Below are positions 1 to 64,000 of a DNA stretch of 64,000 nt, piece by piece; position 1 is the stretch's first letter, and every line of letters starts with the position of its first letter. Source of the stretch: Streptomyces morookaense (lineage in GTDB: Bacteria; Actinomycetota; Actinomycetes; Streptomycetales; Streptomycetaceae). Both the position numbers and the translations under genes were made by a program. The notes under the pieces are model-generated. The model was not told the DNA's origin, ran no database searches, and saw only the letters and a list, made by a program, of their open reading frames with translations. The stretch lies in assembly GCF_013030945.1 (NCBI RefSeq), contig NZ_JABBXF010000046.1, positions 1-64,000 on the forward strand, given 5' to 3'.

Positions 1-361
1 CAGCGCAGGCAGGCGTGCAGGGCCCTGGTCTGGACGGTGTGGTTGCGGTGGTTCGAGTTCGCGACGGTGAACTGCCGGAGCGGTCCGAAGTGGGCCTCGA
101 TCGGGTTGGCCCAGGACGCGTAGGTCGGGGGAAGCAGAGCTCGACGCGGTTCTTCTTCGCCCAGCGCCGGATCGTCTCGCCCTTGGGGGCGGACAGGTTG
201 TCGAGGATGCCGTAGATCGGGGCGCCGTCCGGGCGGGCCGCGCGGATCGACCGGAGCGCGGCCAAGGTGTTGTTGGCGCCCTTCTTGCGACGGTTGACGC
301 CCCAGAGGGTGTCGTTGCCGATCGAGTAGCAGCCGTCGGGTCCGGGGCCGTCCCGGACCCG
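1..361 (-). pseudogene. IS630-family transposase, C-terminal fragment
   Basis: The minus strand reads as the second half of an IS630-type DDE transposase: an IYGILDNLSAPKGE stretch, then a KKNRVELCFPPTYASWANPIE stretch that carries the last catalytic acidic residue (the E after NPI), then HFGPLRQFTVANSN. It runs off the window edge, so its C-terminus is not visible. The N-terminal half is missing: similarity stops near position 361, where an unrelated IS5-type fragment begins. This is one remnant of two nested or abutting insertions. Confidence 0.75.
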
Positions 362-530
362 ACCGGGGCACCCGGATGGCGCCCATCACAGCGGTGAACC
401 GCGTGCAGTCGTTGACGTTGCCGCCGGTCAGGACCAGGCCGAGCGGGCGGCCGAGTCCGTCGACCGCCCGGTGGAGCTTGCTGGTCAGCCCGCCGCGCGA
501 GCGGCCGAAGCCTGGTCGCTGAGCCCCCTT
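362..530 (-). pseudogene. IS5-family transposase, internal fragment
   Basis: The minus strand encodes a stretch containing GRSRGGLTSKLHRAVDGLG followed by RPLGLVLTGGNVNDCTRF. This is the region of IS5-group transposases around the second catalytic Asp. Neither the N-terminus nor the C-terminal E motif is present. It abuts the IS630 fragment on the left and the 3' end of the SDR gene on the right, so this edge marks repeated insertion and decay. Confidence 0.7.
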
Positions 531-555
531 TTCGGGCTCCGGCGGCAGTGCGGGC

Positions 556-1311
556 TCAGACTGCGAAGCCACCGTCCACCGCCAGCTCCGCGCCTGTGAC
601 GTACCGGGCGCTCTCGCCGGCCAGGTACGAGACGGCATCCGCGACCTCCACGGACGTGCCATAGCGGCCGAGCGCAGTGAAGCCGCGCTGGAAGTCGGCG
701 GAATCGCCGTCGCCCGGGTTCATGTCGGTGTCGATCGGGCCCGGGTGGACCAGATTGACGGTGACTCCATGCGGGCCGAGCTCCCGGGCCATGCCCTTGG
801 TGAAGCCGATCAGAGCGGCCTTGCTGGTCGCGTAGAGCGTGCTTCCGGGGAAGGCCACGCGCTGGGCGATGCAGCTGCCGATGCTCACGATCCGTCCGCC
901 CTCGACCATGTACTGCAGCGCCGCCTGGGCATAGAGGTAGGGCGCGCGAACATTCACCGCCAGCACCCGGTCGATCTGGTCGCATGTCACCGCCTCGATT
1001 GGTCCGACGGCGCCGACACCCGCATTGTTCACCAGGATGTCCAGCCGCGTGAACCGCTCGGCGACCGCCGCCACCGCGCCGCACACCGCCTCCGGGTCTG
1101 CGCTGTCCGCGCGGACGGCCCAGCCGCTCCGCCCCATCGCGGTAATCCTGGCGACCACATCCTCGGCCAACTCGGCCGAGCCCTGGTAGGTCAGCGCCAC
1201 GTCTGCGCCGTCCTCGGCCAGCCGCAGCGCAACCGCCGCCCCGATCCCCCGGCTGCCGCCGGTCACCAGCGCCACCTTGCCGTCGAGCGCCGTCGCACCG
1301 TCCATCGTCAT
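556..1311 (-). CDS. SDR-family NAD(P)-dependent oxidoreductase
   Basis: A 251-residue classical short-chain dehydrogenase, cytoplasmic. The cofactor motif TGGSRGIG lies at about residues 17-24, NNAG near residue 96, and the catalytic YxxxK is Y160/K164. The C-terminus SARYVTGAELAVDGGF is typical of 3-oxoacyl-ACP reductase-like SDRs, but the substrate cannot be read from the sequence. I chose the ATG at 1311 because AAGGAG lies about ten bases upstream; a second ATG at 1305 is equally possible. A longer frame beginning at 1350 would start inside the inverted repeat at 1328-1364. A perfect 14-bp inverted repeat sits directly upstream, so repression by a dimeric regulator is likely, although no regulator gene is adjacent. 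Confidence 0.88.
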   Translation of the reverse strand: MTMDGATALDGKVALVTGGSRGIGAAVALRLAEDGADVALTYQGSAELAEDVVARITAMGRSGWAVRADSADPEAVCGAVAAVAERFTRLDILVNNAGVGAVGPIEAVTCDQIDRVLAVNVRAPYLYAQAALQYMVEGGRIVSIGSCIAQRVAFPGSTLYATSKAALIGFTKGMARELGPHGVTVNLVHPGPIDTDMNPGDGDSADFQRGFTALGRYGTSVEVADAVSYLAGESARYVTGAELAVDGGFAV

Positions 1312-1327
1312 CTCCGTAAAACTCCTT

Positions 1328-1364
1328 GTTCCGGTCTTGGACACGCTCAATCCAAGACCGGAAC
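1328..1364. promoter_or_regulatory. Perfect 14-bp inverted repeat, candidate operator of the SDR gene
   Basis: The left arm GTTCCGGTCTTGGA (1328-1341) and right arm TCCAAGACCGGAAC (1351-1364) are exact reverse complements, separated by nine bases. The repeat lies 17 bases upstream of the chosen SDR start and has no T-run after it, so an operator is more likely than a terminator. HxlR, TetR and MarR proteins commonly guard lone SDR genes with such sites. Which family acts here is unknown. Confidence 0.55.
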
Positions 1365-1697
1365 GCCCTGCGGGTCCGGCGGTATTCAGACGTCACTTTC
1401 AATCTTCAACGACGACTCCGTACACCCCGGAAGTACGAACCGACCCTGGCTGCCCGGTGCAGTTCGGTCCGCCCGCCGGATCGGCGGCCACGTCGACCAA
1501 GGGGCAGCTCGGCCGGCGGACCGCCGCCGTCCAGCACCGCGCGCCGAGCTGGTCAACGTCGGTCAGCTCGGCCTCCGCGGGTAGGTCCCGGCCCGACGGC
1601 GCGAGTTTGAAGACGAGCCCTGGCGGTGCCGGAGGCCAACTGCACCGGTCTGGTACGGGACTTCCTGGGGGGGGCGCCGCCGTCACGCTGCGCGAGG
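1365..1697. other. Intergenic stretch between two SDR genes
   Basis: About 330 bases between two minus-strand SDR genes. Several frames are open, as expected at this G+C content, but none has a start with a ribosome binding site or recognisable motifs. The minus frame covering 1399-1620 has a moderately natural composition and could be decayed coding sequence. I see no repeat or RNA gene. Confidence 0.4.
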
Positions 1698-2456
1698 TCA
1701 CCGCGCCGTGTGGCCCCCGTCGATGACCAGGGACGAGCCGGTCATGGCGGCGGAGTGCGGGCCGCACAGGAACAGCACTGCCTCGGCGACCTCTTCGGGC
1801 TCCACGAGCCGTTTGACCGCCGTCCCCTCCAGCATCACGGCGTCGAGGACTTCGGCCTCGCCGATGCCGTGGACGCGGGCCTGTGCGGCGATCTGGCCGT
1901 CGACGAGCGGGGTGCGTACATAGCCGGGGTTGACGCAGTTGGAGGTCACCCCGCGCGGGCCGCCCTCCAGGGCGACGACCTTGGACAGGCCCTCCAGGCC
2001 GTGCTTGGCCGCGACGTAGGCGCTCTTGTACGCGGAGGCACGCAGTCCGTGCACGGAGGAGATGTTGACGATCCGGCCCCAGCCCTGGGCGTACATGCCC
2101 GGCAGCGCGGCGCGGATGATGCGGAACGGCGCCTCCAGCATGACGCGCAGCATGAGCGAGAAGCGCTCGGGGTCGAAGTCCTCGACGGGGCGGACGTGTT
2201 GCAGTCCGGCGTTGTTGACGACGATGTCGGCGCGCAGGTCCAGCGTGTCCAGGCGGCCGAGGTCGGACAGGTCCGCGACGAGTGCCTCGCCGCCGGTGAG
2301 CGCGGCGACGTCGCGCACCGCGTCGGCGTCGACATCGAGTGCGCGGACATGCGCCCCGGCCTCGGCGAGGCGCAGGGCGATGGCGCGGCCAATACCGCCG
2401 GCGGCACCGGTGACGAGGGCGGTGCGTCTGTTCAGGTCGAAGGGGGCGGTGGCCAC
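1698..2456 (-). CDS. 3-hydroxybutyrate dehydrogenase-like SDR
   Basis: A 252-residue cytoplasmic short-chain dehydrogenase most like D-3-hydroxybutyrate dehydrogenases, which interconvert 3-hydroxybutyrate and acetoacetate with NAD. Visible motifs are TGAAGGIG (residues 16-23), NNAG (81-84), a catalytic Ser in NISS (131-134), and Y147/K151 in SAYVAAKHG. The C-terminus MTGSSLVIDGGHTAR is typical. The GTG start at 2456 is chosen because GGAG lies just upstream; a 326-residue reading has a 74-residue proline-rich non-homologous extension and is rejected. It is monocistronic and divergent from the small conserved gene at 2677. The substrate assignment rests on overall resemblance only. Confidence 0.82.
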   Translation of the reverse strand: MATAPFDLNRRTALVTGAAGGIGRAIALRLAEAGAHVRALDVDADAVRDVAALTGGEALVADLSDLGRLDTLDLRADIVVNNAGLQHVRPVEDFDPERFSLMLRVMLEAPFRIIRAALPGMYAQGWGRIVNISSVHGLRASAYKSAYVAAKHGLEGLSKVVALEGGPRGVTSNCVNPGYVRTPLVDGQIAAQARVHGIGEAEVLDAVMLEGTAVKRLVEPEEVAEAVLFLCGPHSAAMTGSSLVIDGGHTAR

Positions 2457-2676
2457 GGGTGCTCCGTTCGTTGGCGGTGAGGACCAAGTGAAGCAATCAT
2501 GACCGGGTTTGGGGATGGGCGGGAGGGACGGAATGGGGCGGGATGGAATGGGAGAGGCTGGTGGGCGTCTTGTCCCGGATGGTAAGGGGAGCTGACGTAC
2601 AGGACTAGTTCCTCCGGAACAGGGAAGTATGTCGTCAAGAGCAGGACCTGAACCACATTGCTCCAGGGGGGATTTC

Positions 2677-3084
2677 ATGCCGGACGACGACGCGAACGCG
2701 GCACAGGGCAGCCCGGTCCGCAGCGGAAGCCCGGATTCCGCGGTGGACCGGGTGGCCGACTTCTACGGGGCGTACATCGACGCCGTCGACGACGGAACCG
2801 ACGACCTGTCCGACGAGTTGCGCGCCCACTACCTGACGGAGGACCTCCGGCAGCGGCTCGCCGCGTGGGAGGAGGCCAACCATGCCGACGGTGTCCTGCG
2901 CGCCCAGGACGTGCCCACGCGCTGGGAGGTCCGCTACCACGACTCCGGCGCCGGGCACCTGTTCACCACGGTCACGCTCACCTGGGGCACCGGCCCGGAC
3001 GCCGGGCACACCCGGCTGGCCGTGCAGAGCGATCTGAGCACCAAGCTCATCTCCGACATCGAGGATGCCCCGGCAGGGGGCTGA
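2677..3084 (+). CDS. Conserved hypothetical protein, cytoplasmic paralogue of the secreted protein at 18138-18617
   Basis: A 135-residue protein of unknown function. After about 25 variable residues comes a block beginning SAVDRVADFYGAYID, then DELRAHYLTEDLRQRLAAWEE, HADGVLRAQDVPTRWEV, YHDSGAGH and TRLAVQSDLSTKLISDIED. The same blocks in the same order are present in the secreted protein at 18138-18617. This copy has no signal peptide or membrane segment and should be cytoplasmic. The ATG at 2677 follows a CAGGGGGG ribosome binding site; an upstream ATG at 2629 has no clear site. Its stop codon lies in the loop of a strong hairpin. I do not recognise a named family; the fold could be NTF2-like, but that is a guess. 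Confidence 0.75.
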   Translation: MPDDDANAAQGSPVRSGSPDSAVDRVADFYGAYIDAVDDGTDDLSDELRAHYLTEDLRQRLAAWEEANHADGVLRAQDVPTRWEVRYHDSGAGHLFTTVTLTWGTGPDAGHTRLAVQSDLSTKLISDIEDAPAGG

Positions 3085-3098
3085 GCCCCCCGCCGGGG
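3068..3098 (+). terminator. Strong hairpin with the stop codon in its loop
   Basis: Arms 3068-3081 and 3085-3098 pair over 14 bases with one A-C mismatch. The three-base loop is the TGA stop of the preceding gene (3082-3084). The stem is almost all G-C. No T-run follows, which is common for actinobacterial terminators. Confidence 0.65.
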
Positions 3099-3226
3099 CG
3101 CATCGGCACGTGTGCGCTTGCGACCTTCGCCGCGGCGGCCCAGCCTGGTGACGGTGGGGGCGCATGCGTCCGGCGTGGCCGGGCTGCTCCCTCCCACAGG
3201 CGATTCCGACGTCGGAGGAGGCAACC

Positions 3227-3283
3227 GTGACCGGTGTGCTCGACGACAAGACCAACGGCGCCCTCGTCGGCACGGCCGGTTGA
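3227..3283 (+). pseudogene. 18-codon reading frame with strong RBS, possible SDR start remnant
   Basis: GGAGGAGG lies 6 bases before a GTG start; the frame reads VTGVLDDKTNGALVGTAG and stops at 3281-3283, 12 bases before the amidohydrolase start. The first residues resemble the beginning of an SDR protein (M-T-G-x-L-D-x-K-x-A-L-V). It could be a gene reduced by internal deletion to its two ends. Alternatively it is a small translated leader for the downstream gene. Confidence 0.35.
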
Positions 3284-3295
3284 GGACGCCGGCCC

Positions 3296-4249
3296 ATGCG
3301 CATCGACGTGCACGCGCACCTGTGGACCGACGAGTATCTCGACCTGCTCGACAGGTTCGGCAAGACCGACACCGCATTCCAGCGCGGCATGGGGGCGGGG
3401 GCCGGCGAAGAGGAACTGGCGGCGCGCTGCGAGCTGATGGACTCGGCGGGCGTGACGCATCAGGTGCTCTCCGCCCCTCCCCAGTCGCCCCATTTCGCCG
3501 ACGCGGGCCATGCCGTGCATGCGGCACGGTTCGTGAACGACCTGTACGCCGAGACCGTGGCGCGCCGGCCGCACCGGTTCCTGGCCCTCGCCTCCCTCCC
3601 CCTCCCGCACACCGACCAGGCACTGACGGAACTGGCCCGGGCCCTGGACGAGTTGGGCATGCACGGGGCCTGCATGACGACCTCGGTGCTGGGCCGCTCC
3701 CTCGCCGACCCCGCGTTCGAGCCCGTTTTCGCCGAGCTCGACCGGCGCGGCGCCGTGCTCCTCGTCCACCCCGCGGGGTGCGGCGCGGGCAGCCCGCTGA
3801 TCACGGACTACCGCATGACCTGGTCCGTCGGCGCGCCCGTCGAGGACACGGTGGCGGTCATGCACCTGATCCGCGCCGCGATCCCCGCCCGGTTCCCCCG
3901 CATGAAGATCGTCACCACGCATCTGGGCGGGGCGCTGCCCATGCTGCTGCAACGCGTGGACAACCAGTACGAGGAGTGGCGCGCCACCGGCCTCCCGGAG
4001 AAGCCCAGCGCGACCGCGCGCCGCCTCTGGTACGACAGCGTCGGCCACGGGCACGGCCCGGCGCTGTGGGCCGCGGTGGCGTCCCTCGGTGCCGACCGGA
4101 TCGTGCTGGGCACCGACTTCCCCTACGAGGCGGGAGACCTCTTCCGCACCGCCGTCGCCTATGTGGAGAACTCCGGACTCCCGCCCGGCCAGGCGGCACA
4201 GATCCTCGACGGCAATGCGCGGGCACTCTTCCCTATACAACCGTCTTAG
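3296..4249 (+). CDS. Amidohydrolase-family metal-dependent hydrolase (ACMSD-like)
   Basis: A 317-residue TIM-barrel metal enzyme of the amidohydrolase-2 superfamily, the group that contains aminocarboxymuconate-semialdehyde decarboxylase and 6-methylsalicylate decarboxylase. The metal-binding HxH is H6/H8 in RIDVHAHLW; later histidines are in LLVHPAG and TTHLGGALPML, and the final metal Asp is in VLGTDFPYE. These features suggest a decarboxylase or hydrolase acting on an aromatic or semialdehyde acid, and the substrate is not known. The protein is cytoplasmic. The hydrolase gene at 4321 follows after 71 bases, so the two may be co-expressed or separately regulated from the inverted repeat at the junction. 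Confidence 0.85.
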   Translation: MRIDVHAHLWTDEYLDLLDRFGKTDTAFQRGMGAGAGEEELAARCELMDSAGVTHQVLSAPPQSPHFADAGHAVHAARFVNDLYAETVARRPHRFLALASLPLPHTDQALTELARALDELGMHGACMTTSVLGRSLADPAFEPVFAELDRRGAVLLVHPAGCGAGSPLITDYRMTWSVGAPVEDTVAVMHLIRAAIPARFPRMKIVTTHLGGALPMLLQRVDNQYEEWRATGLPEKPSATARRLWYDSVGHGHGPALWAAVASLGADRIVLGTDFPYEAGDLFRTAVAYVENSGLPPGQAAQILDGNARALFPIQPS

Positions 4250-4259
4250 ACGCTCGTCT
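4248..4259. promoter_or_regulatory. Short inverted repeat upstream of alpha/beta hydrolase gene
   Basis: AGACG-CT-CGTCT lies 61 bases upstream of the hydrolase start and overlaps the amidohydrolase stop codon. The surrounding TATACAA/TTGTACA half sites add weak outer symmetry. Such short repeats are typical of TetR operators, but the arms are only five bases, so chance is possible. Confidence 0.25.
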
Positions 4260-4320
4260 TGTACAAGTGTTCATCCCCTTGGTACGGTCATGCCGTCAAC
4301 TGCACCAAGGGGGAACCGTG

Positions 4321-5121
4321 ATGAACGACGCGACCATGACCGCCACCGCCACCCGCGGCGAACTGACCGTCGACGGCCGCAGGTTGTCCTACCTCGACTT
4401 CGGCGGAACCGGCCGCCCGCTGGTCGCACTCCACGGACACCTCTACGAAGGCGCCGCCTTCACCCGGCTCGCCGGGGCGCTGGGCCCCGAGTGGCGGGTG
4501 ATCGCCCCCGACCAGCGCGGCCACGGCGAATCCGGGCGTGCGGACGACTACTCGCGCGAGGGCTACCTCGCCGACCTCCGGGCGCTGCTGGACCACCTGG
4601 GCCTGGACCGCGTCGCCCTGCTCGGCCACTCCCTCGGCGCCGTCAACGCCTACCAGTTCGCGGCCCGCCACCCCGGGCGCGTCACCGCTCTCGTCAACGC
4701 CGAAGGCCCCGTCGCACTGGGCCTCGACGGCACGAACCCGCTCGGCTTCCTGCTCGCCCTCCCCTACGACGCCCCCACCCGCGACGAGCTCGTCGCCGGA
4801 CTCGGCCAGGCCGCACCGTACTTCGCGGACCGGCTGCGCCGGAACGCGGACGGCAGCTGGAGGCTGCCGTTCCACCCGCAGGACATGTACCGCTCGGAGG
4901 AGCAGGTCCACGGCGACCACTGGGCCGACTGGACGGCGAGCACCTGTCCCGCGCTGCTGATCCACGGCACCACGGGCGTCATCCCGCCCGAGCAGGTCCG
5001 CGCCATGGCCGACCGCCGCCCGGGCACCACCACGGCCGAGCTGGACGCCGACCACCTGCTGCCCGTCACGGCCCCGGACGCCTTCGCCGCTGCGGTGCGC
5101 GCCTTCCTGGAAACCGTCTGA
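4321..5121 (+). CDS. Alpha/beta-fold hydrolase
   Basis: A 266-residue soluble alpha/beta hydrolase. The oxyanion-hole motif is LHGHLYEG (about 38-45), the nucleophile elbow GHSLGA places Ser104 as nucleophile, PDQRGHGES is the usual strand-4 motif, and the catalytic His is in DADHLLP near the C-terminus. Length fits the AB_hydrolase_1 family, which includes esterases and lactonases; the substrate is not readable. The ATG at 4321 follows AAGGGGG. It lies downstream of the amidohydrolase in the same direction, and together they could degrade one aromatic or ester compound. Confidence 0.83.
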   Translation: MNDATMTATATRGELTVDGRRLSYLDFGGTGRPLVALHGHLYEGAAFTRLAGALGPEWRVIAPDQRGHGESGRADDYSREGYLADLRALLDHLGLDRVALLGHSLGAVNAYQFAARHPGRVTALVNAEGPVALGLDGTNPLGFLLALPYDAPTRDELVAGLGQAAPYFADRLRRNADGSWRLPFHPQDMYRSEEQVHGDHWADWTASTCPALLIHGTTGVIPPEQVRAMADRRPGTTTAELDADHLLPVTAPDAFAAAVRAFLETV

Positions 5122-5153
5122 CCGTCACTGCGCAGCCCGAGCCGACCGAGCCC

Positions 5154-5792
5154 TCAGTCGAGTTCGATGCTGAAGTCCCAGACGGCCACGGTCTTTCCGT
5201 CATGACGCCACGTCAACTGCGCGGCGCCCGCCGCGAAGGTGCCGTTGAGCGCAAGAGTGGCCGGGTGGCCGGGGGTCGCGGTGGCGGTGCCCGCTCCGGA
5301 CGGGGTCAGGGTGATGTCCTTGCCGTCCTCGTCGCGGGAGGTGAAGTCCCCGGCCTGCACGGTGAGCGGCGCCGTGGCCTGGTCGAGTGTGACGGTGAGG
5401 GTGCCGGTGACGCTCTCGGGAGGCTTGCTGCCGGGGGTGGGGGCGGGCAGGTCCTCCGTGGGGCCGGAGGCCCGTACCACCGCGGTGGCTTCGGGGAGTT
5501 CGGCGCGTACGGGCGATCCCACGGCGACCAGTTGCAGGTGCTTCTCGTCGGCGGTGGGGGTGGCCTGGGCGGTCGGGGGCGGGGGGATCGGGACGGCGCC
5601 CAGGTCGCGGACGGTGCGGGAACTGTCGTCGGCGGACCGGGCGGAGGACGAGGCGTGACTGCCGCCGCAGCCGGCCGCGGCGGTGAGGACGGCCGCCGCC
5701 AGAGCGAGGCGCGAGACGGTACGGGTGAGGCGGCGGAGGCCGGGCAGGCCGAAGCCCGCCCGGCTCGGCGCCGTGCGGCGCGGGACGTTCAT
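5154..5792 (-). CDS. Putative secreted lipoprotein
   Basis: A 212-residue protein with a lipoprotein signal: a basic N-region, a hydrophobic LALAAAVLTAAA segment and a lipobox ending at Cys42 (TAAAGC). The mature part is rich in Thr, Ala and Pro and predicted to be beta-rich, with no motif I recognise. Its ATG overlaps the stop of the upstream phosphoesterase gene (ATGA), so the two are translationally coupled and probably act together outside the membrane. A role as accessory or cell-surface partner of the phosphoesterase is inference. Confidence 0.78.
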   Translation of the reverse strand: MNVPRRTAPSRAGFGLPGLRRLTRTVSRLALAAAVLTAAAGCGGSHASSSARSADDSSRTVRDLGAVPIPPPPTAQATPTADEKHLQLVAVGSPVRAELPEATAVVRASGPTEDLPAPTPGSKPPESVTGTLTVTLDQATAPLTVQAGDFTSRDEDGKDITLTPSGAGTATATPGHPATLALNGTFAAGAAQLTWRHDGKTVAVWDFSIELD

Positions 5793-7258
5793 CGCTTCGC
5801 AGCGCTCCCGGCCGGGGACGGGTTCACGATCGGGTGCTCCGGTTCGCCGGCCCTCGCGACGGCCGGGTAGACGATGCTGCCCGAGGGCGCGGGCGGCAGG
5901 GCGCGGCCGGAGGGGTTGTTGTAGACGTCGGCGCCGAAGGGCCGCAGTCCGTCGGCGGCGGCGTAGCCGAGGTGGCCGTGCCCGTCGGTGCCGCCGTGGC
6001 GGATGCCGAAGAGGTCCTCCATGCTGCGCAGCCAGCTGTAGTGGTTGTACGGCTGGTCGCTGATCGAACCGGGCTTGACGAAGCGGGAGATGACGACCGA
6101 GCCGGTGATGCCGCCGCCGGGCGTGGTGTCCTGGCCGTACAGCTGGTGGCCGGGCTGGGCGGTGTTGGGCCCGGGCAGCTCGTTGCAGCAGGCCACGATC
6201 GACTGGGCGGTGTCGGTGGGCGTGTTGAGCTTCGGGTCGGCGTTGCCGGTGTAGTCGCCGATGGAGTCGCCGTACATCTTGTAGGGCGGGACCGCCTCGT
6301 CGAAGATGATCTGGATCATGCCGTCGTGCTGGAAGGCCGGTGAGGCCATGATCTGCGGGACGACCTTCTCCAGGAACCTGTCCGCGGCGTAGAGGCCGCC
6401 CTGGTGGTTCTTCGGGTCGCCGGAGAGGTTGTCGCCCTTGCAGGTGGCGTCGTGGGCGTCGGAACAGTTGTTGGGCGTGATCCAGTTGAAGCGCGGAGTG
6501 GTGGACTCCTTCTTCAGGTCCTGTGCCAGTCCGGTCAGGGCCCGGTGCCCGGCCTGCGCGGGCCTGCCGTCCAGCGGGACGACGCGGGCGCAGTCCTCCG
6601 GGTTGTCGATGACGGAGTGGAACCAGACGGCCGGGTTGTGCTTGGGCACGTACTGGTCCTTCGGCGTCGCCCCGCCGGGGTCGGGGACGCCGGATCCGGC
6701 CGGGTTGCCGGGAATGCCGCACTGGTAGGGCAGTTCGCGCTTCTCGTCGTTGCCCATGTCCTGGGCGTAGACCTTCCACGGGACGTGGTGGTCGTCGAGC
6801 TGGTTGAAGAGGGTCTTGACCCGCTTCGGGTAGACGCAGCCGTGCGAGGCGAGGGTCTGCCCGTCGGCGGCCGGCGTGCCCGGGGTGACGTCCTTGTACT
6901 GCGGGCAGTCGTCCATGTTGTCCGGGGCCGGGGACTGGCCGGAGACGGCACTGATGTAGTTGTCCAGGCTGTAGTGGCCGGTGCCGTAGTACTGCCGGAG
7001 CAACTCACCGTAGCTGGGCAGGGTCTTCCACAGGTAGCTGTTCTGGTTCAGTCCGGTGAACGTGGCCTCGTAGGACTTGTTCTCCAGGATGATCGTCCAT
7101 ACATGGCCCGGCCGCTTCGGGCCGTTCGCGTGCGTGTCGTGTGCGGACGCGGGCGACGCCGCGGGACCGGCGAAGGCCAGCGCGGCGGCCGCGGCGGCGG
7201 CAGCAGCCGCTCTGAACGCCCCGGCTGCCGGCCAACGGCGGCGTGGGGAAGCTGACAT
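5789..7258 (-). CDS. Secreted phosphoesterase, alkaline phosphatase superfamily (phospholipase C/acid phosphatase type)
   Basis: A 489-residue exported enzyme. The N-terminus MSASPRRRWPAAGAFRAAAA with an alanine-rich hydrophobic core and an ASA cleavage site looks like a signal peptide. The mature start HVWTIILENKSYEATF is the hallmark of the phosphoesterase family of bacterial phospholipases C and acid phosphatases: the Glu-Asn pair sits at the metal site. Other conserved stretches are FNWITPNNCSDAHD, MIQIIFDEAVPP and GGITGSVVISRFVKPG with a late YNHYSWLRSMEDLFG. It could release phosphate from phospholipids or organic phosphates in the medium. It is coupled by a four-base overlap to the lipoprotein gene. 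Confidence 0.85.
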   Translation of the reverse strand: MSASPRRRWPAAGAFRAAAAAAAAAALAFAGPAASPASAHDTHANGPKRPGHVWTIILENKSYEATFTGLNQNSYLWKTLPSYGELLRQYYGTGHYSLDNYISAVSGQSPAPDNMDDCPQYKDVTPGTPAADGQTLASHGCVYPKRVKTLFNQLDDHHVPWKVYAQDMGNDEKRELPYQCGIPGNPAGSGVPDPGGATPKDQYVPKHNPAVWFHSVIDNPEDCARVVPLDGRPAQAGHRALTGLAQDLKKESTTPRFNWITPNNCSDAHDATCKGDNLSGDPKNHQGGLYAADRFLEKVVPQIMASPAFQHDGMIQIIFDEAVPPYKMYGDSIGDYTGNADPKLNTPTDTAQSIVACCNELPGPNTAQPGHQLYGQDTTPGGGITGSVVISRFVKPGSISDQPYNHYSWLRSMEDLFGIRHGGTDGHGHLGYAAADGLRPFGADVYNNPSGRALPPAPSGSIVYPAVARAGEPEHPIVNPSPAGSAAKR

Positions 7259-7514
7259 GTGAGTGCTCCGTACTCTCCGATGGCGGGGTGGGTGAACCCG
7301 GCGTGAACGCTACATGACAACCTTGCCCGGATCGGCGGCCCTGTAGCCGTGCACGACCGGCAGATGGTCCCCGCCCGGCCCGCCCGCTGTCCAGCCCCGT
7401 CGGCCGGGTACCCGTCTCCGGAGGGCCTGTTCGGCTCGTACACAATACGTACGGGGCAGGCCCATGCGTGGCGGGCACACCTGCCCCCCGGGCATGCCGG
7501 AACCGGAAGGAGTC

Positions 7515-8900
7515 ATGGCCGTGTTCTTCGTCGACACCCTGGAGTTCGAGGGACTGGGCAACCGCAGCTACCTGGCCGGCGGAGCCCGTGCCGCGGTGGC
7601 GGTGGATCCGCCGAGGGACGTCGACCAGGTCCTCGCGGCGGCCGCCCGGCGCGGGGTGCGCCTCGTCGCCGTGCTGGAGACCCATCTGCACAACGACTAC
7701 GTCTCCGGCGGCCTGGAGTTGGCGCGTCTCAGCGGTGCGCGCCACCTGGTGCCGGCCGGGGCGGCCGTCTCCTTCGAGCGGGTGCCGGTCGCGGACGGCG
7801 ACACCGTGCCCGTGGACGAGGGCCTGGCCCTGCGCGCGGTCGCCACCCCGGGGCACACCCCGCACCACCTCTCCTACGTCCTGGAGGAGAACGGGCAGGC
7901 CTCGGTGGCGTTCACCGGCGGTTCGCTGCTGATCGGCACGGTGGGACGGCCCGACCTGGTCGAGCCGCGCCTGACCCGGGAACTGGCCCGCGCCCAGCAC
8001 GACTCCGCCCGCCGCCTGGCGCGGGAGCTGGACGACGCCGTGCAGGTGCTGCCCACGCACGGCTTCGGCAGTTTCTGCTCCGGCGCACCGGCTCAGGGAG
8101 GCGCGACGACGATCGGTGCGGAGCGCCGGAGGAACAGCGCGCTCACCATGGAAGCGGACGCGTTCGTCGCCGAGTTGCTGGCCGGGCTCGACGACGTGCC
8201 CGCCTACTACGCCCATATGGGACCGCTGAACGCCGCAGGTCCCGCCCCGGTCGACCTCACCCCTCCTCGGCCCGCGGACGCCGCCGCGATCGCGGCCCGG
8301 CTCGCCGCCGGTGAATGGGTGGTCGACCTGCGCCACCGTGCGGCGTTCGCCGCCGGCCATGTCGCCGGATCGTTCAACTTCGAGGGCGACGGCAAGCTCG
8401 CCACCTACCTGGCCTGGCTGATCCCTTGGGGCAAGCCCGTCACCCTGCTCGCGGAGTCCCCGGAACAGATCGCCGCGGCGCAGCGGGAGCTGGTCCGGGT
8501 GGGCATCGACCGCCCGGCGGCCGCCGCCACGGGAGACCCCCACACGTGGGTCCACGAGCAGGAACGTCTCTGCTCCTTCCCGCGCGCCCGCTTCGCCGAC
8601 CTCGCCGAGGCGCGCCGGCACCGTGACGACGTGGTGGTCCTGGACGTGCGGCGCACGTCCGAACGCGGCGCCGGTTTCGTCGCCGGAGCAGTGCACATCC
8701 CGCTCCACCAACTGCGCGACCGCCTCGCCGAGGTGCCGGAGGGGGTGGTGTGGGTGCACTGCTCCGCCGGCATGCGCGCGGCGATCGCCGCCTCCCTGCT
8801 CGACGCCGTCGGCCGCGAAGTGGTCGCCGTCGACGACGACTTCGCTGCCGCCGCCGGGGCGGGGCTCGTCCTCGCCGGCCCCGACGGCACCCGCATATGA
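7515..8900 (+). CDS. MBL-fold hydrolase with two rhodanese domains (persulfide dioxygenase-like)
   Basis: A 461-residue cytoplasmic fusion. The N-terminal metallo-beta-lactamase domain (about 1-240) has the ETHLHNDYVSGG motif (H57, H59, D61) typical of ETHE1-like persulfide dioxygenases. Two rhodanese domains follow (about 255-345 and 360-455); only the second has a catalytic Cys (C416 in VHCSAGMRA), while the first lacks it. The likely role is oxidation of persulfide sulfur to sulfite and transfer of sulfane sulfur. The ATG at 7515 follows AAGGAG; a frame opening 17 codons earlier has no such site. The stop overlaps the start of the TauE/SafE exporter gene, consistent with sulfite or sulfur export. 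Confidence 0.88.
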   Translation: MAVFFVDTLEFEGLGNRSYLAGGARAAVAVDPPRDVDQVLAAAARRGVRLVAVLETHLHNDYVSGGLELARLSGARHLVPAGAAVSFERVPVADGDTVPVDEGLALRAVATPGHTPHHLSYVLEENGQASVAFTGGSLLIGTVGRPDLVEPRLTRELARAQHDSARRLARELDDAVQVLPTHGFGSFCSGAPAQGGATTIGAERRRNSALTMEADAFVAELLAGLDDVPAYYAHMGPLNAAGPAPVDLTPPRPADAAAIAARLAAGEWVVDLRHRAAFAAGHVAGSFNFEGDGKLATYLAWLIPWGKPVTLLAESPEQIAAAQRELVRVGIDRPAAAATGDPHTWVHEQERLCSFPRARFADLAEARRHRDDVVVLDVRRTSERGAGFVAGAVHIPLHQLRDRLAEVPEGVVWVHCSAGMRAAIAASLLDAVGREVVAVDDDFAAAAGAGLVLAGPDGTRI

Positions 8901-9649
8901 GCGCCCTGATCCTCGCCCTGGCCGCCGGTGCCGTGGTCGGTCTGGCGCTCGGGGCTCTGGGCGGGGGCGGCAGTGTGCTGGCCGTTCCTGCGCTGATCTA
9001 CCTGCTCGGCTTCGCGCCCGGCGCGGCCACCACCGCCAGCCTGCTGATCGTCACCGCCACCTCGGCGACCGCCCTGTACGCCCACTCCCGGGCCGGCAAC
9101 GTCCGCTGGAAGGCGGGCGCGTTGTTCGCTGCGGCCGGGCTGGTGCCCGCGGCCGCCGCCGGGGCGGCCGCGGGCCGGCTGCCGCAACCGGTGCTGACCG
9201 GTGCCTTCGCCGCCGTCGCCGCGCTCGCGGCCGTCAGGATGCTGCGTCCCGCCGGCACGGAGGCACCACGGGACGAGGAGCCGGTGCGGCCGGCCAGGGC
9301 GGGCCTGGCCGGGGCGGGGCTCGGCGCCCTGACCGGGCTGCTCGGCGTGGGCGGCGGCTTCCTCGTCGTACCGACGCTGGTCACCGTCATGGCGTTCGAG
9401 ATGCAGGCCGCCGTCGGGACCAGCCTCCTGGTCATCACGACCAACTCGCTGGCCTCCCTGGCCCTGCGCGGCACCGCGTCCGCCGGGCTCGACTGGGCGG
9501 TGATCGGTCCGTTCGCCGGGGCGGCGGTCCTGGCCGCCTGGGACGGGAAGCGCCTGTCCGCCAAGGTCTCCGGCACCCGGTTGCGGCGCGCCTTCGCCCT
9601 CGTCCTGCTGGCCGTCGCGGCGTTCATGCTCGTCGATGCGCTGACCTGA
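8897..9649 (+). CDS. TauE/SafE-family sulfite/organosulfonate exporter
   Basis: A 250-residue membrane protein, mostly hydrophobic, with about seven to eight transmembrane segments. It has the duplicated glycine-rich motifs of the family: GALGGGGSVLAVPALIYLLG near the N-terminus and GLLGVGGGFLVVPTLVTVM in the second half. Members export sulfite, sulfoacetate or sulfur anions. The ATG at 8897 overlaps the upstream stop as ATGA, so it is coupled to the MBL/rhodanese gene and probably exports its product. Confidence 0.88.
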   Translation: MSALILALAAGAVVGLALGALGGGGSVLAVPALIYLLGFAPGAATTASLLIVTATSATALYAHSRAGNVRWKAGALFAAAGLVPAAAAGAAAGRLPQPVLTGAFAAVAALAAVRMLRPAGTEAPRDEEPVRPARAGLAGAGLGALTGLLGVGGGFLVVPTLVTVMAFEMQAAVGTSLLVITTNSLASLALRGTASAGLDWAVIGPFAGAAVLAAWDGKRLSAKVSGTRLRRAFALVLLAVAAFMLVDALT

Positions 9650-9652
9650 CCG

Positions 9653-9672
9653 ATACCCTGCCCGTGGGGCAG
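9653..9672. promoter_or_regulatory. Possible CsoR/CstR-type operator
   Basis: ATACCCTGCCCGTGGGGCAG contains CTGCCC-GTG-GGGCAG, a perfect six-base inverted repeat, preceded by ATACCC. It lies 41-60 bases upstream of the rhodanese gene. CsoR-family sulfur sensors bind G/C-tract palindromes flanked by ATAC/GTAT, and they often control exactly this gene set. The right GTAT half is absent here, so support is weak, and no csoR gene is in the window. Confidence 0.3.
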
Positions 9673-9712
9673 TCCAGGGAAGGAACAGGGAAGGCAAGGG
9701 AAGGGGAGACCC

Positions 9713-10297
9713 GTGACCACCAGCGCCGCCCTCACGCCGGAGCAGGCTCGCGCCCGCCTGCACGAGCTGACCGTCATCGACGTGCGCACTCCCGGCGAGT
9801 ACGCCTCCGGCCATCTGCCCGGGGCCCACAACGTCCCCCTCGCCCAACTCGACCGCGCCCTGGGCGCGTTGAAGCACGCCGCCCTGCGCGGCAGCCTCCT
9901 CGTCGTCTGTGCCGGCGGCGACCGTTCCGCCCAGGCCTGCAGGCGCCTCGCCGCGCACGGGGTCGCCGCCACCGCTCTCTCCGGCGGCACCGCCGCCTGG
10001 GCCGCGCGCGGTTACGACGTGCACCGCGCCGAAGGTGCCCGTGCCGTCTGGGCCATGGAGCGCCAGGTCCGGCTCGCCGCCGGGTCCCTCGTCCTGTGCG
10101 GACTGCTCGCCGGTCGCCGGTGGCCGAAGGCCCGTGTGCTGTCCGCGGGGATCGCGGGCGGCCTGGTCTTCTCGGCCCTCACCGACACCTGCGGCATGGC
10201 CCACGTCCTCGCCCGGCTCCCCTGCAACCGGCCCCGGGCCGACGGGCTCGACGCCGCTCTCACCGCCCTGGCCGGCCGGCGGGCCGGCGCCCGGTGA
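9713..10297 (+). CDS. Rhodanese domain protein with C-terminal membrane region (DUF2892-like)
   Basis: A 194-residue protein. A single rhodanese domain covers about residues 5-105, with VIDVRTPGEYASGHLPGA and the active-site loop VVCAGGDRSAQA carrying the catalytic Cys. The C-terminal part has WAMERQVRLAAGSLVL, a hydrophobic region with ALTDTCGMAHVLARLPCNR, matching the DUF2892-type inner-membrane tail that often follows rhodaneses. It probably moves sulfane sulfur at the membrane. The GTG start at 9713 follows GGGGAG. It belongs to the sulfur block with the two upstream genes, and its 3' end overlaps the convergent SRPBCC gene by 38 bases. Confidence 0.85.
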   Translation: MTTSAALTPEQARARLHELTVIDVRTPGEYASGHLPGAHNVPLAQLDRALGALKHAALRGSLLVVCAGGDRSAQACRRLAAHGVAATALSGGTAAWAARGYDVHRAEGARAVWAMERQVRLAAGSLVLCGLLAGRRWPKARVLSAGIAGGLVFSALTDTCGMAHVLARLPCNRPRADGLDAALTALAGRRAGAR

Positions 10298-10727
10298 GTT
10301 CCCGGTCGGCGGCGTCGAGGATCGTGCCGAAGACGTGGGAGATGACGGGCTTGACGAGCACACGCGTGATGGCCGCGCCGAACGGCAGCCGGACCTCGGA
10401 CGTGGTCGTCCACACGACGAGTGTGCCCTCGGCGACCTCGGTGAAGGTCATGCGGCCGAGCTCGTGCCGGGCCGGCGGGAAGCTGCGGTCGACGACGTAG
10501 TCGAAGTCGTACGGCGGGTGGTAGGCGGTGATCCGCTCGCGGAACCAGCCGATCAGCCACGTGTGCAGCCGGACGGCGCCCACTCCGTAGGGCGCGCCCG
10601 CGCCCGGCCGGGCCAGGCGCGCCCTGAGGACGAACGGGGTGCGGGTGTAGTTGGTGCTGACGGTGCACCAGTCGAATACGTCGGCGATCGGTGCTGCGAT
10701 GACACGTCGTACCGTCACGGTTTCCAT
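10260..10727 (-). CDS. SRPBCC-family protein (polyketide cyclase/START-like)
   Basis: A 155-residue protein with the SRPBCC/START-like pattern: an opening VRRVIAAPIADVFDWCT strand-helix, a central TAYHPPYDFDYVVDRSFPP, and GRMTFTEVAEGTLVVWTTT followed by a C-terminal amphipathic helix. The family binds hydrophobic ligands in a cavity; members are cyclases, dehydratases or carriers, and the ligand is unknown. There is no signal peptide. It converges on the rhodanese gene with a 38-base overlap and is followed on its own strand by no close partner. Confidence 0.72.
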   Translation of the reverse strand: METVTVRRVIAAPIADVFDWCTVSTNYTRTPFVLRARLARPGAGAPYGVGAVRLHTWLIGWFRERITAYHPPYDFDYVVDRSFPPARHELGRMTFTEVAEGTLVVWTTTSEVRLPFGAAITRVLVKPVISHVFGTILDAADRELTGRRPAGRPGR

Positions 10728-10827
10728 GCCGCGTCCCTCCTCGTGCCTGCGGCCCCCCAGGGGGCCCGGTTCACCGTTCGGACTCCGCGCAGGCCCGGGA
10801 CTGTGACATGAGCGCCGGTGACGTGCG

Positions 10828-11484
10828 TCACCTCGTGGGTGTGCTCAGGACGGCGAAGAGGCCGCGGGTCCGGGTGGTGCCGTCCGGAAGCCGCCACCAG
10901 GACGTGACGTGTCCGGTGGCGTCCTGCGGGAGGGTGTCCGCGCCGGGGCGCAGGACGCGGTGCAGGCGCAGGGTCATGCCGTGGGCGGCGGAGGTGAGTT
11001 CGGTGGCGTCCCGGAGCTCGGTGACGGTGGTGAAGTCCGCCGGGACCGGGGCGTCGCCCGTGTACGCGGAGGCGACGTCGGGGTCGGGGGTGTTGCTGAT
11101 GCTCTGGTCCTGCGGCCGGCTGCGGCCCTCGACGAGGGCGAGCAACTCGGCGACGAGCACGGGGTCGTGGCAGCCGTCGTAGGCCCAGCGCCTGCCCAGC
11201 ACACCGTGGTCCATCGTGCCGACGAGGGCGTCCTCCGCGCCCTCCAGCGGGGCGCCGCGGTAGGTGAGCGGCACCAGGTAGGCGACCGGCTCCGCGCCTG
11301 CGGTGTCGGTCACCACTCTGAACTCGATGCCGACCTCGTCCTCCGGGTCGTCCAGCCGGAAGCCGCCCGCCGCTTCCAACTGCGGTGCGCCGGTGCCCGG
11401 GCGGTACCACGGCCGGGTGGGCAGCCAGGAGGCGAGCAGTTCGTCCTTGGTGGGCGTGAGGGTGGTCCTGTGCACGACGGCCAT
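10828..11484 (-). CDS. Maltokinase N-terminal cap-like domain protein
   Basis: A 218-residue protein resembling the N-terminal cap domain of actinobacterial maltokinases, without the kinase domain. Conserved blocks are MAVVHRTTLTPTKDELLASW, AGGFRLDDPEDEVGIEF, VPLTYRGAPLEGAEDAL and GTMDHGVLGRRWAYDGCHD. Stand-alone versions are common in Streptomyces and their function is not established. I place the start at 11484 because homologous sequence begins with MAVVH; an ATG 18 codons upstream at 11538 is possible, and neither has a strong ribosome binding site. It is divergent from the Tat-exported hydrolase gene. Confidence 0.72.
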   Translation of the reverse strand: MAVVHRTTLTPTKDELLASWLPTRPWYRPGTGAPQLEAAGGFRLDDPEDEVGIEFRVVTDTAGAEPVAYLVPLTYRGAPLEGAEDALVGTMDHGVLGRRWAYDGCHDPVLVAELLALVEGRSRPQDQSISNTPDPDVASAYTGDAPVPADFTTVTELRDATELTSAAHGMTLRLHRVLRPGADTLPQDATGHVTSWWRLPDGTTRTRGLFAVLSTPTR

Positions 11485-11676
11485 GCCGGAGTTCTCTTTC
11501 GTCGGGAGGGGTGCTGCGGATGCGGCTTCATCATGCACGGCGGAACCCGGCTGCGGTCAAGCGCCCGTGGCGTGCGAAGAGTTGACTCACGTCACCTGTT
11601 TGACCGGTGACGGATGCTGTGTCACAGTCGCCTGGCACGCATACCGCGGTCTCCTGCGAGGCACGGAGGGATTGAC

Positions 11677-12699
11677 GTGATCAAGAGGCGTACGCTCGGC
11701 AAGGCACTCGGTCTGGGGGCCGGCGGCGCGGTCGCCGTGACACTGGCAGGGGGACCGGTACCGGCGCATGCCGCGGCCCGTTCCCGCGGGCACGGCGTGT
11801 TCCCCCCGCTCAAGAAGATCAGGGCCGGTCTGCTGGAGATCGGCTACGCGGAGGTGGGGCCGAGGCACGGTCCGCCCGTCATCTGCCTGCACGGCTGGCC
11901 GTACGACATCCACAGCTTCGCCGAGGTCGCACCCCTCCTGGCGGCGGAGGGCCGCCGGGTGATCGTCCCCTATCTGCGCGGCCACGGCACGACGCGCTTC
12001 GTATCCCCCCGGACCTTCAGGAACGGACAGCAGTCGGCCATCGCCCTGGACGTCATCGCCCTGATGGACGCGCTGGGACTGGAACAGGCCGTGCTCGCCG
12101 GATTCGACTGGGGCGCCCGGACCGCCACCATCGTCGCGGCGCTGTGGCCCGAGCGCTGCAAGGCCCTGGTGTCGGTGGGCGGTTATCTCGTCACCGACCG
12201 GGAGGCGAACCTCCGGCCGCTGGCACCGGCGGCCGAGCACGCGTGGTGGTACCAGTACTACTTCGCCACGGAGCGGGGCCGGCTCGCCATGGAGGACAGG
12301 ACCAAACGGCACGACCTGACACGGCTCGTCTGGGACACCGTCTCCCCGACGTGGGACTTCGACGACGCCACCTTCGAGCGCACGGCCGCGGCCTTCGAGA
12401 ATCCGGACCACGCCGCCATCGTCATCCACAACTACCGCTGGCGGCTGAGCCTCGCCGAGGGGGAACGGCGCTACGAGCCGTACGAGAAGCAGCTCGCCGC
12501 CCGGCCGGTCGTCACCGTGCCGACGGTGACGCTCGACGCGGAGCGGGACCCGTTCACGGTACCGGGCGGCGGATCCGCGTACCGGGACAGGTTCGCGGGC
12601 CCATACGACCACCGGACCCTGAAAGGTATCGGCCACAACCTGCCCCAGGAGGCACCCGCGGAGTTCGCCCGGGCCGTCATCGACGCCGACCGCCTCTGA
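11677..12699 (+). CDS. Tat-exported epoxide-hydrolase-like alpha/beta hydrolase
   Basis: A 340-residue exported hydrolase. The N-terminus VIKRRTLGKALGLGAGGAVA has twin arginines followed by a hydrophobic stretch and an AHA cleavage site near residue 32, so Tat export is likely. The oxyanion motif is CLHGWPYD (70-77), and the nucleophile elbow is GFDWGA with Asp144. An Asp nucleophile is typical of epoxide hydrolases and haloalkane dehalogenases rather than esterases. The catalytic His lies in GIGHNLPQEAP near the C-terminus. The GTG at 11677 is preceded by GGAGGG at proper spacing. A small gene follows after 26 bases and is probably co-transcribed. Confidence 0.82.
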   Translation: MIKRRTLGKALGLGAGGAVAVTLAGGPVPAHAAARSRGHGVFPPLKKIRAGLLEIGYAEVGPRHGPPVICLHGWPYDIHSFAEVAPLLAAEGRRVIVPYLRGHGTTRFVSPRTFRNGQQSAIALDVIALMDALGLEQAVLAGFDWGARTATIVAALWPERCKALVSVGGYLVTDREANLRPLAPAAEHAWWYQYYFATERGRLAMEDRTKRHDLTRLVWDTVSPTWDFDDATFERTAAAFENPDHAAIVIHNYRWRLSLAEGERRYEPYEKQLAARPVVTVPTVTLDAERDPFTVPGGGSAYRDRFAGPYDHRTLKGIGHNLPQEAPAEFARAVIDADRL

Positions 12700-12725
12700 C
12701 GGGCCATCGAACAAGGAGACCGACG

Positions 12726-12923
12726 ATGCAGAACCACAGCAGCACCGCACAGGACAGCGACTCGGCAGCACGCCATGCGCGGTTCGGCGCGCTGCCCGAG
12801 CGGATCGCCTACGAGGACATGGTCGAGGTGAAGTCGGCCTCGCCGAGGGACCCGGAGCGGGACGCCGGCGATTCCGGGGCCGGTCGTCTCCTCGCCTGCA
12901 TGGCGTGGGACTTGGTGCTCTGA
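12726..12923 (+). CDS. Small hypothetical protein, 65 residues
   Basis: The ATG follows AAGGAG at good spacing and lies 26 bases after the exported hydrolase, so the two probably form an operon. The protein is polar and acidic (MQNHSSTAQDSDSAARHARF at the start, ERIAYEDMVE in the middle) with a short hydrophobic end RLLACMAWDLVL. No domain is recognised. It contains two tryptophan/cysteine-free stretches and a single Cys, so it is unlikely to be a bacteriocin. The call rests on the ribosome binding site and operon position. Confidence 0.55.
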   Translation: MQNHSSTAQDSDSAARHARFGALPERIAYEDMVEVKSASPRDPERDAGDSGAGRLLACMAWDLVL

Positions 12924-13180
12924 CCGGGGTGGTACGGCAGCGGAAAAAGACTTGCGGACGGCCGCAAGGGTCCTGATACGGTGAGCACCGTAAACGATCT
13001 TTCGTGAAGGAGACCAGACATGGCGGGTGACGACGACATCTCCGGGTGATACCCGGATGTGATCGACCACCGGCAGGCACGCCCCTTGGCGGTGCCGCCG
13101 TCGTGGCCGTCTTGTCGTTCCCTTTTCCCCTGTCTCACCGGCAGTTCCCTTCTGCCTCTCTTTCCTCACGAGGTCGTCCC
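12924..13180 (+). promoter_or_regulatory. Leader region of the ABC-F gene with successive hairpins
   Basis: A 257-base leader precedes the ABC-F gene. In order it holds a perfect seven-base hairpin CTTGCGG-ACGG-CCGCAAG (12951-12968), a six-base hairpin ACGGTG-AG-CACCGT near 12978-12991, a leader reading frame with its own ribosome binding site (13020-13049), and a perfect seven-base hairpin overlapping the leader stop (13041-13057). A G-C hairpin around GGCACGCC/GGCGGTGCC follows, then a pyrimidine run. TTGCGG at 12952 with GATACG 17 bases on may be a promoter. The arrangement suits ribosome-mediated attenuation, a known control of ABC-F genes, but here it is inferred. Confidence 0.55.
13020..13049 (+). 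CDS. Nine-residue leader peptide MAGDDDISG
   Basis: GAAGGAG lies eight bases before an ATG that opens nine codons and a TGA. The reading frame ends inside the perfect hairpin at 13041-13057 (TCCGGGT-GAT-ACCCGGA). It lies 131 bases upstream of the ABC-F start. A ribosome stalled here by an antibiotic could hold this hairpin open and let transcription continue. The peptide is acidic, which is unusual for a stalling peptide, so simple ribosome occupancy is also possible. Confidence 0.5.
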   Translation: MAGDDDISG

Positions 13181-14815
13181 ATGTCCGACGCTTCCGTCAT
13201 CTGCTCCCAGCTGTCCTTCTCCTGGCCCGACGACACCCCGGTCTTCGAGGGCCTGTCCTTCACCGTAGGCGCCGGCCGGACAGGCCTGGTGGCGCCCAAC
13301 GGCTCCGGCAAGAGCACCCTGCTGAAGCTGATCGCCGGTGAACTACGTGCCACCGCAGGCTCGTTGACCGTCGACGGCACGGTCGGCTACCTTCCGCAGA
13401 CCCTCCCCCTGACCGGCGAGCCGACGGTGGCCGAGGTCCTGGGCGTCGACGCCGTGATCCGCGCCATCGACGCCGTCGAGTCCGGCGACGTGAGCGAGGA
13501 GCACTTCACGGCCATCGGCGACGACTGGGACATCGAGGAGCGCACCCGCGCCCAGCTCGACCGGCTCGGCCTCGGCCACCTCGCCCTCGATCGGACCCTC
13601 GGCACGCTCAGCGGCGGCCAGATCGTCAGCCTCGGCCTGGCGGCGCAGTTGCTCAAGCGCCCCGACGTGCTGCTGCTGGACGAACCGACCAACAACCTCG
13701 ACCTGGCAGCCCGTCACAAGCTCTACGACGTGCTCTCGGACTGGAACGGCAGCCTGCTGGTCGTCAGCCACGACCGGGTCCTGCTGGACCGCATGGAGCG
13801 CATCGCCGAACTCGACCGCGGGGAACTGCGGCTGTACGGAGGCAACTTCACGCAGTACGAGGAGGCCGTACGGGCCGAGCGGGAGGTTGCGGAGAAGAAC
13901 GTGCGCAACGCCGAGCAGGAACTGAAGCGGGAGAAGCGCGAGATGCAGCAGGCCCGCGAACGCGCCGAGCGCCGCGCGAGCAACGCCGCCCGCAACCTCA
14001 AGAACGCCGGCCTGCCCCGCATCTTCGCCGGCACCATGAAGCGCGGCGCCCAGGAATCCGCCGGCCGCGCGGGCCAGATGCACGCCACCCGGGTCCAGGA
14101 CGCGCAGGCCCGGCTCGACGAGGCGGGCCGCGCCCTGCGCGACGACCAGCGGCTCGTCCTGGAGCTGCCCGACACCGACGTCCCCGCCGGGCGCACCGTC
14201 GTCCTGGGCGAGCGCATGCAGGTCCGCCACGGCGAGCGGAACCTGTTCGCGGGGGACGGCGTCGACCTCACCATCCGAGGGCCCGAGCGCATCGCGCTCA
14301 CCGGCCCCAACGGGGCGGGCAAGACCACCCTGTTGCGGCTCATCAACGGTGAACTGGCCCTGGACGGCGGGTCCGTCAAGCGTGCCGAGGGGCGGATCGC
14401 CTCCCTGTCGCAGCGCCTGGACCTGCTCGACCCCGACCGCACCGTGGCCGAGAACTTCGCGACGTTCGCCCCGCACCGGCCGGAGGCGGAGCGGATGAAC
14501 CTGCTCGCGCGCTTCCTGTTCCGCGGCCCGCGGGCGCACCTGCCCGTGCGCGTGCTCTCCGGCGGCGAACGCCTGCGCGCCACTCTGGCCTGCGTCCTGT
14601 GCGCCGAACCGGCCCCGCAGCTGCTGCTGTTGGACGAGCCGACCAACAATCTCGACCTGGTCGGGGTGGGCCAGCTGGAGAGCGCCCTCGCCTGCTACCG
14701 CGGCGCGTTCGTGGTGGTCAGCCACGACGAGCGCTTCCTCGAACGGATCGGCGTCGACCGGTGGCTGCGGGTCGCCGACGGCGAGCTGACCGAGACGGGG
14801 GCACCGCACGCGTGA
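13181..14815 (+). CDS. ABC-F family ATPase (ribosome protection/translation factor type)
   Basis: A 544-residue soluble protein with two ABC ATPase domains and no membrane segments, as in the ABC-F family that acts on the ribosome. The first domain has Walker A APNGSGKST (39-47), LSGGQ near 144 and LLLDEPTNNLDL. A charged linker rich in Lys, Arg and Glu (about 215-300) follows. The second domain has GPNGAGKTT (near 374), LSGGE (near 459) and a second LLLDEPTNNLDL. Members displace ribosome-targeting antibiotics or act as housekeeping translation factors. The leader peptide and hairpins upstream favour an inducible antibiotic-protection role. GAGG precedes the ATG by about nine bases. Confidence 0.88.
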   Translation: MSDASVICSQLSFSWPDDTPVFEGLSFTVGAGRTGLVAPNGSGKSTLLKLIAGELRATAGSLTVDGTVGYLPQTLPLTGEPTVAEVLGVDAVIRAIDAVESGDVSEEHFTAIGDDWDIEERTRAQLDRLGLGHLALDRTLGTLSGGQIVSLGLAAQLLKRPDVLLLDEPTNNLDLAARHKLYDVLSDWNGSLLVVSHDRVLLDRMERIAELDRGELRLYGGNFTQYEEAVRAEREVAEKNVRNAEQELKREKREMQQARERAERRASNAARNLKNAGLPRIFAGTMKRGAQESAGRAGQMHATRVQDAQARLDEAGRALRDDQRLVLELPDTDVPAGRTVVLGERMQVRHGERNLFAGDGVDLTIRGPERIALTGPNGAGKTTLLRLINGELALDGGSVKRAEGRIASLSQRLDLLDPDRTVAENFATFAPHRPEAERMNLLARFLFRGPRAHLPVRVLSGGERLRATLACVLCAEPAPQLLLLDEPTNNLDLVGVGQLESALACYRGAFVVVSHDERFLERIGVDRWLRVADGELTETGAPHA

Positions 14816-14909
14816 GCCGCCGACGTGTCGCCCCCGCCCACGCCCGAGGCACCGACGGGCCCGGCCGGCGGCCCTTGCGGCCCTTGTAGTCACCCGTCAA
14901 GATGGTGAC

Positions 14910-15464
14910 GTGAATCTGGATCACGTCTTCATGTGCGGCCATCCGGCCCTGGACTTCGCGGCGACGCTCCGGGCACGCCGCACGGCGCGATTCGAGATGT
15001 TCGCGACACCGGACCGTCTGGACGCGTGGTACGTGGAGTCCGGCATCGTCGACTCCGTCTCGCCCGCCCGGCAGGCCGACGTGCGGCGGGCGACGGCCGT
15101 GCGCGAGGCCGTCTATCAGCTGATCACGGCGCGGCGCCTCGGCACGGACTTCGACGACGAGGCGCTGGCCGTGCTCAACGAGGCGGCCCGCCGGCCTCCC
15201 GCGGCACCGCAGTTGACGCACGCCGGCCGCTGGACGGCGGCCACGCAGCGCGAGGCGCTGTCCACCGTCGCCCGGCACGCGGTGGAACTGCTGAGCGGCC
15301 CGGACGTCCCCCTGTTCAAGGAGTGCGGCAACCCCGAGTGCACCCGCGTCTACATCGACCGCTCGCGCGGCGGCCGGCGCCAGTGGTGCGGCATGGAGTC
15401 CTGCGGCAACAGGGTCAAGGCGGCCGCGTACCGCGCGCGCAGGAAGACCGTCGCCGCCGGGTGA
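14910..15464 (+). CDS. ABATE/CGNR zinc-finger protein, putative transcription regulator
   Basis: A 184-residue protein. The N-terminal half (FMCGHPALDFAATLRAR and following) is the ABATE-type domain; the C-terminal half carries the CGNR zinc finger, CGNPECTRVYIDRSRG then RRQWCGMESCGNR, with four Cys ligands and a basic tail RVKAAAYRARRK likely to contact DNA. Members are thought to be stress-linked transcription regulators. The GTG at 14910 is chosen because the conserved domain begins at residue 1 and a GTGAC upstream provides only a weak binding site. It lies convergent to senR with a seven-base gap. Confidence 0.82.
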   Translation: MNLDHVFMCGHPALDFAATLRARRTARFEMFATPDRLDAWYVESGIVDSVSPARQADVRRATAVREAVYQLITARRLGTDFDDEALAVLNEAARRPPAAPQLTHAGRWTAATQREALSTVARHAVELLSGPDVPLFKECGNPECTRVYIDRSRGGRRQWCGMESCGNRVKAAAYRARRKTVAAG

Positions 15465-15471
15465 CCGCGGG

Positions 15472-16101
15472 TCACGGCAGCAGGCGCTGTTCCTTGGCCA
15501 CCGCAACGGCCCCCGCCCTGGTGTCGACGCCGAGTTTGTCGTAGATCCGGCCCAGGTGGGTCTTCACGGTGGCCTGGCTGATGAACAGCGCGCGGGCGAT
15601 GTCGCGGTTGCCGAGGCCCTGGGCGAGCTGGGCGAGGATGTCGAGTTCGCGGGCGGTCAGGGCGGGGCGGGCCGCGCCGCGCATGTGGTGCATGACGCGG
15701 CTGGCGACGGGCGGCGAGAGGGTGGTCCGGCCCTGGGCCGCGGAGTGGATCGCGGCGAAGAGCTCCTCGGGGCGCTCGGCCTTCAGCAGGTAGCCGGTGG
15801 CGCCCGCGGCGATCGCGCGCGTGATGTCGGCGTCGGTGTCGTACGTGGTGAGGACCAGGACGTGGACGCCGGTCGCGGCGATGCGCCGCGTGGCCTCGAC
15901 CCCGTCGATGCCGGGCCCGAGTTGGAGGTCCATGAGCACCACGTCGGGCCGGAGCTTCGCGGCCGCGGCCACCGCTTCCTCGCCGTTGCCGGCCTCGCCC
16001 ACCACCTCGATGCCGGGTTCGCTGGCGAGGAGGGCGAGCAGTCCGGCGCGGACGACGGCGTGGTCGTCGCAGAGCAGGATGCGGACGGGGGCGTCGGTCA
16101 T
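15472..16101 (-). CDS. senR: NarL/FixJ-type response regulator SenR
   Basis: A 209-residue response regulator. The receiver domain (about 6-122) has acidic residues D12/D13, phospho-acceptor D58 in VVLMDLQ, T84-T85 and K107. The LuxR-type helix-turn-helix (about 145-205) contains LTARELDILAQLAQGLGNRDIA and the recognition helix ISQATVKTHLGRIYDKLGV. It overlaps the kinase gene by four bases (ATGA). With the adjacent kinase and the divergent hbpS gene this matches the SenS-SenR-HbpS system described in Streptomyces reticuli, where SenR controls redox-stress and haem-related genes. The symbol rests on locus synteny and the HbpS match. Confidence 0.82.
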   Translation of the reverse strand: MTDAPVRILLCDDHAVVRAGLLALLASEPGIEVVGEAGNGEEAVAAAAKLRPDVVLMDLQLGPGIDGVEATRRIAATGVHVLVLTTYDTDADITRAIAAGATGYLLKAERPEELFAAIHSAAQGRTTLSPPVASRVMHHMRGAARPALTARELDILAQLAQGLGNRDIARALFISQATVKTHLGRIYDKLGVDTRAGAVAVAKEQRLLP

Positions 16102-17393
16102 GAGGGGGATTCCAGGGGGATCGCGGCGGAGACGACGGTGCCCTCGCCGGGCGCGGACTCGACGGTCAGGGTGCCGCCGAGCTGCCGGGCCCGGGCCTGC
16201 ATGGCCGGCAGCCCGTGCCCGCGCGCGCCGCGGGCCGGCACGGTGGCGGCCGGGACGTCGAAGCCACGGCCGTCGTCGGCGATGTCCAGGACCAGCTGGT
16301 CGCCGAGGAAGGTGAGGGTGAGCGTGGCGGCCCCGGCGCCGGCGTGCTCGCGGACGTTGGCCAGCGCGCCCTGGGCGATGCGCAGCAGCGCGGAGGCCGT
16401 CCGGCCGGGCAGGGGGACGGCCGGGGTGCCCTCGACGATGCAGCGGACGGCGAGTCCGCCGGACTCCTGCGCGGCGCGGGCCGCGAGCGCGCGCAGGGCC
16501 TGCTCCAGGCTGCCGCCGTCGGCGAGGTCGGCCGGGGCGAGGTCGTGGACGAGGCGGCGTGCCTCGGCGAGGTTGTGCGCGGCGATGGAGGCGGCGGTGC
16601 GGACGTGGTGGTGGGCGGTGTCGGGCTCCGCCGTCCAGACCCGGTCGGCCGCCTGGAGCAGCATCTGCTGGCTGGACAGGCCCTGCGCGAGGGTGTCGTG
16701 GATCTCCATGGACAGCCGCTGCCGTTCGGCGAGGGTGCCTTCGCGGCGCTCGGTGGCGGCCAGGTGGCGCCGGGTGCGGAGGAGGTCGTCGATCAACTGG
16801 CGCTGCCGCTCGGCCTGGCGCTGCATGTGGACGAAGACGGCGGCGGCGATGGCGGCGACGGCGGGCGGGGCGAGGACCAGGTTCGGGTCGAAGCCGCCCT
16901 TCGACAGCTTCAGCTGGGCGGCGACCACGAAGGCGGTCAGCATGGCGACGAGGGCGAGCGCCGCGCGCGGGGGCAGGGTGCGCAGGCCCGTGAAGAACAG
17001 CGGCACCGCGCACCAGGCGAAGCTCGGCGCGAGCACCACCAGCACCATCCAGACGGCGACGACCGCGCCCAGCCGGGCGAGCCGGCGCGGCGCGGGCCGG
17101 GCGAGCGGTGCCGGGCCGAGCAGGTACAGCAGGGCCAGGACGGCGGAGAGCCCGATGACCCACGGGGTGTGGGGGTTGCCGGGGTGCCGGACGAGGAACC
17201 GGGACAGCGAGGCGGCGAGCAGGAGGAAGAACGCGGCGTGCATGACGAGCGCGAGGAGCCGCTCCCCGGACCCCGCGGCCTCCTCGTGACCGCGACCAGG
17301 ACCGGGACCGGGAGCGCCGGGACCGTCCGGGCCTTCGGACGCCGCCCCGGCGGGGACCGCGGCCTCCCGTGCCGACGGCGTTGCCTGCCGCAT
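16098..17393 (-). CDS. senS: Sensor histidine kinase SenS
   Basis: A 431-residue membrane kinase. After about 45 Pro/Gly/Ala-rich residues there are five hydrophobic segments (first near LLALVMHAAFFLLLAASL, last near LAPPAVAAIAAAVFVHM). A coiled linker rich in Gln and Arg leads to the HisKA_3 motif RLSMEIHDTLAQGLSSQQ, with phospho-acceptor His232, and a C-terminal HATPase with NVREHA, DDGRGFD and GHGLPAM. Five membrane segments match SenS. Family knowledge says extracytoplasmic HbpS modulates its autophosphorylation. The ATG at 17393 follows GAGGAG; a longer frame to 17720 reads across the hbpS region and is rejected. Confidence 0.84.
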   Translation of the reverse strand: MRQATPSAREAAVPAGAASEGPDGPGAPGPGPGRGHEEAAGSGERLLALVMHAAFFLLLAASLSRFLVRHPGNPHTPWVIGLSAVLALLYLLGPAPLARPAPRRLARLGAVVAVWMVLVVLAPSFAWCAVPLFFTGLRTLPPRAALALVAMLTAFVVAAQLKLSKGGFDPNLVLAPPAVAAIAAAVFVHMQRQAERQRQLIDDLLRTRRHLAATERREGTLAERQRLSMEIHDTLAQGLSSQQMLLQAADRVWTAEPDTAHHHVRTAASIAAHNLAEARRLVHDLAPADLADGGSLEQALRALAARAAQESGGLAVRCIVEGTPAVPLPGRTASALLRIAQGALANVREHAGAGAATLTLTFLGDQLVLDIADDGRGFDVPAATVPARGARGHGLPAMQARARQLGGTLTVESAPGEGTVVSAAIPLESPS

Positions 17394-17549
17394 CGAAACT
17401 CTCCTCACCTGCGCATACGCACCCATCCTCAACCGGTGCGGCCATCCTCGCATCAACCGATCGGATGACAGGCACGTCACCCGTCGGGCACGGCAGGAGC
17501 AGCCCGCAGGCCGAAGCCCCGCGAGGGGAACCGGCCGGAGGATCGGATC
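17394..17549. promoter_or_regulatory. Divergent senS/hbpS control region
   Basis: The 156-base gap between the two divergent starts must hold both promoters. CCATCCTC occurs twice as a direct repeat (17423-17430 and 17442-17449, 19 bases apart), and CATC...AACCG recurs at 17425, 17444 and 17451. These could be binding sites for the response regulator; I do not know the published SenR box well enough to match it. Confidence 0.4.
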
Positions 17550-18107
17550 ATGACCGACACCAAGAAGCGCAGCACCACGAAGATCGTCGCCATTTCCGCC
17601 GCCGTCCTCGCGGCCGGCGCCGCCGGCGCGGCCGCCGCGAACGCCGCCGCCCCGGCGGCCGCGGACAGGCCGGCGGCCAAGGCCGACGCCGCCGACCGGA
17701 ACCTGACCCGGGACACCCACCTGACGATCGCCGCCGCCGTCAAGGCCGCGCAGGCGAGCCTGGACGCCGCGGCGAAGGAGGGCCAGAAGGTCTCCGTCGC
17801 CGTCGTCGACCGCAACGGCAACACCCTCGTCACCCTGCGCGGCGACGGGGCGGGCCCGCAGTCGTACGCGTCCGCCGAGAAGAAGGCCTTCACCGCCGTC
17901 TCCTGGAACGCGCCGACGTCGGCCCTGATGGGCCGTCTCTCGCAGACCCCGAACCTCAAGGACATCCCGGGCACCCTCTTCCTGCCGGGCGGCGCCCCGG
18001 TCCAGGCCAAGGGCGCCCCGGTCGCGGCCGTCGGCGTGGCCGGCGCGCCCAGCGGCGACCTCGACGAGAAGTTCGCCCAGGCCGGTGTCGCCGCACTGAA
18101 CGGCTGA
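17550..18107 (+). CDS. hbpS: Secreted haem-binding protein HbpS (GlcG/HbpS family)
   Basis: A 185-residue exported protein. The N-terminus has a basic stretch TDTKKRSTTK, an alanine-rich hydrophobic core and a cleavage region around AANAAA. The mature part is the GlcG/HbpS fold: LTIAAAVKAAQASLDAAAKEG, VSVAVVDRNGNTLVTLRGDG, YASAEKKAFTAVSW, LKDIPGTLFLPGG and VGVAGAPSGDLDEKFAQAG. HbpS binds haem and iron outside the membrane and signals through SenS. GGAGG lies eight bases before the ATG. Its position divergent from a kinase-regulator pair is the reason for naming all three genes. Confidence 0.88.
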   Translation: MTDTKKRSTTKIVAISAAVLAAGAAGAAAANAAAPAAADRPAAKADAADRNLTRDTHLTIAAAVKAAQASLDAAAKEGQKVSVAVVDRNGNTLVTLRGDGAGPQSYASAEKKAFTAVSWNAPTSALMGRLSQTPNLKDIPGTLFLPGGAPVQAKGAPVAAVGVAGAPSGDLDEKFAQAGVAALNG

Positions 18108-18137
18108 CGCCCGCGCCCGGCGTCCACGGGGACACGG

Positions 18138-18617
18138 CTACGTGTCCTCGTGGATGTCCGAGATGCGCAGAGAGCTCTGGTCCGACTGCACCGCGAGGAC
18201 GGTGTGCGTGGAGTGGCCGTTCCCGGTCCAGGTGAGGGTGACGCGGGTCCAGACGTGCCCCATGCCGCTGTCGTTGTAGGCGACCGCCCAGGACGTCGGC
18301 AGGCCCTGTGCCCGCAGCACGCCGTCGCCGCCGTGTTCCTTCTCCCAGGTTCCCAGGCGTGCGCGAAAATCGTCCGTGAGGTAGAACTCGCGCAGTTCAT
18401 CGGCCAGGTGACTGCGTCCCCGCCCGTTGAGAACATCGATGTACGCGCCGTAGAAGTCGGCAACGCGGTCGACCGCCGAAGCGGAATTTCCCGTGCGCTC
18501 GGGCAGGCGCCCGGAGGCGGCCCTCGGGGGTTGCGCGTGCGCGGGGGCCGCTGCTGCCAGGAGCAGTGCCGGGAGCGCGACGGCCAGTGCGTGACGACGG
18601 AGTCTGATGACGAACAC
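18138..18617 (-). CDS. Secreted paralogue of the protein at 2677-3084
   Basis: A 159-residue protein. The N-terminus MFVIRLRRHALAVALPALLL followed by AAAAPAHAQ is a clear Sec signal peptide with cleavage after AHA. The mature part has the same blocks as the protein at 2677-3084: SAVDRVADFYGAYIDVL, ADELREFYLTDDFRARLGTWE, GDGVLRAQGLPTSWAV, YNDSGMGH, and TVLAVQSDQSSLRISDIHED. So the window holds a cytoplasmic and an exported form of one unnamed family. It converges on hbpS with a 30-base gap. Function is unknown; the conserved YxDSGxGH and VQSD are good candidates for functional positions. Confidence 0.78.
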   Translation of the reverse strand: MFVIRLRRHALAVALPALLLAAAAPAHAQPPRAASGRLPERTGNSASAVDRVADFYGAYIDVLNGRGRSHLADELREFYLTDDFRARLGTWEKEHGGDGVLRAQGLPTSWAVAYNDSGMGHVWTRVTLTWTGNGHSTHTVLAVQSDQSSLRISDIHEDT

Positions 18618-18852
18618 GGTGGGCTTCCCTTCTCGCCTCGACGGCTCGTGCGCCGTCCGGACTCCTGAGGCCCGGCGCGCCGACGGCCGGTCACCGGCGT
18701 GGTGTTCAGGTCCGATGCCCCCAGTGCACTGCGGAGGTCGCCGGCCGGACCAGTGCCCGGACGGCCCGTCCCGGAGGGCCGAACCGCCCTGCCGGCCACG
18801 ACCGCCCGGGCGATGACACGGACTCGCCGGGGCAGCCGCGCCCGGGCCTTGC

Positions 18853-20013
18853 TCAGGCGGCCTTCGGCACCCTCACCCGCGCCACCCGCACCACGTCCGG
18901 TATCAGCGTGAGCAGCCCGAGCACCGCCGTGCCCGCGCCCAGCCACAGCGGTGCCCTGAGCCCGTAGCTGTCGGTGGCGGCACCGCCGAGTCCGGAGCCG
19001 ATCACCACGCCGAGCGTGATGAAGGACGAGTGGACGGTGTTGACCAGCGGGCGCGCGTTCGCCGTCCGCTGCACCCGGCTGATCATCGCCGGGTTGAGGG
19101 TGACCCCGACGAGCCCGATGCCCGTCATGGCGGCGACGGCTGGCGCCTTGAGGTCCGCGAGCAGTGCGAAGGCCGTGAGGAACACCGCGTTGAGGGCGAG
19201 GCCCGTCACGAGCACCCGGATGGTGTGGGAGTCCGCGAGACGGGCGACGACCGTGTTGCCGACGACCGTTGCGGCGCCGTAGCCGAGGAGGAGCAGCGGG
19301 ACGGTGCCGCGGGAGAAGCCGGTGACCTCGGTGAGGATCGGCGTGAAGTAGGAGAACGCGGCGAAGGTGGCGCCGATCACGAGCATCGAGGTGCACAGGA
19401 CGAGCCAGAGCCTGCCGTTGCGGAAGACGGTGAGCTCGTCGCGGAAGTCGCCTGCTCCGTCGGCGTGTTCGAGGGACGGCACGGCGACGGCCGTGGCGAC
19501 GGCGGCGAGGACGGTGATGGCGCCGACGGCGACGAAGCCCGCGCGCCAGCCCCACTGCTGGCCGACGAGCGTGGAGAGCGGCAGCCCGAGGAGGGTGCCG
19601 ACCATGAGGCCCTGCATGGCGACGCCGATGGCACGGCCGCGCACCTCCGGCGAGGTGATCTGGGCGACGACGGAGAGCGAGACACCGAAGAACGCGGCGG
19701 AGGCCGTGCCGGTGACGAGGCGGGCGGCGAGCATGACGCCGTAGCCGGTGGCGGCAGCGGCCAGGACGTTGCCGGCGAGGAAGACCGCGAAAAGCGTCAT
19801 CAGCGCGGTCTTGGGCCGGAGTCTGAGGACGGCGACCGTGGCGAAGGGTCCGCCGAGGGCCATGGCGAGGGCGAACGCCGTGATGAGGTAGCCGACTTGG
19901 GCGATGCCGACATGGAGGTCGTCGGCGATCTGCGGCATGAGGCCGCCGACCAGGAACTCGCTGGTGACCATGGCGAAGATGCCGAGCGCCATGAGATGGA
20001 CGGACTTGGGCAT
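18853..20013 (-). CDS. MFS transporter, drug:H+ antiporter type
   Basis: A 386-residue membrane protein with twelve predicted transmembrane helices. It has the N-terminal signature of the DHA1 family (MALGIFAMVTSEFLVGGLMP, then LITAFALAMALGGPF) and the motif-A-like LRLRPKTALM loop between helices 2 and 3. The second half has GLVGVTLNPAMISRVQ. It resembles chloramphenicol- and arabinose-type efflux carriers; the substrate is not known. The ATG at 20013 follows a G-rich binding site; an upstream start at 20052 is less likely. The TetR gene lies directly upstream on the same strand and probably controls it. Confidence 0.84.
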   Translation of the reverse strand: MPKSVHLMALGIFAMVTSEFLVGGLMPQIADDLHVGIAQVGYLITAFALAMALGGPFATVAVLRLRPKTALMTLFAVFLAGNVLAAAATGYGVMLAARLVTGTASAAFFGVSLSVVAQITSPEVRGRAIGVAMQGLMVGTLLGLPLSTLVGQQWGWRAGFVAVGAITVLAAVATAVAVPSLEHADGAGDFRDELTVFRNGRLWLVLCTSMLVIGATFAAFSYFTPILTEVTGFSRGTVPLLLLGYGAATVVGNTVVARLADSHTIRVLVTGLALNAVFLTAFALLADLKAPAVAAMTGIGLVGVTLNPAMISRVQRTANARPLVNTVHSSFITLGVVIGSGLGGAATDSYGLRAPLWLGAGTAVLGLLTLIPDVVRVARVRVPKAA

Positions 20014-20124
20014 GCGAAAGAACCCCCCCTGGTTCTGTACTGACCAGACCAAAAAACGGATGCGAAAAAGCCGGCCCGCGGCGATTACGGGCAGACGGCG
20101 GGCGAACGTCAGCGACTGAGCAGG
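20014..20124. promoter_or_regulatory. Gap between tetR and MFS gene with a shared GACCAAAA element
   Basis: GACCAAAA at 20047-20054 recurs at 20754-20761, just upstream of the TetR gene, in the same orientation. Next to it GGTCTGGTC (minus strand, 20042-20050 region) gives a partial palindrome. The element could be a TetR operator controlling both genes. It is short, so the evidence is modest. Confidence 0.3.
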
Positions 20125-20721
20125 TCAGCGACCGAGTGCGTCGATCCCGGCGGCGGCGATCTGCTCCAGCGCGGCGCGGTCGGCACCGGATTGGGCGGCG
20201 ACCCGCATCCCGGCGATCACCGAGCTCAGATACCAGGCCAGTCCGGCCGGGTCGCGCGGCGAACGGACGGATCCGTCCCGCTTGCCCTCCTCGATCACGG
20301 CACGGAATGCACCGAGACGCCGCTCCAGATCCTTGGCCAGGATCTCGGCGACGCCGGGATCGTCCGCGGCCGGACCGGTGACGGTGTTCACGGTGAAGCA
20401 GCCGGAGCCGCGGCCCAGGCGGCGGTTCTCCATCTCCCCGTCGACGACCACCTCGAACAGGGCGCGGATCCGCTCCACGGCGCTGCGCCCCTCCTCGCCG
20501 AGCAAGGCGAGCTGACGCGCCGTCATGGTGTCGGCGTAGTACGCCAGGGCGCGCCGGAAGAGGTGGTCCTTCGAGGTGAAGGTGTTGTAGATGCTGCTCC
20601 GGCCGAGGCCGGTGGCCTCGCAGAGATCCTGTGTGGAGGTGGCCTCGTACCCCTTCACCCAGAAGGCGCCGCACGCCGCCGCCACCGCCTGCTGCTCATC
20701 GAACTGTCGCGGTCGACCCAT
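20125..20721 (-). CDS. TetR/AcrR-family transcriptional regulator
   Basis: A 198-residue regulator. The N-terminal helix-turn-helix is clear: RQFDEQQAVAAACGAFWVKG, YEATSTQDLCEATGLGRSS and IYNTFTSKDHLFRRALAYY. The C-terminal ligand-binding part resembles the TetR_C group of YxaF/NemR-like regulators (GCFTVNTVTGPAADDPGVAE). The start is set at ATG 20721 (MGRPRQF), the usual TetR opening; ATGs three and one codon upstream exist. It lies upstream of the MFS gene on the same strand and probably represses it and itself. Confidence 0.85.
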   Translation of the reverse strand: MGRPRQFDEQQAVAAACGAFWVKGYEATSTQDLCEATGLGRSSIYNTFTSKDHLFRRALAYYADTMTARQLALLGEEGRSAVERIRALFEVVVDGEMENRRLGRGSGCFTVNTVTGPAADDPGVAEILAKDLERRLGAFRAVIEEGKRDGSVRSPRDPAGLAWYLSSVIAGMRVAAQSGADRAALEQIAAAGIDALGR

Positions 20722-20944
20722 GATCATCACCGTAGCACGTTATGGAACGCATGGACCAAAACAATATCCGGCAGGCTCCGACCCGAGGGGGCGTGCGGGA
20801 CCCGCACCGCTAGGTCCCGCACGCGCTTCCGCTCCCGGCGCTCCGACGAGCCGCCCCGCGCGCCATTGCCGCCGCGGTCGGGGCGGGGAGACCGTGGGTC
20901 GGCGTCCGCCGGATCCGGCGGGGAACGGACAGGAGCACCCGACC

Positions 20945-21244
20945 ATGGCCATCATCGTCACCTTCGACATGGAAGACACCGCTGCCGCCCAGGAGTTGTA
21001 CGACACCTGCATCGACCGCCTCACCGAGGGCCGGGGCTTCGCCTCGCCGGCCGATCTGCCCGTGCCCGGGCTGCTCGCCCACATCGCCGGTCCCGTCGGC
21101 GGCCGTTGGCGGGTCACCGACGTGTGGGAGTCTCCCGAATCGTTCGAGGCCTTCGGCAAGATCCTCGGCCCCATCATCGCCGACCTGGGCTACGAGGGCC
21201 TCCGGCCGGACGTCTCGCCCGCCCACCGCGTCGTCCTCCGCTGA
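20945..21244 (+). CDS. Small dimeric alpha/beta-barrel-like protein
   Basis: A 99-residue protein: AIIVTFDMEDTAAAQELYDT at the start, GLLAHIAGPVGGRWRVTDVW in the centre, and SPESFEAFGKILGPIIADLG near the end. The beta-alpha-beta pattern with a central W-R-V-T-D-V-W-E-S strand fits the antibiotic-biosynthesis-monooxygenase/EthD-like fold. Catalytic function cannot be assigned. A strong terminator follows, so it is separate from the decarboxylase operon. The start follows ACAGGAG. Confidence 0.72.
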   Translation: MAIIVTFDMEDTAAAQELYDTCIDRLTEGRGFASPADLPVPGLLAHIAGPVGGRWRVTDVWESPESFEAFGKILGPIIADLGYEGLRPDVSPAHRVVLR

Positions 21245-21292
21245 CCCGAACGGCCGGGGAGGGAGGGCCCGTACGCCCCTCCCCGGTTCGGG
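21245..21292 (+). terminator. Rho-independent-type hairpin
   Basis: Arms CCCGAAC..CCGGGGAGGG (21245-21263) and CCCTCCCCGG-TTCGGG (21277-21292) pair with a short internal loop (GG). It begins one base after the stop codon of the 99-residue gene. There is no T-run, as is common in Streptomyces. It leaves about 85 bases for the promoter of the decarboxylase operon. Confidence 0.6.
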
Positions 21293-21377
21293 TGAGACGG
21301 CGACCGGTGCCCGTGCGCGGCGGGGCGGCCCGGCTACGGTGGCCCCGTCGGGTGGGCCGTGGCGCCGGGGGGCGGGC

Positions 21378-22748
21378 ATGGAACTGAGGCAGTGGCTGGA
21401 CCGCGGGGTCGGGGCGTTCGAGGCGTGGACGCGGTCGTACGAGGAGTACGCGGCCCATCCGGCCATGGCGGTCGACGCGGAGGCCTGTGCTGCCGCGTTC
21501 GACGAACTGACCGGCCGGCTGCACGGCAGTTACCCGTTCTTCCATCCCTGCTACGCGGGGCAGATGCTCAAGCCCCCGCATCCGGTCGCCGTCGCCGGGT
21601 ATCTCGCCGCGATGCTCGTGAACTCCAACAACCATGCCCTGGACGGCGGTCCGGCCACGTCCGTGATGGAGGAGGAGGCGGTGGGGCAACTCGCCGCGAT
21701 GGCCGGTCTGGAGACGCATCTGGGGCATCTCACCAGCAGTGGGACGCTGGCCAATCTGGAAGCGCTGTTCGTCGCCCGGGAGAGCCGGCCCGGGCTGTCC
21801 GTCGCGGTCAGTGCCGAAGGGCACTACACGCATGCCCGGATGTGCCATCTGCTGGGCATGCGGGTGCACGAGGTGGCGGTGGACGACCGGGGGCGGATGG
21901 ATGTCCCCGCGCTGGAACGGCTGTTGGCCACCGGGGACGTCGGCACGGTCGTCGCCACGACGGGGACGACGGCACTGGGCGCGGTCGACCCCGTGCACCG
22001 CATCGTGCCGCTGGCGCGGCAGTACGGCGCCCGGGTCCACGTGGACGCCGCGTACGGCGGCTTCTTCGCGCTGCTCGCCGGCGACCCGCTCACGGAGGAG
22101 AGCACGGGGCAGGCGCTGCGGGCCATGGCGCAGTGCGACTCGGTGGTGATCGACCCGCACAAGCACGGTCTCCAGCCCTACGGCTGCGGCGCGGTGCTGT
22201 TCGCCGATCCGGCGGTCACGCGGTTCTACCGGCACGACTCCCCGTACACCTATTTCACGTCCGCCCGGCCGCACTTGGGCGAGATCAGCCTGGAGTGCTC
22301 GCGTTCCGGGGCCGCCGCGGCCGCGCTGTGGCTCACCCTCCGGCTGCTGCCGCTCACGCGGCAGGGGCTGGGCGCTGTCCTCGCCGCCGGGCGCCGGGCC
22401 GCCGTGCGGTGGGCCGGCCTGCTCGACGGCTCACCCCACCTGGACCTCTACCAGCCGCCCGAGCTCGACATCGTGACGTACCACCCGCACACGGAGCCCG
22501 CCGCGCTGTCCCGGGTGGACCGGGCGTCGCAGGAGGTGATGCGCAGAGGCATGGAGGCCAAGGAGCATCCGGTGTTCCTCAGCGTCGCCCGCGTCGGCGC
22601 GCAGGCATTCGCCGACCGCCACAAGGACGTGGTGGCCGACCTCGATCACGCGCACATCCTGCGCAGCGTCCTGATGAAACCGGAGAGCGAGCCGTACCTG
22701 GAACGCCTGCACCACCGCGTGGAGGAGCTCGCCAGGGGTGCGGCATGA
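21378..22748 (+). CDS. PLP-dependent group II decarboxylase
   Basis: A 456-residue cytoplasmic fold-type I PLP enzyme. The cofactor lysine is K262 in VIDPHKHGLQPYGCGAV. Upstream are the conserved HLTSSGTLANLEAL, AEGHYTHARMCHLLGM, ATTGTTALGAVDP and the PLP-ring Asp in VHVDAAYGG. This places it among pyridoxal-dependent decarboxylases for amino acids (aromatic-L-amino-acid, glutamate or 2,4-diaminobutyrate type). Substrate cannot be fixed. Its stop overlaps the next start (ATGA), so it is coupled to the ATP-grasp-decarboxylase fusion. Two non-identical decarboxylases in one operon suggest two decarboxylation steps or a heteromeric enzyme. Confidence 0.85.
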   Translation: MELRQWLDRGVGAFEAWTRSYEEYAAHPAMAVDAEACAAAFDELTGRLHGSYPFFHPCYAGQMLKPPHPVAVAGYLAAMLVNSNNHALDGGPATSVMEEEAVGQLAAMAGLETHLGHLTSSGTLANLEALFVARESRPGLSVAVSAEGHYTHARMCHLLGMRVHEVAVDDRGRMDVPALERLLATGDVGTVVATTGTTALGAVDPVHRIVPLARQYGARVHVDAAYGGFFALLAGDPLTEESTGQALRAMAQCDSVVIDPHKHGLQPYGCGAVLFADPAVTRFYRHDSPYTYFTSARPHLGEISLECSRSGAAAAALWLTLRLLPLTRQGLGAVLAAGRRAAVRWAGLLDGSPHLDLYQPPELDIVTYHPHTEPAALSRVDRASQEVMRRGMEAKEHPVFLSVARVGAQAFADRHKDVVADLDHAHILRSVLMKPESEPYLERLHHRVEELARGAA

Positions 22749-25567
22749 CCGCCTCCGAAGAGACCCTCAGCAGCATCGAGGGCGTAGACGCCCGGACGGG
22801 CCGGCAACTGCTGGACGGTCTGCTCGACGAGGCCGTCTGGCTGGACCACTGCCCGTTCGTCAGCGCGTCGTTCGGCCCGGCACCGGTCTGGCTCCGCCAT
22901 GAACCGGTCTCCGCGTTCCAGCCGTTGCCCGTGCCGTTGCCCGTACCGCCGCCCGGCGGCCCGCTGGAGCCTGCAGGCGTCCCGGGCTCGCGCCGCGTCT
23001 GTGTCTCGTTCGCGCCCGAGCACGGCCCCAACGCCCGTACCTGGGCGCGGACTCACGGCTACCGGCTGCTCGCGCCGGACCCGGGCGTGACCGCCTGGGC
23101 GGCGGACAAGATCCGGGTGCTGGAGCTGTTCGCGGAGGCGGGGGTGGCCGTGCCGCCGTCCGTGGTCGTCCCGGCGGCCGGGCGGGCAGCGGCGAGGGCG
23201 TACTGGGACGACCGGTGGCCCAGGGCCGTGGCCCAGCGCCGGGAGAACAACCTGATCGGCCGCGGCACCGTTCCCGTCGACTCCCCGGAGGAGCTGGCCC
23301 GTTGCCTCGCCGCCTGGCCGGACGAGCCGGTCCGGCTGAGCCGTCGGGCCCCCGGCATCTCGCTGACCGTGACCGCGTGCGCCGGGCCGGACCGCACCGT
23401 GGTCTCGGCCGTCTCCCACCAGCTGGTCGGCCTGCCCGAACTCGCCGCCTCCTGGGGCACCCACTGCGGCAACCAGCTCGTACACCCCGCCGATCTGCCG
23501 GACGGGCTGTACGCGCAGGCCCGCCGGGCAGCGCGGCGGGTGGGCGAGGTACTGCGCGGCCGCGGCTTCCGGGGCATGTTCGGCCTCGACCTCGTCGAGG
23601 AGGACGGGCGGCTCCTCGCCATCGAGGTCAACCCCCGCTTCCAGACAGTGGTCTCCCTGGTCCAGGCCGCCGAGCGCGCGGCCGGGCTGCTGCCGTCGCT
23701 CGGGCTGCACATCCTCTCCTTCCTGCTGCCCGCCCTGCCGCCGTCCGTGCCCGGGACGCTGCCGCCGGACTCCCCGCGCCCGAGCCAGCTCGTCGTCCAT
23801 GCCGCCGGCGACACCGTGCTGCACGGCCTCCCCGCCACCGGGCGCTACCGCCGCCACGAACGGACAGCGACCGGCCCGCTGCCCGCGGCGTGCGACCTCG
23901 CCGAACTCCGCGACGACGAGGCCCTGTACTGGGCCGTCGCCCGCCCGGGCCCGGTGACCGCCGGCCAGGAACTGGCCCTGCTCCAGTTCGGGCACCCCGT
24001 GGCCGCCCTCGAACCCCGGCCCCGCCCCGGTCCCGGCACAGAGGCCTGGCTCGCCGCCTTCCGCGAGCGGCCGGACGCCCGTCCACCCCTGCTGCGGCTC
24101 GCCGAGGAGCCGATGCGCGAGGCGGGCCGGCACGCACTCGAGCTCGTCATCCGGCGGTTCACCGCACCGCCCGAGCAGCCGCCGTTCCACGTCCCCTCCC
24201 CCGCCGCCCTCCGCGCCGCGCTGGACGAACCGCTGCCCGAGGACGGCACCGACGACCTGCGCGCCGTCCTCGACCGGGTCACGCGCGACGCCCTCGGCGA
24301 GGCGACCCGCCTCGACCACCCGCGCAGCTTCGCCTTCACCCCCTCCACCGGCAACTTCCCCGCCGTGCTCGCCGACGCCCTCGCCTCCGCCTATCTCTCG
24401 GTGCCGGGGGCGTGGCTGGTCGGCGCCGGGCCCACCCAGCTCGAACTCACCACCCTGGACTGGCTCAAGACCCTCCTCGGCCTTCCCCGGGAGACCGGCG
24501 GCCTCTTCGTCAGCGGCGGCTCCGTCGCCAACCTGACCGCCCTGGCCGTCGCCCGCGACCACCACCTCGGCGACGACACCTCCGGCGCCCGCCTCTACTG
24601 TTCCGGTCAGGCCCACCCGTCCGTCGCCCGCGCCGCCCATCTCCTGGGCCTGCCCCGCACCCGGCTCTCCGTCGTACCGGCCGACCGCGACCTGCGCCTC
24701 GACCCGGCGGAGGTCGCGCGCCGCGTCACCCGCGACCGGGCCGCCGGGCTGCGGCCGTTCGCCGTCGTCGGCACGCTCGGCACCACCGGGACCGGCGCCG
24801 TGGACCCCCTCGACGCCCTCGCGGACCTCTGCGCACGCGAAGGGCTCTGGCTGCACGTCGACGGTGCCCACGGCGCGGCGGCGGCCGCCACGTCCCGGGG
24901 CCGCGCGCTGCGTTCCGCCCTGCGGCGCGCCGACTCCCTCACCATCGACCCGCACAAGTGGCTCTTCCAGCCCTACGAGATCGGATGCGTCCTGCTGCGC
25001 CGCCCCGAACTGCTGCGCGCCACCTTCGACCTGGAGCGCCACGCGCTGGACACCGGCTACCTCTCCCCCACCGCGCCCCGCGGCACCGAGGTGAACCTCT
25101 CCGACCACGGCCCCCAACAGAGCCGCGGGCTGCGCGCGTTGAAGCTGTGGCTGTCCCTGAAGGCCTTCGGCGCGCGGGCGTTCCGGCAGGCGATCGAGCA
25201 CGGCATGGACCTGGCCGAGCATGCGGCGGCCCTGGTCACGGCCCACCCCGAGCTGAGGCTGGTCACGGCGCCGAGCCTCGCCGTGCTCACCTTCCGCTAC
25301 GAGCCGGCCGACGCACCGCCCGGCTGGGATGCCGACGCCGCACAGGAGCACGTCAGCCGGGCGGTGTGCACGGAGGGCGGGGCACTGCTCCTCACATCCC
25401 GGGTGCACGGGGCCACGGTGCTCCGCATGTGCACCGTCAACCCCGCCGCGACCCGGGACGACGTCGCGTACGTCGTCGATCTGGCCGCCCGGTACGGCCG
25501 CCGGTCACTGGACACGGCCGAGGCCGAGGCCGAGGTCAGGGGATCAGCAGCGCCGACGGACCGCTGA
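22745..25567 (+). CDS. ATP-grasp ligase fused to a PLP-dependent decarboxylase
   Basis: A 940-residue two-enzyme fusion. Residues about 75-430 form an ATP-grasp domain: WAADKIRVLELFAEAGVAVP opening, AVAQRRENNLIGRG, FRGMFGLDLVEEDGRLLAIE, and metal-binding EVNPRF (E294, N296). Such enzymes join a carboxylate to an amine through an acyl phosphate. Residues about 455-930 form a second group II decarboxylase, with FTPSTGNFPAVLADAL, GLFVSGGSVANLTAL, LHVDGAHGAAA and cofactor lysine K738 in DPHKWLFQPYEIG. The ATG at 22745 overlaps the preceding stop. Together the operon could make a decarboxylated amino acid and link it to an acid, or decarboxylate a ligated product. The fusion looks rare, and no carrier protein or transporter is adjacent. 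Confidence 0.85.
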   Translation: MTASEETLSSIEGVDARTGRQLLDGLLDEAVWLDHCPFVSASFGPAPVWLRHEPVSAFQPLPVPLPVPPPGGPLEPAGVPGSRRVCVSFAPEHGPNARTWARTHGYRLLAPDPGVTAWAADKIRVLELFAEAGVAVPPSVVVPAAGRAAARAYWDDRWPRAVAQRRENNLIGRGTVPVDSPEELARCLAAWPDEPVRLSRRAPGISLTVTACAGPDRTVVSAVSHQLVGLPELAASWGTHCGNQLVHPADLPDGLYAQARRAARRVGEVLRGRGFRGMFGLDLVEEDGRLLAIEVNPRFQTVVSLVQAAERAAGLLPSLGLHILSFLLPALPPSVPGTLPPDSPRPSQLVVHAAGDTVLHGLPATGRYRRHERTATGPLPAACDLAELRDDEALYWAVARPGPVTAGQELALLQFGHPVAALEPRPRPGPGTEAWLAAFRERPDARPPLLRLAEEPMREAGRHALELVIRRFTAPPEQPPFHVPSPAALRAALDEPLPEDGTDDLRAVLDRVTRDALGEATRLDHPRSFAFTPSTGNFPAVLADALASAYLSVPGAWLVGAGPTQLELTTLDWLKTLLGLPRETGGLFVSGGSVANLTALAVARDHHLGDDTSGARLYCSGQAHPSVARAAHLLGLPRTRLSVVPADRDLRLDPAEVARRVTRDRAAGLRPFAVVGTLGTTGTGAVDPLDALADLCAREGLWLHVDGAHGAAAAATSRGRALRSALRRADSLTIDPHKWLFQPYEIGCVLLRRPELLRATFDLERHALDTGYLSPTAPRGTEVNLSDHGPQQSRGLRALKLWLSLKAFGARAFRQAIEHGMDLAEHAAALVTAHPELRLVTAPSLAVLTFRYEPADAPPGWDADAAQEHVSRAVCTEGGALLLTSRVHGATVLRMCTVNPAATRDDVAYVVDLAARYGRRSLDTAEAEAEVRGSAAPTDR

Positions 25568-25587
25568 TCCGCTGCACGCCCCGGTCC

Positions 25588-25905
25588 GTGAGGGCCCGGG
25601 CAATCGTGCTCGCCGATCTCGGCCAGGTCCAGCTCAAGCGCGGCAACACCGAGACGGCCCTGGCTACCTGGAGCGAGTTCCTCGCCTGCCCCGACGGCGT
25701 GCAGTCCGTCCGCATCAACGACGGCCTGACCAACATCGCCGCCCGCCTGCCCTCGATCCCCGACAGCCCGGCCGCCGCCGAGCTCGGCGAGCGCATCGCC
25801 GCCCGGGAGACTGAGGACCCCGCCCGTTGGGACGACCTGTTCATCCGCGGCGTCGGTCGCCCGGTGCAGTCCATACGGCCCGCAGACACCGACGGCCCGA
25901 CCTAG
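25588..25905 (+). pseudogene. C-terminal fragment of a TPR/regulator-type protein
   Basis: The frame reads RARAIVLADLGQVQLKRGNT, ETALATWSEFLACPDGVQSV and ARLPSIPDSPAAAELGERIA, the pattern seen at the C-terminus of Streptomyces HTH-plus-TPR proteins. The N-terminal helix-turn-helix and most repeats are absent, and the frame runs in from the 3' end of the fusion gene without its own start. It is a leftover of a deletion or insertion at the junction between chromosomal genes and the mobile-element zone. Confidence 0.5.
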
Positions 25906-26061
25906 TCGCTGTACAAGGCTTTCACAGGCGTCGCCATCGGGGAGTTGACGGAAAACGAGAGAAGTGCTCCTAAGGGCCTGCAGAGAATTAACCTGCGGGT
26001 TCAGGGACTTGACACCCCAGGTCAGCGCGACGCGAGCGCACAGGTTGTTCTTCTACGGGCC

Positions 26062-26959
26062 CTAACAACGGCTAACAGAATGACGCGTGTTGGTGCTGGT
26101 AGCCGTGTCTGGCGGGTGAGTTGAGCGTTGTTCGGCGCGTGGGGCATCACCGTGGATCGTGTCGGATGAGCTGTGGGAGCAGATCGAGCCGCTGCTGCCG
26201 CGCAGGGAACGCCGGTTCCGGCATCCAGGCCGCAGGCCGCTGCCGGACCGGCAGGTTCTGTGCGGGATCCTGTACGTGCTGCACACCGGGATCCAGTGGG
26301 AGTACCTGCCCGGTGTGCTGGGCTTCGGCTCGGGCATGACCTGCTGGCGGCGGCTGCGGGACTGGAACGAAGCCGGAGTGTGGCAGCAGCTGCACGAAGT
26401 GCTGCTGGCCGAGCTGAACGCCGCGGCGAAGCTGGACTGGTCGCGCGCGGTCATCGACTCGAGCCACGTCAGGGCGCTAAAAGGGGGATCGCGACGGGCC
26501 CGTCGCCGGTCGACCGGGGCCGGGCCGGCTCCAAGCACCACCTGATCACCGACGGCCGCGGCACCCCGCTCGCGGTCATCCTCATCGGCGGCAACCGCAA
26601 CCATGTCACCCAGCTCCTGCCCCTGCTCGACGCCATCCCGCCCGTGCGGGGACGTGTGGGACGCCCCCACCGCAAGCCGGACTCGCTCTTCGCCGACCGG
26701 GGCTACGACCACGACATCTACCGCGACCATGTGCGGGCCCGGGGGATCGTGCCCGCCATCGCCAGACGTGGCACCCGCCACGGCACCGGACTGGGTACCT
26801 ACAGATGGGTAGTTGAGCGCACCTTCGCCTGGCTCCACAGCTTCAAACGCCTCCGCATCCGCTGGCAACGACGAGCCGACATCCACGAAGCCTTCCTCCG
26901 CCCGGCCTGCTGTCTCATCACCCTCAGACAGATCAACTCATTCTGTTAGCCGTTGTTAG
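26062..26959 (+). mobile_element. Complete IS5-family element with 22-bp perfect inverted repeats
   Basis: The terminal inverted repeats at 26062-26083 and 26938-26959 are exact reverse complements over 22 bases (outer part CTAACAACGGCTAACAG). The element is 898 bases and carries one transposase gene read through a -1 frameshift. The ends begin with CTA/TAG, consistent with the TA or TNA target preference of this IS group. The right repeat contains the transposase stop codon. The element sits ten bases before the start of the endonuclease VII-like gene. Confidence 0.88.
26159..26949 (+). CDS. IS5-family transposase expressed by -1 frameshifting
   Basis: Two overlapping frames make one DDE transposase of about 263 residues. 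The first frame (GTG 26159 to stop near 26545) gives SDELWEQIEPLLPRRERRF, ILYVLHTGIQWEYLPG and DSSHVRALK. Homology then continues in the -1 frame with RGIATGPSPVDRGRAGSKHH, FADRGYDHD and TYRWVVERTFAWL to the TAG at 26947-26949. The shift falls on the slippery run CTAAAAGGGGG near 26478-26490, where tRNA on AAA can slip back one base. This is the usual expression mode of this IS5 subgroup, so the gene is probably functional rather than broken. Confidence 0.83.
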
Positions 26960-26968
26960 CCTGTCGGT

Positions 26969-28312
26969 ATGTCACAGCGCGTCATGCCCAGTTGCACGGA
27001 CGGACTGATCGCCCTGGGCGTCGCGGACGCTTTGTGGGTCGATTTGACGGCCGATGGTGCTGTGCCGACGACTGCTGGGGCGTTCACCTGCTCTCCTGCC
27101 CGTGCCCGGTTGGGGTACGTCCTGCTCGGCGGCCATGTGGTGGCGACGGTGAGGGCTGGCGGCGGTCAGTGGGGGGTTCCGGAGGCTGAGGTGCGCCGGG
27201 CAGCCGCGGAGTTGAACGCGGTGGGGATGGACCGGCAGGACTTGGTCCGCATCGGTCCGTTTCGCGGGGCACAGCGGCAGGAGTTCCACGAGGAGACGCT
27301 GCTGCGCTGGCGCCAGCGCATCACTCGGGAGCTGCAGGAGCTGGGCGGCCCCGAGCGCACAGCACGGCGTGAAGACGGCCGGGCGTACCATCTGGCGGGG
27401 ATCGACTGGCGGCAGATACTCGTGGAGCGCACCCGCGACGGGGCGCAGCGGACGTGGTGGTTGCCGCGTGCTGTGGTCAGGCTGCTGGATGCGGCCGAGC
27501 ACGCCGAAACGCAGTGGCTGCACACCACGCGGACCCGCCAGGCGAGCACAGCCGTCACCGGGCCGCCCTCCCGCCCCCGGCAGGCCCGGGACGCCAACGG
27601 CCGGCCAGCGACGAGCCCGGAGGACCACACCGCCTCGCTGCGCCGGTACAACGGCGAGCTGGAAGGTCAGCTGTACTCGGTGCTCAGCAGGAAGCCCGGT
27701 ACCTCCCGCAGGGTGGCGGGGTGGGCGTGCGCCGTCTGCCGCACTGCGCCCGCCACCGCCCTCGACCATTGCCACGAACACGGCTACGCCCGGGCCCCTG
27801 TCTGCCAGTCCTGCAACACACAGGAACGGCCCGACCACTTGTACAGCAACGACATCCGCGTGGCCGGCCACTACACCCGCCTCTTCCACACCGACGCCGA
27901 CAACTGGCTGCGCCACTGGCATCGTTGCCCCGGCTGCCGCGCCCGCACCACCCTGCCCCTGCCGCACCTCGCCGCATGGACCGCCCACATAGCCTGCCGA
28001 ACGCTGCGCCCGACCCACCGCGCCTCCCGCGGGCGCGAACCCTGCGGTGTGCTGCGTGTGTCCTGGACAGGCAGCCAGCGGGCGCCGCGTTCCTGCCTGC
28101 TCACCGTCTCCGTCGACTTCTGCCCGTCCGGCGAGCACCGTGTCCTGGCGCAAGTCCCCTACCGCGAAGCCGCCGATCGGTTTCGCACCTGGCTGGCCGA
28201 AACGGCCCCTGCCGTGGCCGCCGCGGCCGGCCCCGACCGCCTGGACGGGCTTCCCGCCCAGCCTCGGCCAGTCATCGCGGACACCAGCGGCGAGGACCAA
28301 GCACTGTTCTGA
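26969..28312 (+). CDS. Endonuclease VII-like (HNH) domain protein
   Basis: A 447-residue protein. The centre (about 250-295) has the recombination endonuclease VII signature: CAVCRTAPATALDHCHEHGY followed by ARAPVCQSCNT, with paired CxxC motifs for zinc and a DHCH active site. The long N-terminal part (about 1-200) has no recognised domain; the C-terminal part has a further Cys pair (HRCPGCRA). Such proteins occur on phages and mobile elements of Streptomyces, and here the terminase genes follow. The ATG at 26969 lies only ten bases after the IS inverted repeat, so either the IS replaced the natural promoter and 5' end or it now supplies transcription. No ribosome binding site is evident. Confidence 0.68.
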   Translation: MSQRVMPSCTDGLIALGVADALWVDLTADGAVPTTAGAFTCSPARARLGYVLLGGHVVATVRAGGGQWGVPEAEVRRAAAELNAVGMDRQDLVRIGPFRGAQRQEFHEETLLRWRQRITRELQELGGPERTARREDGRAYHLAGIDWRQILVERTRDGAQRTWWLPRAVVRLLDAAEHAETQWLHTTRTRQASTAVTGPPSRPRQARDANGRPATSPEDHTASLRRYNGELEGQLYSVLSRKPGTSRRVAGWACAVCRTAPATALDHCHEHGYARAPVCQSCNTQERPDHLYSNDIRVAGHYTRLFHTDADNWLRHWHRCPGCRARTTLPLPHLAAWTAHIACRTLRPTHRASRGREPCGVLRVSWTGSQRAPRSCLLTVSVDFCPSGEHRVLAQVPYREAADRFRTWLAETAPAVAAAAGPDRLDGLPAQPRPVIADTSGEDQALF

Positions 28313-28718
28313 GCGAGCACCGGAGCTTCTTGACGCCGTGATACAAACCGTGCCGCCTGGTAGTGCCCGCGAGCTGCGGAAGGCGGTCGGTCATCTCGAC
28401 GCCTTGCTCGGACGCCCCTGGGCCTCCGACAGCGGCTACCGATCCAATCGAAGGCCGGCGCGAGACTGCGCGGGAACAAGGCAACTCCGAGGGGCCGGTC
28501 CCGCCCACTGGGTCCGGCCCCCTCAACGCGCTGGGCCTCACGTCGGTCCGACGATCTCCGGGGACATGGGCAGGAGCACGGCAGCACGGGCGCAGCGGGA
28601 GCTTCAGCGGCTCCGTTCGGCACGCTACGGCAGCAAGCGGTACATCCCGCCTGCCAGGCCGGATTCCGGGTCCGTTACGGGATCATAGAAGGAGGGCGCG
28701 GGGCCAGGGAGTCTGTTC
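28313..28718. other. Intergenic stretch with possible decayed coding sequence
   Basis: About 400 bases between the endonuclease-like gene and the small terminase. On the plus strand ELLDAVIQTVPPGSARELRK and, further on, ARAQRELQRLRSARYGSKRY read like protein fragments but have no start with a binding site. GGAGGG lies before the terminase start, after a gap. I see no RNA gene. Confidence 0.4.
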
Positions 28719-29267
28719 ATGGGTCGCCCCAACCGCGCCACCCGGGCCGCCATCACCCAGCGCCGTGCCGACGCGGTCGACCTGAAGATCGCTGGCGTTG
28801 ACTGGCTGACCATCGGCAGGAAGCTCGCCGCCGACCCATCCATCAACTCGGACGGTGTCGCCTACCCGCAGGGGTACGGCATCGACAAGTACCGCAGGAA
28901 GCCGGAGCCGCCGACCGACAAGCGGCTGATCGAGCTGGCGTGCAAGGACGTCTCGAAGGCCCTGATGGAGCGGGCCGCCGCGCTCGATGAGAGCACTGAC
29001 GAGCTGCGGCGTCTGATGCTGGCCCGCCTGGAGAAGCTGTTCTTCCCCATGTACCGGCAGGCCGTACGCGGGGACTTCCAGGCCAACGACCGGGCGGTGC
29101 GCATCATCGAGCGCGAGACCCAGTTGCCCGGCCTGAACCGTCCCGTGCGCACGGAGCTGTCCGGGCCGGACGGCGGGGCCGTGCGGGCGGAGTCCGCCAG
29201 CATGGAGGAGCTGGAGCGGCTGATTTCCCTGGCCGGTGGGGCGCCGGCCGACCGTGGCGAGGGCTGA
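28719..29267 (+). CDS. Putative phage terminase small subunit
   Basis: A 182-residue protein immediately before the large terminase. It opens GRPNRATRAAITQRRADAVD then LKIAGVDWLTIGRKLAADPS, a homeodomain-like helix-turn-helix arrangement found in small terminases, followed by long helices (KRLIELACKDVSKALMERAA) and a tail EMEELERLISLAGG-like (sequence MEELERLISLAGGAP) shared with actinophage small subunits. It would recognise phage DNA for packaging. It overlaps the large-subunit frame by 14 bases. No head or tail genes follow, so it belongs to a defective prophage. Confidence 0.68.
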   Translation: MGRPNRATRAAITQRRADAVDLKIAGVDWLTIGRKLAADPSINSDGVAYPQGYGIDKYRRKPEPPTDKRLIELACKDVSKALMERAAALDESTDELRRLMLARLEKLFFPMYRQAVRGDFQANDRAVRIIERETQLPGLNRPVRTELSGPDGGAVRAESASMEELERLISLAGGAPADRGEG

Positions 29268-30793
29268 CGAGGAGGCGGTCCTTCACGCGTATCGCACGCT
29301 TACCCCTCAGCGTCGCCGCGAGATCGCCGCCGCCTCCTCTGCCGAGCTTCGGGGCCCGTCTGGTGGCCGTCGAGCGGGAGATGGCCATGGACCGCTCCCC
29401 CGGCGCGATGGCGGCGGTTCTGACCGAGGGCCGGGAGATGCAGGCCCGGCACCTCGACCTGATCGACGCCGCGTTCGAGCGGGTCGTGGCGGGGCAGCCG
29501 ACGAAGCTGCTGCTCACCATGCCCCCGCGGCACGGCAAGTCCCGCCGCGCGGCCCGGTGGGCGCCGCTGTGGTTCCTGCGCCGCCGCCCGGAACACCGGG
29601 TGATGATCGCCTCGTACTCGTCGGACCTGGCCGACGACCACGGCCGGTGGATCCGCGACGCGATCCTGACCCACGGGCCGCAGCTGGGCATCTCGCTGCG
29701 GCCGGGTTCCTCGGCGGCGAACCGCTTCGACCTCACCGACACCGAGGGCGGCTTCGTCGCGGCCGGTGTTGGCGGCGGCTTGACCGGCAAGGGCGCCCAT
29801 CTGGCGGTGGTGGACGACCCGATCAAGGATGCCGCGGAGGCCGCGTCACCCACGATGCGTCGTCGGCTGTGGGAATGGTGGCAGGCGGTTCTGCTGACCC
29901 GTATCGAGCCCGGCGGGTCGGTGATCGTCATCCAGACCCGGTGGGACGAGGACGACCTCGCAGGCCGGATCTTGGCCGAGGAGGCCGAGCGGTGGACGCA
30001 CATCGACCTGCCTGCCCTCGCCCTCAGCGAGAACGACGCCCTCGGCAGGCCGGTCGGGACGGCGCTGTGGCCGGAACGGTACGACGAGCCCGCGCTGGAG
30101 GAGATCCGGCGCAGCGTCGGCGAACGGGTGTGGTGGTCGCTGTACATGCAGCAGCCGCGCCCGATGGAAGGCGGCGTGTGGCAGTGGGACTGGATCACCA
30201 ACCACCGCATCAGCGCCGCCCAGTTCCGCGGCATCGACCTCGCGCGCATCGTCGTCGCGGTCGACCCGGCCGGCGGGGAGTCCGCAGTCGGGGACGAGTG
30301 CGGCATCATCGCGGCGGCCCGCGACCGCGACGGTCACCTGTACGTCCTCGACGACCGCTCGGGGAACCTCGGCGCGGAAACGTGGGGTGCAGAAACGTGC
30401 CTGCTGGCGATTGAGCTGCGCGCAGACGCCATCGTGATCGAGTCGAACTTCGGCGGAGACATGTCGCGCCAGGTGGTGCAGCAGGCATGGCAGGAGCTCC
30501 AGCGGGAGGGCCGAACCGAAGGCATGTTGATGCCAGCAGTCCTCTCAGTCACCGCGAAGCAGGGCAAACGCTTGAGGGCAGAGCCGATTGCCCAGCTGTA
30601 CGAGCAGGGGCGCGTGCACCACGTCGGGCAGTGGCCGACCCTCGAACAGCAGATGGTCCGATGGGTCGCCGGCATGGACAGCCCGGACCGCATGGACGCC
30701 GCCGTGCACGCACTGACCCAGCTCGCCGACCCGATGCACAGCACGGTCGGAACCGCCTCGTACCGCGACGGCAGGTTGTCCGGGCGGCGATGA
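29254..30793 (+). pseudogene. Phage terminase large subunit with N-terminal frameshift
   Basis: The main frame (29363-30793, 476 residues) has the packaging ATPase motifs: Walker A MPPRHGKSRR, the Walker B/acidic LAVVDDPIKDA, and nuclease-domain aspartates in VVAVDPAGG and DAIVIESNFGGD, with a late MDAAVHALTQLAD. The natural N-terminus VARADEEAVLHAYRTLTPQR and REIAAASSAELR lies in another frame from a GTG at 29254. The two join if one G is removed from the GGGGCCC run near 29350-29356, giving AELRARLVAVEREM. This is either a disabling frameshift or a sequence error. The domains after the shift are complete, so a shortened protein from ATG 29363 is possible. Confidence 0.72.
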
Positions 30794-30940
30794 TTACGCG
30801 GGTGGTGTTCACTCTGCTCCTTCAGCCTGGAACGCCCTCATCTGGCGCGGTAGTTCCCCAGTAGCCCGGGGGTCTGCGCAGCTGCGATCGAGAAGTGGTT
30901 CGCGCCCGTCGTGACGATGCCGTACTGCTCACCGTACCGA

Positions 30941-31014
30941 CGCGGGGTGGAGCAACTCGGTAGCTCGCTAGGCTCATAACCCAGAGGTCGCAGGTTCAAA
31001 TCCTGTCCCCGCTA
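30941..31014 (+). tRNA. tRNA-Met (CAT), initiator-like, with an A-C mismatch in the anticodon stem
   Basis: A 74-base cloverleaf. The acceptor stem is CGCGGGG/CCCCGCT with discriminator A and position 1-72 unpaired (C-T), the mark of initiator tRNAs. The D arm is GAGC/GCTC, the anticodon loop CTCATAA, and the T arm contains GGTTCAAATCC. The anticodon stem is CTAGG/CCCAG, so pair 29-41 is A-C; bacterial initiators normally keep three G-C pairs there. CCA is not encoded. The phage remnant ends directly before it, so it may be a copy changed by integration. A perfect terminator follows. Confidence 0.85.
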
Positions 31015-31021
31015 CTCTCAC

Positions 31022-31051
31022 GTGAAGGCCCGGCATCTGCCGGGCCTTCAC
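31022..31051. terminator. Perfect 13-bp hairpin terminator
   Basis: GTGAAGGCCCGGC (31022-31034) pairs exactly with GCCGGGCCTTCAC (31039-31051) around a four-base loop. It lies eight bases after the tRNA and could serve both that gene and transcripts arriving from the opposite strand. A short T-rich stretch follows beyond 31055. Confidence 0.8.
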
Positions 31052-31086
31052 TGAGTGATTCTGTCGGGGAGCTTGATTTTCGAAGG

Positions 31087-32746
31087 TCACTGTCCTTGGC
31101 GCCACCAGCGGGGTCGGGGTAGTCCGTGGGCGTCGAGGTACTGCTGGAACGCGGTCGGCGGGCGGGGCCGGTAAGTGGTGTCGGTGGGTTCGTGGGCGCT
31201 GAGGCGTTCGATATTGACGGCGATGGCCGTCAGCACGTGCTGGACGTGGGCTTTTGCTGTGTCGCGGTAGCGGCAGCGGCGCATCTGGTGGTCGTTGACG
31301 AGTTCGTTCATGGTGCCCTCGACGCCGAAGCGGGAGGCGTAGAGCTGGCGCCATGTCGAGTCCTGCTGGCTGGCGCGGTTTCGGGTCTGGAGTTCGTGGA
31401 GGCGGCGGGGCAGGAAGTTCACGGTTCGCGGCGCTTTGCCGCTGGTACAGGTCGCCCGGACGGGGCAGGGGTTGCAGTGTGCCGGGTTGAAGCGGACGAC
31501 GGTGTAGGAGGCCACCGCCGGGAGTTCCGGCCAGTTGCCGCTGATCTTCCCCTTCGGGCAGGTAACGGTGCGGCGGTCGAAGTCGATGGTGAAGTCCTCG
31601 CGGGTGAAGCCGGGTTCCTGACTGCGCCAGGCGGGGCTGGGAGGGAGCGGGCCGACCATGCGGATGCGGTGGGTGCGGGCGGCGGTGTCGAATAGCGCGA
31701 CGGAGGTGTAGCCGCTGTCGACCAGGTGCGTGGCGGGCAGCAGGCGGCGCCGCTTGAGCCGGGCGTGGATGCCGGGCACAGCGGTGCTGTCTGCCGTCGG
31801 GACGTGGTGGCCGCATCTGTGATGACGTTGACGCCCTTGTCGTCGCACGTTTCGGTGACGTGGGCGAGATAGCCGGTCCATCACCGGTGGCTGCGGCGCG
31901 TCCAGCGGGGCTGCAGGTCGTACGGCGACTCGATCCGCACCCGGGCGGACGGCAGGCCGTCCTTCTTCTCGGTGCGCGGCCGCAGCTGCCCGCGGGCGTC
32001 GACGAGGAAGTTCTGCACCATGATCTGACGCAGTGCCTCCATCGCGACTCCGCTGCTCCGGCCCGCAGGGCGGGCACAGTCCAGGAGTTCGGCAGCGTCG
32101 GCGCCGGCCTGCTTCAGCCGGGCGGCGGGATGGCTGGGCTGGCTGACCAGGCGAGCCTATCGCCCCTAGCGTAGTGCCCAGTCCTCGGTCACCAGACCAT
32201 CCAGCAGCTCCGGGGCATCGCGGGCGGTCTCCTCCAGCGCGGCACGGACCGCCTCCAACACGAGCTCCAGGCGGGTCAGCTCACGCACCGAGGCGAGCAG
32301 GTAGGTGGAATCAGTACGCTGCCGGCCGCGGGCCTTGCCCAGGCCCGCGTCCTTCAGCCGGGCCAGCGCGATATCGAACAGGGCATCCGCGCGGCCAGCC
32401 TCGGCCAGCCGCTCACGGAAGTCCGATAACACACTGTGGTGGAAGCCCGGGTCGTCCAGCTCCAGCGCGCAGGCGACTTGAAGTCGATGCGGCAGCGCAC
32501 CGCCTCGGCGGCTTGCCGGTCCGAGAGGTTCAGCAGGAACTGCAGCACGCTCACGGTGGCGAGTTGGGCCGGGGACAGCCCGGGACGCCCGTCGCGTGGG
32601 TACCAAGTGGCGAAGTCCTCGTCCCGCCATAAGCCGTCCAGTCGGTCACGTACCCACATCGCGGTCGTCCCTGCGGGATTGCTGGCCCGCGCTACCCGAG
32701 CGGTCAGGGGCGAGACTTGTGCACCGGAACGCGGACGCAACGACAC
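31087..32746 (-). pseudogene. IS1182-family transposase, broken by frameshifts
   Basis: Three minus-strand frames carry successive parts of one transposase. The N-terminus (from 32746) has LDGLWRDEDFATWYPRDGRP and LSDRQAAEAVRCRIDFK; the next frame has ALELDDPGFHHSVLSDFRER and KARGRQRTDSTYLLASV; the last has THLVDSGYTSVALFDTAART, FTIDFDRRTVTCPKGK and ASRFGVEGTMNELVNDHQMR with the catalytic Glu. Frame changes near 32460-32490, around 32165 and around 31880 mean it cannot be made as one protein. These parts and their order are those of IS1182 transposases. I could not identify its terminal repeats. Confidence 0.78.
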
Positions 32747-32840
32747 CGACTCACCTCATGCAGACGAACGACCTTGGAAACCAAGACGAGCCTGCCCGAC
32801 GACCACGCCGTCCCGCCCGCGAATCCCAAGATCCCCGACA

Positions 32841-33113
32841 GAGTCTCTCATTGAGGGCTTCCTGGAGGAGTACACCTCCGGCGCCTGGGTGCCGACGTGG
32901 GATGACCGGGTCTTCACCGAAGGCCTGGCGTTGGGTGCTCTCTCCGGGGCCCGGCTGCGGGCCGCGTTGCGCGAGCCGCCAGCCGGGCGTCTGGGCAGCC
33001 TGATCAACCAGGCTGTTCCTATCTTCGAGCAGACACGGGCGGGACCGGACGTTGAGAAGCTGCGGCTGGCCCTGCGTGGGCTCCTCGATGCCCTTGCTCC
33101 GCCGCTCTGCTGA
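32841..33113 (+). pseudogene. C-terminal fragment of an unknown protein
   Basis: The plus frame reads ESLIEGFLEEYTSGAWVPTW, DDRVFTEGLALGALSGARLR and KLRLALRGLLDALAPPL before a TGA. Codon use is like that of real genes here, but there is no start with a binding site, and the frame emerges from the IS1182 remnant. It may be a gene cut by that insertion. No family is recognised. Confidence 0.35.
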
Positions 33114-33152
33114 ACACACACTCGTCGGCGCACATGACTTCAGCAGTGCGGG

Positions 33153-33422
33153 TTACCGGCTGGCGGATGTGCGGCCTGCGCGGGCTGAGCGGGCCAGGTG
33201 CGTTCCTTGCAGGATGCTGGCTCCCCACAGGACCGCGGCGGACCAGGCAAGTGGCGGCTCCGCCCCCGCGCCGAGTCCGATCACGCCCACCACGATCGCC
33301 ACCACGACACCGGCGACGAGTGCGGCTTTGTCACGCCATGCCGGGTCGATCGGGCGTCCGACAAGGAACATGGCGATGACGGAGAGGACTAACGCCGCTG
33401 CTCCGCTGTATACGGGCCACAT
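33153..33422 (-). CDS. Small membrane protein
   Basis: An 89-residue protein with three hydrophobic segments: VYSGAAALVLSVIAMFLVG, ALVAGVVVAIVVGVIGLGAG and PLAWSAAVLWGASILQ, joined by a charged loop RPIDPAWRDK and ending with a basic tail. It is probably in the cytoplasmic membrane. Function is unknown. Surrounding genes are transposase remnants and a secreted protein, so context does not help. Confidence 0.55.
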   Translation of the reverse strand: MWPVYSGAAALVLSVIAMFLVGRPIDPAWRDKAALVAGVVVAIVVGVIGLGAGAEPPLAWSAAVLWGASILQGTHLARSARAGRTSASR

Positions 33423-33646
33423 AGGTGATGGCTCCTAACCCCGTGCTGTCGTCGAGCACGTCGTCCGGCAGTTGATCTGGTCCGGGAACTTCCTCCGGCC
33501 TGGGGTGAACGGGCCGGCCAAGGCCTTCACCGGAAGGAAAATCTCCGGGTTACGAAGCGTACCCGCTCCGTTCTCCCCGGCCGGCCTCCGTCCAACCCGC
33601 CAGGTGCCAGGGTGCTGCGACGGGTTGGCGGCAGTACGGCGCCCTG

Positions 33647-34612
33647 TTAGTTGCATCCACCGGAGTACTCGCCGGGGACGAAGAGACCCGCCGCAAACTT
33701 GATCTTCAGGCAGTTGCCGTTGTCGCGCGCCTTCACCGCCGTGGTGGTGATGGCAGCGGCGTGCGCGGTGACGTAGATGTTCAGCCCCGGGGGCAGCGCC
33801 CAGGTGCCCATGGCGGCGAGTGCGCCGTTCTGCGCGACTGCCTTCGTCTCGCCCTTGGTGAAATACGCGGTGCCGGTCACGTTGCCCCAGGTGATCTTGG
33901 GGTCGGCCACGACCGGGAACGCCGTGTCCTTGTTCGTCTCGACGTGCTGGACGAGCTGGTCACCGTCGAGCTTGTAGCTGGTGGCTACCGGCTTGCCGTT
34001 GGCGTCCTTGGCCCAGGGGGCCGTAATGGATCCCACCACCATGGCGGTGTTCTCGCCGGCGGGCTTCACGATGCCGAAGCCGCCGTCACCGTCGGGTATC
34101 AGACGGGTGCCCTGCGGCAGGTTGAGGCTGAATCGCTGGTCCTGGGAAGCGGACGCGTCCTTGAGCGTCACCAGGGTCCGGGCCCCGCCGTCGATGGTCG
34201 GCTGGACGGCCAGGTCGGTGGACTTCACCACGTCGGAGTAGACAACGGTGCCCGCGCCCGCCTTGACGCCCGTCACGCCCTTGGCGCCCGCGAGCCTGAG
34301 GCCGAGGGAGCTGCCGTCGGCAGCAGTGGCCTTGACGTCCTGCGTGGACGCGTGCGGGGCGGTCACGGTGACGCTGCCGCCCGACCCGGTGTCTGTGGTA
34401 GCCGTGGCGGCAGCCTCGGGGGAACTCACCGAGGGGGCAAGGTCTTTGGTGCCGGTGGCCTTCTCCACAACCGAGGCCGCGTGCGAGGCCTCGCCAGCCG
34501 GGGTCCCGTCGGCGAAAGCCGGCGAGGCAGCGCCGACAAGGACCGTCACGGCCGTGGCGACAGACACCGCCGATACGACGGAGCGGGCGGGAGATCTCCG
34601 GACAGTACGCAC
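33647..34612 (-). CDS. Secreted protein resembling the N-terminal region of the RHS protein
   Basis: A 321-residue exported protein. The signal is MRTVRRSPARSVVSAVSVAT with a cleavage site near ASPAFA. The mature protein has VYSDVVKSTDLAVQPTIDGG, ARTLVTLKDASASQDQRFSL, LPQGTRLIPDGDGGFGIVKP, APWAKDANGKPVATSYKLDG and FPVVADPKITWG. The order of an S-x-DL stretch, a TLVLKDASA stretch, a D-G-G-x-G turn and an FPVxxDP end also occurs in the first 430 residues of the RHS protein at 41290-51555. This domain usually precedes RHS repeats; here it stands alone with a short hydrophobic tail (TAHAAAITTTAVKARDNGNC). It may be a remnant or effector-associated partner. Confidence 0.68.
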   Translation of the reverse strand: MRTVRRSPARSVVSAVSVATAVTVLVGAASPAFADGTPAGEASHAASVVEKATGTKDLAPSVSSPEAAATATTDTGSGGSVTVTAPHASTQDVKATAADGSSLGLRLAGAKGVTGVKAGAGTVVYSDVVKSTDLAVQPTIDGGARTLVTLKDASASQDQRFSLNLPQGTRLIPDGDGGFGIVKPAGENTAMVVGSITAPWAKDANGKPVATSYKLDGDQLVQHVETNKDTAFPVVADPKITWGNVTGTAYFTKGETKAVAQNGALAAMGTWALPPGLNIYVTAHAAAITTTAVKARDNGNCLKIKFAAGLFVPGEYSGGCN

Positions 34613-35213
34613 AAGTTACTCCAGATCGTGACATCGGATGCCTCCAGGGATAGGTCTGGCGGCATCCGATCGACTCGCGTTGACGATCATGAAGCTAGGT
34701 GGGGTCCGTAGATGGGCGCAAAGACGTGCATATGCATCTGCGTCATCCTCCGCCACGCCGTCAAAACAGGCATATCGGCATAGGGGGGCCACGTGTCGCC
34801 GAGCGGGATGGTCGCCGCACCCGCCCCGGCTCAGTTGCACTGCGGGCAACCGCACTGCTGCCGTGCGTACTTGGAGGATCACTCTCGGCGAAACGGGATG
34901 ACGGCCCATGCAGGCCACCTTGGGGGCGGGGCAATACCAAGTCTTGACTTAAAATCAGGGCGCGAGCTTCTACACCGCACCCCATCGCCCAACAAGGCGC
35001 ATAACCACCTTGGCGCCCACAGAGCGCCGCGATAGGGCGCGGCCGGCGCGCCGCCCGGCCTTGCGGTACGCAACGTCACTCCGCCCCGCAGGCGGACAGA
35101 ACGAGATCAGTGAGTTGTGTTCATCCTGAATGCGCAGGTCACGAGGGTGGCGTAGGCGGATGATGCCGTGCTCGTGCTGGTCGTTGGCGGCTGTCTGGCG
35201 TGAAGGTCGTCGG
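34613..35213. other. 600-base intergenic stretch with a TGCATATGCA palindrome
   Basis: No convincing gene is seen between the secreted-protein gene and the transposase remnant. A ten-base palindrome TGCATATGCA lies at 34727-34736 with outer GACG/CGTC (34723-34726 and 34741-34744), about 115 bases upstream of the secreted-protein start, and could be an operator. The stretch near 34900-35080 is relatively low in G+C with TTGACTTAAAAT. The right third is probably the end of the IS with the adjacent transposase. Confidence 0.45.
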
Positions 35214-36051
35214 TCAGCGGGCGTTCTCGTGCTGGGTGAGGAGCATCAGCGCGCGGACGAGCCGGGTGGCCCACTTCACGTCGAGGCGGAGCCTGGCCAG
35301 CACGCGCCAGTTCTTCAAGGGCGCGAACGCGTGCTCACACACTGCCCGTTCCGCCGCGATCAGCTGGTTGACCAGCTTCTTCGCGGACGGGAGCTTCTTG
35401 CCCTTGGGCTTCTTGTAGCCGGTGATGACCGCCGGGTCGCCGGTTTCGTCGTCCAGGCCGACGAAGCCGAGGTCGGCGATCGCCGCGAGGCCCGCCTTGC
35501 GGAGCCGGCTGACCAGGCCGTCGTGGTGGCAGGCGGTGATCTCCGAACCGTGCCGGGCGGGCGGTGGAGGTCCACAGCAGCCGCCCCTTGATGTCGGTCA
35601 GGGCGATGACCAGCAGCCCGTGGCGTTTGTGCTTGGTCGACCAGCGGCGTTTCATGGGCAGGCCGGTGCGGCGCTGGGTGGGTATCAGCGAGCCGTCGAG
35701 CAGGACGACGCTGCCACCCTCCCGGGCGATTTTCGCCAGGACGCGCTCCAGACGCGGGGCCCGCGCGGCGAGCAGTTCGATCATCCCCTTCAGCCACCGG
35801 TCCACCGTGGTGCGCGAGACCTGATTGCCGCGGGCGAGGTCGGCCAGGCGCTGGTCATGACGCAGTGCGGCCAGCACGATCACCGCGATCCGCCCGGCCG
35901 GCAGCTTGCGCCACCGGGAGCGGATCTTCTTCAGATGGGCACCCAGCAGCCCGGTCAGGAAGGTGAGGGTCCGCGTGGACAGCGACAGTCGGCACTGGTA
36001 GACAAGCTCACTGTGGTCCTCGGCCGAGGTGTTGTAGGCATACATCATCAA
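35214..36051 (-). pseudogene. IS5-type (DDE_Tnp_4) transposase with a frameshift
   Basis: The N-terminal frame (36051 downward) gives CRLSLSTRTLTFLTGLLGAH, ARGNQVSRTTVDRWLKGMIE (helix-turn-helix) and VVLLDGSLIPTQRR with the first catalytic Asp, then KHKRHGLLVIALTDIKGRLL. Near 35550 the homologous sequence changes frame and continues as HGSEITACHHDGLVSRLRKA, DLGFVGLDDETGDPAVITGY, KKLVNQLIAAERAVCEHAFA and LVRALMLLTQHENAR to a TGA at 35214-35216. The catalytic Glu is in AAERAVCEH. The frame change has no obvious slippery run, so the gene is probably inactive. Confidence 0.72.
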
Positions 36052-36194
36052 CTCGCGCCGGGGACCGCCTGGTTACGACCCCCAGGCGGGAGAACTATGG
36101 CCGGGTGGTGAAGGTACCGTTGGGCAATTTGCGCAGCCATCCACGGTCGGCCAGCTTCGACAGCTTCCCACGCAGCGGTTCCAGCCGGCCCGGC

Positions 36195-36590
36195 ACCGCC
36201 GCCGCGATGGCCGGCTTCCGTGTCCGCTACGTGCTCGCGGCCAAGCTCGTCAACGAGCTCGTCGAAGCCGCCGACGACAAGCAGCTGACCAAGACCATCG
36301 CCCGCTACGGGCGTGTGGACCTTTTGTGCATCGATGAACTGGGCTATCTCGAACTCGACCGGCGTGGGGCCGAGATGCTCTTCCAGGTTCTCACCGAGCG
36401 GGAAGAGAAAAACAGCGTCGCGATCGCCTCGAACGAATCGTTCGGAGGCTGGACCAAGACCTTCACCGACCCCCGCCTCTGCGCAGCCATCGTCGACCGC
36501 CTCACCTTCAACGGCACCATCATCGAGACCGGGACCGAGTCCTACCGACTGGCCCGCACCAAGGCGAAGAGGAAGGGCGAGTCGGCATAG
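36195..36590 (+). pseudogene. IS21-family IstB ATPase, C-terminal fragment
   Basis: The frame encodes RVRYVLAAKLVNELVEAADD, ARYGRVDLLCIDELGYLELD (Walker B), LFQVLTEREEKNSVAIASNE and LCAAIVDRLTFNGTIIETGT, a very conserved IstB sequence. The N-terminal third with Walker A is missing; the sequence upstream of about 36195 is unrelated. The IstA partner is absent. This is a dead IS21 remnant. Confidence 0.8.
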
Positions 36591-36673
36591 CAGCCACCGG
36601 CGCAACCAAGTGGATCCCTGTCGCGTCCATCGGGGCAATGCGCAGGATCATGACGTGACAGGGGTCCCAGCCT

Positions 36674-37297
36674 ATGACCAGAACAGCCACTCGATATCTC
36701 TACCTGGCCCGGCACGGCGAGGCCACGCCGGATGAGAACGGTCTGACCGACAACGGCCGTCGCCAGGCCGTTCTCCTCGGTGAACGGCTGCGGGGCGTCC
36801 CGCTGTCGGTAATCCACCACGGTCCGCTGACCCGGGCGGAGCAGACCGCCCGGTTGATCAGCGAACAGCTCGACGATGTTCCCCTTCACCGTTCCGAGCC
36901 GGCCGGGGACTACGTCCCCTACCTACCGCACAGGGAAGAACTGCCGCCGGATGCTGCCGACGCCCTGCTGCAGCATCTCGCTCAGCTCCCCTCGGAGGAG
37001 CGCGAGCGCGGACCAGCACTGGCCCGCGAGGCCCTCGCCCGGTTCACGGGCCCGGTGCAGGGAGACGAGCCTCGCCATGAACTCATCGTCACCCACAACT
37101 TCCTCATCGGCTGGCTCATCCGGGCCGCTCACAATGCTCCGGAATGGCGCTGGATGGGCCTCAACCACTGCAACGCGGCCTTGACAGTCATCCGTTACGC
37201 ACCCAGCCGCCCCTCCGCGATGCTCTTCTACAACGACATGCGACACCTGCCCGCAGAACTGCGCTGGACCGGATTCCCTCCCGAGTTTCACATCTGA
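36674..37297 (+). CDS. Histidine phosphatase-family protein
   Basis: A 207-residue cytoplasmic phosphatase of the phosphoglycerate mutase-like superfamily. The active-site RHG is R13-H14-G15 in YLYLARHGEATPDENGLTDN; the second catalytic His is in LIVTHNFLIGWLIRAA, and GPLTRAEQTARLI carries the usual second Arg. Broad family; substrate unknown. It starts about 80 bases after the IstB remnant and is followed by an ISL3 element, so it is a single chromosomal gene isolated among insertions. Confidence 0.82.
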   Translation: MTRTATRYLYLARHGEATPDENGLTDNGRRQAVLLGERLRGVPLSVIHHGPLTRAEQTARLISEQLDDVPLHRSEPAGDYVPYLPHREELPPDAADALLQHLAQLPSEERERGPALAREALARFTGPVQGDEPRHELIVTHNFLIGWLIRAAHNAPEWRWMGLNHCNAALTVIRYAPSRPSAMLFYNDMRHLPAELRWTGFPPEFHI

Positions 37298-37346
37298 AGG
37301 CCGCACCAACGGCAACGGTCCCCGGCGGGGCCGTGCCGAGCGGGAG

Positions 37347-38999
37347 TGTCCAATAGACGGCCCTGTCTCACATTCGGTGGTGACGGAGAGTCGTGAGAGG
37401 ACGTTGACGTCTACGTGAAGGATGTCAACGAGCTTGTGCAGATGGTGTTCTCGGGGCTGTCCCCGCTGGTCATCGAGGATGTGGCCGACGAAGGCGAGCG
37501 GATCGTGGTGCGGGCACGCACCCCACGGGACACCGCGGTCTGCCCGGTGTGCGGGGCATCGTCCGGACGCGTGCACGGCTATCACTGGCGAACGGTGGCC
37601 GACGTTCCGGTCGACGGCCGCCGGGTGGTCGTCCGCGTGCGGGTGCGGCGTCTGGTGTGTCCCACACCCGGCTGCCACCACACCTTCCGCGAGCAGGTGC
37701 CCGGAGTCCTGGAGCGATACCAGCGCCGCACGGCCCGTCTGACCAGCCAAGTCAAGGCAGTGGTCAAAGAGTTAGCAGGCCGCGCGGGATCACGCCTGCT
37801 GGCGAAACTCGCGATGGGCCTCTCGCGTCACACAGCCCTACGCACCCTGCTGCGCATCCCGCTGCCCACACGGCGGGTGCCCCGCGTGATCGGCGTCGAC
37901 GACTTCGCTCTGCGCCGGCGGCACCGCTATGCCACCGTGGTGATCGACGCCGAGACCCACGAGCGGATCGATGTCCTGCCCGACCGCACGACCGGAACCC
38001 TTCAAGTGTGGCTGCGCGAGCATCCGGGTGTCGAGGTCGTGTGCCGTGACGGCTCGGCGACCTACGCCGAGGCCATCCGCCGAGCCCTGCCCGGCGCGAT
38101 ACAGGTCGCCGACAGGTGGCATGTCTGGCACAACCTGTGCGAAGCAGCCCTGAGCGAGGTCAAAGCCCACAGCAGCTGCTGGGCCACCGTCCTGGACGCA
38201 CCCCTGTACGAAGGGCCCCGCGCACAGAGCACCCTGGAACGCTGGCACCAGGTCCACGGCCTGCTCGACCAGGGCGTGAGCCTGCTCGAATGCGCCCGCC
38301 GTCTGCAACTGGCCCTGAACATCGTCAAACGCTATGCGCGAGCCGACCGGCCCGAGCGCGTGCTCCGCGTCCCCAAGTACCGCGCCAGCCTTGTCGATCC
38401 CTACCGCGAACACCTGCGCAAACGCCGGGCCGAAGACCCCGCCGTCCCCGTCAAGCACCTCTTCGAAGAGATCAAGGCCCTCGGCTTCACGGGCTGCCTC
38501 AACCTCCTGCACAAGTACATCAATCAGGGCCGCGCGGACGCCGACCGCAGCCACATCTCCGCACGCAGACTCGCCCGGATGATGCTCACCAGGCCCGACA
38601 ACCTCAAGGCCGAACACCACGACCTCCTGGCCAAGCTCACCGCCGCCTGCCCCGAGATGACCCAACTATCCTCCAGCATCCGGACCTTCGCCCAGCTCCT
38701 GAAGCCTCACGCGGGAAACGCCGATGCCCACACACGCTGGATTGTCCAGGTCCGCGCGGCCGACCTGCCACACCTGCACGCCTTCACCCGGGGTCTGGAG
38801 CGAGACCACGACGCCGTGATCGCCGCGTTCACACTCCCATACAGCAATGGCCCCACCGAGGGCGTCAACACCAAGACCAAGCGGATCGCACGTCAGATGC
38901 ACGGACGAGCCGGCTTCACCCTTCTTCGCCACCGCATTCTCCTCGGATAGCGACACCCTTCGTCACCACCGAATGTGAGACAGGGCCGTTGATTGGACA
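37347..38999 (+). mobile_element. Complete ISL3-family element
   Basis: Inverted repeats flank an intact transposase gene. The inner parts (37357-37385 and 38961-38989) match exactly over 29 bases (CTGTCTCACATTCGGTGGTG in the middle). The match continues outward after two mismatched bases with TGTCCAAT (37347-37354) and ATTGGACA (38992-38999). The outer octamer fixes the ends better than the inner repeat alone. I see no clear target duplication. The element is 1,653 bases. Confidence 0.82.
37415..38950 (+). CDS. ISL3-family transposase
   Basis: A 511-residue transposase. The N-terminal zinc ribbon has CPVCGASSGRVHGYHWR and CPTPGCHHTFREQVPG; the DDE core has RVIGVDDFALRRRHRYATVV (first Asp), EVVCRDGSATYAEAIRRALP (second Asp) and the final NGPTEGVNTKTKRIARQMHG (Glu). 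An HTH-like stretch AKLAMGLSRHTALRTLLRI precedes the core. All motifs are present and the reading frame is intact, so it may be active. The GTG start at 37415 is 30 bases inside the left repeat. Confidence 0.88.
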   Translation: MKDVNELVQMVFSGLSPLVIEDVADEGERIVVRARTPRDTAVCPVCGASSGRVHGYHWRTVADVPVDGRRVVVRVRVRRLVCPTPGCHHTFREQVPGVLERYQRRTARLTSQVKAVVKELAGRAGSRLLAKLAMGLSRHTALRTLLRIPLPTRRVPRVIGVDDFALRRRHRYATVVIDAETHERIDVLPDRTTGTLQVWLREHPGVEVVCRDGSATYAEAIRRALPGAIQVADRWHVWHNLCEAALSEVKAHSSCWATVLDAPLYEGPRAQSTLERWHQVHGLLDQGVSLLECARRLQLALNIVKRYARADRPERVLRVPKYRASLVDPYREHLRKRRAEDPAVPVKHLFEEIKALGFTGCLNLLHKYINQGRADADRSHISARRLARMMLTRPDNLKAEHHDLLAKLTAACPEMTQLSSSIRTFAQLLKPHAGNADAHTRWIVQVRAADLPHLHAFTRGLERDHDAVIAAFTLPYSNGPTEGVNTKTKRIARQMHGRAGFTLLRHRILLG

Positions 39000-39048
39000 G
39001 ACCCGACGAGTTCTCCTCTCGGCTCGTCACCGACCCATCAGACAGGCC

Positions 39049-39576
39049 CTAGGCGTCAGATGAATGCGCTTTCTGTGCCGCTGACTGAACTGCAGAGCTG
39101 ACAGCCTCTCGAGTGGGGGGAAGGAGTGGGGTGACATTGGCCGCGTGGATGGGGGTCGGGTTTCCCGTGTAGAGGAACTGCTGATGAGGGTTGTGCTGAG
39201 CCGCGGTGGCGACCGCGTCGTGGAGGTTGATCCCGGCAGCGATGATCAGGCCGCACTTGCGTGATACCAGGCTGTTGACGTATGGGACGAGGTCAGGCGT
39301 CGTGGTGGTGGGAGCCACAATGCGCTGAGCGTTTACTGGTGTTGTGCGGGCAGCGTCCTGCATTCCGGACCATAGGGGGGCGGTTGCAGCGGCGTCGGAT
39401 GTGTCAGTGAGCAGGCAGGCGCGGAAGTTGCGGGAGATGTTGTTGGCCTTAATGCGCGGAGTGTCATCACCGGAGCCTGCGATCCAGATGACAAGGCCGG
39501 CAATGACAGCCGCGCAGATGAGGACCGCGATCCACGCACGTCGATGGGAACGAAGTCTGGCAAGGGCTAGGGGCAT
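39049..39576 (-). CDS. Membrane-anchored BMP-type periplasmic-binding-like protein
   Basis: A 175-residue protein. An N-terminal signal anchor (RSHRRAWIAVLICAAVIAGL and on) is followed by an extracytoplasmic domain: NFRACLLTDTSDAAATAPLW, SGMQDAARTTPVNAQRIVAP, RKCGLIIAAGINLHDAVATA and QHNPHQQFLYTG. This is the pattern of BMP/PnrA-type solute-binding proteins, but only about half their usual length. It may sense a small ligand rather than serve an ABC transporter, and no transporter genes are nearby. GGAGG precedes the ATG at 39576. It lies 59 bases downstream of the subtilase gene on the same strand, probably in one operon. Confidence 0.72.
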   Translation of the reverse strand: MPLALARLRSHRRAWIAVLICAAVIAGLVIWIAGSGDDTPRIKANNISRNFRACLLTDTSDAAATAPLWSGMQDAARTTPVNAQRIVAPTTTTPDLVPYVNSLVSRKCGLIIAAGINLHDAVATAAQHNPHQQFLYTGNPTPIHAANVTPLLPPTREAVSSAVQSAAQKAHSSDA

Positions 39577-39635
39577 GGGTCCTCCGGGACTGCGACGAGA
39601 GATGTACTGAGGGCGAACGGGGACGACGGGCCGGA

Positions 39636-40883
39636 CTAGCCCTTTTGTTTCGCAGGCCTTTTCCTTGCCTGGCTCTTGCTGCCTTGTCTCTTTGCCCGCG
39701 CGTCGCCCTTGCTGGCAGTGCGGGTCGATGCGTTGCCGATCCGGGGTGCAGTCCGGCGCCGACGAAGCAGGCGAACGGCTGCGGCGGCACCGGCTACGAG
39801 GACTCCTCCGGTGACGGCGAGAAAAATGGCGGGGTGCCAACTTGAGTGAAAGCCAAGGGGGTTGGCTGACAGCAGGGGGTTGGCCGTGCTCCCCGGCGGC
39901 GCGGTGGAGTGGAGCGCGGCCAGGGCGTTGAGGGTGCCATAGCCGTACTGGTCATCGTGACCGTTGTCATCGCGATGGCCGTGTGGATCTGCGGTGGTGA
40001 TCAGGCGGCGGATGGTTTGCCCGGCGGTCAGGTGGGGGGCGGCCGAGCGGACGAGTGCCGCTGCGGCAGATACGTACGCTGCGGCGTAGCTGGTGCCTTC
40101 CGCATCGACGTATTGACCACGGTTGTTGGTGGAGTAGATGCCGGTGGCCGGGGCGGCCAGTGTGGTCCGGGGGCCCGATTCGCTCACCGGCCAGAAGCGG
40201 CCTGCGGGGTTGATGCCGGTGACGTCGACGACACCGGGAAAGGCGGCGGGGTAGAGGGTGGGGTCCCCGTTCCGACCGTTGTTGCCCGCGGAGGCGACGA
40301 TGACCGCATCCTTGCCGATCGCGTAGTCGATGGCGCGCCGGAGCACCGGGTCGGGGGTGGGCATGCCGAGGGAAACGTTGATGACCTGCGCGTGGTGGTC
40401 GGCGGCATATGTGATGCCCTGCGCGAGTGCCGTGGGTTCGACGGTTGCGTGGACGGTGACCCGGACGGGCAGGATCCTGGCTTTGGGGGCGAGGCCGATC
40501 ATGCCGGAGCCGCCGTTGGCGGCCCCGGTGCCGGCGATGATGCCGGCGATGGCGGTGCCGTGCGAGTCGCCGGAAACATCGGCTTGGCCGCGGTCATGTG
40601 AGTCCCCGAGGAACCCGGCACCGGGCACTACCTGCCCGGCGAGGTCGGGATGGTCGGCTTGGACGCCGCTGTCGATGACGGCGACCGTGACCCCTCGCCC
40701 TTCGGTGATGTGCCATATCGCATCGGCGTTCAGGTGCCGTTTGTCCAGGGGCCATTCGGCTTGACGAATCACCGCAGCATGAGCCGCGGACACATCCTGT
40801 GGCATGACCAAGAGGACAAGTATGCCTAGCAGCAAAGCCGTTGCCGATCTCAGTCGGTGGCCAGGCCGTATTCGTCGCTTCAT
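39636..40883 (-). CDS. Mycosin-like S8 subtilisin protease, membrane-anchored
   Basis: A 415-residue protease. It has an N-terminal signal (RSATALLLGILVLLVMPQDV), the subtilase triad D71 (AVIDSGV), H108 (GDSHGTAIAG) and S265 (GTSYAAAY), the oxyanion Asn in SAGNNG, and a C-terminal membrane segment (HPAIFLAVTGGVLVAGAAAA) followed by a basic cytoplasmic tail. This architecture is that of mycosins, which work with type VII secretion systems. No ESX genes are present, and it is divergent from the giant RHS gene, so cleavage of the exported RHS protein is a plausible alternative role. The ATG at 40883 follows GAGGAG. Confidence 0.82.
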   Translation of the reverse strand: MKRRIRPGHRLRSATALLLGILVLLVMPQDVSAAHAAVIRQAEWPLDKRHLNADAIWHITEGRGVTVAVIDSGVQADHPDLAGQVVPGAGFLGDSHDRGQADVSGDSHGTAIAGIIAGTGAANGGSGMIGLAPKARILPVRVTVHATVEPTALAQGITYAADHHAQVINVSLGMPTPDPVLRRAIDYAIGKDAVIVASAGNNGRNGDPTLYPAAFPGVVDVTGINPAGRFWPVSESGPRTTLAAPATGIYSTNNRGQYVDAEGTSYAAAYVSAAAALVRSAAPHLTAGQTIRRLITTADPHGHRDDNGHDDQYGYGTLNALAALHSTAPPGSTANPLLSANPLGFHSSWHPAIFLAVTGGVLVAGAAAAVRLLRRRRTAPRIGNASTRTASKGDARAKRQGSKSQARKRPAKQKG

Positions 40884-41289
40884 CTGGCTCCTCATGAACG
40901 TAAGTTAACGGGCCCGTCAGATGGTTTCACGACCCATCTGGGGAAGGGGTTTTCGGCCTGGACTGCAGTTGCGCTGCACATGAGTGGAGACACACGGAGC
41001 CGCCCCAGGTTGTATCACACGACCCCGAAAGAGATGTGATGCAGATCGTCACGCCGAAGCGCGCCCCTTTCTCTTTAAATGATGTCTTTCGCCTTGCCTT
41101 TGAATACATCGCGGTTTTCGCAAGATTCGGTAAAGCGCCTACCGGGCAAGGCGCGATAAAAGGGGCGTGATCATCTCAAGTCGAAGTCCCGTGCTGTCGC
41201 TGAACTGTTGCAGGGCGGTCGAATGATCGATACAACTCCCTCCGCTTGTGTCTCCATCCGGGAGGCGTCTGACTGTGCGGGGGTCGGCC
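40884..41289. other. Divergent control region of the protease and RHS genes
   Basis: About 400 bases, noticeably lower in G+C than the surroundings around 41070-41130 (CTTTAAATGATG, TTTGAATACATCG). CGCCCCTTT near 41062 and AAAGGGGCG near 41159 form a distant inverted repeat. TTGCCTTTGAATAC could contain a promoter for the RHS gene. No gene is recognised. Confidence 0.4.
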
Positions 41290-44200
41290 ATGGGCCGTTG
41301 GACTGTGCGTTTCCGTGTCGCCATGGCGCGGGCGGTGACGGCCATGGCAGCAGGTGCTGGCCGGGCGTGGCAGCGTCAGGTGCGTTGGCTCGCGGCAGCT
41401 GTGAGCGGGGTGCTGCTGGTCATGCTGGCGACAGCGCCAGCGCCCGCGCAGTCGATGGTGCCGTTGGCCATGGCCGACGCGGTGTCGGCCGGGGCTGCGG
41501 AGTTGCCGCAGCAGCGGTCGGGATCAGCGGCCGGGTTGCACCACCAGGTCGGGGTGTCGACGACCCGCTCGAAGCGCGGCAACCAGGCGTCCAGTAGCCC
41601 GGCCACCGCGGTTCGAGGTGCGCTGCCGACGGCCACGCCCCACGGGCCGGCGGCGGCCTCACGGCAGTCCTACACCTCCAAGACGCAGGTGAGCACGCGG
41701 CGTGTGATGCCACCTGCGTCGGCGCGCCAGGCAATGTTGAAGGCGCATCAGCGCAGACAGGCGAAAGCCGCGGTCGATACCGCCGATGCGTCCAGTGGCG
41801 AGGGGGGTGGTGATCCCGACCTTCCGGGGCCGGCGACCAGCGGTGTGGAGGTCGTCAAGCAGCGGACCGCGAGCACCTCGGTGTTCCAGAACGCCGATGG
41901 CACGCTGACCGCACGGGTCTACAGCCGTCCGGTGCATTACCGACAGGCCGACGGCAGCTGGGCCGACATCGACACCAAGCTCACGCGCGGTTCGGATGGC
42001 CGGTGGCGGGAGAGCGCCGACTCGCAGCCGGCAAGCTTTGCTGCCGACGGAAACGATTCGTCTCTGGTCTCGTACGGGCCGACTTCGGGGGAGCAGGTCA
42101 GCTACGGGTTGCAGGGCGCGGCCCGGGTGGCCGGCAAGCCTGCGGAGAACTCCATCACCTACGCCGGCATCGCCTCCTCGTCGGATCTGAGCTATGCCGT
42201 GACTGCCTCAGGTGTGAAGGAAACCCTGGTCCTTCACGATGCCTCTGCGCCGACCACCTGGGTGTTTCCCCTTCATCTCACCGGCCTGAGGCCGTCGTTG
42301 GCTGCCGATGGAAGCCTCGTGTTCACGGATGGCTCCGGGAAGGTGAAGGAGACCATCCCGCACGGGTTCATGGAGGATGCCAAGCGCGACAAGGTCTCTG
42401 GTGAGGGCGCCATCTCCACCGGTGTGGCGTACAGCCTCACCACGGTGGATGGAGGCCCGGCGCTCCGCGTGTCGCTGGATGCCGACTGGCTCCACGACTC
42501 CTCTCGGGCGTTCCCGGTCAAGGTCGACCCGACCACCAGCAACACGAACGCCACCTCCAGCACGTACGTCGAGACCCCGTACAACACCAACTTCTCCACC
42601 GACTCGGTACTGAAGGTCGGCTCCTACGACGGAGGCGCGCACAGCGCCAACAGCTACTTGTCGTTCGGCTCGGTGGGCTCGACGTTCCAGAACGACTACA
42701 TCGAGCAGGCCTCGCTGTATGTGGACGATGTCTGGTCCGGCGGGTGCACCCCGCAGGCCGTCAACGTCTCGCCGATCACCAGCTCCTGGAGCGTCGGGTC
42801 GATCGCCAACTACCCAGGTCTCTCCTACGGTTCGACGATCGGCACCAGCAGCTTCTACGGCGGTTCGAGCTGTAGCGGTGCGTCCTGGCAGGGTATCGAC
42901 CTGGGCGACAACCCGTCGGCGGCCGGGGTGAAGCTGATCGAGGGCTGGGCGCACGGCGGGAACAACCTGGGCCTGGCACTGACCGCGGACACCTCGCAGG
43001 TGGCGGCGTGGAAGCAGCTCGCCTCCGTCAACTCCTCCTACCCGCCGTACCTGTCGGTCACCTACAGCCCCTACGGCGCCGACTACTCCATTCCTTCGTC
43101 ACAGGCCTACACCCAGCCCACGGCAACCACCAACGGCTCGATGCAGGTCCAGGTCACCAACCGGGGCACCACGGCGTGGACGCCGTCGAACATGACGCTG
43201 TCCACGGAGGTCTACACCACCGCGTGGACCCAGATCCAGGGCGCGAACGCGCCCCGGACCCCGGTCCCGTCCACGGTGAACCCGAATTCCACGGTAACGA
43301 TGACCGGTGCGATCGGGTCGATCACCCCGGGCCAGTACTACGTGTGCTGGGACATGTATCTGAACGGGTCCACCTCGTTCTACTCCACCTACAACGTCCC
43401 CACCAGCTGCGTGGAGATCACCTCCGCCGACACGCCACCGCAGATCGACTCCACTGCACCGCCGTCCAACGCGGTCGTCGGCTCGCTGACACCCCAGCTG
43501 TTCGCGAGCGGCCACGACCCGGACAGCTATCCGGGCAAGGGCCTGACCTACGACTTCCAGGTCTACTCCAACCCCAGCAGCGGTTCACCGGCTCTGCTCG
43601 CCGACTCCGGCGCGATCAGCGCGACGCAGTGGGTGGTCCCGTCCGGGAAGCTGGCCTGGAACCAGCCGTACTACTGGGTGGTGTCCAACAGCGACACGAT
43701 CGCCTCCAGTGCGTGGAGCAATCCGTCGTACTTCTCCACGACCGTCCCGCAACCGCTGATCACCTCCCATCTCGGCGCGGCGGCGAAGACCGCGAGCGGA
43801 CGGAACTTCGACCCGCAGGTCGGTGACTACACCAGCTCAGCCACGGACGCGAACGTCTCCGTCGTCGGCCCCAAGCTGGCTATCAACCGCGCCTACAACT
43901 CCCTCGACCCGCGCACCACCACCCTGTTCGGCGCTGGCTGGTCCACCCCGTACGACATGGCCGCCGCCGCCGACAGCGACGGCACCGGGGCGGTCGTGGT
44001 CACCATGGCCGACGGTCACGAGGCCCGCTTCGGGCTCAACGCCGACGGCAGTACCTTCAGCCCGCCGCAGGGCACCTATGCCACCTTTGCCACCGTCACT
44101 GGAGGTGGCTACACCCTCACCGACAAGTCGGGCACCATCTACACCTTCGGCCAACAGGTCGGCAGCGCCTGGAAACTGACGAAGATCACCGACCGGGAAG

Positions 44201-47200
44201 GGCGCTCGGAGACCCTGGCGTACAACGGCAACGGCACTCTCGCCGCTGTCACCAACAACGCTGGCAACCACGCGTTGCACTTCACCTGGACCGGCGCGCA
44301 CGTCTCCCAGGTGGCCACCGACCCGGCCACCACCAGCGGCACCCCCGAGACCTGGAGCTACTCCTATAGCGGTGACCAGCTGACCGGGGTCTGCCCGCCC
44401 ACCTCCCCGACCGCCTGCACCACCTACACCTACACTTCCGGCGCCAACTCCGGCTCGCACTACCGCTCCGCAGTGATCGACGCCAATCCCTCCTCCTACT
44501 GGCGACTGGCCGAGTCGTCCGGTGCCACGGCGGCCAGTGAAGTCGCCATCAACGAAGGCAACGACAACGGCACCTACACCTCCACCGGTGTCACGCTCGG
44601 CAACACCGGCCCGCTGCCCGGTTCGCCAACCACCGCCGCCTCGTTCAACGGCTCCAGCGGATACGTTTCGCTGCCCAACGGCCTGTTGACCTCGGCCTCC
44701 TATACGGCGGTGGGGCTGTGGTTCAAGACCACCGGCTCGGGTGTGCTCTTCTCCTACCAGCAAGACCCGCTCACCAAGACCACCACGCCCAACTACACGC
44801 CTGCCCTGTACGTCGGCACCTCCGGCAAGCTCTACGGCGAGCTGTGGAACGGCCACGTCAACCCGATCGCCACCACCGCGTCGGTCGCCGACGGCCAGTG
44901 GCACTACACCGTCCTCTCCGCCGCCGGCACCACTCAGTCGCTGTACCTCGACGGTTCCCTTGTCGGCTCCATGAGCGGACAGGTGGGGATCTCCAGCCAG
45001 CCCGTGGACGTGATCGGCGCTGGGTTCACCGGCGGTGCCTGGCCGGACGAGCCCCACTACAGCACCTCCAGCAACACGGCCTACACCAATTACTTCACTG
45101 GGCAGATCGCCGAGGTCGCCTTCTACACCCACGCCCTCGGCGCACCCGCCGTCGCCCAGCAGTACGCGGCCGGCACGCATGCGGCCACGGAACTGACCGG
45201 AATCACCGCTCCGTCGGGCAAGACCCGTCTGCAGGCTTCTTACGACCCGGTCAAGGATCGCGCCGGCCAGATCCTCGACGGCAACGGCGGCACCTGGAAG
45301 CTGGGCACGCCGTCCACCGCAGGCTCGGGTGCCTACTACCGCAATGCCGTCATCTCATCGAACGCCCCCAACTACTGGCGCCTCGGCGACACCTCAGGCA
45401 CCCAAGCGGCCAACGAGGTGCCTGGTACGACTGCCTCCAACTGGTGGTCCAGCGGCCCGGCCACCTACATCAACGTCACTCTGGGCGCCGCCGGCCTGTT
45501 CCCCGGTGGACCGGAGACCTCGGCCTCGTTCAACGGCACCAACTCCTACATATCGCTGCCGAGCACCACAATCTACAAGGGCAAGGTCACCGCCAACATC
45601 TCCCTTGAACTGTGGTTCAAGACCACCACAGGCGGCGGCACGCTCTTCAGCTACCAGTGCGGCGCCATCGGCACCACGCCCAGCCCCGACTGGACCCCCG
45701 CGCTGTACGTCGGGACCGACGGCCATCTGTACGGTCAGTGGTGGGACGACAGCCTCTCGCCGATGCAGTCCTCCACCGCTGTTACCGACGGCAACTGGCA
45801 CCAGGTCGTCCTGACCGCCAACACCAGCGGCAAGCAAACGCTCAACCTGGACGGCAAGCAGGTCGACACCCGCACCGGCAACAGCCAACTCGACTTCAGC
45901 ACCCAGACCACCGTCACCATCGGTGCGGGATACACGGGCGGCTGGCCTGCACACTCGGCCACGAACATCAACGGCTACTTCAACGGCTCCATCGCCGAGG
46001 CCGCCACCTTCAACCAGGCACTCAGCACCGCCACAGTGGCCGCCCACTACTCGGCCCGCGGCTCCTCCTCCGGCGCCACCCCGGTCACCGCGGCGAATGT
46101 GACCGATCCGACCGGCAAGACCCTGACGTACCGCTACGACCCCGGCAACAGCGGCCGTCTCATCTCGGCGAGCAACGCCCTCGGCTTCACCACTTCCTAC
46201 AGCTACGACACCGGTGGCTTCCTCTCCACCACCACCGACCCTGACGGCGACTTCACCACCACGACTCACAACGCCCGTGGTGATGTCCTGTCCACCACCA
46301 ACAGCGACATCCACAACGACACCACCACCAGCTACAACACCTACCCGGCGTCCGGCACCTACGCGGTCACCGATCCCCGCAACGACGAGGCCACCGCCGT
46401 CGCCGACGGCCGCTCCTCCGGCCCGACCGACACGACGTACGCCACAAGCTTCACCTACTCGGTTACCGGCGACGTCCTCACCTCGAAGGACCCGGACGGC
46501 AACACCACCACCAACACCTACACATCTGGTACCGAGTCCGCGATCGGCGGCGGCGCCGAACCGCCCGGTCTGCTCGCCACCAGCAAGGACCCCAACGGCA
46601 ACACCACGGCCTACGCCTACGACAGCGCCGGCGACCTCGCACAGACCACCACGCCGTCGGGGCTGAAGACCACCTACACCTACGACCAGCTCGGCCGTCG
46701 CCTGACCCAGACCCAGGTCTCCGACACCTACCCGTCGGGCGTCACCACCAGCTACTCCTACGACGCCCAGGACCGTCTGGCCACCCGCACTGGCCCGGCC
46801 ACCACCGATGCCGTCACCGGCACCGTCCACACCCCGCAGACCACCTACGTCTACGACGCGGACGGCAAGACCACCTCTCAGGCCGTGGCCGACACCACGG
46901 GCAAGGACGCCACCCGGACCAGTAGCTGGACCTACAACTCCTACGGCCAACTCGCCTCCGCCACCGACCCGGCCAACCGCACCACCTCGTACGGCTACGA
47001 CGCCTATGGCGACCGCACCGCACAGACCAACCCCAACGGCACCTCGTACGCCTACGCCTACTCGCCGACCGGCGAGCTCCTCACCACCACGCTCACCAAC
47101 TTCACCGGCGACCCCGTCAACCCCTCCTCGCCGACGTCGCTCGTGGTCGACTCCCGCGCCTACGACCCTGCGGGTCTGCTCGCTTCGGACACCGACGCCA

Positions 47201-50200
47201 TGGGCCGGACCACGGGTTACTACTACAACTGGAACCACCAGCTCATCGAGAGCTACCTCAGCAACTTCCACAACCCGGACGGCTCCACCAGCACCAAGGT
47301 GCTGCATGCCTACGCCCACGACGGCGCAGGCAACCTGACGGAGAGCCAGGACACCAACGCAGGCATCGAGACCGACTACACCGTCGACCCTGCAGGCCGC
47401 ACCACCAAGGCCACCTTCGACCCGTACGGCCTGAATCGCATCACTTCCTACAGCTACGACGCGGACGGCAACCTCACCTCCACGTCCAAGACCGGCGGCG
47501 GAACCACCGAGCAGACCGACTACGCCTACGACGCCCTCGGAGACCGCACCTCGCAAACCGTCCACAACGGCTCGGCCAACCTGGTCACCACCTGGACCTA
47601 CGACAAGCGCGGCCTGCCGACCGCCACGATCGACCCACGCGGGAACGTCTCGGGCGCCAACGCGGCGGCGTACACCACCAGTTACGCGTACGACCCCGCC
47701 GGGCGACTCACCCAGGTCACCGCCCCCGTCATCAACGCCGAGACCAACGGTGGGGCACCGCAGCAGGTCCACCCCATCACGCTGAACGGCTACGACACCT
47801 TCGGCGACGAGACCTCCGTCGACAACCCCGACGGCACCATCACCACCTACACCTACGACGCGGACTCTGAACAGGTCGCTACCTCCCAGCCCGCTTACAC
47901 CGCGCCCGGCTCCACCACATCGACCACTCCGACAGCCACCCTCGCCTACGACGTGGCAGGCCGTCCCACTGTGGCCACCGATGCCCTGGGCAACGTCACC
48001 AAGTACACCTACGACCAGTTCGGCAACCTGGCCCAGACGGTCAGACCCGCCGTCGGCGGCACCTCGCCGACCACGCACAACACATATGACACCGACGGTG
48101 AAGTGCTGTCCATCACCGACCCGACCGGCGCCATCACCCAGGGCACCTACGACGACCTCGGCCGCCCCCTGACCATCAGCCAGGTCGTCCGACAGCCCTC
48201 AACGACGACCGACACCCTCACCTATGGATACGACGGCGCGGGCAACCGCACCTCCGTCACCCTGCCGGGCGGGCAGAAGGCCACCTCCACCTACGACGCG
48301 GCCGGCGATCGGCTCACCACCACCGACCCGCTGACCCACACCACCAACAGCACATACGACCTAGACGGCAGGGTCACCAAGACCACGCTGCCGGACAGCA
48401 CCGCCACCACCAGCACCTATGACCTGGCCGGTCGCCTGACCGCAGCGGCCACCTTGGACAGCACCGGCAAGACGACGGCCACCGCGTCGTACGGTTACGA
48501 CCCGGTGGGCGACAAGACCTCGGCCACCAACGCGGCGGGAACGACCAACACCTTCTCCTACGACGCCGTCGGCAACCTGGTGCAGCAGACCGAGCCGGTC
48601 TCATCGACCTCGACCATCACCACCAGCTTCGGTTACGACGCCGCAGGACGGCGCACCCGCTACACCGATGGCAACAACAACGCCATCGTCACCACCTACA
48701 ACACTCTCGGCCTGCCTGAATCGCTCATCGAGCCGAGCACGCCCGCCTTCCCCAACGCTTCCGACCGCACAACCACGACCGCCTACGACGCCAACGGCCA
48801 TGCGGTCACCATCACGCGTCCCGGAGGCGTCACCCAGACCAACACCTATGACGCCGACGGGCACCTGACCGGCCAGAACGGCAGCGGCGCCGAAACACCC
48901 ACCACCAGCCGCGCTTTCGGATATGACGCCGACGGCCGACTCACCTCGAGCAGCGCCCCCAACGGCACCAACACCTACACCTACGACGACCGCGGCAAAA
49001 TCCTTTCCGCAACCGGTCCTTCCGGCAGTGCGAGCTACAGCTACAACGCCAACGGTCAGGTGGCATCCCGCACCGACAAGACCGGCACCGCCACCTTCAC
49101 CTACGACCCTGCCGGAGCCCTGGCTACCGTCGCCGACCCCCTCACCGGCAACACCCTCACCTACAGCCGCAACAACCTCGGGCAGGTCACCGGCATCGCC
49201 TACGGAGGTACCGGCGCCGCCAACCAGAGCTTCACCTACGACAGCCAGCACCGGCTGACCGGACAGACCCTCACCGCCGCCGGCGGCGCCAGCGAAGCGG
49301 CCATCACCTACGGCTACGACGCCAACGGCCGCATCACAGCGCAGACGACGACGGGCACGGCAGGGGCCTCGGCCAACACCTATACCTATGACCAGGCCGG
49401 GCGCCTGACCTCCTCCAACAACGGGTCCACCACGACCAGTTACGGCTACGACGGCGCCGGCAACCGCACCAGCACCACCACCGGATCCACCACCACCAAC
49501 GCCACCTACAACGCCCGCGACCAGCTCACCGCCACGACGGCCGGGTCATCCACCACGACCTACACCTACTCGTCCCGGGGCACGCTCGCCTCGAAGAGCG
49601 GCGGCGGCACCACGGAGAACCTCTCCTACGACGCCTTCGACCAGCTCACCACCGACGGCACGACGTCCTACACTCACGACGCCCTCGGCCGACTGGCCAC
49701 CGCCGGCAGCAACACCTTCACCTACAACGGCACCGACAACACCATCGTCTCGGACGGCACCGAAACCTACGGCCGCACCCCGAACGGCCAACTCCTCAGC
49801 GTCGGCGGCAGCTCCGGCGCGGCGCTCGCCTTCACCAACCAACACGGCGACCTGACCGCCACGTTCACCGCCACCGGTACTGCTCTGGCCGGCTCCACCG
49901 CCTACGACCCCTTCGGCCAGAACACGGCCTCCTCGGGTACCCAGCACCACCTGGGCCACCAGGGCGGCTGGACCGACCCGAACACCAAGCGGGTCGCCAC
50001 CGCCAGCCGTTGGTACGACCCGTCGACAGGCAACTTCACCAGCCGCGACGCCACCCTCCAGGAACCGACCCCGTCGGTCGCCGGCAACCCATACGCCTAC
50101 GGCAACGCCGATCCGTTGGGCAACACCGACCCCAGCGGCAACAGCGCCTGCGGCACACATCACCCCATCGCCCTCCCCTACGTCTCCTCCGCTTCGGACC

Positions 50201-51555
50201 CGGAGTCCGACTGGTCCCCCGTTTACTCCGGATCCGGCTCGGACGACAACTCCGGTAGCAACTACTACTACGGAAATGACGACTCGGGAGACGACACCGG
50301 CTCCGGTGCCGACTCCTCGTCAAGCGATACCGGTTCGGACTCCAATTCGTCCCCACCGGTCAACGACCCCGGCGGTAGTACGAGCTACTGGAATTCAGAT
50401 GACAGCTGGAACTCCGACGTCCCGTCCACCGCGTCGAGCGACGGCGGGGACGACAGCTGGAGCGCCTCGGACATCACAGGCGCTCTGGTCGGTGGAGTGG
50501 TTGTCGCTGGTGTCACCTTCTTCAGCGACGGAGCATCCGTTCCCGAAGACGGTGTCATCTACACCACGGTCAGCGAGAGCGTCAGCGAGGGTGTGAGCTG
50601 GCTGGCCGACGAATTCGGCCTGGCCGCCGGCTACTCGAGCTGCAACACACACAGCGAAGCCCCGCCGCCGCCGACCGCCAAGTCCGGCTTGAAGCAGAAC
50701 CCCGGCAAGGCGCCGACCGGACAGCCTTCCGGCTCGGGGGTCACCCAGCAGTCAGGCACCAAGGGCCCGGGCACCGGCCCGTCGGATGCCGGACCAATCA
50801 CCGTCCAGGCCACGCCCCTCACCCCGGTCGCGCACGCGCCCACCGCGAACGGCTCTGCCGGCCTGGGCACCCCCTCGGGCGGGCTCGGCTCGTCCAACGA
50901 CCCTGTGGGTACGGGCGGCTGCGTCGGCGGCATGCTCGGCTACCAATGCACCGCCAACGGCAACCTGCTCGACCCGGACACCGGAACGGTGTACTGCGGT
51001 CCGGGTGGCTCTGGGGGAGGTACATGCGTACCGCTCCCAGCCACTGGCGGCTCCCCACAAGCCGCTGCTTGTGATTCGGCTCCAGCGCCGAACCTGGTCT
51101 CCGGGCCGGCGTGCAGTGCTACAAGTCGTTCGCCGCAACAACTGTTGGCAGACGCTTCGGCCATTCATGATGCGGGAATCCGGAATCCGCAGAACCCTCC
51201 CACCTCCGGGAACAAGAGGGCCGATCAAGGAATTACAGTGGCCACGGCAGAGCTTGGTGGCAGGCTAGTCTATTCCGTCAGCAATAACGGGACAACTCCC
51301 GCAATGCGTAAGTTGGCGGATCAACTGGGATATGAGCGGATCAATGGCGCAGAATATGTTGTTCCAGGACTGCAGACCGATGCCGAACAGATACTCATGA
51401 ATGCCATAGAGGATGGGACTCTCGAAGGCCGGGGCGCCATCGCTGCTTCCAGGCCCGCGTGCGACGAGAGGCGCCAGAACTGTGCCGGGCGTGCGGCAGA
51501 CTTTCCTCACGTTCAACTTTTTGATCAATCCAGGGTCCCGCCGTGGGGCCGATGA
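41290..51555 (+). CDS. Giant secreted RHS/YD-repeat protein with C-terminal deaminase-like toxin
   Basis: About 3,421 residues. In order: a long signal region (VRWLAAAVSGVLLVMLATAP), an N-terminal domain ending FPVKVDPTT, a DNRLRE-type domain (about 415-595), an RHS entry region with AINRAYNSLDPRTTTLFGAG, two LamG-like lectin domains (about 1060-1290 and 1350-1590), dozens of YD repeats (about 1610-2870), and the RHS core RWYDPSTGNFTSRDATL with NPYAYGNADPLGNTDPSGN. A Ser/Asp/Gly-rich linker follows, then a toxin domain (about 3280-3421). The toxin has TAELGGRLVYSVSNNG, QTDAEQILMNAIED, and zinc-binding-like SRPACDERRQNC. The shell encloses toxins in related proteins; the toxin would attack a competitor's nucleotides or nucleic acid. 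I prefer ATG 41290; a GTG at 41248 is possible. Confidence 0.88.
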   Translation: MGRWTVRFRVAMARAVTAMAAGAGRAWQRQVRWLAAAVSGVLLVMLATAPAPAQSMVPLAMADAVSAGAAELPQQRSGSAAGLHHQVGVSTTRSKRGNQASSSPATAVRGALPTATPHGPAAASRQSYTSKTQVSTRRVMPPASARQAMLKAHQRRQAKAAVDTADASSGEGGGDPDLPGPATSGVEVVKQRTASTSVFQNADGTLTARVYSRPVHYRQADGSWADIDTKLTRGSDGRWRESADSQPASFAADGNDSSLVSYGPTSGEQVSYGLQGAARVAGKPAENSITYAGIASSSDLSYAVTASGVKETLVLHDASAPTTWVFPLHLTGLRPSLAADGSLVFTDGSGKVKETIPHGFMEDAKRDKVSGEGAISTGVAYSLTTVDGGPALRVSLDADWLHDSSRAFPVKVDPTTSNTNATSSTYVETPYNTNFSTDSVLKVGSYDGGAHSANSYLSFGSVGSTFQNDYIEQASLYVDDVWSGGCTPQAVNVSPITSSWSVGSIANYPGLSYGSTIGTSSFYGGSSCSGASWQGIDLGDNPSAAGVKLIEGWAHGGNNLGLALTADTSQVAAWKQLASVNSSYPPYLSVTYSPYGADYSIPSSQAYTQPTATTNGSMQVQVTNRGTTAWTPSNMTLSTEVYTTAWTQIQGANAPRTPVPSTVNPNSTVTMTGAIGSITPGQYYVCWDMYLNGSTSFYSTYNVPTSCVEITSADTPPQIDSTAPPSNAVVGSLTPQLFASGHDPDSYPGKGLTYDFQVYSNPSSGSPALLADSGAISATQWVVPSGKLAWNQPYYWVVSNSDTIASSAWSNPSYFSTTVPQPLITSHLGAAAKTASGRNFDPQVGDYTSSATDANVSVVGPKLAINRAYNSLDPRTTTLFGAGWSTPYDMAAAADSDGTGAVVVTMADGHEARFGLNADGSTFSPPQGTYATFATVTGGGYTLTDKSGTIYTFGQQVGSAWKLTKITDREGRSETLAYNGNGTLAAVTNNAGNHALHFTWTGAHVSQVATDPATTSGTPETWSYSYSGDQLTGVCPPTSPTACTTYTYTSGANSGSHYRSAVIDANPSSYWRLAESSGATAASEVAINEGNDNGTYTSTGVTLGNTGPLPGSPTTAASFNGSSGYVSLPNGLLTSASYTAVGLWFKTTGSGVLFSYQQDPLTKTTTPNYTPALYVGTSGKLYGELWNGHVNPIATTASVADGQWHYTVLSAAGTTQSLYLDGSLVGSMSGQVGISSQPVDVIGAGFTGGAWPDEPHYSTSSNTAYTNYFTGQIAEVAFYTHALGAPAVAQQYAAGTHAATELTGITAPSGKTRLQASYDPVKDRAGQILDGNGGTWKLGTPSTAGSGAYYRNAVISSNAPNYWRLGDTSGTQAANEVPGTTASNWWSSGPATYINVTLGAAGLFPGGPETSASFNGTNSYISLPSTTIYKGKVTANISLELWFKTTTGGGTLFSYQCGAIGTTPSPDWTPALYVGTDGHLYGQWWDDSLSPMQSSTAVTDGNWHQVVLTANTSGKQTLNLDGKQVDTRTGNSQLDFSTQTTVTIGAGYTGGWPAHSATNINGYFNGSIAEAATFNQALSTATVAAHYSARGSSSGATPVTAANVTDPTGKTLTYRYDPGNSGRLISASNALGFTTSYSYDTGGFLSTTTDPDGDFTTTTHNARGDVLSTTNSDIHNDTTTSYNTYPASGTYAVTDPRNDEATAVADGRSSGPTDTTYATSFTYSVTGDVLTSKDPDGNTTTNTYTSGTESAIGGGAEPPGLLATSKDPNGNTTAYAYDSAGDLAQTTTPSGLKTTYTYDQLGRRLTQTQVSDTYPSGVTTSYSYDAQDRLATRTGPATTDAVTGTVHTPQTTYVYDADGKTTSQAVADTTGKDATRTSSWTYNSYGQLASATDPANRTTSYGYDAYGDRTAQTNPNGTSYAYAYSPTGELLTTTLTNFTGDPVNPSSPTSLVVDSRAYDPAGLLASDTDAMGRTTGYYYNWNHQLIESYLSNFHNPDGSTSTKVLHAYAHDGAGNLTESQDTNAGIETDYTVDPAGRTTKATFDPYGLNRITSYSYDADGNLTSTSKTGGGTTEQTDYAYDALGDRTSQTVHNGSANLVTTWTYDKRGLPTATIDPRGNVSGANAAAYTTSYAYDPAGRLTQVTAPVINAETNGGAPQQVHPITLNGYDTFGDETSVDNPDGTITTYTYDADSEQVATSQPAYTAPGSTTSTTPTATLAYDVAGRPTVATDALGNVTKYTYDQFGNLAQTVRPAVGGTSPTTHNTYDTDGEVLSITDPTGAITQGTYDDLGRPLTISQVVRQPSTTTDTLTYGYDGAGNRTSVTLPGGQKATSTYDAAGDRLTTTDPLTHTTNSTYDLDGRVTKTTLPDSTATTSTYDLAGRLTAAATLDSTGKTTATASYGYDPVGDKTSATNAAGTTNTFSYDAVGNLVQQTEPVSSTSTITTSFGYDAAGRRTRYTDGNNNAIVTTYNTLGLPESLIEPSTPAFPNASDRTTTTAYDANGHAVTITRPGGVTQTNTYDADGHLTGQNGSGAETPTTSRAFGYDADGRLTSSSAPNGTNTYTYDDRGKILSATGPSGSASYSYNANGQVASRTDKTGTATFTYDPAGALATVADPLTGNTLTYSRNNLGQVTGIAYGGTGAANQSFTYDSQHRLTGQTLTAAGGASEAAITYGYDANGRITAQTTTGTAGASANTYTYDQAGRLTSSNNGSTTTSYGYDGAGNRTSTTTGSTTTNATYNARDQLTATTAGSSTTTYTYSSRGTLASKSGGGTTENLSYDAFDQLTTDGTTSYTHDALGRLATAGSNTFTYNGTDNTIVSDGTETYGRTPNGQLLSVGGSSGAALAFTNQHGDLTATFTATGTALAGSTAYDPFGQNTASSGTQHHLGHQGGWTDPNTKRVATASRWYDPSTGNFTSRDATLQEPTPSVAGNPYAYGNADPLGNTDPSGNSACGTHHPIALPYVSSASDPESDWSPVYSGSGSDDNSGSNYYYGNDDSGDDTGSGADSSSSDTGSDSNSSPPVNDPGGSTSYWNSDDSWNSDVPSTASSDGGDDSWSASDITGALVGGVVVAGVTFFSDGASVPEDGVIYTTVSESVSEGVSWLADEFGLAAGYSSCNTHSEAPPPPTAKSGLKQNPGKAPTGQPSGSGVTQQSGTKGPGTGPSDAGPITVQATPLTPVAHAPTANGSAGLGTPSGGLGSSNDPVGTGGCVGGMLGYQCTANGNLLDPDTGTVYCGPGGSGGGTCVPLPATGGSPQAAACDSAPAPNLVSGPACSATSRSPQQLLADASAIHDAGIRNPQNPPTSGNKRADQGITVATAELGGRLVYSVSNNGTTPAMRKLADQLGYERINGAEYVVPGLQTDAEQILMNAIEDGTLEGRGAIAASRPACDERRQNCAGRAADFPHVQLFDQSRVPPWGR

Positions 51556-51599
51556 TGGCCGTGACTGCGTTGCGATCGGTCTAGACTGACTGACGAGGT

Positions 51600-51629
51600 G
51601 GAGGGGCGACTCTCGGGAGTTGCCCCTCC
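51600..51629 (+). promoter_or_regulatory. Hairpin between toxin and immunity genes
   Basis: GGAGGGGCGACT and AGTTGCCCCTCC form a 12-base stem with one G-T pair around a six-base loop. It starts 45 bases after the toxin stop and ends just before the immunity-gene ribosome binding site. No T-run follows. It may protect or process the mRNA, or partly end transcription, so that toxin and immunity amounts differ. Confidence 0.5.
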
Positions 51630-51647
51630 TGGTTGAGGAGGTTTGAA

Positions 51648-52133
51648 TTGCTGCTCTGGGACTATGAGTCGGAGGGGTGGGAAGAGTCCCTTTCGGCTCT
51701 TTCCGTCGAGCGGCGACGATCGATTTCTCTCGAAGCAATCTCCGTCGCGCTCGACTCCTTCCGTCCATCCTTCGAGGCGCTCTTTGCGCAAGAGACGGTT
51801 TCGTTCATTCGGCAGACATTGCTTCGCTGTCAAGGACTGCTTGAAGGAGAGGATGAAGAGGGGGTCGGGTCGGAGGAATTTTTCGATGCCCTTCACTTGC
51901 TGCCCGACCGTGACAGTGCACTTGGGCTGACGTCCCTGGTGATGGCCATCTCAACTTACGTCGACTGTCTGGGTGGTGAAATGAGTGCGGCGGACACTCT
52001 TGAGGTGATGTCGGCGTCATACGAGGCTGTGCTCAACAGTGAGCGGATTCCAAGGGTGACGCCGGATACGGAGCGGCAGAACGACAACTGTGTCAGGCTG
52101 ATTGAGATTCAGCGTAGGCTGGTCGTGGACTGA
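51648..52133 (+). CDS. Putative immunity protein of the RHS toxin
   Basis: A 161-residue cytoplasmic, acidic, helical protein with no signal peptide: LLWDYESEGWEESLSALSVE, SLEAISVALDSFRPSFEALF, ALFAQETVSFIRQTLLRCQG and DALHLLPDRDSALGLTSLVM. I recognise no named immunity family. The call rests on position (92 bases after the toxin stop, same strand), size and charge, all typical of polymorphic-toxin immunity genes. The TTG start is chosen because GAGGAGG lies six bases upstream; an in-frame TTG at 51633 would overlap that site. Its base composition is lower in G+C than the RHS repeats, like the toxin end. Confidence 0.68.
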   Translation: MLLWDYESEGWEESLSALSVERRRSISLEAISVALDSFRPSFEALFAQETVSFIRQTLLRCQGLLEGEDEEGVGSEEFFDALHLLPDRDSALGLTSLVMAISTYVDCLGGEMSAADTLEVMSASYEAVLNSERIPRVTPDTERQNDNCVRLIEIQRRLVVD

Positions 52134-52291
52134 TGCTTTTCGTGCTCACCTCGGGAATCATGAGCGTGATTCTTGCATGTACTCACAGTTGGTCTGGTGT
52201 GAGCGAAGCCAACATGCCGTTGATCCGGTCTACCCTGACCTACGGGATCCGAGCCTGCTTGTGCGGTGCTGAAGATGATGGATCCCTGTAG
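52133..52291 (+). CDS. Possible 52-residue protein coupled to the immunity gene
   Basis: The immunity stop and this ATG overlap as TGATG, the usual sign of translational coupling. The protein starts MLFVLTSGIMSVILACTHSW, a short hydrophobic segment, and ends RACLCGAEDDGSL. It could be a small membrane peptide or the start of a degraded second immunity gene. No homology is recognised and there is no separate binding site. The 166 bases that follow hold no clear gene. Confidence 0.3.
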   Translation: MLFVLTSGIMSVILACTHSWSGVSEANMPLIRSTLTYGIRACLCGAEDDGSL

Positions 52292-52457
52292 TCATTCGTC
52301 CCTGCGGCAGCCGTCACCCTGTCGGGGCCCGCGCTGGCCTGCCGTCCCCGACTCACGATGCCGCCGAACTGTCTCCCGTGCTATCTGAACCCGAGACCGG
52401 GCGCTTCGGTACCCGGCTCGAGGTGTTCATAGGCCGAAGGGATGCAGTACGGGTCGC

Positions 52458-53321
52458 TTGAGATGGAGAGTCGCATCGACTGACGAGACCCGCGACTGGC
52501 GGGCCTACCCGGCAGGTGTTCCGCTGGCCGTACTGGTCGAGCGAGGAGACGGTGCGTTGGCCTGTGGGGATGCTGTAGCTGCGGGCAACTGGTATATGCA
52601 TGCGAAACGCCGTGGCGCTCCTGGAATGAGGGAAAAACTTGTCGGCCTCGCCTCTCGACTGGAAGAGCTGCTGAAGTGCGGGGATGCCGAGGCGAAGGCT
52701 TTGCTCGGCGGAGTACTTCTCGACACAGGATCCGATCCTGCTCGTGCTGCACGCCTTTTCGGTGAGGCGGCAGAAGCCGGCGTAGTCGAGGGGAAACGCG
52801 GACTCGGTTTTATGCTCAACAGCGGTGTCGCCGTCCATAGGGATCCAGTTAAGGCAAATCAACTTTCCCTTGAGGCGGCCAACAGTGGTGACGGGTACGC
52901 TGCATACAACCTTGCCATCAATTACTATAACGGTCATGGCGTTGGTCGAAACGTCCGCGAGTTCATGCGATGGCTGAGGTGTGCGTCGGAGCGCGGGATC
53001 CCAGAAGCCTGTGCGTTGCTTGGCGACAAGCTGTCGGCGCAAGGCCATGACGAGGAGGCTTTGTCCTGGTACGTGTCAGCGGCGGAATCCGGCCATGCTC
53101 CCGCAATGTACGTGGCAGGATGCTGGTATCGCGACGGCACAGGTGTGGATGCAGATCCTGTTCAGGCAGTGCGATGGTTCCTGACCATGCTCGACCGCGG
53201 TAACGCTGACGGGATCCATGAGGCCATTCAGCTTGCGCGCGGCATGACGGAAGCGCAAGTGCGTGAGGCGGGACGTCTGGCACGTCGTGAGGCAGATGCC
53301 GTCCTGCTCATGCGCCGCTGA
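52458..53321 (+). CDS. Sel1-repeat (TPR-like) protein
   Basis: A protein of up to 287 residues made of Sel1-type repeats, visible as DPARAARLFGEAAEAGVVEG, DPVKANQLSLEAANSGDGYA, NVREFMRWLRCASERGIPEA, DEEALSWYVSAAESGHAPAM and DPVQAVRWFLTMLDRGNADG. Sel1 repeats bind proteins and are frequent beside effector genes. No signal peptide is seen, so it is cytoplasmic; it could be a second immunity or chaperone protein. The start is uncertain: the TTG at 52458 has no clear binding site, and the region before it may contain a decayed frame. It follows the toxin-immunity pair in the same direction. Confidence 0.72.
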   Translation: MRWRVASTDETRDWRAYPAGVPLAVLVERGDGALACGDAVAAGNWYMHAKRRGAPGMREKLVGLASRLEELLKCGDAEAKALLGGVLLDTGSDPARAARLFGEAAEAGVVEGKRGLGFMLNSGVAVHRDPVKANQLSLEAANSGDGYAAYNLAINYYNGHGVGRNVREFMRWLRCASERGIPEACALLGDKLSAQGHDEEALSWYVSAAESGHAPAMYVAGCWYRDGTGVDADPVQAVRWFLTMLDRGNADGIHEAIQLARGMTEAQVREAGRLARREADAVLLMRR

Positions 53322-53612
53322 GGATTATGGATCCGGTGGGGCTGATACTGACCTGCTACCAAGTAGGTGACGGTAGTCAGTTGGGTTGATGCGGGCCTGC
53401 ACTGGTCACCTTGGCGTTTGCGAGGGAATGGCGGCGACGCCCCACACCGCGGTGACGGTCGCTCGCGACGTTTGCCGAGCCACGCGATGAGAGGCAGCCG
53501 GCTGTGGTTTGGCAGCTGGCGCGTTGACCGGGACACGAACACCGGGCCGTCCACGGTCGCCGATGGGTGTGGATCCTGGCTGCACCCGACCGTGATTGCG
53601 GCAGAGTGAGAC

Positions 53613-54599
53613 CTAGGCGGCTTGGGTGAAGTGCGGTGCTGTTCTCCGGATCCGGTCGCGTTGCCGCAGCATCGCCCGGTCGACGGCCTCGCCGATCGCG
53701 TCAGTGCTGGTCTGGGCACGTTACGGATAGTCCTGGTACTTCGCTTGGCGCCATACCAGCTCGATGTCGTTCAACTCCGGGCTGTGCGGCGGGAGATAGG
53801 ACAGCTCCACCCCGATCTTCACCAGCTGGCCCCGCTGGCCTTTGAATACTCTGGACGTGTGTGCGGAGGCGTTGTCCAGCACCACCGTGCACGGCGGGGC
53901 ACGCTCACAAGCCGGTATCGCCTCGATGCCGAGGCCGTCGGCGGACAGCTCCAGGGCACCGACTCTGCCGCGCAGCCCGGCGATCCACATGCAGACGAAA
54001 TCCAGCAGCACGGTCCCATCGAACTTTCCACAGGCGCGCTGCCAGAGCAGGTCCGGGGCGGTGCCAGCGATCTGGGCGCCGAGCACGTTGACCCGCCGGT
54101 TCTGGTGTCCTCCCGGGGCACCACCGCCCGCTGCCCGGTTCTCGCCGGTGGGCATGGTCGGGGCGAACCCGGACTCGTCCAGGAAGATCAGGTCACGCTT
54201 CCCGGTGTCGGTGTCCTGTCGCAAGGCCGCAAGTCCTCCAGCTGGGCCCAGGCAGTCTGCTGGAGGACGGGGGTCGGCCTGGTGCCGAACGCTGTTGCGA
54301 CTGCGTTTCCAGCGGAAGCCGTCGCGACGCAGCAACTCCCACAACCAGTACGCGGAGATCTCCACGCCGCGCTGTGCACCCAGCCAGTCGCGCAGCGCGG
54401 GGACGATCCAGGTGATCCCCACCTCGTCAGAGGCGTCCAGCATCTCGGCCAGCGCAGCACGATCGTCCGGGCCCAGGATCTTCGCCGGGCGGCCCGGCCG
54501 GGCTGCGTCCGGCAGCGCGGCCAGGCCGCCCTTCTCGAAACGGTGAACCGCGGCGCGGACGTTGACCGGGTTGCATTTGACATGGAGGTACTTCGGCAT
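53613..54599 (-). pseudogene. IS630-family transposase with a premature stop
   Basis: From ATG 54599 the frame has KCNPVNVRAAVHRFEKGGLA, an HTH region, GKRDLIFLDESGFAPTMPTG (second motif), VVLDNASAHTSRVFKGQRGQ and PHSPELNDIELVWRQAKYQD (Glu). A TAA at 53721-53723 follows QDYP, but homologous sequence continues in frame as RAQTSTDAIGEAVDRAM and RQRDRIRRTAPHFTQAA to a TAG at 53613-53615. In addition, about 14 codons near 54230-54280 read RPPADCLGPAGGLAA in frame, whereas the +1-shifted reading gives the expected VLQQTAWAQLEDLR, so two compensating frameshifts are present. The gene is inactive or impaired. Confidence 0.78.
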
Positions 54600-54722
54600 G
54601 GCGTCCCTCCCGCAGAACGCCTACCCCCCCCCCGCAGCCCACTTCACCCAGACCATTTAGAGATCGTCTCGTTTGGCTCTCCAGGCAACTTGGTGGGTGC
54701 TGCGACTGCCGTGGCGGCAGGG

Positions 54723-55322
54723 TTACATGCCGCGGTCTGGCCCGCTCCACGGCTCTGGGCGTTCGCCAACGGTCATTGGAAGCCGGCGCAGCTGTACCGG
54801 GCCGGGGTAGAAGGCGGCCGTGTTGGGGCCGGCCATGTCTTCGCCGATGAGGTAGCGGTAGAGCCATTCGGCGAAGCTCATGTCGTAGCGTGCCCAGCCG
54901 CCTTCACCGTCTTCGACCAGGAGCCACGGGGCCGTGGCGCTCGCAGCGACGAGGAAGATTGTCTCGCCTCGGTCGGTGCTGGCGATCGGCCACAGTCCGT
55001 TGCGGGTGCCAAAGCTCAGCTCCGTGAGTCCGCACAGCAGGCGGGGGTCCTCGTCCGGGTCGAGGTCGTCCCACGACACCTCGGACCAGGCGCGGACCGT
55101 GTCCCGTATGCCCTGGCCCAGGTTCCAGCGTTCGGTCGCGGGGTGGTGCAGGTACAGGTGGCCGTTAAGCTGGATGGGAGCGTAGGCGTCCACGAGGGTC
55201 TGGTAGTCGGTCGGCAGCCGGATGTCGAGTTCTGCGTGGAGCCGGTCCCAGGCGACGGGGTCGGCGTAGCGGTTCTGGGCTGGGCCGAGCATCGCCATGG
55301 CGGCGGCCAGGTAGTCGGTCAT
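54723..55322 (-). CDS. SMI1/KNR4-family (SUKH) protein, probable immunity protein
   Basis: A 199-residue cytoplasmic protein of the SUKH superfamily: DPVAWDRLHAELDIRLPTDY, QTLVDAYAPIQLNGHLYLHH, LWPIASTDRGETIFLVAASA and WARYDMSFAEWLYRYLIGED. The opening W-x-x-L and LPxDY pattern and the later GE-x-x-FLV strand are characteristic. Bacterial SUKH proteins mainly neutralise nuclease and deaminase toxins. It lies about 3.2 kb downstream of the RHS toxin cluster, inside the IS5-type element and upstream of no toxin gene, so it may be a mobile orphan immunity gene. The start is the first ATG of the conserved domain; the upstream GAACGCCATG gives only a weak binding site. Confidence 0.8.
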   Translation of the reverse strand: MTDYLAAAMAMLGPAQNRYADPVAWDRLHAELDIRLPTDYQTLVDAYAPIQLNGHLYLHHPATERWNLGQGIRDTVRAWSEVSWDDLDPDEDPRLLCGLTELSFGTRNGLWPIASTDRGETIFLVAASATAPWLLVEDGEGGWARYDMSFAEWLYRYLIGEDMAGPNTAAFYPGPVQLRRLPMTVGERPEPWSGPDRGM

Positions 55323-55424
55323 GGCGTTCCTCGCTGGTGTGTGCCGTCTATGCGGCGGGCACCCCCCTCTATCGGGGGCATTCGGTTACGGCATGGATCA
55401 TCCCAGCTCGGAGGGGCTTGCCGG

Positions 55425-56251
55425 TCAGGCTGTCAGCCTGCGGTAGCAGATCAGGACGGCGGCGATGCCGGCGAACGCCAGGAAGTGTTCGGCCTTCCGC
55501 TCGTAGCGACGGTGCAGACGGCGGCATCCGGACAGCCACGCTACGGTGCGCTCCACGGTCCAACGGTGACGGCCAAGGCGCTGGGAGGATTCGATGCCCC
55601 GGCGCGCGATACGCGGTGTGATGTTGCTGGAGCGGAGCCACGTGCGCAGCCGGTCGGAATCGTAACCCTTGTCGCCGTGCAGCTTGGCCGGTCGACGGCG
55701 GCGCGGCCCACGGCGGGAGCGGATGGGCGGGATGCCCCGCACCATAGGCTCCAGACCCTGACTGTCGTGGGTGTTCGCAGCCGAGATCCCGATGAAGAGG
55801 GGCAGACCGGTCTACTCCGTGCTCAAGTGGATCTTTGATCCCTTCTTGCCGCGATCTACGGGATTCGAACCCGTCAGGTCCCCCCTTTGAGGGCCCGCAT
55901 GTTCACCGAGTCGATCGCGCACCGCGACCAGGCCAGCCCGCCGCGTGCGCCGAGCTCGTCCAGGACCAGACGATGGAGCTTGCCCCACACGCGGGCCCGG
56001 CTCCACTCGGTGAAGCGGCGGTGCGCGGTCGGCCCGGACGGGCCAAAGCCCGGCGGCAGTTGCCGCCACGTGCAGCCGGTCGTGGCCACGAACACGATGG
56101 CAGCCAACACCTGCCGGCCCCCGTACCGGCGCCGTCCACCACCCTGCGGCCGCACCGGCGCCGCCGGAACCACCCGCTGGAACAACTCCCACAACCCGTC
56201 CGGCACCAGCCGCTCCACCATCGCCATCACGGCCGCCAGCCTAGTGATCAA
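55425..56251 (-). pseudogene. IS5-family transposase with -1 shift site and an in-frame stop
   Basis: The first frame from ATG 56251 gives MVERLVPDGLWELFQRVVPA, FVATTGCTWRQLPPGFGPSG and DSVNMRALK, ending near 55874. Homology continues in the -1 frame after CTCAAAGGGGGG with RGDLTGSNPVDRGKKGSKIH, as in the other IS5 element at 26159. A TAG at 55812-55814 then interrupts the frame after HLSTE, and it resumes with TGLPLFIGISAANTHDSQG, RRRRPAKLHGDKGYDSDRLR and RHRWTVERTVAWLSGCRRLH to a TGA at 55425-55427. The frameshift is normal for the family; the stop codon is the disabling change. Confidence 0.78.
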
Positions 56252-56298
56252 GCCAGTTGAGACGATCTCTTAGGCCCAGTAGGCCCAGAAACGATGGT

Positions 56299-56951
56299 TC
56301 AGTCCGCCGTCGGTTCTCCGGGAGCCGTCGGAATCTCGCTGAAGTCCATCGGTTCCGTGAGGTACAGCTCCGAGGTGTCCAGCTCGTGCGGCGGGCGTAG
56401 GCCCCAGCGGGCCTCGGGTTCCGCCTCGCCGCGCTGTTTCAGCCGCGCCGATCCGATCAGGCCACCGCTGACGTACATCCCGCGCCACAGGACCGTGCTC
56501 GGCTCCCGGGTGGTGAACCTGGCTCCCAGGCCGCTCTCGGAGCCGATGCCGAGGCTGCCGCGCACGCGGCCGAGATCGAACTCCCCGACGACCGCGTCGG
56601 CGCCCAGGTTCACCACCGAGTGCGCACCGGACTCCTTGGCGATGACCACGATCACCGGCCCGCCGATGCCACTTCCATGACCAGCACCCACTCCCGCCGC
56701 CACTTTCCCCGCCGGTACAGGTCGAGCACCTGGTCTTCGACGCCGGCCAGGTCGGCCAGGCGGCTGACCCGCACCGCCTTGGTCTTCAGGACGAAGGATC
56801 CGCCCCGCCGGAACTTCAGCCTGAGCCCCACATGCCCCGAGGGCAGTCAACCCGCGTGGGCGACCTCGCCTACGGATGCCGGTCCGGCCAGCCCCCCGAG
56901 GCCAAGGATGACGGCGGCAGCCGCCGAGCTGCTCAAAGTGGAGAACTTCAT
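56299..56951 (-). pseudogene. Secreted-protein gene with frameshifts
   Basis: From ATG 56951 a signal peptide is encoded (MKFSTLSSSAAAAVILGLGG ending ASVGEVAHAG), but a stop follows at once. In a second frame come LRLKFRRGGSFVLKTKAVRV and EDQVLDLYRRGKWRREWVLV, and in a third frame VIVVIAKESGAHSVVNLGAD, GSLGIGSESGLGARFTTREP and LDTSELYLTEPMDFSEIPTA. The pieces fit one secreted protein of about 215 residues of unknown function, now split by two frame changes. It carries the 18-bp motif 190 bases upstream, like the two other secreted-protein genes to the right. Confidence 0.62.
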
Positions 56952-57140
56952 GAGTTCGCTCCCATTTTCGATCAATGCGGGCAGTCAGGACTGTGGTGGC
57001 AACGGGTTGCCCGGGGGTGGGACGAGCCGCACCGGACAACAACGTTCGGACAGCGACCGGGCCCGAGACCACTCGGCGGGTGAAGACGCCGATGGGGCAT
57101 GGACAAAGCCTGCAGCACACGCCGTCGCCGTATTTCCATC

Positions 57141-57158
57141 GTTGTTGCGCACCCCCGT
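57141..57158 (-). promoter_or_regulatory. 18-bp shared element, copy A
   Basis: Read on the minus strand this is CGGGGGTGCGCAACAACG, 190 bases upstream of the broken secreted-protein gene. The same 18 bases occur upstream of the GH25 gene and the small peptidoglycan-binding gene, always in gene orientation. The outer GTTGCAC block seen in the other copies is only partly kept here (GCTGCATG). Confidence 0.6.
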
Positions 57159-57183
57159 TGCCACCGCATGCAGCCGGACCCGG

Positions 57184-58491
57184 TCAGTTGACCAGCGCCA
57201 GCCAGGTGTTGGGGCCGACGATGCCGTCGGGGGTGAGCTGGTTGCGGGTCTGGAAGGCGACCACGGCGTCATGCGTGGCGGCACCGAAGGAGCCGTCGAC
57301 CGACAGCGCCGCGCCATGGGCTTTCAGTTCGGCCTGCACCGCGCTGACAGCCGGACCGCGGGCGCCTTGCCCAACGGTGGTGATGAGGGCTTGCCAGGTG
57401 TGGGGCCCGACGATGCCGTCGGGTGTGAGCTGGTTGCGGGCTTGGAAGGCGACCACGGCGTCATGCGTGGCGGCACCGAAGGAGCCGTCGACCGACAGCG
57501 CCGCGCCATGGGCTTTGAGCAGGTACTGGATGGTGGTCACCTGGCGGCCCTTGTACCCCTGCTGGACGACCGGCCACGCGTCGGCCGCTGGGGGCGGTGG
57601 GGGCGTGTAGGTGCCGTTGGCGGCGAGGTTCCGCAGGTCCTGCTCGGTGCCGTTGAAAACGTCCTGATCACCGGGAAACGCCCCCGAGTCGGACGTCTGC
57701 CAGAAGGCGTACGTGGACCAGCCGCTGGGCAGGGGGTGTGGAGTACCGGTCCAGCTGCCGATCCAGATCAGGTTGGTGGCGGCGAAGGCGGAGGAGTTGC
57801 CGGTGCACTGCGACCACCACGACGTGTTGGTGTTGATCACCGGGTGGCGGCCGGTGCGGCGCCGGTATTCGTTGTCGAACGAGGCGATCCAGCGCACTGT
57901 CGCACCCGGACTGACCCCGTAGCAGGTCGGCAGGCCCGGCGTCGCCTCGATGTCCAGGACACCGGGGAGGGTCCTGCCGTCGGGCTGCCAGGCGCCTCCG
58001 TGGTCGATGAAGTAGTCGGCTTGGGTGCGGCCGGAGGATGTGTCCGGCCTGGCGAAATGGTAGGCGCCGCGGATCAGGCCGGCCTCTGCTGCTCCGGCGT
58101 ATTGCGCGGAGAACCGGGAGCTGGTGTACGAGGTGCCCTCGGTGGCCTTGATGTAGGCGAAGGAGGCTCCGTCGGCGGCGACGGAGGACCAGTCCACGGT
58201 TTCCTGGTAGGCGCTGACGTCGAGGCCGCGCACAGGGGTACCTGCAGCCTGCCGCGATGGCAGTCCTGGGGCCCGATCGGTGCCATGCGCTTGGCGGGCA
58301 GGGCCGTCGAGGCCGGTCTGTGCGGTCGGCGTAGCGAACGTCGCCGTCGCCGATGCCGAATCCGGGACGGTAAGCAGGGCGGCGGCGACGGCAGTTGCCG
58401 CGGTCAGTGCACCGCGCGCCGCCCGCCTTCCGCGTCGAGCACTGCAAGACGCTTCCTGAGGCTGTCGGGGATTTCTCGGTTTCCATGCCAT
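57184..58491 (-). CDS. Secreted GH25 lysozyme with two peptidoglycan-binding domains
   Basis: A 435-residue exported muramidase. The signal region (RRGRRAARGALTAATAVAAA to ASATA) is followed by a spacer and the GH25 catalytic domain (about 85-290): RGLDVSAYQETVDW with Asp91, IKATEGTSY, GAYHFARPD and GVLDIEATPG with D180/E182. After a proline linker come two PG_binding_1 repeats (about 315-375 and 380-433) that are nearly identical in protein and DNA. It would cleave the N-acetylmuramyl bond of the cell wall. AAGGA precedes the ATG at 58491. It is divergent from the HTH-STAND-WD40 gene, with the 18-bp element between them. Confidence 0.88.
   Translation of the reverse strand: MAWKPRNPRQPQEASCSARRGRRAARGALTAATAVAAALLTVPDSASATATFATPTAQTGLDGPARQAHGTDRAPGLPSRQAAGTPVRGLDVSAYQETVDWSSVAADGASFAYIKATEGTSYTSSRFSAQYAGAAEAGLIRGAYHFARPDTSSGRTQADYFIDHGGAWQPDGRTLPGVLDIEATPGLPTCYGVSPGATVRWIASFDNEYRRRTGRHPVINTNTSWWSQCTGNSSAFAATNLIWIGSWTGTPHPLPSGWSTYAFWQTSDSGAFPGDQDVFNGTEQDLRNLAANGTYTPPPPPAADAWPVVQQGYKGRQVTTIQYLLKAHGAALSVDGSFGAATHDAVVAFQARNQLTPDGIVGPHTWQALITTVGQGARGPAVSAVQAELKAHGAALSVDGSFGAATHDAVVAFQTRNQLTPDGIVGPNTWLALVN
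57201..57519 (-). repeat. Two near-identical 127-bp direct repeats encoding PG-binding domains
   Basis: Copies lie at 57201-57327 and 57393-57519. They share almost every base, including long silent identity through GACCACGGCGTCATGCGTGG. The intervening 65 bases differ. The near-perfect silent-site match points to a recent duplication or gene conversion rather than an ancient repeat. Confidence 0.85.
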
Positions 58492-58848
58492 CTGCGCAGA
58501 TCCTTCCCTCGTCCGGCAATTGCGGGGGTGATGGTGAGCGGCACAGCGGGCCCGAAGCGCAACGGATACGGCCCGACCGTGCCCTCGCCGGGTGGGCCGG
58601 CGACACCCCCGTCGCCGCCGGTCCACCGCCTTTCTCCGCGGTCCGTGTGCACCGTCGGAGTGCTGACCGCCGTCACAGCGTCGTGGGCCCGCTCGTTGTT
58701 GCGCACCCCCGGGCCATGCCGTGCAACAAACCTCCCGGCAGCCGGTCGTGGGAGTCGGCTGGCCGAAAAAATGCTGTCCGGATATGCGACCGGTGCATGA
58801 CGGTGCCAAGGTGTCCGTCCAAAAGCGTGCTGACCCTTGGGGGTTGGG
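58492..58848. other. Divergent control region between GH25 and STAND genes
   Basis: About 357 bases with no gene. It holds copy B of the 18-bp element and its companion GTTGCAC block (58721-58730 on the minus strand), and must contain promoters for both genes. The GH25 leader from this element to the start is about 200 bases. I found no known riboswitch in it. Confidence 0.5.
58694..58711 (-). promoter_or_regulatory. 18-bp shared element, copy B
   Basis: The minus strand reads CGGGGGTGCGCAACAACG, identical to copies A and C, 203 bases upstream of the GH25 start. On the same strand TTTGTTGCACG lies ten bases further upstream, as in copy C. The two blocks give half sites GTTGCAC and GTGCGCAAC in opposite orientation. 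Confidence 0.65.
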
Positions 58849-61800
58849 ATGGGACGTCGTGAGGGTCCGCTGGATCCGGGGGCCGGCCCCGTGCAACGCT
58901 TCGCGTTCGAGTTGCGCAAGCTGCGCCAGGAGGCGGGAGGGCCGACCTACCGGCTCATGGCGCAGCGCACCGAGTACTCGGTCGCCACCTTGTCGAGAGC
59001 GGCCGCAGGTGACCAATTTCCGTCCCTGGCCGTGGTATTGGCCTACGTGCGGGCATGCGGCGCAGACGCCGGGGAATGGGAGCAGCGCTGGCACGCGGTG
59101 GCCCGGGAAGTGGCCGGCGAGCCGGCGGATGCCGACGATGCGGACGCCCCCTACCGGGGCCTGGCCCGCTTCGAACCCGGTGACCGGGATCTGTTCTTCG
59201 GGCGCGACCAACTCGTGATGCAACTCGCCGAGCGCGTGCGCACCCACCGTATGGTCGCGGTGGTGGGAGCCTCCGGCAGCGGCAAGTCCTCCTTGCTGCG
59301 CGCGGGACTCATCCCCACCCTCCGGAGCCAAGCTTCCCCGGGGTGTCTGCTGGCGGCCATCCGCATCCTCACCCCCGGGCCGCGCCCGCTGACCACCCAT
59401 GCCGACGCGATGACGTCAGGTGAAGGCCCCGGTGACACGGTCGTCATAGTGGACCAGTTCGAGGAGCTGTTCACGCTGTGCGCAGATCCGGCCGAGCGGG
59501 CGGCTTTCCTCGACCTGCTGATGACCGCGGTGAGACCGGACAGCAGACTGCGGGTGGTGATAGCGGTACGGGCGGACTTCTTCGGCCGCTGCGCCGAGCA
59601 CCGTCCTCTCGCCACCGCGCTCAGGGACGCCACCTTCCTCCTCGACCCCATGGGGCCGGCCGAACTCCGCGAAGCAATCGTCAAGCCGGCCGCAGCCGCC
59701 GGCCTGATCGTCGAGCGCGCCTTGACCGCGCAGATCGTCGAAGACGTCGCCGAGGAACCCGGCGGGCTGCCGCTGATGTCCCACGCCCTGCTGGAAACCT
59801 GGCGCCGTCGCAAGGGCCGCACCCTCACCCTGGCCGCCTACCAGGCGGCAGGCGGTGTCCACGGTGCCCTCACCCGCACCGCCGAGGAGACGTACACCCG
59901 GCTCACCCCGGAGCAGGCCGAGGCCGCCCGGCGGATCCTGCTGCGACTGATCACCCCCGGCGAAGGCGCCCAGGACACCAGCCGTCCCGCCGACCGTGCC
60001 GAACTGCAGGCGCAGAACACCACCGACCAGCCCCCGGACGCGGCCTCGGTGCTGGAACAACTGGCCCGCGCACGGCTGATCACACTCGACGGCGACATGG
60101 TGCACCTGGCCCACGAAGCTCTGATCACCGCTTGGCCGCGACTCCAGTCCTGGATCGACGACGCCCGCGACCGCCTGCGTGCCCACCGTCAGCTCACCGA
60201 AGCCGCCCGCACCTGGAACGCTCTCGACCGGGACCCCGGGGCCCTGTACCGCGGCACACGACTGGCCGCGGCCGAGGAGTGCTTCACCGGGTACCGCGCG
60301 GACCTCATCCCGGTCGAGTGTTCGTTCCTCGATGCCAGCATTGCCGCCCGCGAGCAGGAACGACGGGCGGCGGCCCGCACCACCCGGCGTATCAGGGTGC
60401 TGCTGGCCGCGCTGTCCGCGCTGCTGCTGCTCGCGTCGACGGCCGCCGTCATCGCGTACCAGCAGCGCGGATTGGCGCGCGCCGACCGCGACCGGGCGGT
60501 GGCCGAGCAGATGGTGGCCGAGGCGGGCCAGCTCAATGCGACCGATCCGTCGCTGGCGGCCCGCATGTATGTGGCGGCTCACCGAATGCGCTCGGACCCC
60601 GCAGCCACCGCAGGTCTCTTGGACACCCAGAACAGCGCACTGTCCGCTCTCTTGTCCGGACACACCCAGGCTGTGTACGCAGTGGCGTTCTCGCCGGACG
60701 GCCACATCCTCGCCACGGGTGCCGGTGACGGCACGATCCGGTTGTGGAACCTGGCCGACCCCGGGCGTCCCGTCCCGCTGGGCAGGCCTCTGACCGGCCA
60801 CACCGACTGGGTGTACTGGCTGCAGTTCTCGCCGGACGGCCGGACCTTGGCCAGCGCGAGCCGCGACCGCACGGCGCGACTGTGGGACGTCCGTGACCCG
60901 CTGTACCCGAGGGCCCTCGGCAGACCGCTGACCGGACACACCGACTTCGTGTTCTCCGTGTCGTACAGCCGTGACGGACGCACTCTGGCCACCGCGAGCC
61001 AGGACCGCACCGTGCGGCTGTGGGACGTCTCCGACCCCGCACACGCACAGGCGCTGGGCCGGCCACTCACCGGGGCGGGCGACCCCGTCTCCTCGGCCGC
61101 CGTCAGCCCCGACGGCCGGACCGTGGCGGCCCCCAGTCACGATCACACGATCCGTCTCTGGAACATCACCGACCGGACACACCCGGATTTGTGGCGACAG
61201 CCGCTGGACAACCCCGACGTCGTCTACGCGGTCGCGTTCCGCCCCGACAGCCGGCTCATGGCCAGCGTGGGCAACGACCAGAAGGTGCGGTTGTGGGACG
61301 TCTCCGACCCCGCACAGGCGAAGGCGCTGGGCGAGCCGTTGACCGGCCACAGCGGCACCCTGCTCGCGGTGGCCTTCTCACCGGACGGGCGGACTCTGGC
61401 CACCGGAGGCGCAGACCACACCATCCGCTTCTGGGACGTCTCCGACCCTTTGCATCCGGCCGCCCTCGGACAACCGCTCGTCGGCCACGCAGGGTTCATC
61501 AACTGGTTGGCATTCAGCCCGGACGGGGCGTCGCTGGCCAGTGTGAGCGACGACTACACCGTGCGCCTGTGGCATCTCCCGCGCACCGTTCTGGCCGGCC
61601 ACCTCGGCCACCTCACCAGCATCGCTTTCAGCCCCGACAACCGGACGCTGGCCGGCGCCGGTGACGGGACGGTACGGCTGTGGGACGTCCGCGATCCCGC
61701 GCGCGCCAGGCAGTTGAGCCGGCTGCCGGACGAGCACGCCGTCCTCCGGGTTCTGTTCCGCCCGGACGGCCGCCTGCTGGCGAGCGCCGCCGGTGACGGC

Positions 61801-62628
61801 ACCGTACGGCTGTGGGACGTCGCCGATGTGAACCGCCCGCGGCCGGACGGCGCGGTCCGCACCGGTGCCGCCGACCCGGTCGGTGTGCTGGCTTTCGCCG
61901 CAGGCGGGCGCGTGCTGGTCACCGGAGGCCCGGAGCACAGCCTGCGGCTGTGGAACGTCACCGATCCCACGCGCCCCGCCGCCCTCGGCCCGCCGCTGAC
62001 CGGCCATATCAGCCTCGTCCACTGGGCGGGCGTCAGCCCGGACGGTCACACCCTGGCCAGCACCAGCGAGGACGACAAGGTACGTCTGTGGGACCTCCGC
62101 GACCCGGCGCATCCGAGGGCGCTGCCGGACATCCGCACTAGCGACACCGGCGGCACCCAGTGGGGCGCGTTCAGCCCCGACGGAAAGCTCCTGGCCACCG
62201 CCGGCATGGGCCACGACGTGCGTGTATGGAACATCTCCACCCCCACCCGCGCCACAGAGCTCGGTAAACCGCTGACCGGCCACACCACCGCAGTGACCTG
62301 GGTGGGCTTCAGCCCGGACGGCCGCACTCTGGCCGCCGCCGGCGACGACCGGAGCGTCCTGCTGTGGAACATGACCGACCCGGCCCGTCCGGCCCCGTGG
62401 GGCAAGGCACTTACCGCCGGACACACCGACAGCATCGAGACGGCCGCCTACCGCCCGGACGGACAACTCCTGGCCACCGCAGGCCCCGACGGCATGATCG
62501 GGCTCACCCCCCTGGAACCCGGCCAGGCAATCCAGCGGATCTGCACCAGCACCGCCGGCCTGCTCACCCGGGAGCGATGGCCCGACTACGTACCCGAACT
62601 CCCTTACGCCCCACCCTGTCGCGACTGA
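58849..62628 (+). CDS. HTH - STAND ATPase - transmembrane - WD40 protein
   Basis: A 1,259-residue signalling protein. An N-terminal XRE-like helix-turn-helix (about 10-70: FELRKLRQEAGGPTYRLMAQ, YSVATLSRAAAGDQFPSLAV) is followed by a STAND-type NTPase (about 100-500) with Walker A GASGSGKSS near 140 and Walker B VVIVDQFEELF near 198. A single membrane-like segment IRVLLAALSALLLLASTAAV lies near 515-540. The C-terminus (about 600-1230) has fourteen WD40 repeats with RLWDV endings, enough for two seven-bladed propellers. STAND proteins are inducible switches in signalling and antiphage defence. The adjacent secreted cell-wall genes suggest envelope sensing here. ATG 58849 is preferred over TTG 58837. 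Confidence 0.85.
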   Translation: MGRREGPLDPGAGPVQRFAFELRKLRQEAGGPTYRLMAQRTEYSVATLSRAAAGDQFPSLAVVLAYVRACGADAGEWEQRWHAVAREVAGEPADADDADAPYRGLARFEPGDRDLFFGRDQLVMQLAERVRTHRMVAVVGASGSGKSSLLRAGLIPTLRSQASPGCLLAAIRILTPGPRPLTTHADAMTSGEGPGDTVVIVDQFEELFTLCADPAERAAFLDLLMTAVRPDSRLRVVIAVRADFFGRCAEHRPLATALRDATFLLDPMGPAELREAIVKPAAAAGLIVERALTAQIVEDVAEEPGGLPLMSHALLETWRRRKGRTLTLAAYQAAGGVHGALTRTAEETYTRLTPEQAEAARRILLRLITPGEGAQDTSRPADRAELQAQNTTDQPPDAASVLEQLARARLITLDGDMVHLAHEALITAWPRLQSWIDDARDRLRAHRQLTEAARTWNALDRDPGALYRGTRLAAAEECFTGYRADLIPVECSFLDASIAAREQERRAAARTTRRIRVLLAALSALLLLASTAAVIAYQQRGLARADRDRAVAEQMVAEAGQLNATDPSLAARMYVAAHRMRSDPAATAGLLDTQNSALSALLSGHTQAVYAVAFSPDGHILATGAGDGTIRLWNLADPGRPVPLGRPLTGHTDWVYWLQFSPDGRTLASASRDRTARLWDVRDPLYPRALGRPLTGHTDFVFSVSYSRDGRTLATASQDRTVRLWDVSDPAHAQALGRPLTGAGDPVSSAAVSPDGRTVAAPSHDHTIRLWNITDRTHPDLWRQPLDNPDVVYAVAFRPDSRLMASVGNDQKVRLWDVSDPAQAKALGEPLTGHSGTLLAVAFSPDGRTLATGGADHTIRFWDVSDPLHPAALGQPLVGHAGFINWLAFSPDGASLASVSDDYTVRLWHLPRTVLAGHLGHLTSIAFSPDNRTLAGAGDGTVRLWDVRDPARARQLSRLPDEHAVLRVLFRPDGRLLASAAGDGTVRLWDVADVNRPRPDGAVRTGAADPVGVLAFAAGGRVLVTGGPEHSLRLWNVTDPTRPAALGPPLTGHISLVHWAGVSPDGHTLASTSEDDKVRLWDLRDPAHPRALPDIRTSDTGGTQWGAFSPDGKLLATAGMGHDVRVWNISTPTRATELGKPLTGHTTAVTWVGFSPDGRTLAAAGDDRSVLLWNMTDPARPAPWGKALTAGHTDSIETAAYRPDGQLLATAGPDGMIGLTPLEPGQAIQRICTSTAGLLTRERWPDYVPELPYAPPCRD

Positions 62629-62952
62629 TAAGGAAACCGCGCATCACCCCCCGGCCTGGCCATTCTTGAGAGCCCAGTCGGCAGCCGGTCAGCTCCCTGT
62701 GGCGTTCCGCTGGGCCGTTGGGGACGCCGACCGAGCCTTGGGCCCTCGGCCAATTCCGCGGGTCCCCGCGTGCTCGGGGGTTTTGTTGCACGCTGCTGAA
62801 CGGGGGTGCGCAACAACGCGTCGGCTCGGAACCTGAGACCTGCCTCGCCGGACAGCTCACGGGGGACGGCGCAGGCCATCGGGATCACTTCCCGCATCCG
62901 GGCCCGACGCATGTTTCGCTCGGGCGCCGATCGTCTTCTACCGGAGGTAAGC
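62629..62952. other. Control region of the small PG-binding gene
   Basis: About 320 bases without a gene. It contains copy C of the 18-bp element and the companion block GGGGGTTTTGTTGCACG (62776-62792). The leader from copy C to the GTG start is 134 bases. A frame beginning inside the element would add 49 residues without homology and is rejected. Confidence 0.5.
62801..62818 (+). promoter_or_regulatory. 18-bp shared element, copy C
   Basis: CGGGGGTGCGCAACAACG, identical to copies A and B and in the same orientation relative to the downstream gene. TTTTGTTGCACG lies nine bases upstream, as in copy B. The element ends 134 bases before the GTG start at 62953. Confidence 0.65.
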
Positions 62953-63315
62953 GTGTCGTTGCTCTCCCGCGCCGCGGTGCTCACCGGCGCGGCCCTGATC
63001 GGTGGCGGACTGATCGCCGCCGCCCCGGCCGCCACCGCCGCCCCGGCCCAGGCCCAGCACTTCCACTGCAAGAGCTCTGACGAGCCCCAGATCTCGGTCG
63101 GTGCCACCGGGCCCGCCGTGGAGAAGGCCCAGTGCGAGCTCAACAGCGTCCTGGACCGGCACGTCACCGCCGACGGCAAATTCGGCCCGAAGACCGAGAG
63201 TGCCACCATCGCCTTCCAGGGGTGCGCCGGCCTCAGCACCGACGGCATCATCGGTCCCGACACCTGGGGCGCTCTCGACCTCTGGTGGTGGAACGACATC
63301 GACTGCCACAAGTGA
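62953..63315 (+). CDS. Small secreted peptidoglycan-binding protein
   Basis: A 120-residue exported protein. The signal is SLLSRAAVLTGAALIGGGLI with cleavage near AAPAQA; the mature part is one PG_binding_1 domain: VGATGPAVEKAQCELNSVLD, ADGKFGPKTESATIAFQGCA and STDGIIGPDTWGALDLWWWN. Two Cys residues flank the domain (HFHCKSS and DIDCHK), with two inside (QCE, GCA), so two disulfides are possible. GGAGG is five bases before the GTG. It has no catalytic domain and may act as a cell-wall ligand or modulator of the nearby lysozyme. A strong hairpin follows. Confidence 0.8.
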   Translation: MSLLSRAAVLTGAALIGGGLIAAAPAATAAPAQAQHFHCKSSDEPQISVGATGPAVEKAQCELNSVLDRHVTADGKFGPKTESATIAFQGCAGLSTDGIIGPDTWGALDLWWWNDIDCHK

Positions 63316-63321
63316 GCGATC

Positions 63322-63364
63322 GGTGCCGGGGCCGAAGGCCAACCGTGCTTTCGGCCCCGGCACC
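63322..63364 (+). terminator. Perfect 15-bp hairpin terminator
   Basis: GGTGCCGGGGCCGAA (63322-63336) pairs exactly with TTCGGCCCCGGCACC (63350-63364) around a 13-base loop, seven bases after the stop codon. No T-run follows. Confidence 0.72.
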
Positions 63365-63435
63365 GGCCACCTCCCTGTCGGAGCCGCCATGCCCTACGCA
63401 CGGCTCATCACCACTCGTGCCCGAGGAGTCGGATC

Positions 63436-63792
63436 AAGACCTCACACCGACGCGCCCTGCTGCTTCTCCTCGGTGGAGTCGCCGATACACCGTCGTCGGC
63501 CGCCGCACCGGCCCCCATACCCGCTGCGGCAGTCACCCCCTACTCCACCTGCAACTTCTACTCCGGCGACGAACCAGTGAAGCCAGGAAAGACCTACAAC
63601 GACGGGCGGGTGCTCGAAGCGCAGTGCCTGACCAACACGAAACCAGCTACTTCCCACTTCTCGCCATGGACGGTATCTACGGCCCCACAACCATCCACGC
63701 GGTGAAGGTGATCCAACAGCACGCCGATCTCCCCTCCACCGGAATCGTGGACCACAAAACCTGGGGGCCCTGCGAGTCGGCGTCGAGTGGTA
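63436..63792 (+). pseudogene. Second secreted PG-binding protein gene, frameshifted
   Basis: The first frame gives a hydrophobic stretch RRALLLLLGGVADTPSSAAA then VTPYSTCNFYSGDEPVKPGK and NDGRVLEAQCLTN. Homology to a PG_binding_1 domain continues in another frame with SYFPLLAMDGIYGPTTIHAV, QQHADLPSTGIVDHKTWGP and a Cys. The change of frame is near 63636-63642. Layout matches the gene at 62953, so this is a decayed paralogue. No start with a binding site is evident. Confidence 0.55.
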
Positions 63793-63972
63793 GATCAATA
63801 CGCCATCGGGCGCCTGGAGGCGAGGCGGCGCGGCACACGGCAAACCGCCCTCTCCGGCGAGGCGGACCGCCTCGCCTCGGCCCGTCCCCAAGACCGAGCG
63901 AATTACGGGAAGTTGCAGGGACCTCCTCCCTTATCGACTGTCATAATGCGCAACCGAATAAGGGGGTCGACC

Positions 63973-64000
63973 ATGTCGATCGCGCTTGCGGAGTTGATCG
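63973..64000 (+). CDS. Start of a truncated reading frame at the window edge
   Basis: An ATG follows AGGGGG at seven bases and opens MSIALAELI before the window ends. TGCGCAAC lies about 27 bases upstream, a partial match to the core of the 18-bp element. Nothing can be said about function. Confidence 0.45.

Follow-up and report, generated by a model that had tools for sequence, protein, structure and literature searches.

MalT and GutR are bacterial STAND regulators, and MalT is an activator. AfsR from Streptomyces is another STAND-type transcription regulator that functions as an activator, according to PMC10936776. These three proteins resemble the one considered here in that they combine a DNA-binding domain (a predicted one in the present case), a STAND/NOD nucleotide-binding domain, and a C-terminal repeat domain. 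What sets the present protein apart is a predicted XRE-type HTH at the N terminus and a hydrophobic segment that separates the nSTAND1 ATPase from WD40 repeats, together with what appears to be a private palindromic operator. CadC and ToxR are winged-helix proteins not known to carry a STAND ATPase, and they differ from the protein studied here in both features. They have been described among the transmembrane one-component regulators (PMC10269533), and the words XRE and WD40 are absent from the main text of that article. The likeness in this case lies in a DNA-binding domain inside the cell, a membrane segment, and a sensor outside, an arrangement which is proposed for the protein of this locus as well. 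A further likeness, restricted to the HTH fold, is found with the XRE/lambda-repressor-like ClgR and C.Esp1396I, which are small proteins not known to contain an ATPase or WD40. Both were returned by Foldseek for the modelled HTH (the entry for C.Esp1396I is titled as a tetramer bound to its natural operator), although the matches are weak, with a best E of 0.015 and none at or below 0.001.

The window, that is, the whole stretch of 64,000 nucleotides from Streptomyces morookaense analyzed here, encodes a regulator of this type next to repeated copies of a palindromic element. Comparison of the sequences indicates that this element is most likely the operator of the adjacent HTH-nSTAND1-WD40 protein, which would control the neighboring genes. 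The features of the locus are the following:

56850..56951, minus strand: broken secreted-protein gene with a signal-peptide start, partner of copy A
57142..57175, plus strand: predicted operator copy A, with the extended arm alone intact (within 57140-57157)
57184..58491, minus strand: partner gene of copy B, encoding a GH25 lysozyme that starts with a signal peptide and carries two PG_binding_1 domains
58696..58729, plus strand: predicted operator copy B, a complete 34-bp imperfect palindrome in the gap that separates the GH25 and STAND genes
58849..62628, plus strand: HTH (XRE type)-nSTAND1-hydrophobic segment-WD40 regulator of 1259 aa (domains from Pfam, HTH from AlphaFold2)
58981..59007, plus strand: modelled recognition helix, residues 45-53 (VATLSRAAA), containing Arg50
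60397..60453, plus strand: membrane segment predicted by hydropathy, residues 517-535 (VLLAALSALLLLASTAAVI)
62783..62816, minus strand: predicted operator copy C, a complete 34-bp palindrome, 155 bp past the STAND stop codon
62827..62837, plus strand: CGGAACCTGAG, the fixed-distance box that copy C has toward its partner
62953..63315, plus strand: small secreted PG-binding protein (signal peptide by eye), partner of copy C

The sequence-only reading of this DNA had reported an identical 18-bp element occurring three times. This 18-mer, CGGGGGTGCGCAACAACG, is indeed found at exactly three places, all within 6 kb: 57140-57157 (minus), 58694-58711 (minus), and 62801-62818 (plus), the first of which had been placed one base off. 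Its origin by chance, which had been considered very unlikely, is so in fact: when up to three mismatches are allowed there are still only three sites, where 0.29 would be expected, and three or more occurrences were not reached in any of 100 dinucleotide shuffles. The 18-mer belongs to an imperfect palindrome of 33-34 bp, TTGTTGCGCACCCC-n11-GTGCAACAA, of which it forms one arm. This palindrome is half decayed at copy A (57142-57175 ends in ..GCATGCAGCC, a degenerate second arm) and complete at copies B and C, and the second block noticed earlier at these two sites is real. In the genome of the organism (7,467,659 bases), the 14-base core GGGGTGCGCAACAA is found at the three window sites only, and the pattern TTGTTKC-n18..22-GMAACAA matches copies B and C only; the random scatter against which the motif was to be checked is thus not seen in this genome.

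The extended arm of copy B points toward the GH25 gene, an arrangement repeated in five homologous GH25/STAND gaps, and that of copy C points toward the PG-binding gene; the orientation of the copies and their distance to the three secreted-protein genes are roughly those described before. The box of copy C scores 7.2, a value reached by none of 1000 shuffles, while the partner-side box of copy B is unrecognizable (score -0.6) and copy A is without one (score -4.4). The gene next to copy A is interrupted by an in-frame stop after a 34-codon signal peptide, and no Pfam family was matched by the frame 56299-57120 (minus) beside copy A. Transposase genes and fragments of them are also present on this side, at 53.7-56.3 kb.

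The regulator matches Pfam nSTAND1 with an E of 3.3e-130 (435.5 bits, versus a cut-off of 27.1) and Pfam WD40 in 11 stretches, and the Walker motifs of a STAND NTPase (GASGSGKSS and VVIVDQFEE) can be recognized by eye in the translation. Scans with NCBIfam and with PADLOC, which holds anti-phage defense models, gave nothing informative on this protein; in PADLOC, residues 521-776 match a single model of repeat type (E 1.4e-43), and two other matches are weak and short. The HTH fold was taken from a one-sequence AlphaFold2 model, and a profile built from 37 of 90 HTH sequences appeared XRE-like when compared with solved HTH proteins (8tac_A, E 0.0019). A hydrophobic segment between the ATPase and the WD40 repeats is predicted by hydropathy in 13 of 13 proteins, with values of 1.81-2.67 over 19 residues and a next best of at most 1.39. 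In all 13, net charge is greater on the HTH side of the segment. This charge bias, which alone points in that direction, suggests that the WD40 sensor lies outside the cell.

Searches for the element as a fixed sequence returned few true copies. The 14-base core is present genus-wide in 32 of 392 genomes, the own one included, and its reversed control at seven places. By reading, only one (G169) of the 29 foreign places inspected, from a total of 31, holds the same element. In 12 of these 29 the core is followed by AGTTGGTATGGACCAATC, or by something very similar, and is part of another conserved element; a wide regulon defined by the core was therefore rejected. The two-block search proposed earlier for Streptomyces exceeded its control (15 of 392 genomes, own included, versus 1), but just one true copy was found outside the own genome. 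Since each of these searches yielded a single true foreign copy, a regulon of fixed sequence was also discarded, and the homologues of the STAND gene were examined instead. The idea of a cell-wall motif of fixed sequence across the genus does not hold, as the arms differ between members of the STAND family. Among relatives of the PG-binding protein alone, a TTGTT-type site appears in 0 of 16 loci (600 bp before the gene in L033, and L053-L067 entire). One of these loci, L064, shows a GC-rich palindrome barely above threshold.

Under a rule blind to the variable arm bases, the same kind of element is found upstream of 67 of the 119 HTH-nSTAND1-WD40 homologues sampled, compared with a mean of 0.15 and a maximum of 1 in shuffles; 52 have no site under this rule, and 27 of the 119 upstream regions fail to beat the 99% null. 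For the homologues, 80 of the listed places were taken, after seven had been set aside because they lay close to a contig end or had short frames. The sample reaches down to about E 1e-38 against the query, with the own paralogue L051 (E 1.5e-32) as its one much weaker member. In held-out homologues (L092-L184), a set that includes some close kin of the 25 homologues that defined the pattern, the element lies within 400 bp upstream in 38 of 93, versus a shuffle mean of 0.01; two control stretches gave 0 of 93 apiece. The exact pattern of one arm class has seven matches in 121 genomes and none for the reversed control; all seven adjoin HTH-STAND genes, one of them a truncated remnant, and at L199 the site has the reverse orientation with respect to the STAND gene. 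On named plasmids (12 of 23 records), the site is present in 11 of the 12 loci examined, where the upstream stretch of L211 is identical to that of a locus in the first set and those of L210, L212, and L217 are 83-95% alike to one. In a set of 67 sites from which look-alikes had been removed, conservation is restricted to the element and a few bases on the partner side. According to these comparisons, the element is conserved as a kind and not as a sequence, and is apparently private to each STAND gene.

The element faces the neighboring gene, and on that side only a box, GCTGAACTCG, is conserved at a fixed distance. In the first set this box scores 7.07 on the partner side versus -2.90 on the STAND side, a comparison that is circular because the matrix was built from the partner side; of the 11 named-plasmid sites, 10 also have the box toward the partner, as do copy C and five of six second copies. 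Partners were analyzed at 89 scoring sites, with L051 left out, and 15 of these have no divergent ORF under the ORF rule used. Of 74 partners, 47 appear to be exported or bound to the membrane, versus 23 of 119 control ORFs (Fisher p 8e-10), and the kinds represented include lysozyme, PG-binding protein, acyltransferase, I36-family protein, and a lasso peptide precursor. In 6 of 12 homologous loci the STAND gene is followed by another copy, in the manner of copy C. A signal peptide is not clearly seen in the second-copy partners of G117 and G169, nor in one of G264, and a scan of one such partner returned no Pfam family.

The arms differ among family members and yet match each other within a site. 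In the blind set, they agree at positions 4-7 in 38, 42, 32, and 39 of 47 distinct pairs, where the maxima of 5000 permutations, which ignore relatedness, are 36, 40, 26, and 29. The Arg50 of the window regulator is paired with a G at operator position 6. In the score-selected set, Gln goes with non-G at this position in 49 of 49 cases and Arg with G in 17 of 20; the figures for the blind set are 36 of 37 and 12 of 14. An exception is L181, with Arg in the helix and a Gln-type arm. The phylogenetic test of this association is weak due to the few independent changes: there are two supported independent pairs, with averages of 0.7 the same way and 0.1 the other way (sign test p 1). The proposal that the arm bases follow the residue of the recognition helix, G being paired with Arg and C or T with Gln, is unproven, the homologues being related.

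The palindrome could also be read as an RNA hairpin that forms in the partner mRNA leader and regulates it after transcription start, given that its arms are complementary and covary and that partner frames begin 20-498 nt beyond the site with the start choice used. This is very improbable: the mismatched cells show no G-U bias (20 G/T versus 17 A/C in the blind set, and 26 versus 24 in the score-selected one), a hairpin has no need of an HTH-STAND gene alongside, and Rfam gave three chance-level matches, none near the gathering score, of which COG2908 RNA at 58712-58743, overlapping copy B, reaches 16.3 bits versus 58.7 needed (E 3.6). An origin of the three copies as functionless remnants of a local duplication or of a mobile repeat, the latter a possibility already raised in the sequence-only reading, is the least credible of all. 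The copies are near-identical and close together, transposases lie near copy A, and one of 74 partner frames has a transposase domain, but no copies exist elsewhere in the own genome and conservation stops at the element and a few partner-side bases. The mobile repeat is also disfavored because six homologous loci carry copies 1 and 2 at matching positions, next to second partners that differ.

Binding by some other regulator, either a sigma factor or a separate DNA-binding protein controlling the STAND loci as a class, is unlikely too, if less so than the hairpin. The proximal arm and the fixed box can be read as a two-part promoter, and binding by the STAND protein is a prediction. However, one common sequence would be expected from a shared regulator, which is disfavored since the arms vary between members while matching within each site, and the exact sites of one class occur in 121 genomes only at HTH-STAND genes. 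Which protein binds the site, a question left by the sequence-only reading, is answered by the association with the STAND homologues: the STAND protein is the most likely binder, because the element accompanies 67 of 119 homologues and all seven exact sites, and none of the 16 PG-binding loci.

The best reading is therefore one of membrane-anchored STAND regulators with predicted private operators, each controlling one or two neighbors that are mostly exported or envelope proteins. The small cell-wall regulon suggested earlier is favored by comparison as a local envelope-gene regulon with an inverted-repeat operator, but its neighbors extend beyond wall remodelling. In the mechanism proposed, a single segment would anchor the protein in the membrane, with the WD40 propellers acting as a sensor on the outside, while the STAND ATPase and the HTH would remain in the cell. 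The ATPase would be switched by a cell-surface signal and the HTH domains would pair or oligomerize on the arms, which are separated by about 2.5 helical turns, thereby changing the transcription of one or more neighbors. The targets of the single STAND protein in the window would be the GH25 lysozyme and the PG-binding protein, and in the past also the gene that is now broken. Activation is somewhat likelier than repression, since the conserved arm lies at a fixed distance upstream of a promoter-like box, and MalT and AfsR are activators.

No description of a STAND regulator with external WD40 was found in the open-licence literature, among the matches listed. For an apparently uncharacterized class of Streptomyces sensors, these data predict both binding sites and targets, and offer a first residue-to-base rule. 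The effectors named for it range from wall hydrolases, acyltransferases, and small secreted proteins to even a lasso peptide. If the WD40 propellers are outside, this would be a STAND regulator reading the cell surface directly. The chances are even that Streptomyces harbors a large family of such membrane-spanning STAND factors, with external WD40 sensors, helix-matched palindromic operators, and one or two exported effectors each, which would form an interchangeable surface-sensing module, perhaps for competition or defense.

The sequence-only reading had reported an 18-bp element that occurs three times in the window, and a second block shared by two of its copies, both of which are borne out. 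The three copies of the 18-mer are:

57140-57157, minus strand, copy A, before a broken secreted-protein gene
58694-58711, minus strand, copy B, before a GH25 lysozyme gene
62801-62818, plus strand, copy C, before a gene for a peptidoglycan (PG)-binding protein

These are still the only matches in the window when up to three mismatches are allowed, a count of three was reached in 0 of 100 shuffles, and the 14-base core of the element has only these three places in the S. morookaense genome (7,467,659 bases). In both copy B and copy C, the imperfect palindrome is complete, at 34 bp: TTGTTGCGCACCCC-n11-GTGCAACAA. In copy A (57142-57175), one arm is kept and the other has decayed, and the gene behind it stops after a 34-codon signal peptide. 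The flank on this side (53721-56260, minus strand) holds a DDE_3 transposase gene and pieces of IS4/5-type transposases in separate frames.

A regulon defined by one fixed sequence was rejected, given that the 14-mer is present in 32 of 392 genomes of the genus (this one counted), yet the same two-armed element was found in only 1 of the 29 foreign loci read (L020, genome G169), where it is flanked by a GH25 gene on one side and a STAND gene on the other. The 14-mer, GGGGTGCGCAACAA, also starts a different conserved element in 12 of those 29 loci, at about position 1500 (L004, L009, L011, L012, L019, L021, L023, L024, L025, L028, L030 and L031). The sequence of this element is GGGGTGCGCAACAAAGTTGGTATGGACCAATC or nearly so, and its TTGGTATGGACCAA part comes again behind it in inverted form; it may resemble operators before chitinase-type genes. 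Another operator-like element, the compact palindrome GTTGCACACnAnTAAnTTGTGCGCAAC, is common to L034 and L041, from two genomes, and lies directly before an apparent gene start.

On sequence evidence, the STAND gene is what the element goes with. The sample comprised 119 genes that encode an N terminus like that of the window protein (its own gene, one paralogue in the same genome and 117 others). An upstream pattern derived from the own gene and loci L068-L091 was tested on the remaining 93, which include close relatives of the first set, and was found within 400 bp upstream in 38 of them (mean 0.01 and maximum 1 in 100 shuffled sets). The control stretches, 1050-1450 bp upstream and the first 400 bp of the gene, each gave 0/93, and the opposite strand matched in 11/93, as expected from near-palindromic sites. 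In a scoring scan, 92 of the 119 upstream regions scored above the null's 99% point, 90 of them also above its maximum, and when TTG, GCA and CAA were the only fixed bases, 67 of the 119 genes had a site (in shuffles, 0.15 on average and 1 at most). More sites probably exist than were counted, because homologues with the helix GxSTLSQAAGG (L106, L111, L122, L144 and L158) share an upstream variant, TTGAATGGGCAGCC..GAACAA or GATCAA, which the scorer ranks low. No TTGTT-type site was found in 16 scanned loci of relatives of the PG-binding protein, picked regardless of a STAND gene.

A search of 121 genomes for one arm class, TTGTTCGGCA-n12..18-CGAACAA, returned seven places (reversed control, 0), five of which are gene starts already among the 119. 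The sixth, L199, lies in reverse orientation ahead of a homologue of 48% identity. The seventh, L205, is followed after 116 bp by a truncated STAND start (VAGRREVPIAGRAPGRIS and then a stop), and a divergent signal-peptide gene lies 140 bp away on its other side; here (1501-1640), an exact operator appears to have outlived its own regulator. The only close paralogue in the S. morookaense genome (L051, C225:41508) has an L-A-E helix. Its upstream region contains TTGTCCGA and TCGGACAA, of the arm type of its own class with wider spacing, and the site score there is the same as the null maximum.

The arms of the element change together. Types matching on both sides include TTGTTGC/GCAACAA, TTGTTCG/CGAACAA, TTGTTCA/TGAACAA, TTGTTTG/CAAACAA, TTGTCTG/CAGACAA and TTGATTG/CAATCAA. 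In the blind set, chosen by a rule that ignores the variable arm bases, positions 4, 5, 6 and 7 pair in 38, 42, 32 and 39 of 47 distinct arm pairs, compared with maxima of 36, 40, 26 and 29 in 5000 permutations, which ignore relatedness. Such covariation could also come from an RNA stem; no wobble bias was found among the mismatches of this set (20 G/T vs 17 A/C), a result more in keeping with a DNA palindrome bound by protein.

The arm bases also go with residues of the recognition helix, an association that is suggestive and not proven, since a tree built without the helix holds only two supported independent changes. With Arg in the L-S-x motif, arm position 6 is G in 17/20 genes of the score-selected set and 12/14 of the blind set; with Gln, it is not G in 49/49 and 36/37, respectively. 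C at arm position 5 occurs in 8/9 genes with L-A-x vs 1/58 of the rest. In an AlphaFold2 model built from the single HTH sequence of the window protein (pLDDT 78.9), residue 50 lies within helix 45-53, and the modelled fold shows a weak likeness to XRE regulators (best Foldseek E 0.015).

Alignment of 67 sites at the element gave it a direction. On the side of the partner (the neighbouring gene that the element faces), positions 13 and 15-19 beyond the arm exceed 0.5 bits and form a block read as GCTGAACTCG, positions 1 and 10 exceed 0.5 bits too, and positions 20-66 stay at or below 0.30 bits; on the STAND side, position 1 alone exceeds 0.5 bits. A block matrix built from the partner side of the homologue sites other than those on named plasmids gave mean scores of 7.07 on that side and -2.90 on the STAND side, a partly circular comparison. 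On the named-plasmid sites, it found the block in 10 of 11 (no more than 1% of shuffles scored as well) and missed it in one. Copy C carries the block (7.2), and copies A (-4.4) and B (-0.6) lack it by score. The block may be read as a candidate part of a promoter.

Of the 12 loci for which roughly 20 kb was read, six (G117, G169, two in G264, G181 and G180) have a second copy of the element 135-609 bp past the STAND stop codon, like copy C at 155 bp. Five of these second copies carry the block (4.2-8.2) and the one in G180 does not (-1.4). The other six loci have one clear site each, with an additional weaker match in G246 and G105. In G117, G169, both G264 loci and G181, the first copy has a GH25 lysozyme as its partner; in G180, it has an I36-family protein. 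The second-copy partner differs: the PG-binding protein in the window; a CHAP-like protein by eye in G117, with similar proteins in G169 and G264 C50, for which no Pfam family matched where scanned (G117); a small exported protein in G264 C88; a short frame in G180; and none by the ORF rule used in G181.

By a crude rule, 47 of 74 divergent partners have an export or membrane start vs 23 of 119 control ORFs. Their Pfam matches are PG_binding_1 (11), Acyl_transf_3 (10), GH25 (6), Inhibitor_I36 (4), CHAP (3), GH16 (3), PMT_2 (3) and weak YkuD (2). Regulators, an antitoxin and a transposase also appear, each matched once, so not every partner is exported. Of the 12 loci on named plasmids, 11 have a site score above the null maximum, including one from Kitasatospora; the exception is that from Nonomuraea. 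Their partners include acyltransferases and a lasso peptide precursor, whose gene, on a Streptomyces plasmid (L208, 2149-2268), is divergent from an HTH-STAND gene that has both a good operator and the partner-side block. In L211 (2051-2257), the partner is a 68-residue cysteine-containing product that looks like a secreted or modified peptide, and in L206 and L217 the annotated upstream gene is tandem, not divergent.

A single strong hydrophobic segment separates the ATPase from the WD40 repeats in each of the 13 full proteins examined, with the greater net positive charge on its HTH side, which suggests that the WD40 propellers may lie outside. Regulators of the STAND kind and of the membrane one-component kind are already known; a design that combines the two with WD40 sensors and an operator that is private and changing did not appear among the open-licence papers listed in the searches. 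According to these data, the most likely mechanism is that of a membrane-anchored one-component STAND regulator, which would bind its own palindrome beside the promoter of a neighbouring gene, in most cases one for an exported or envelope protein.
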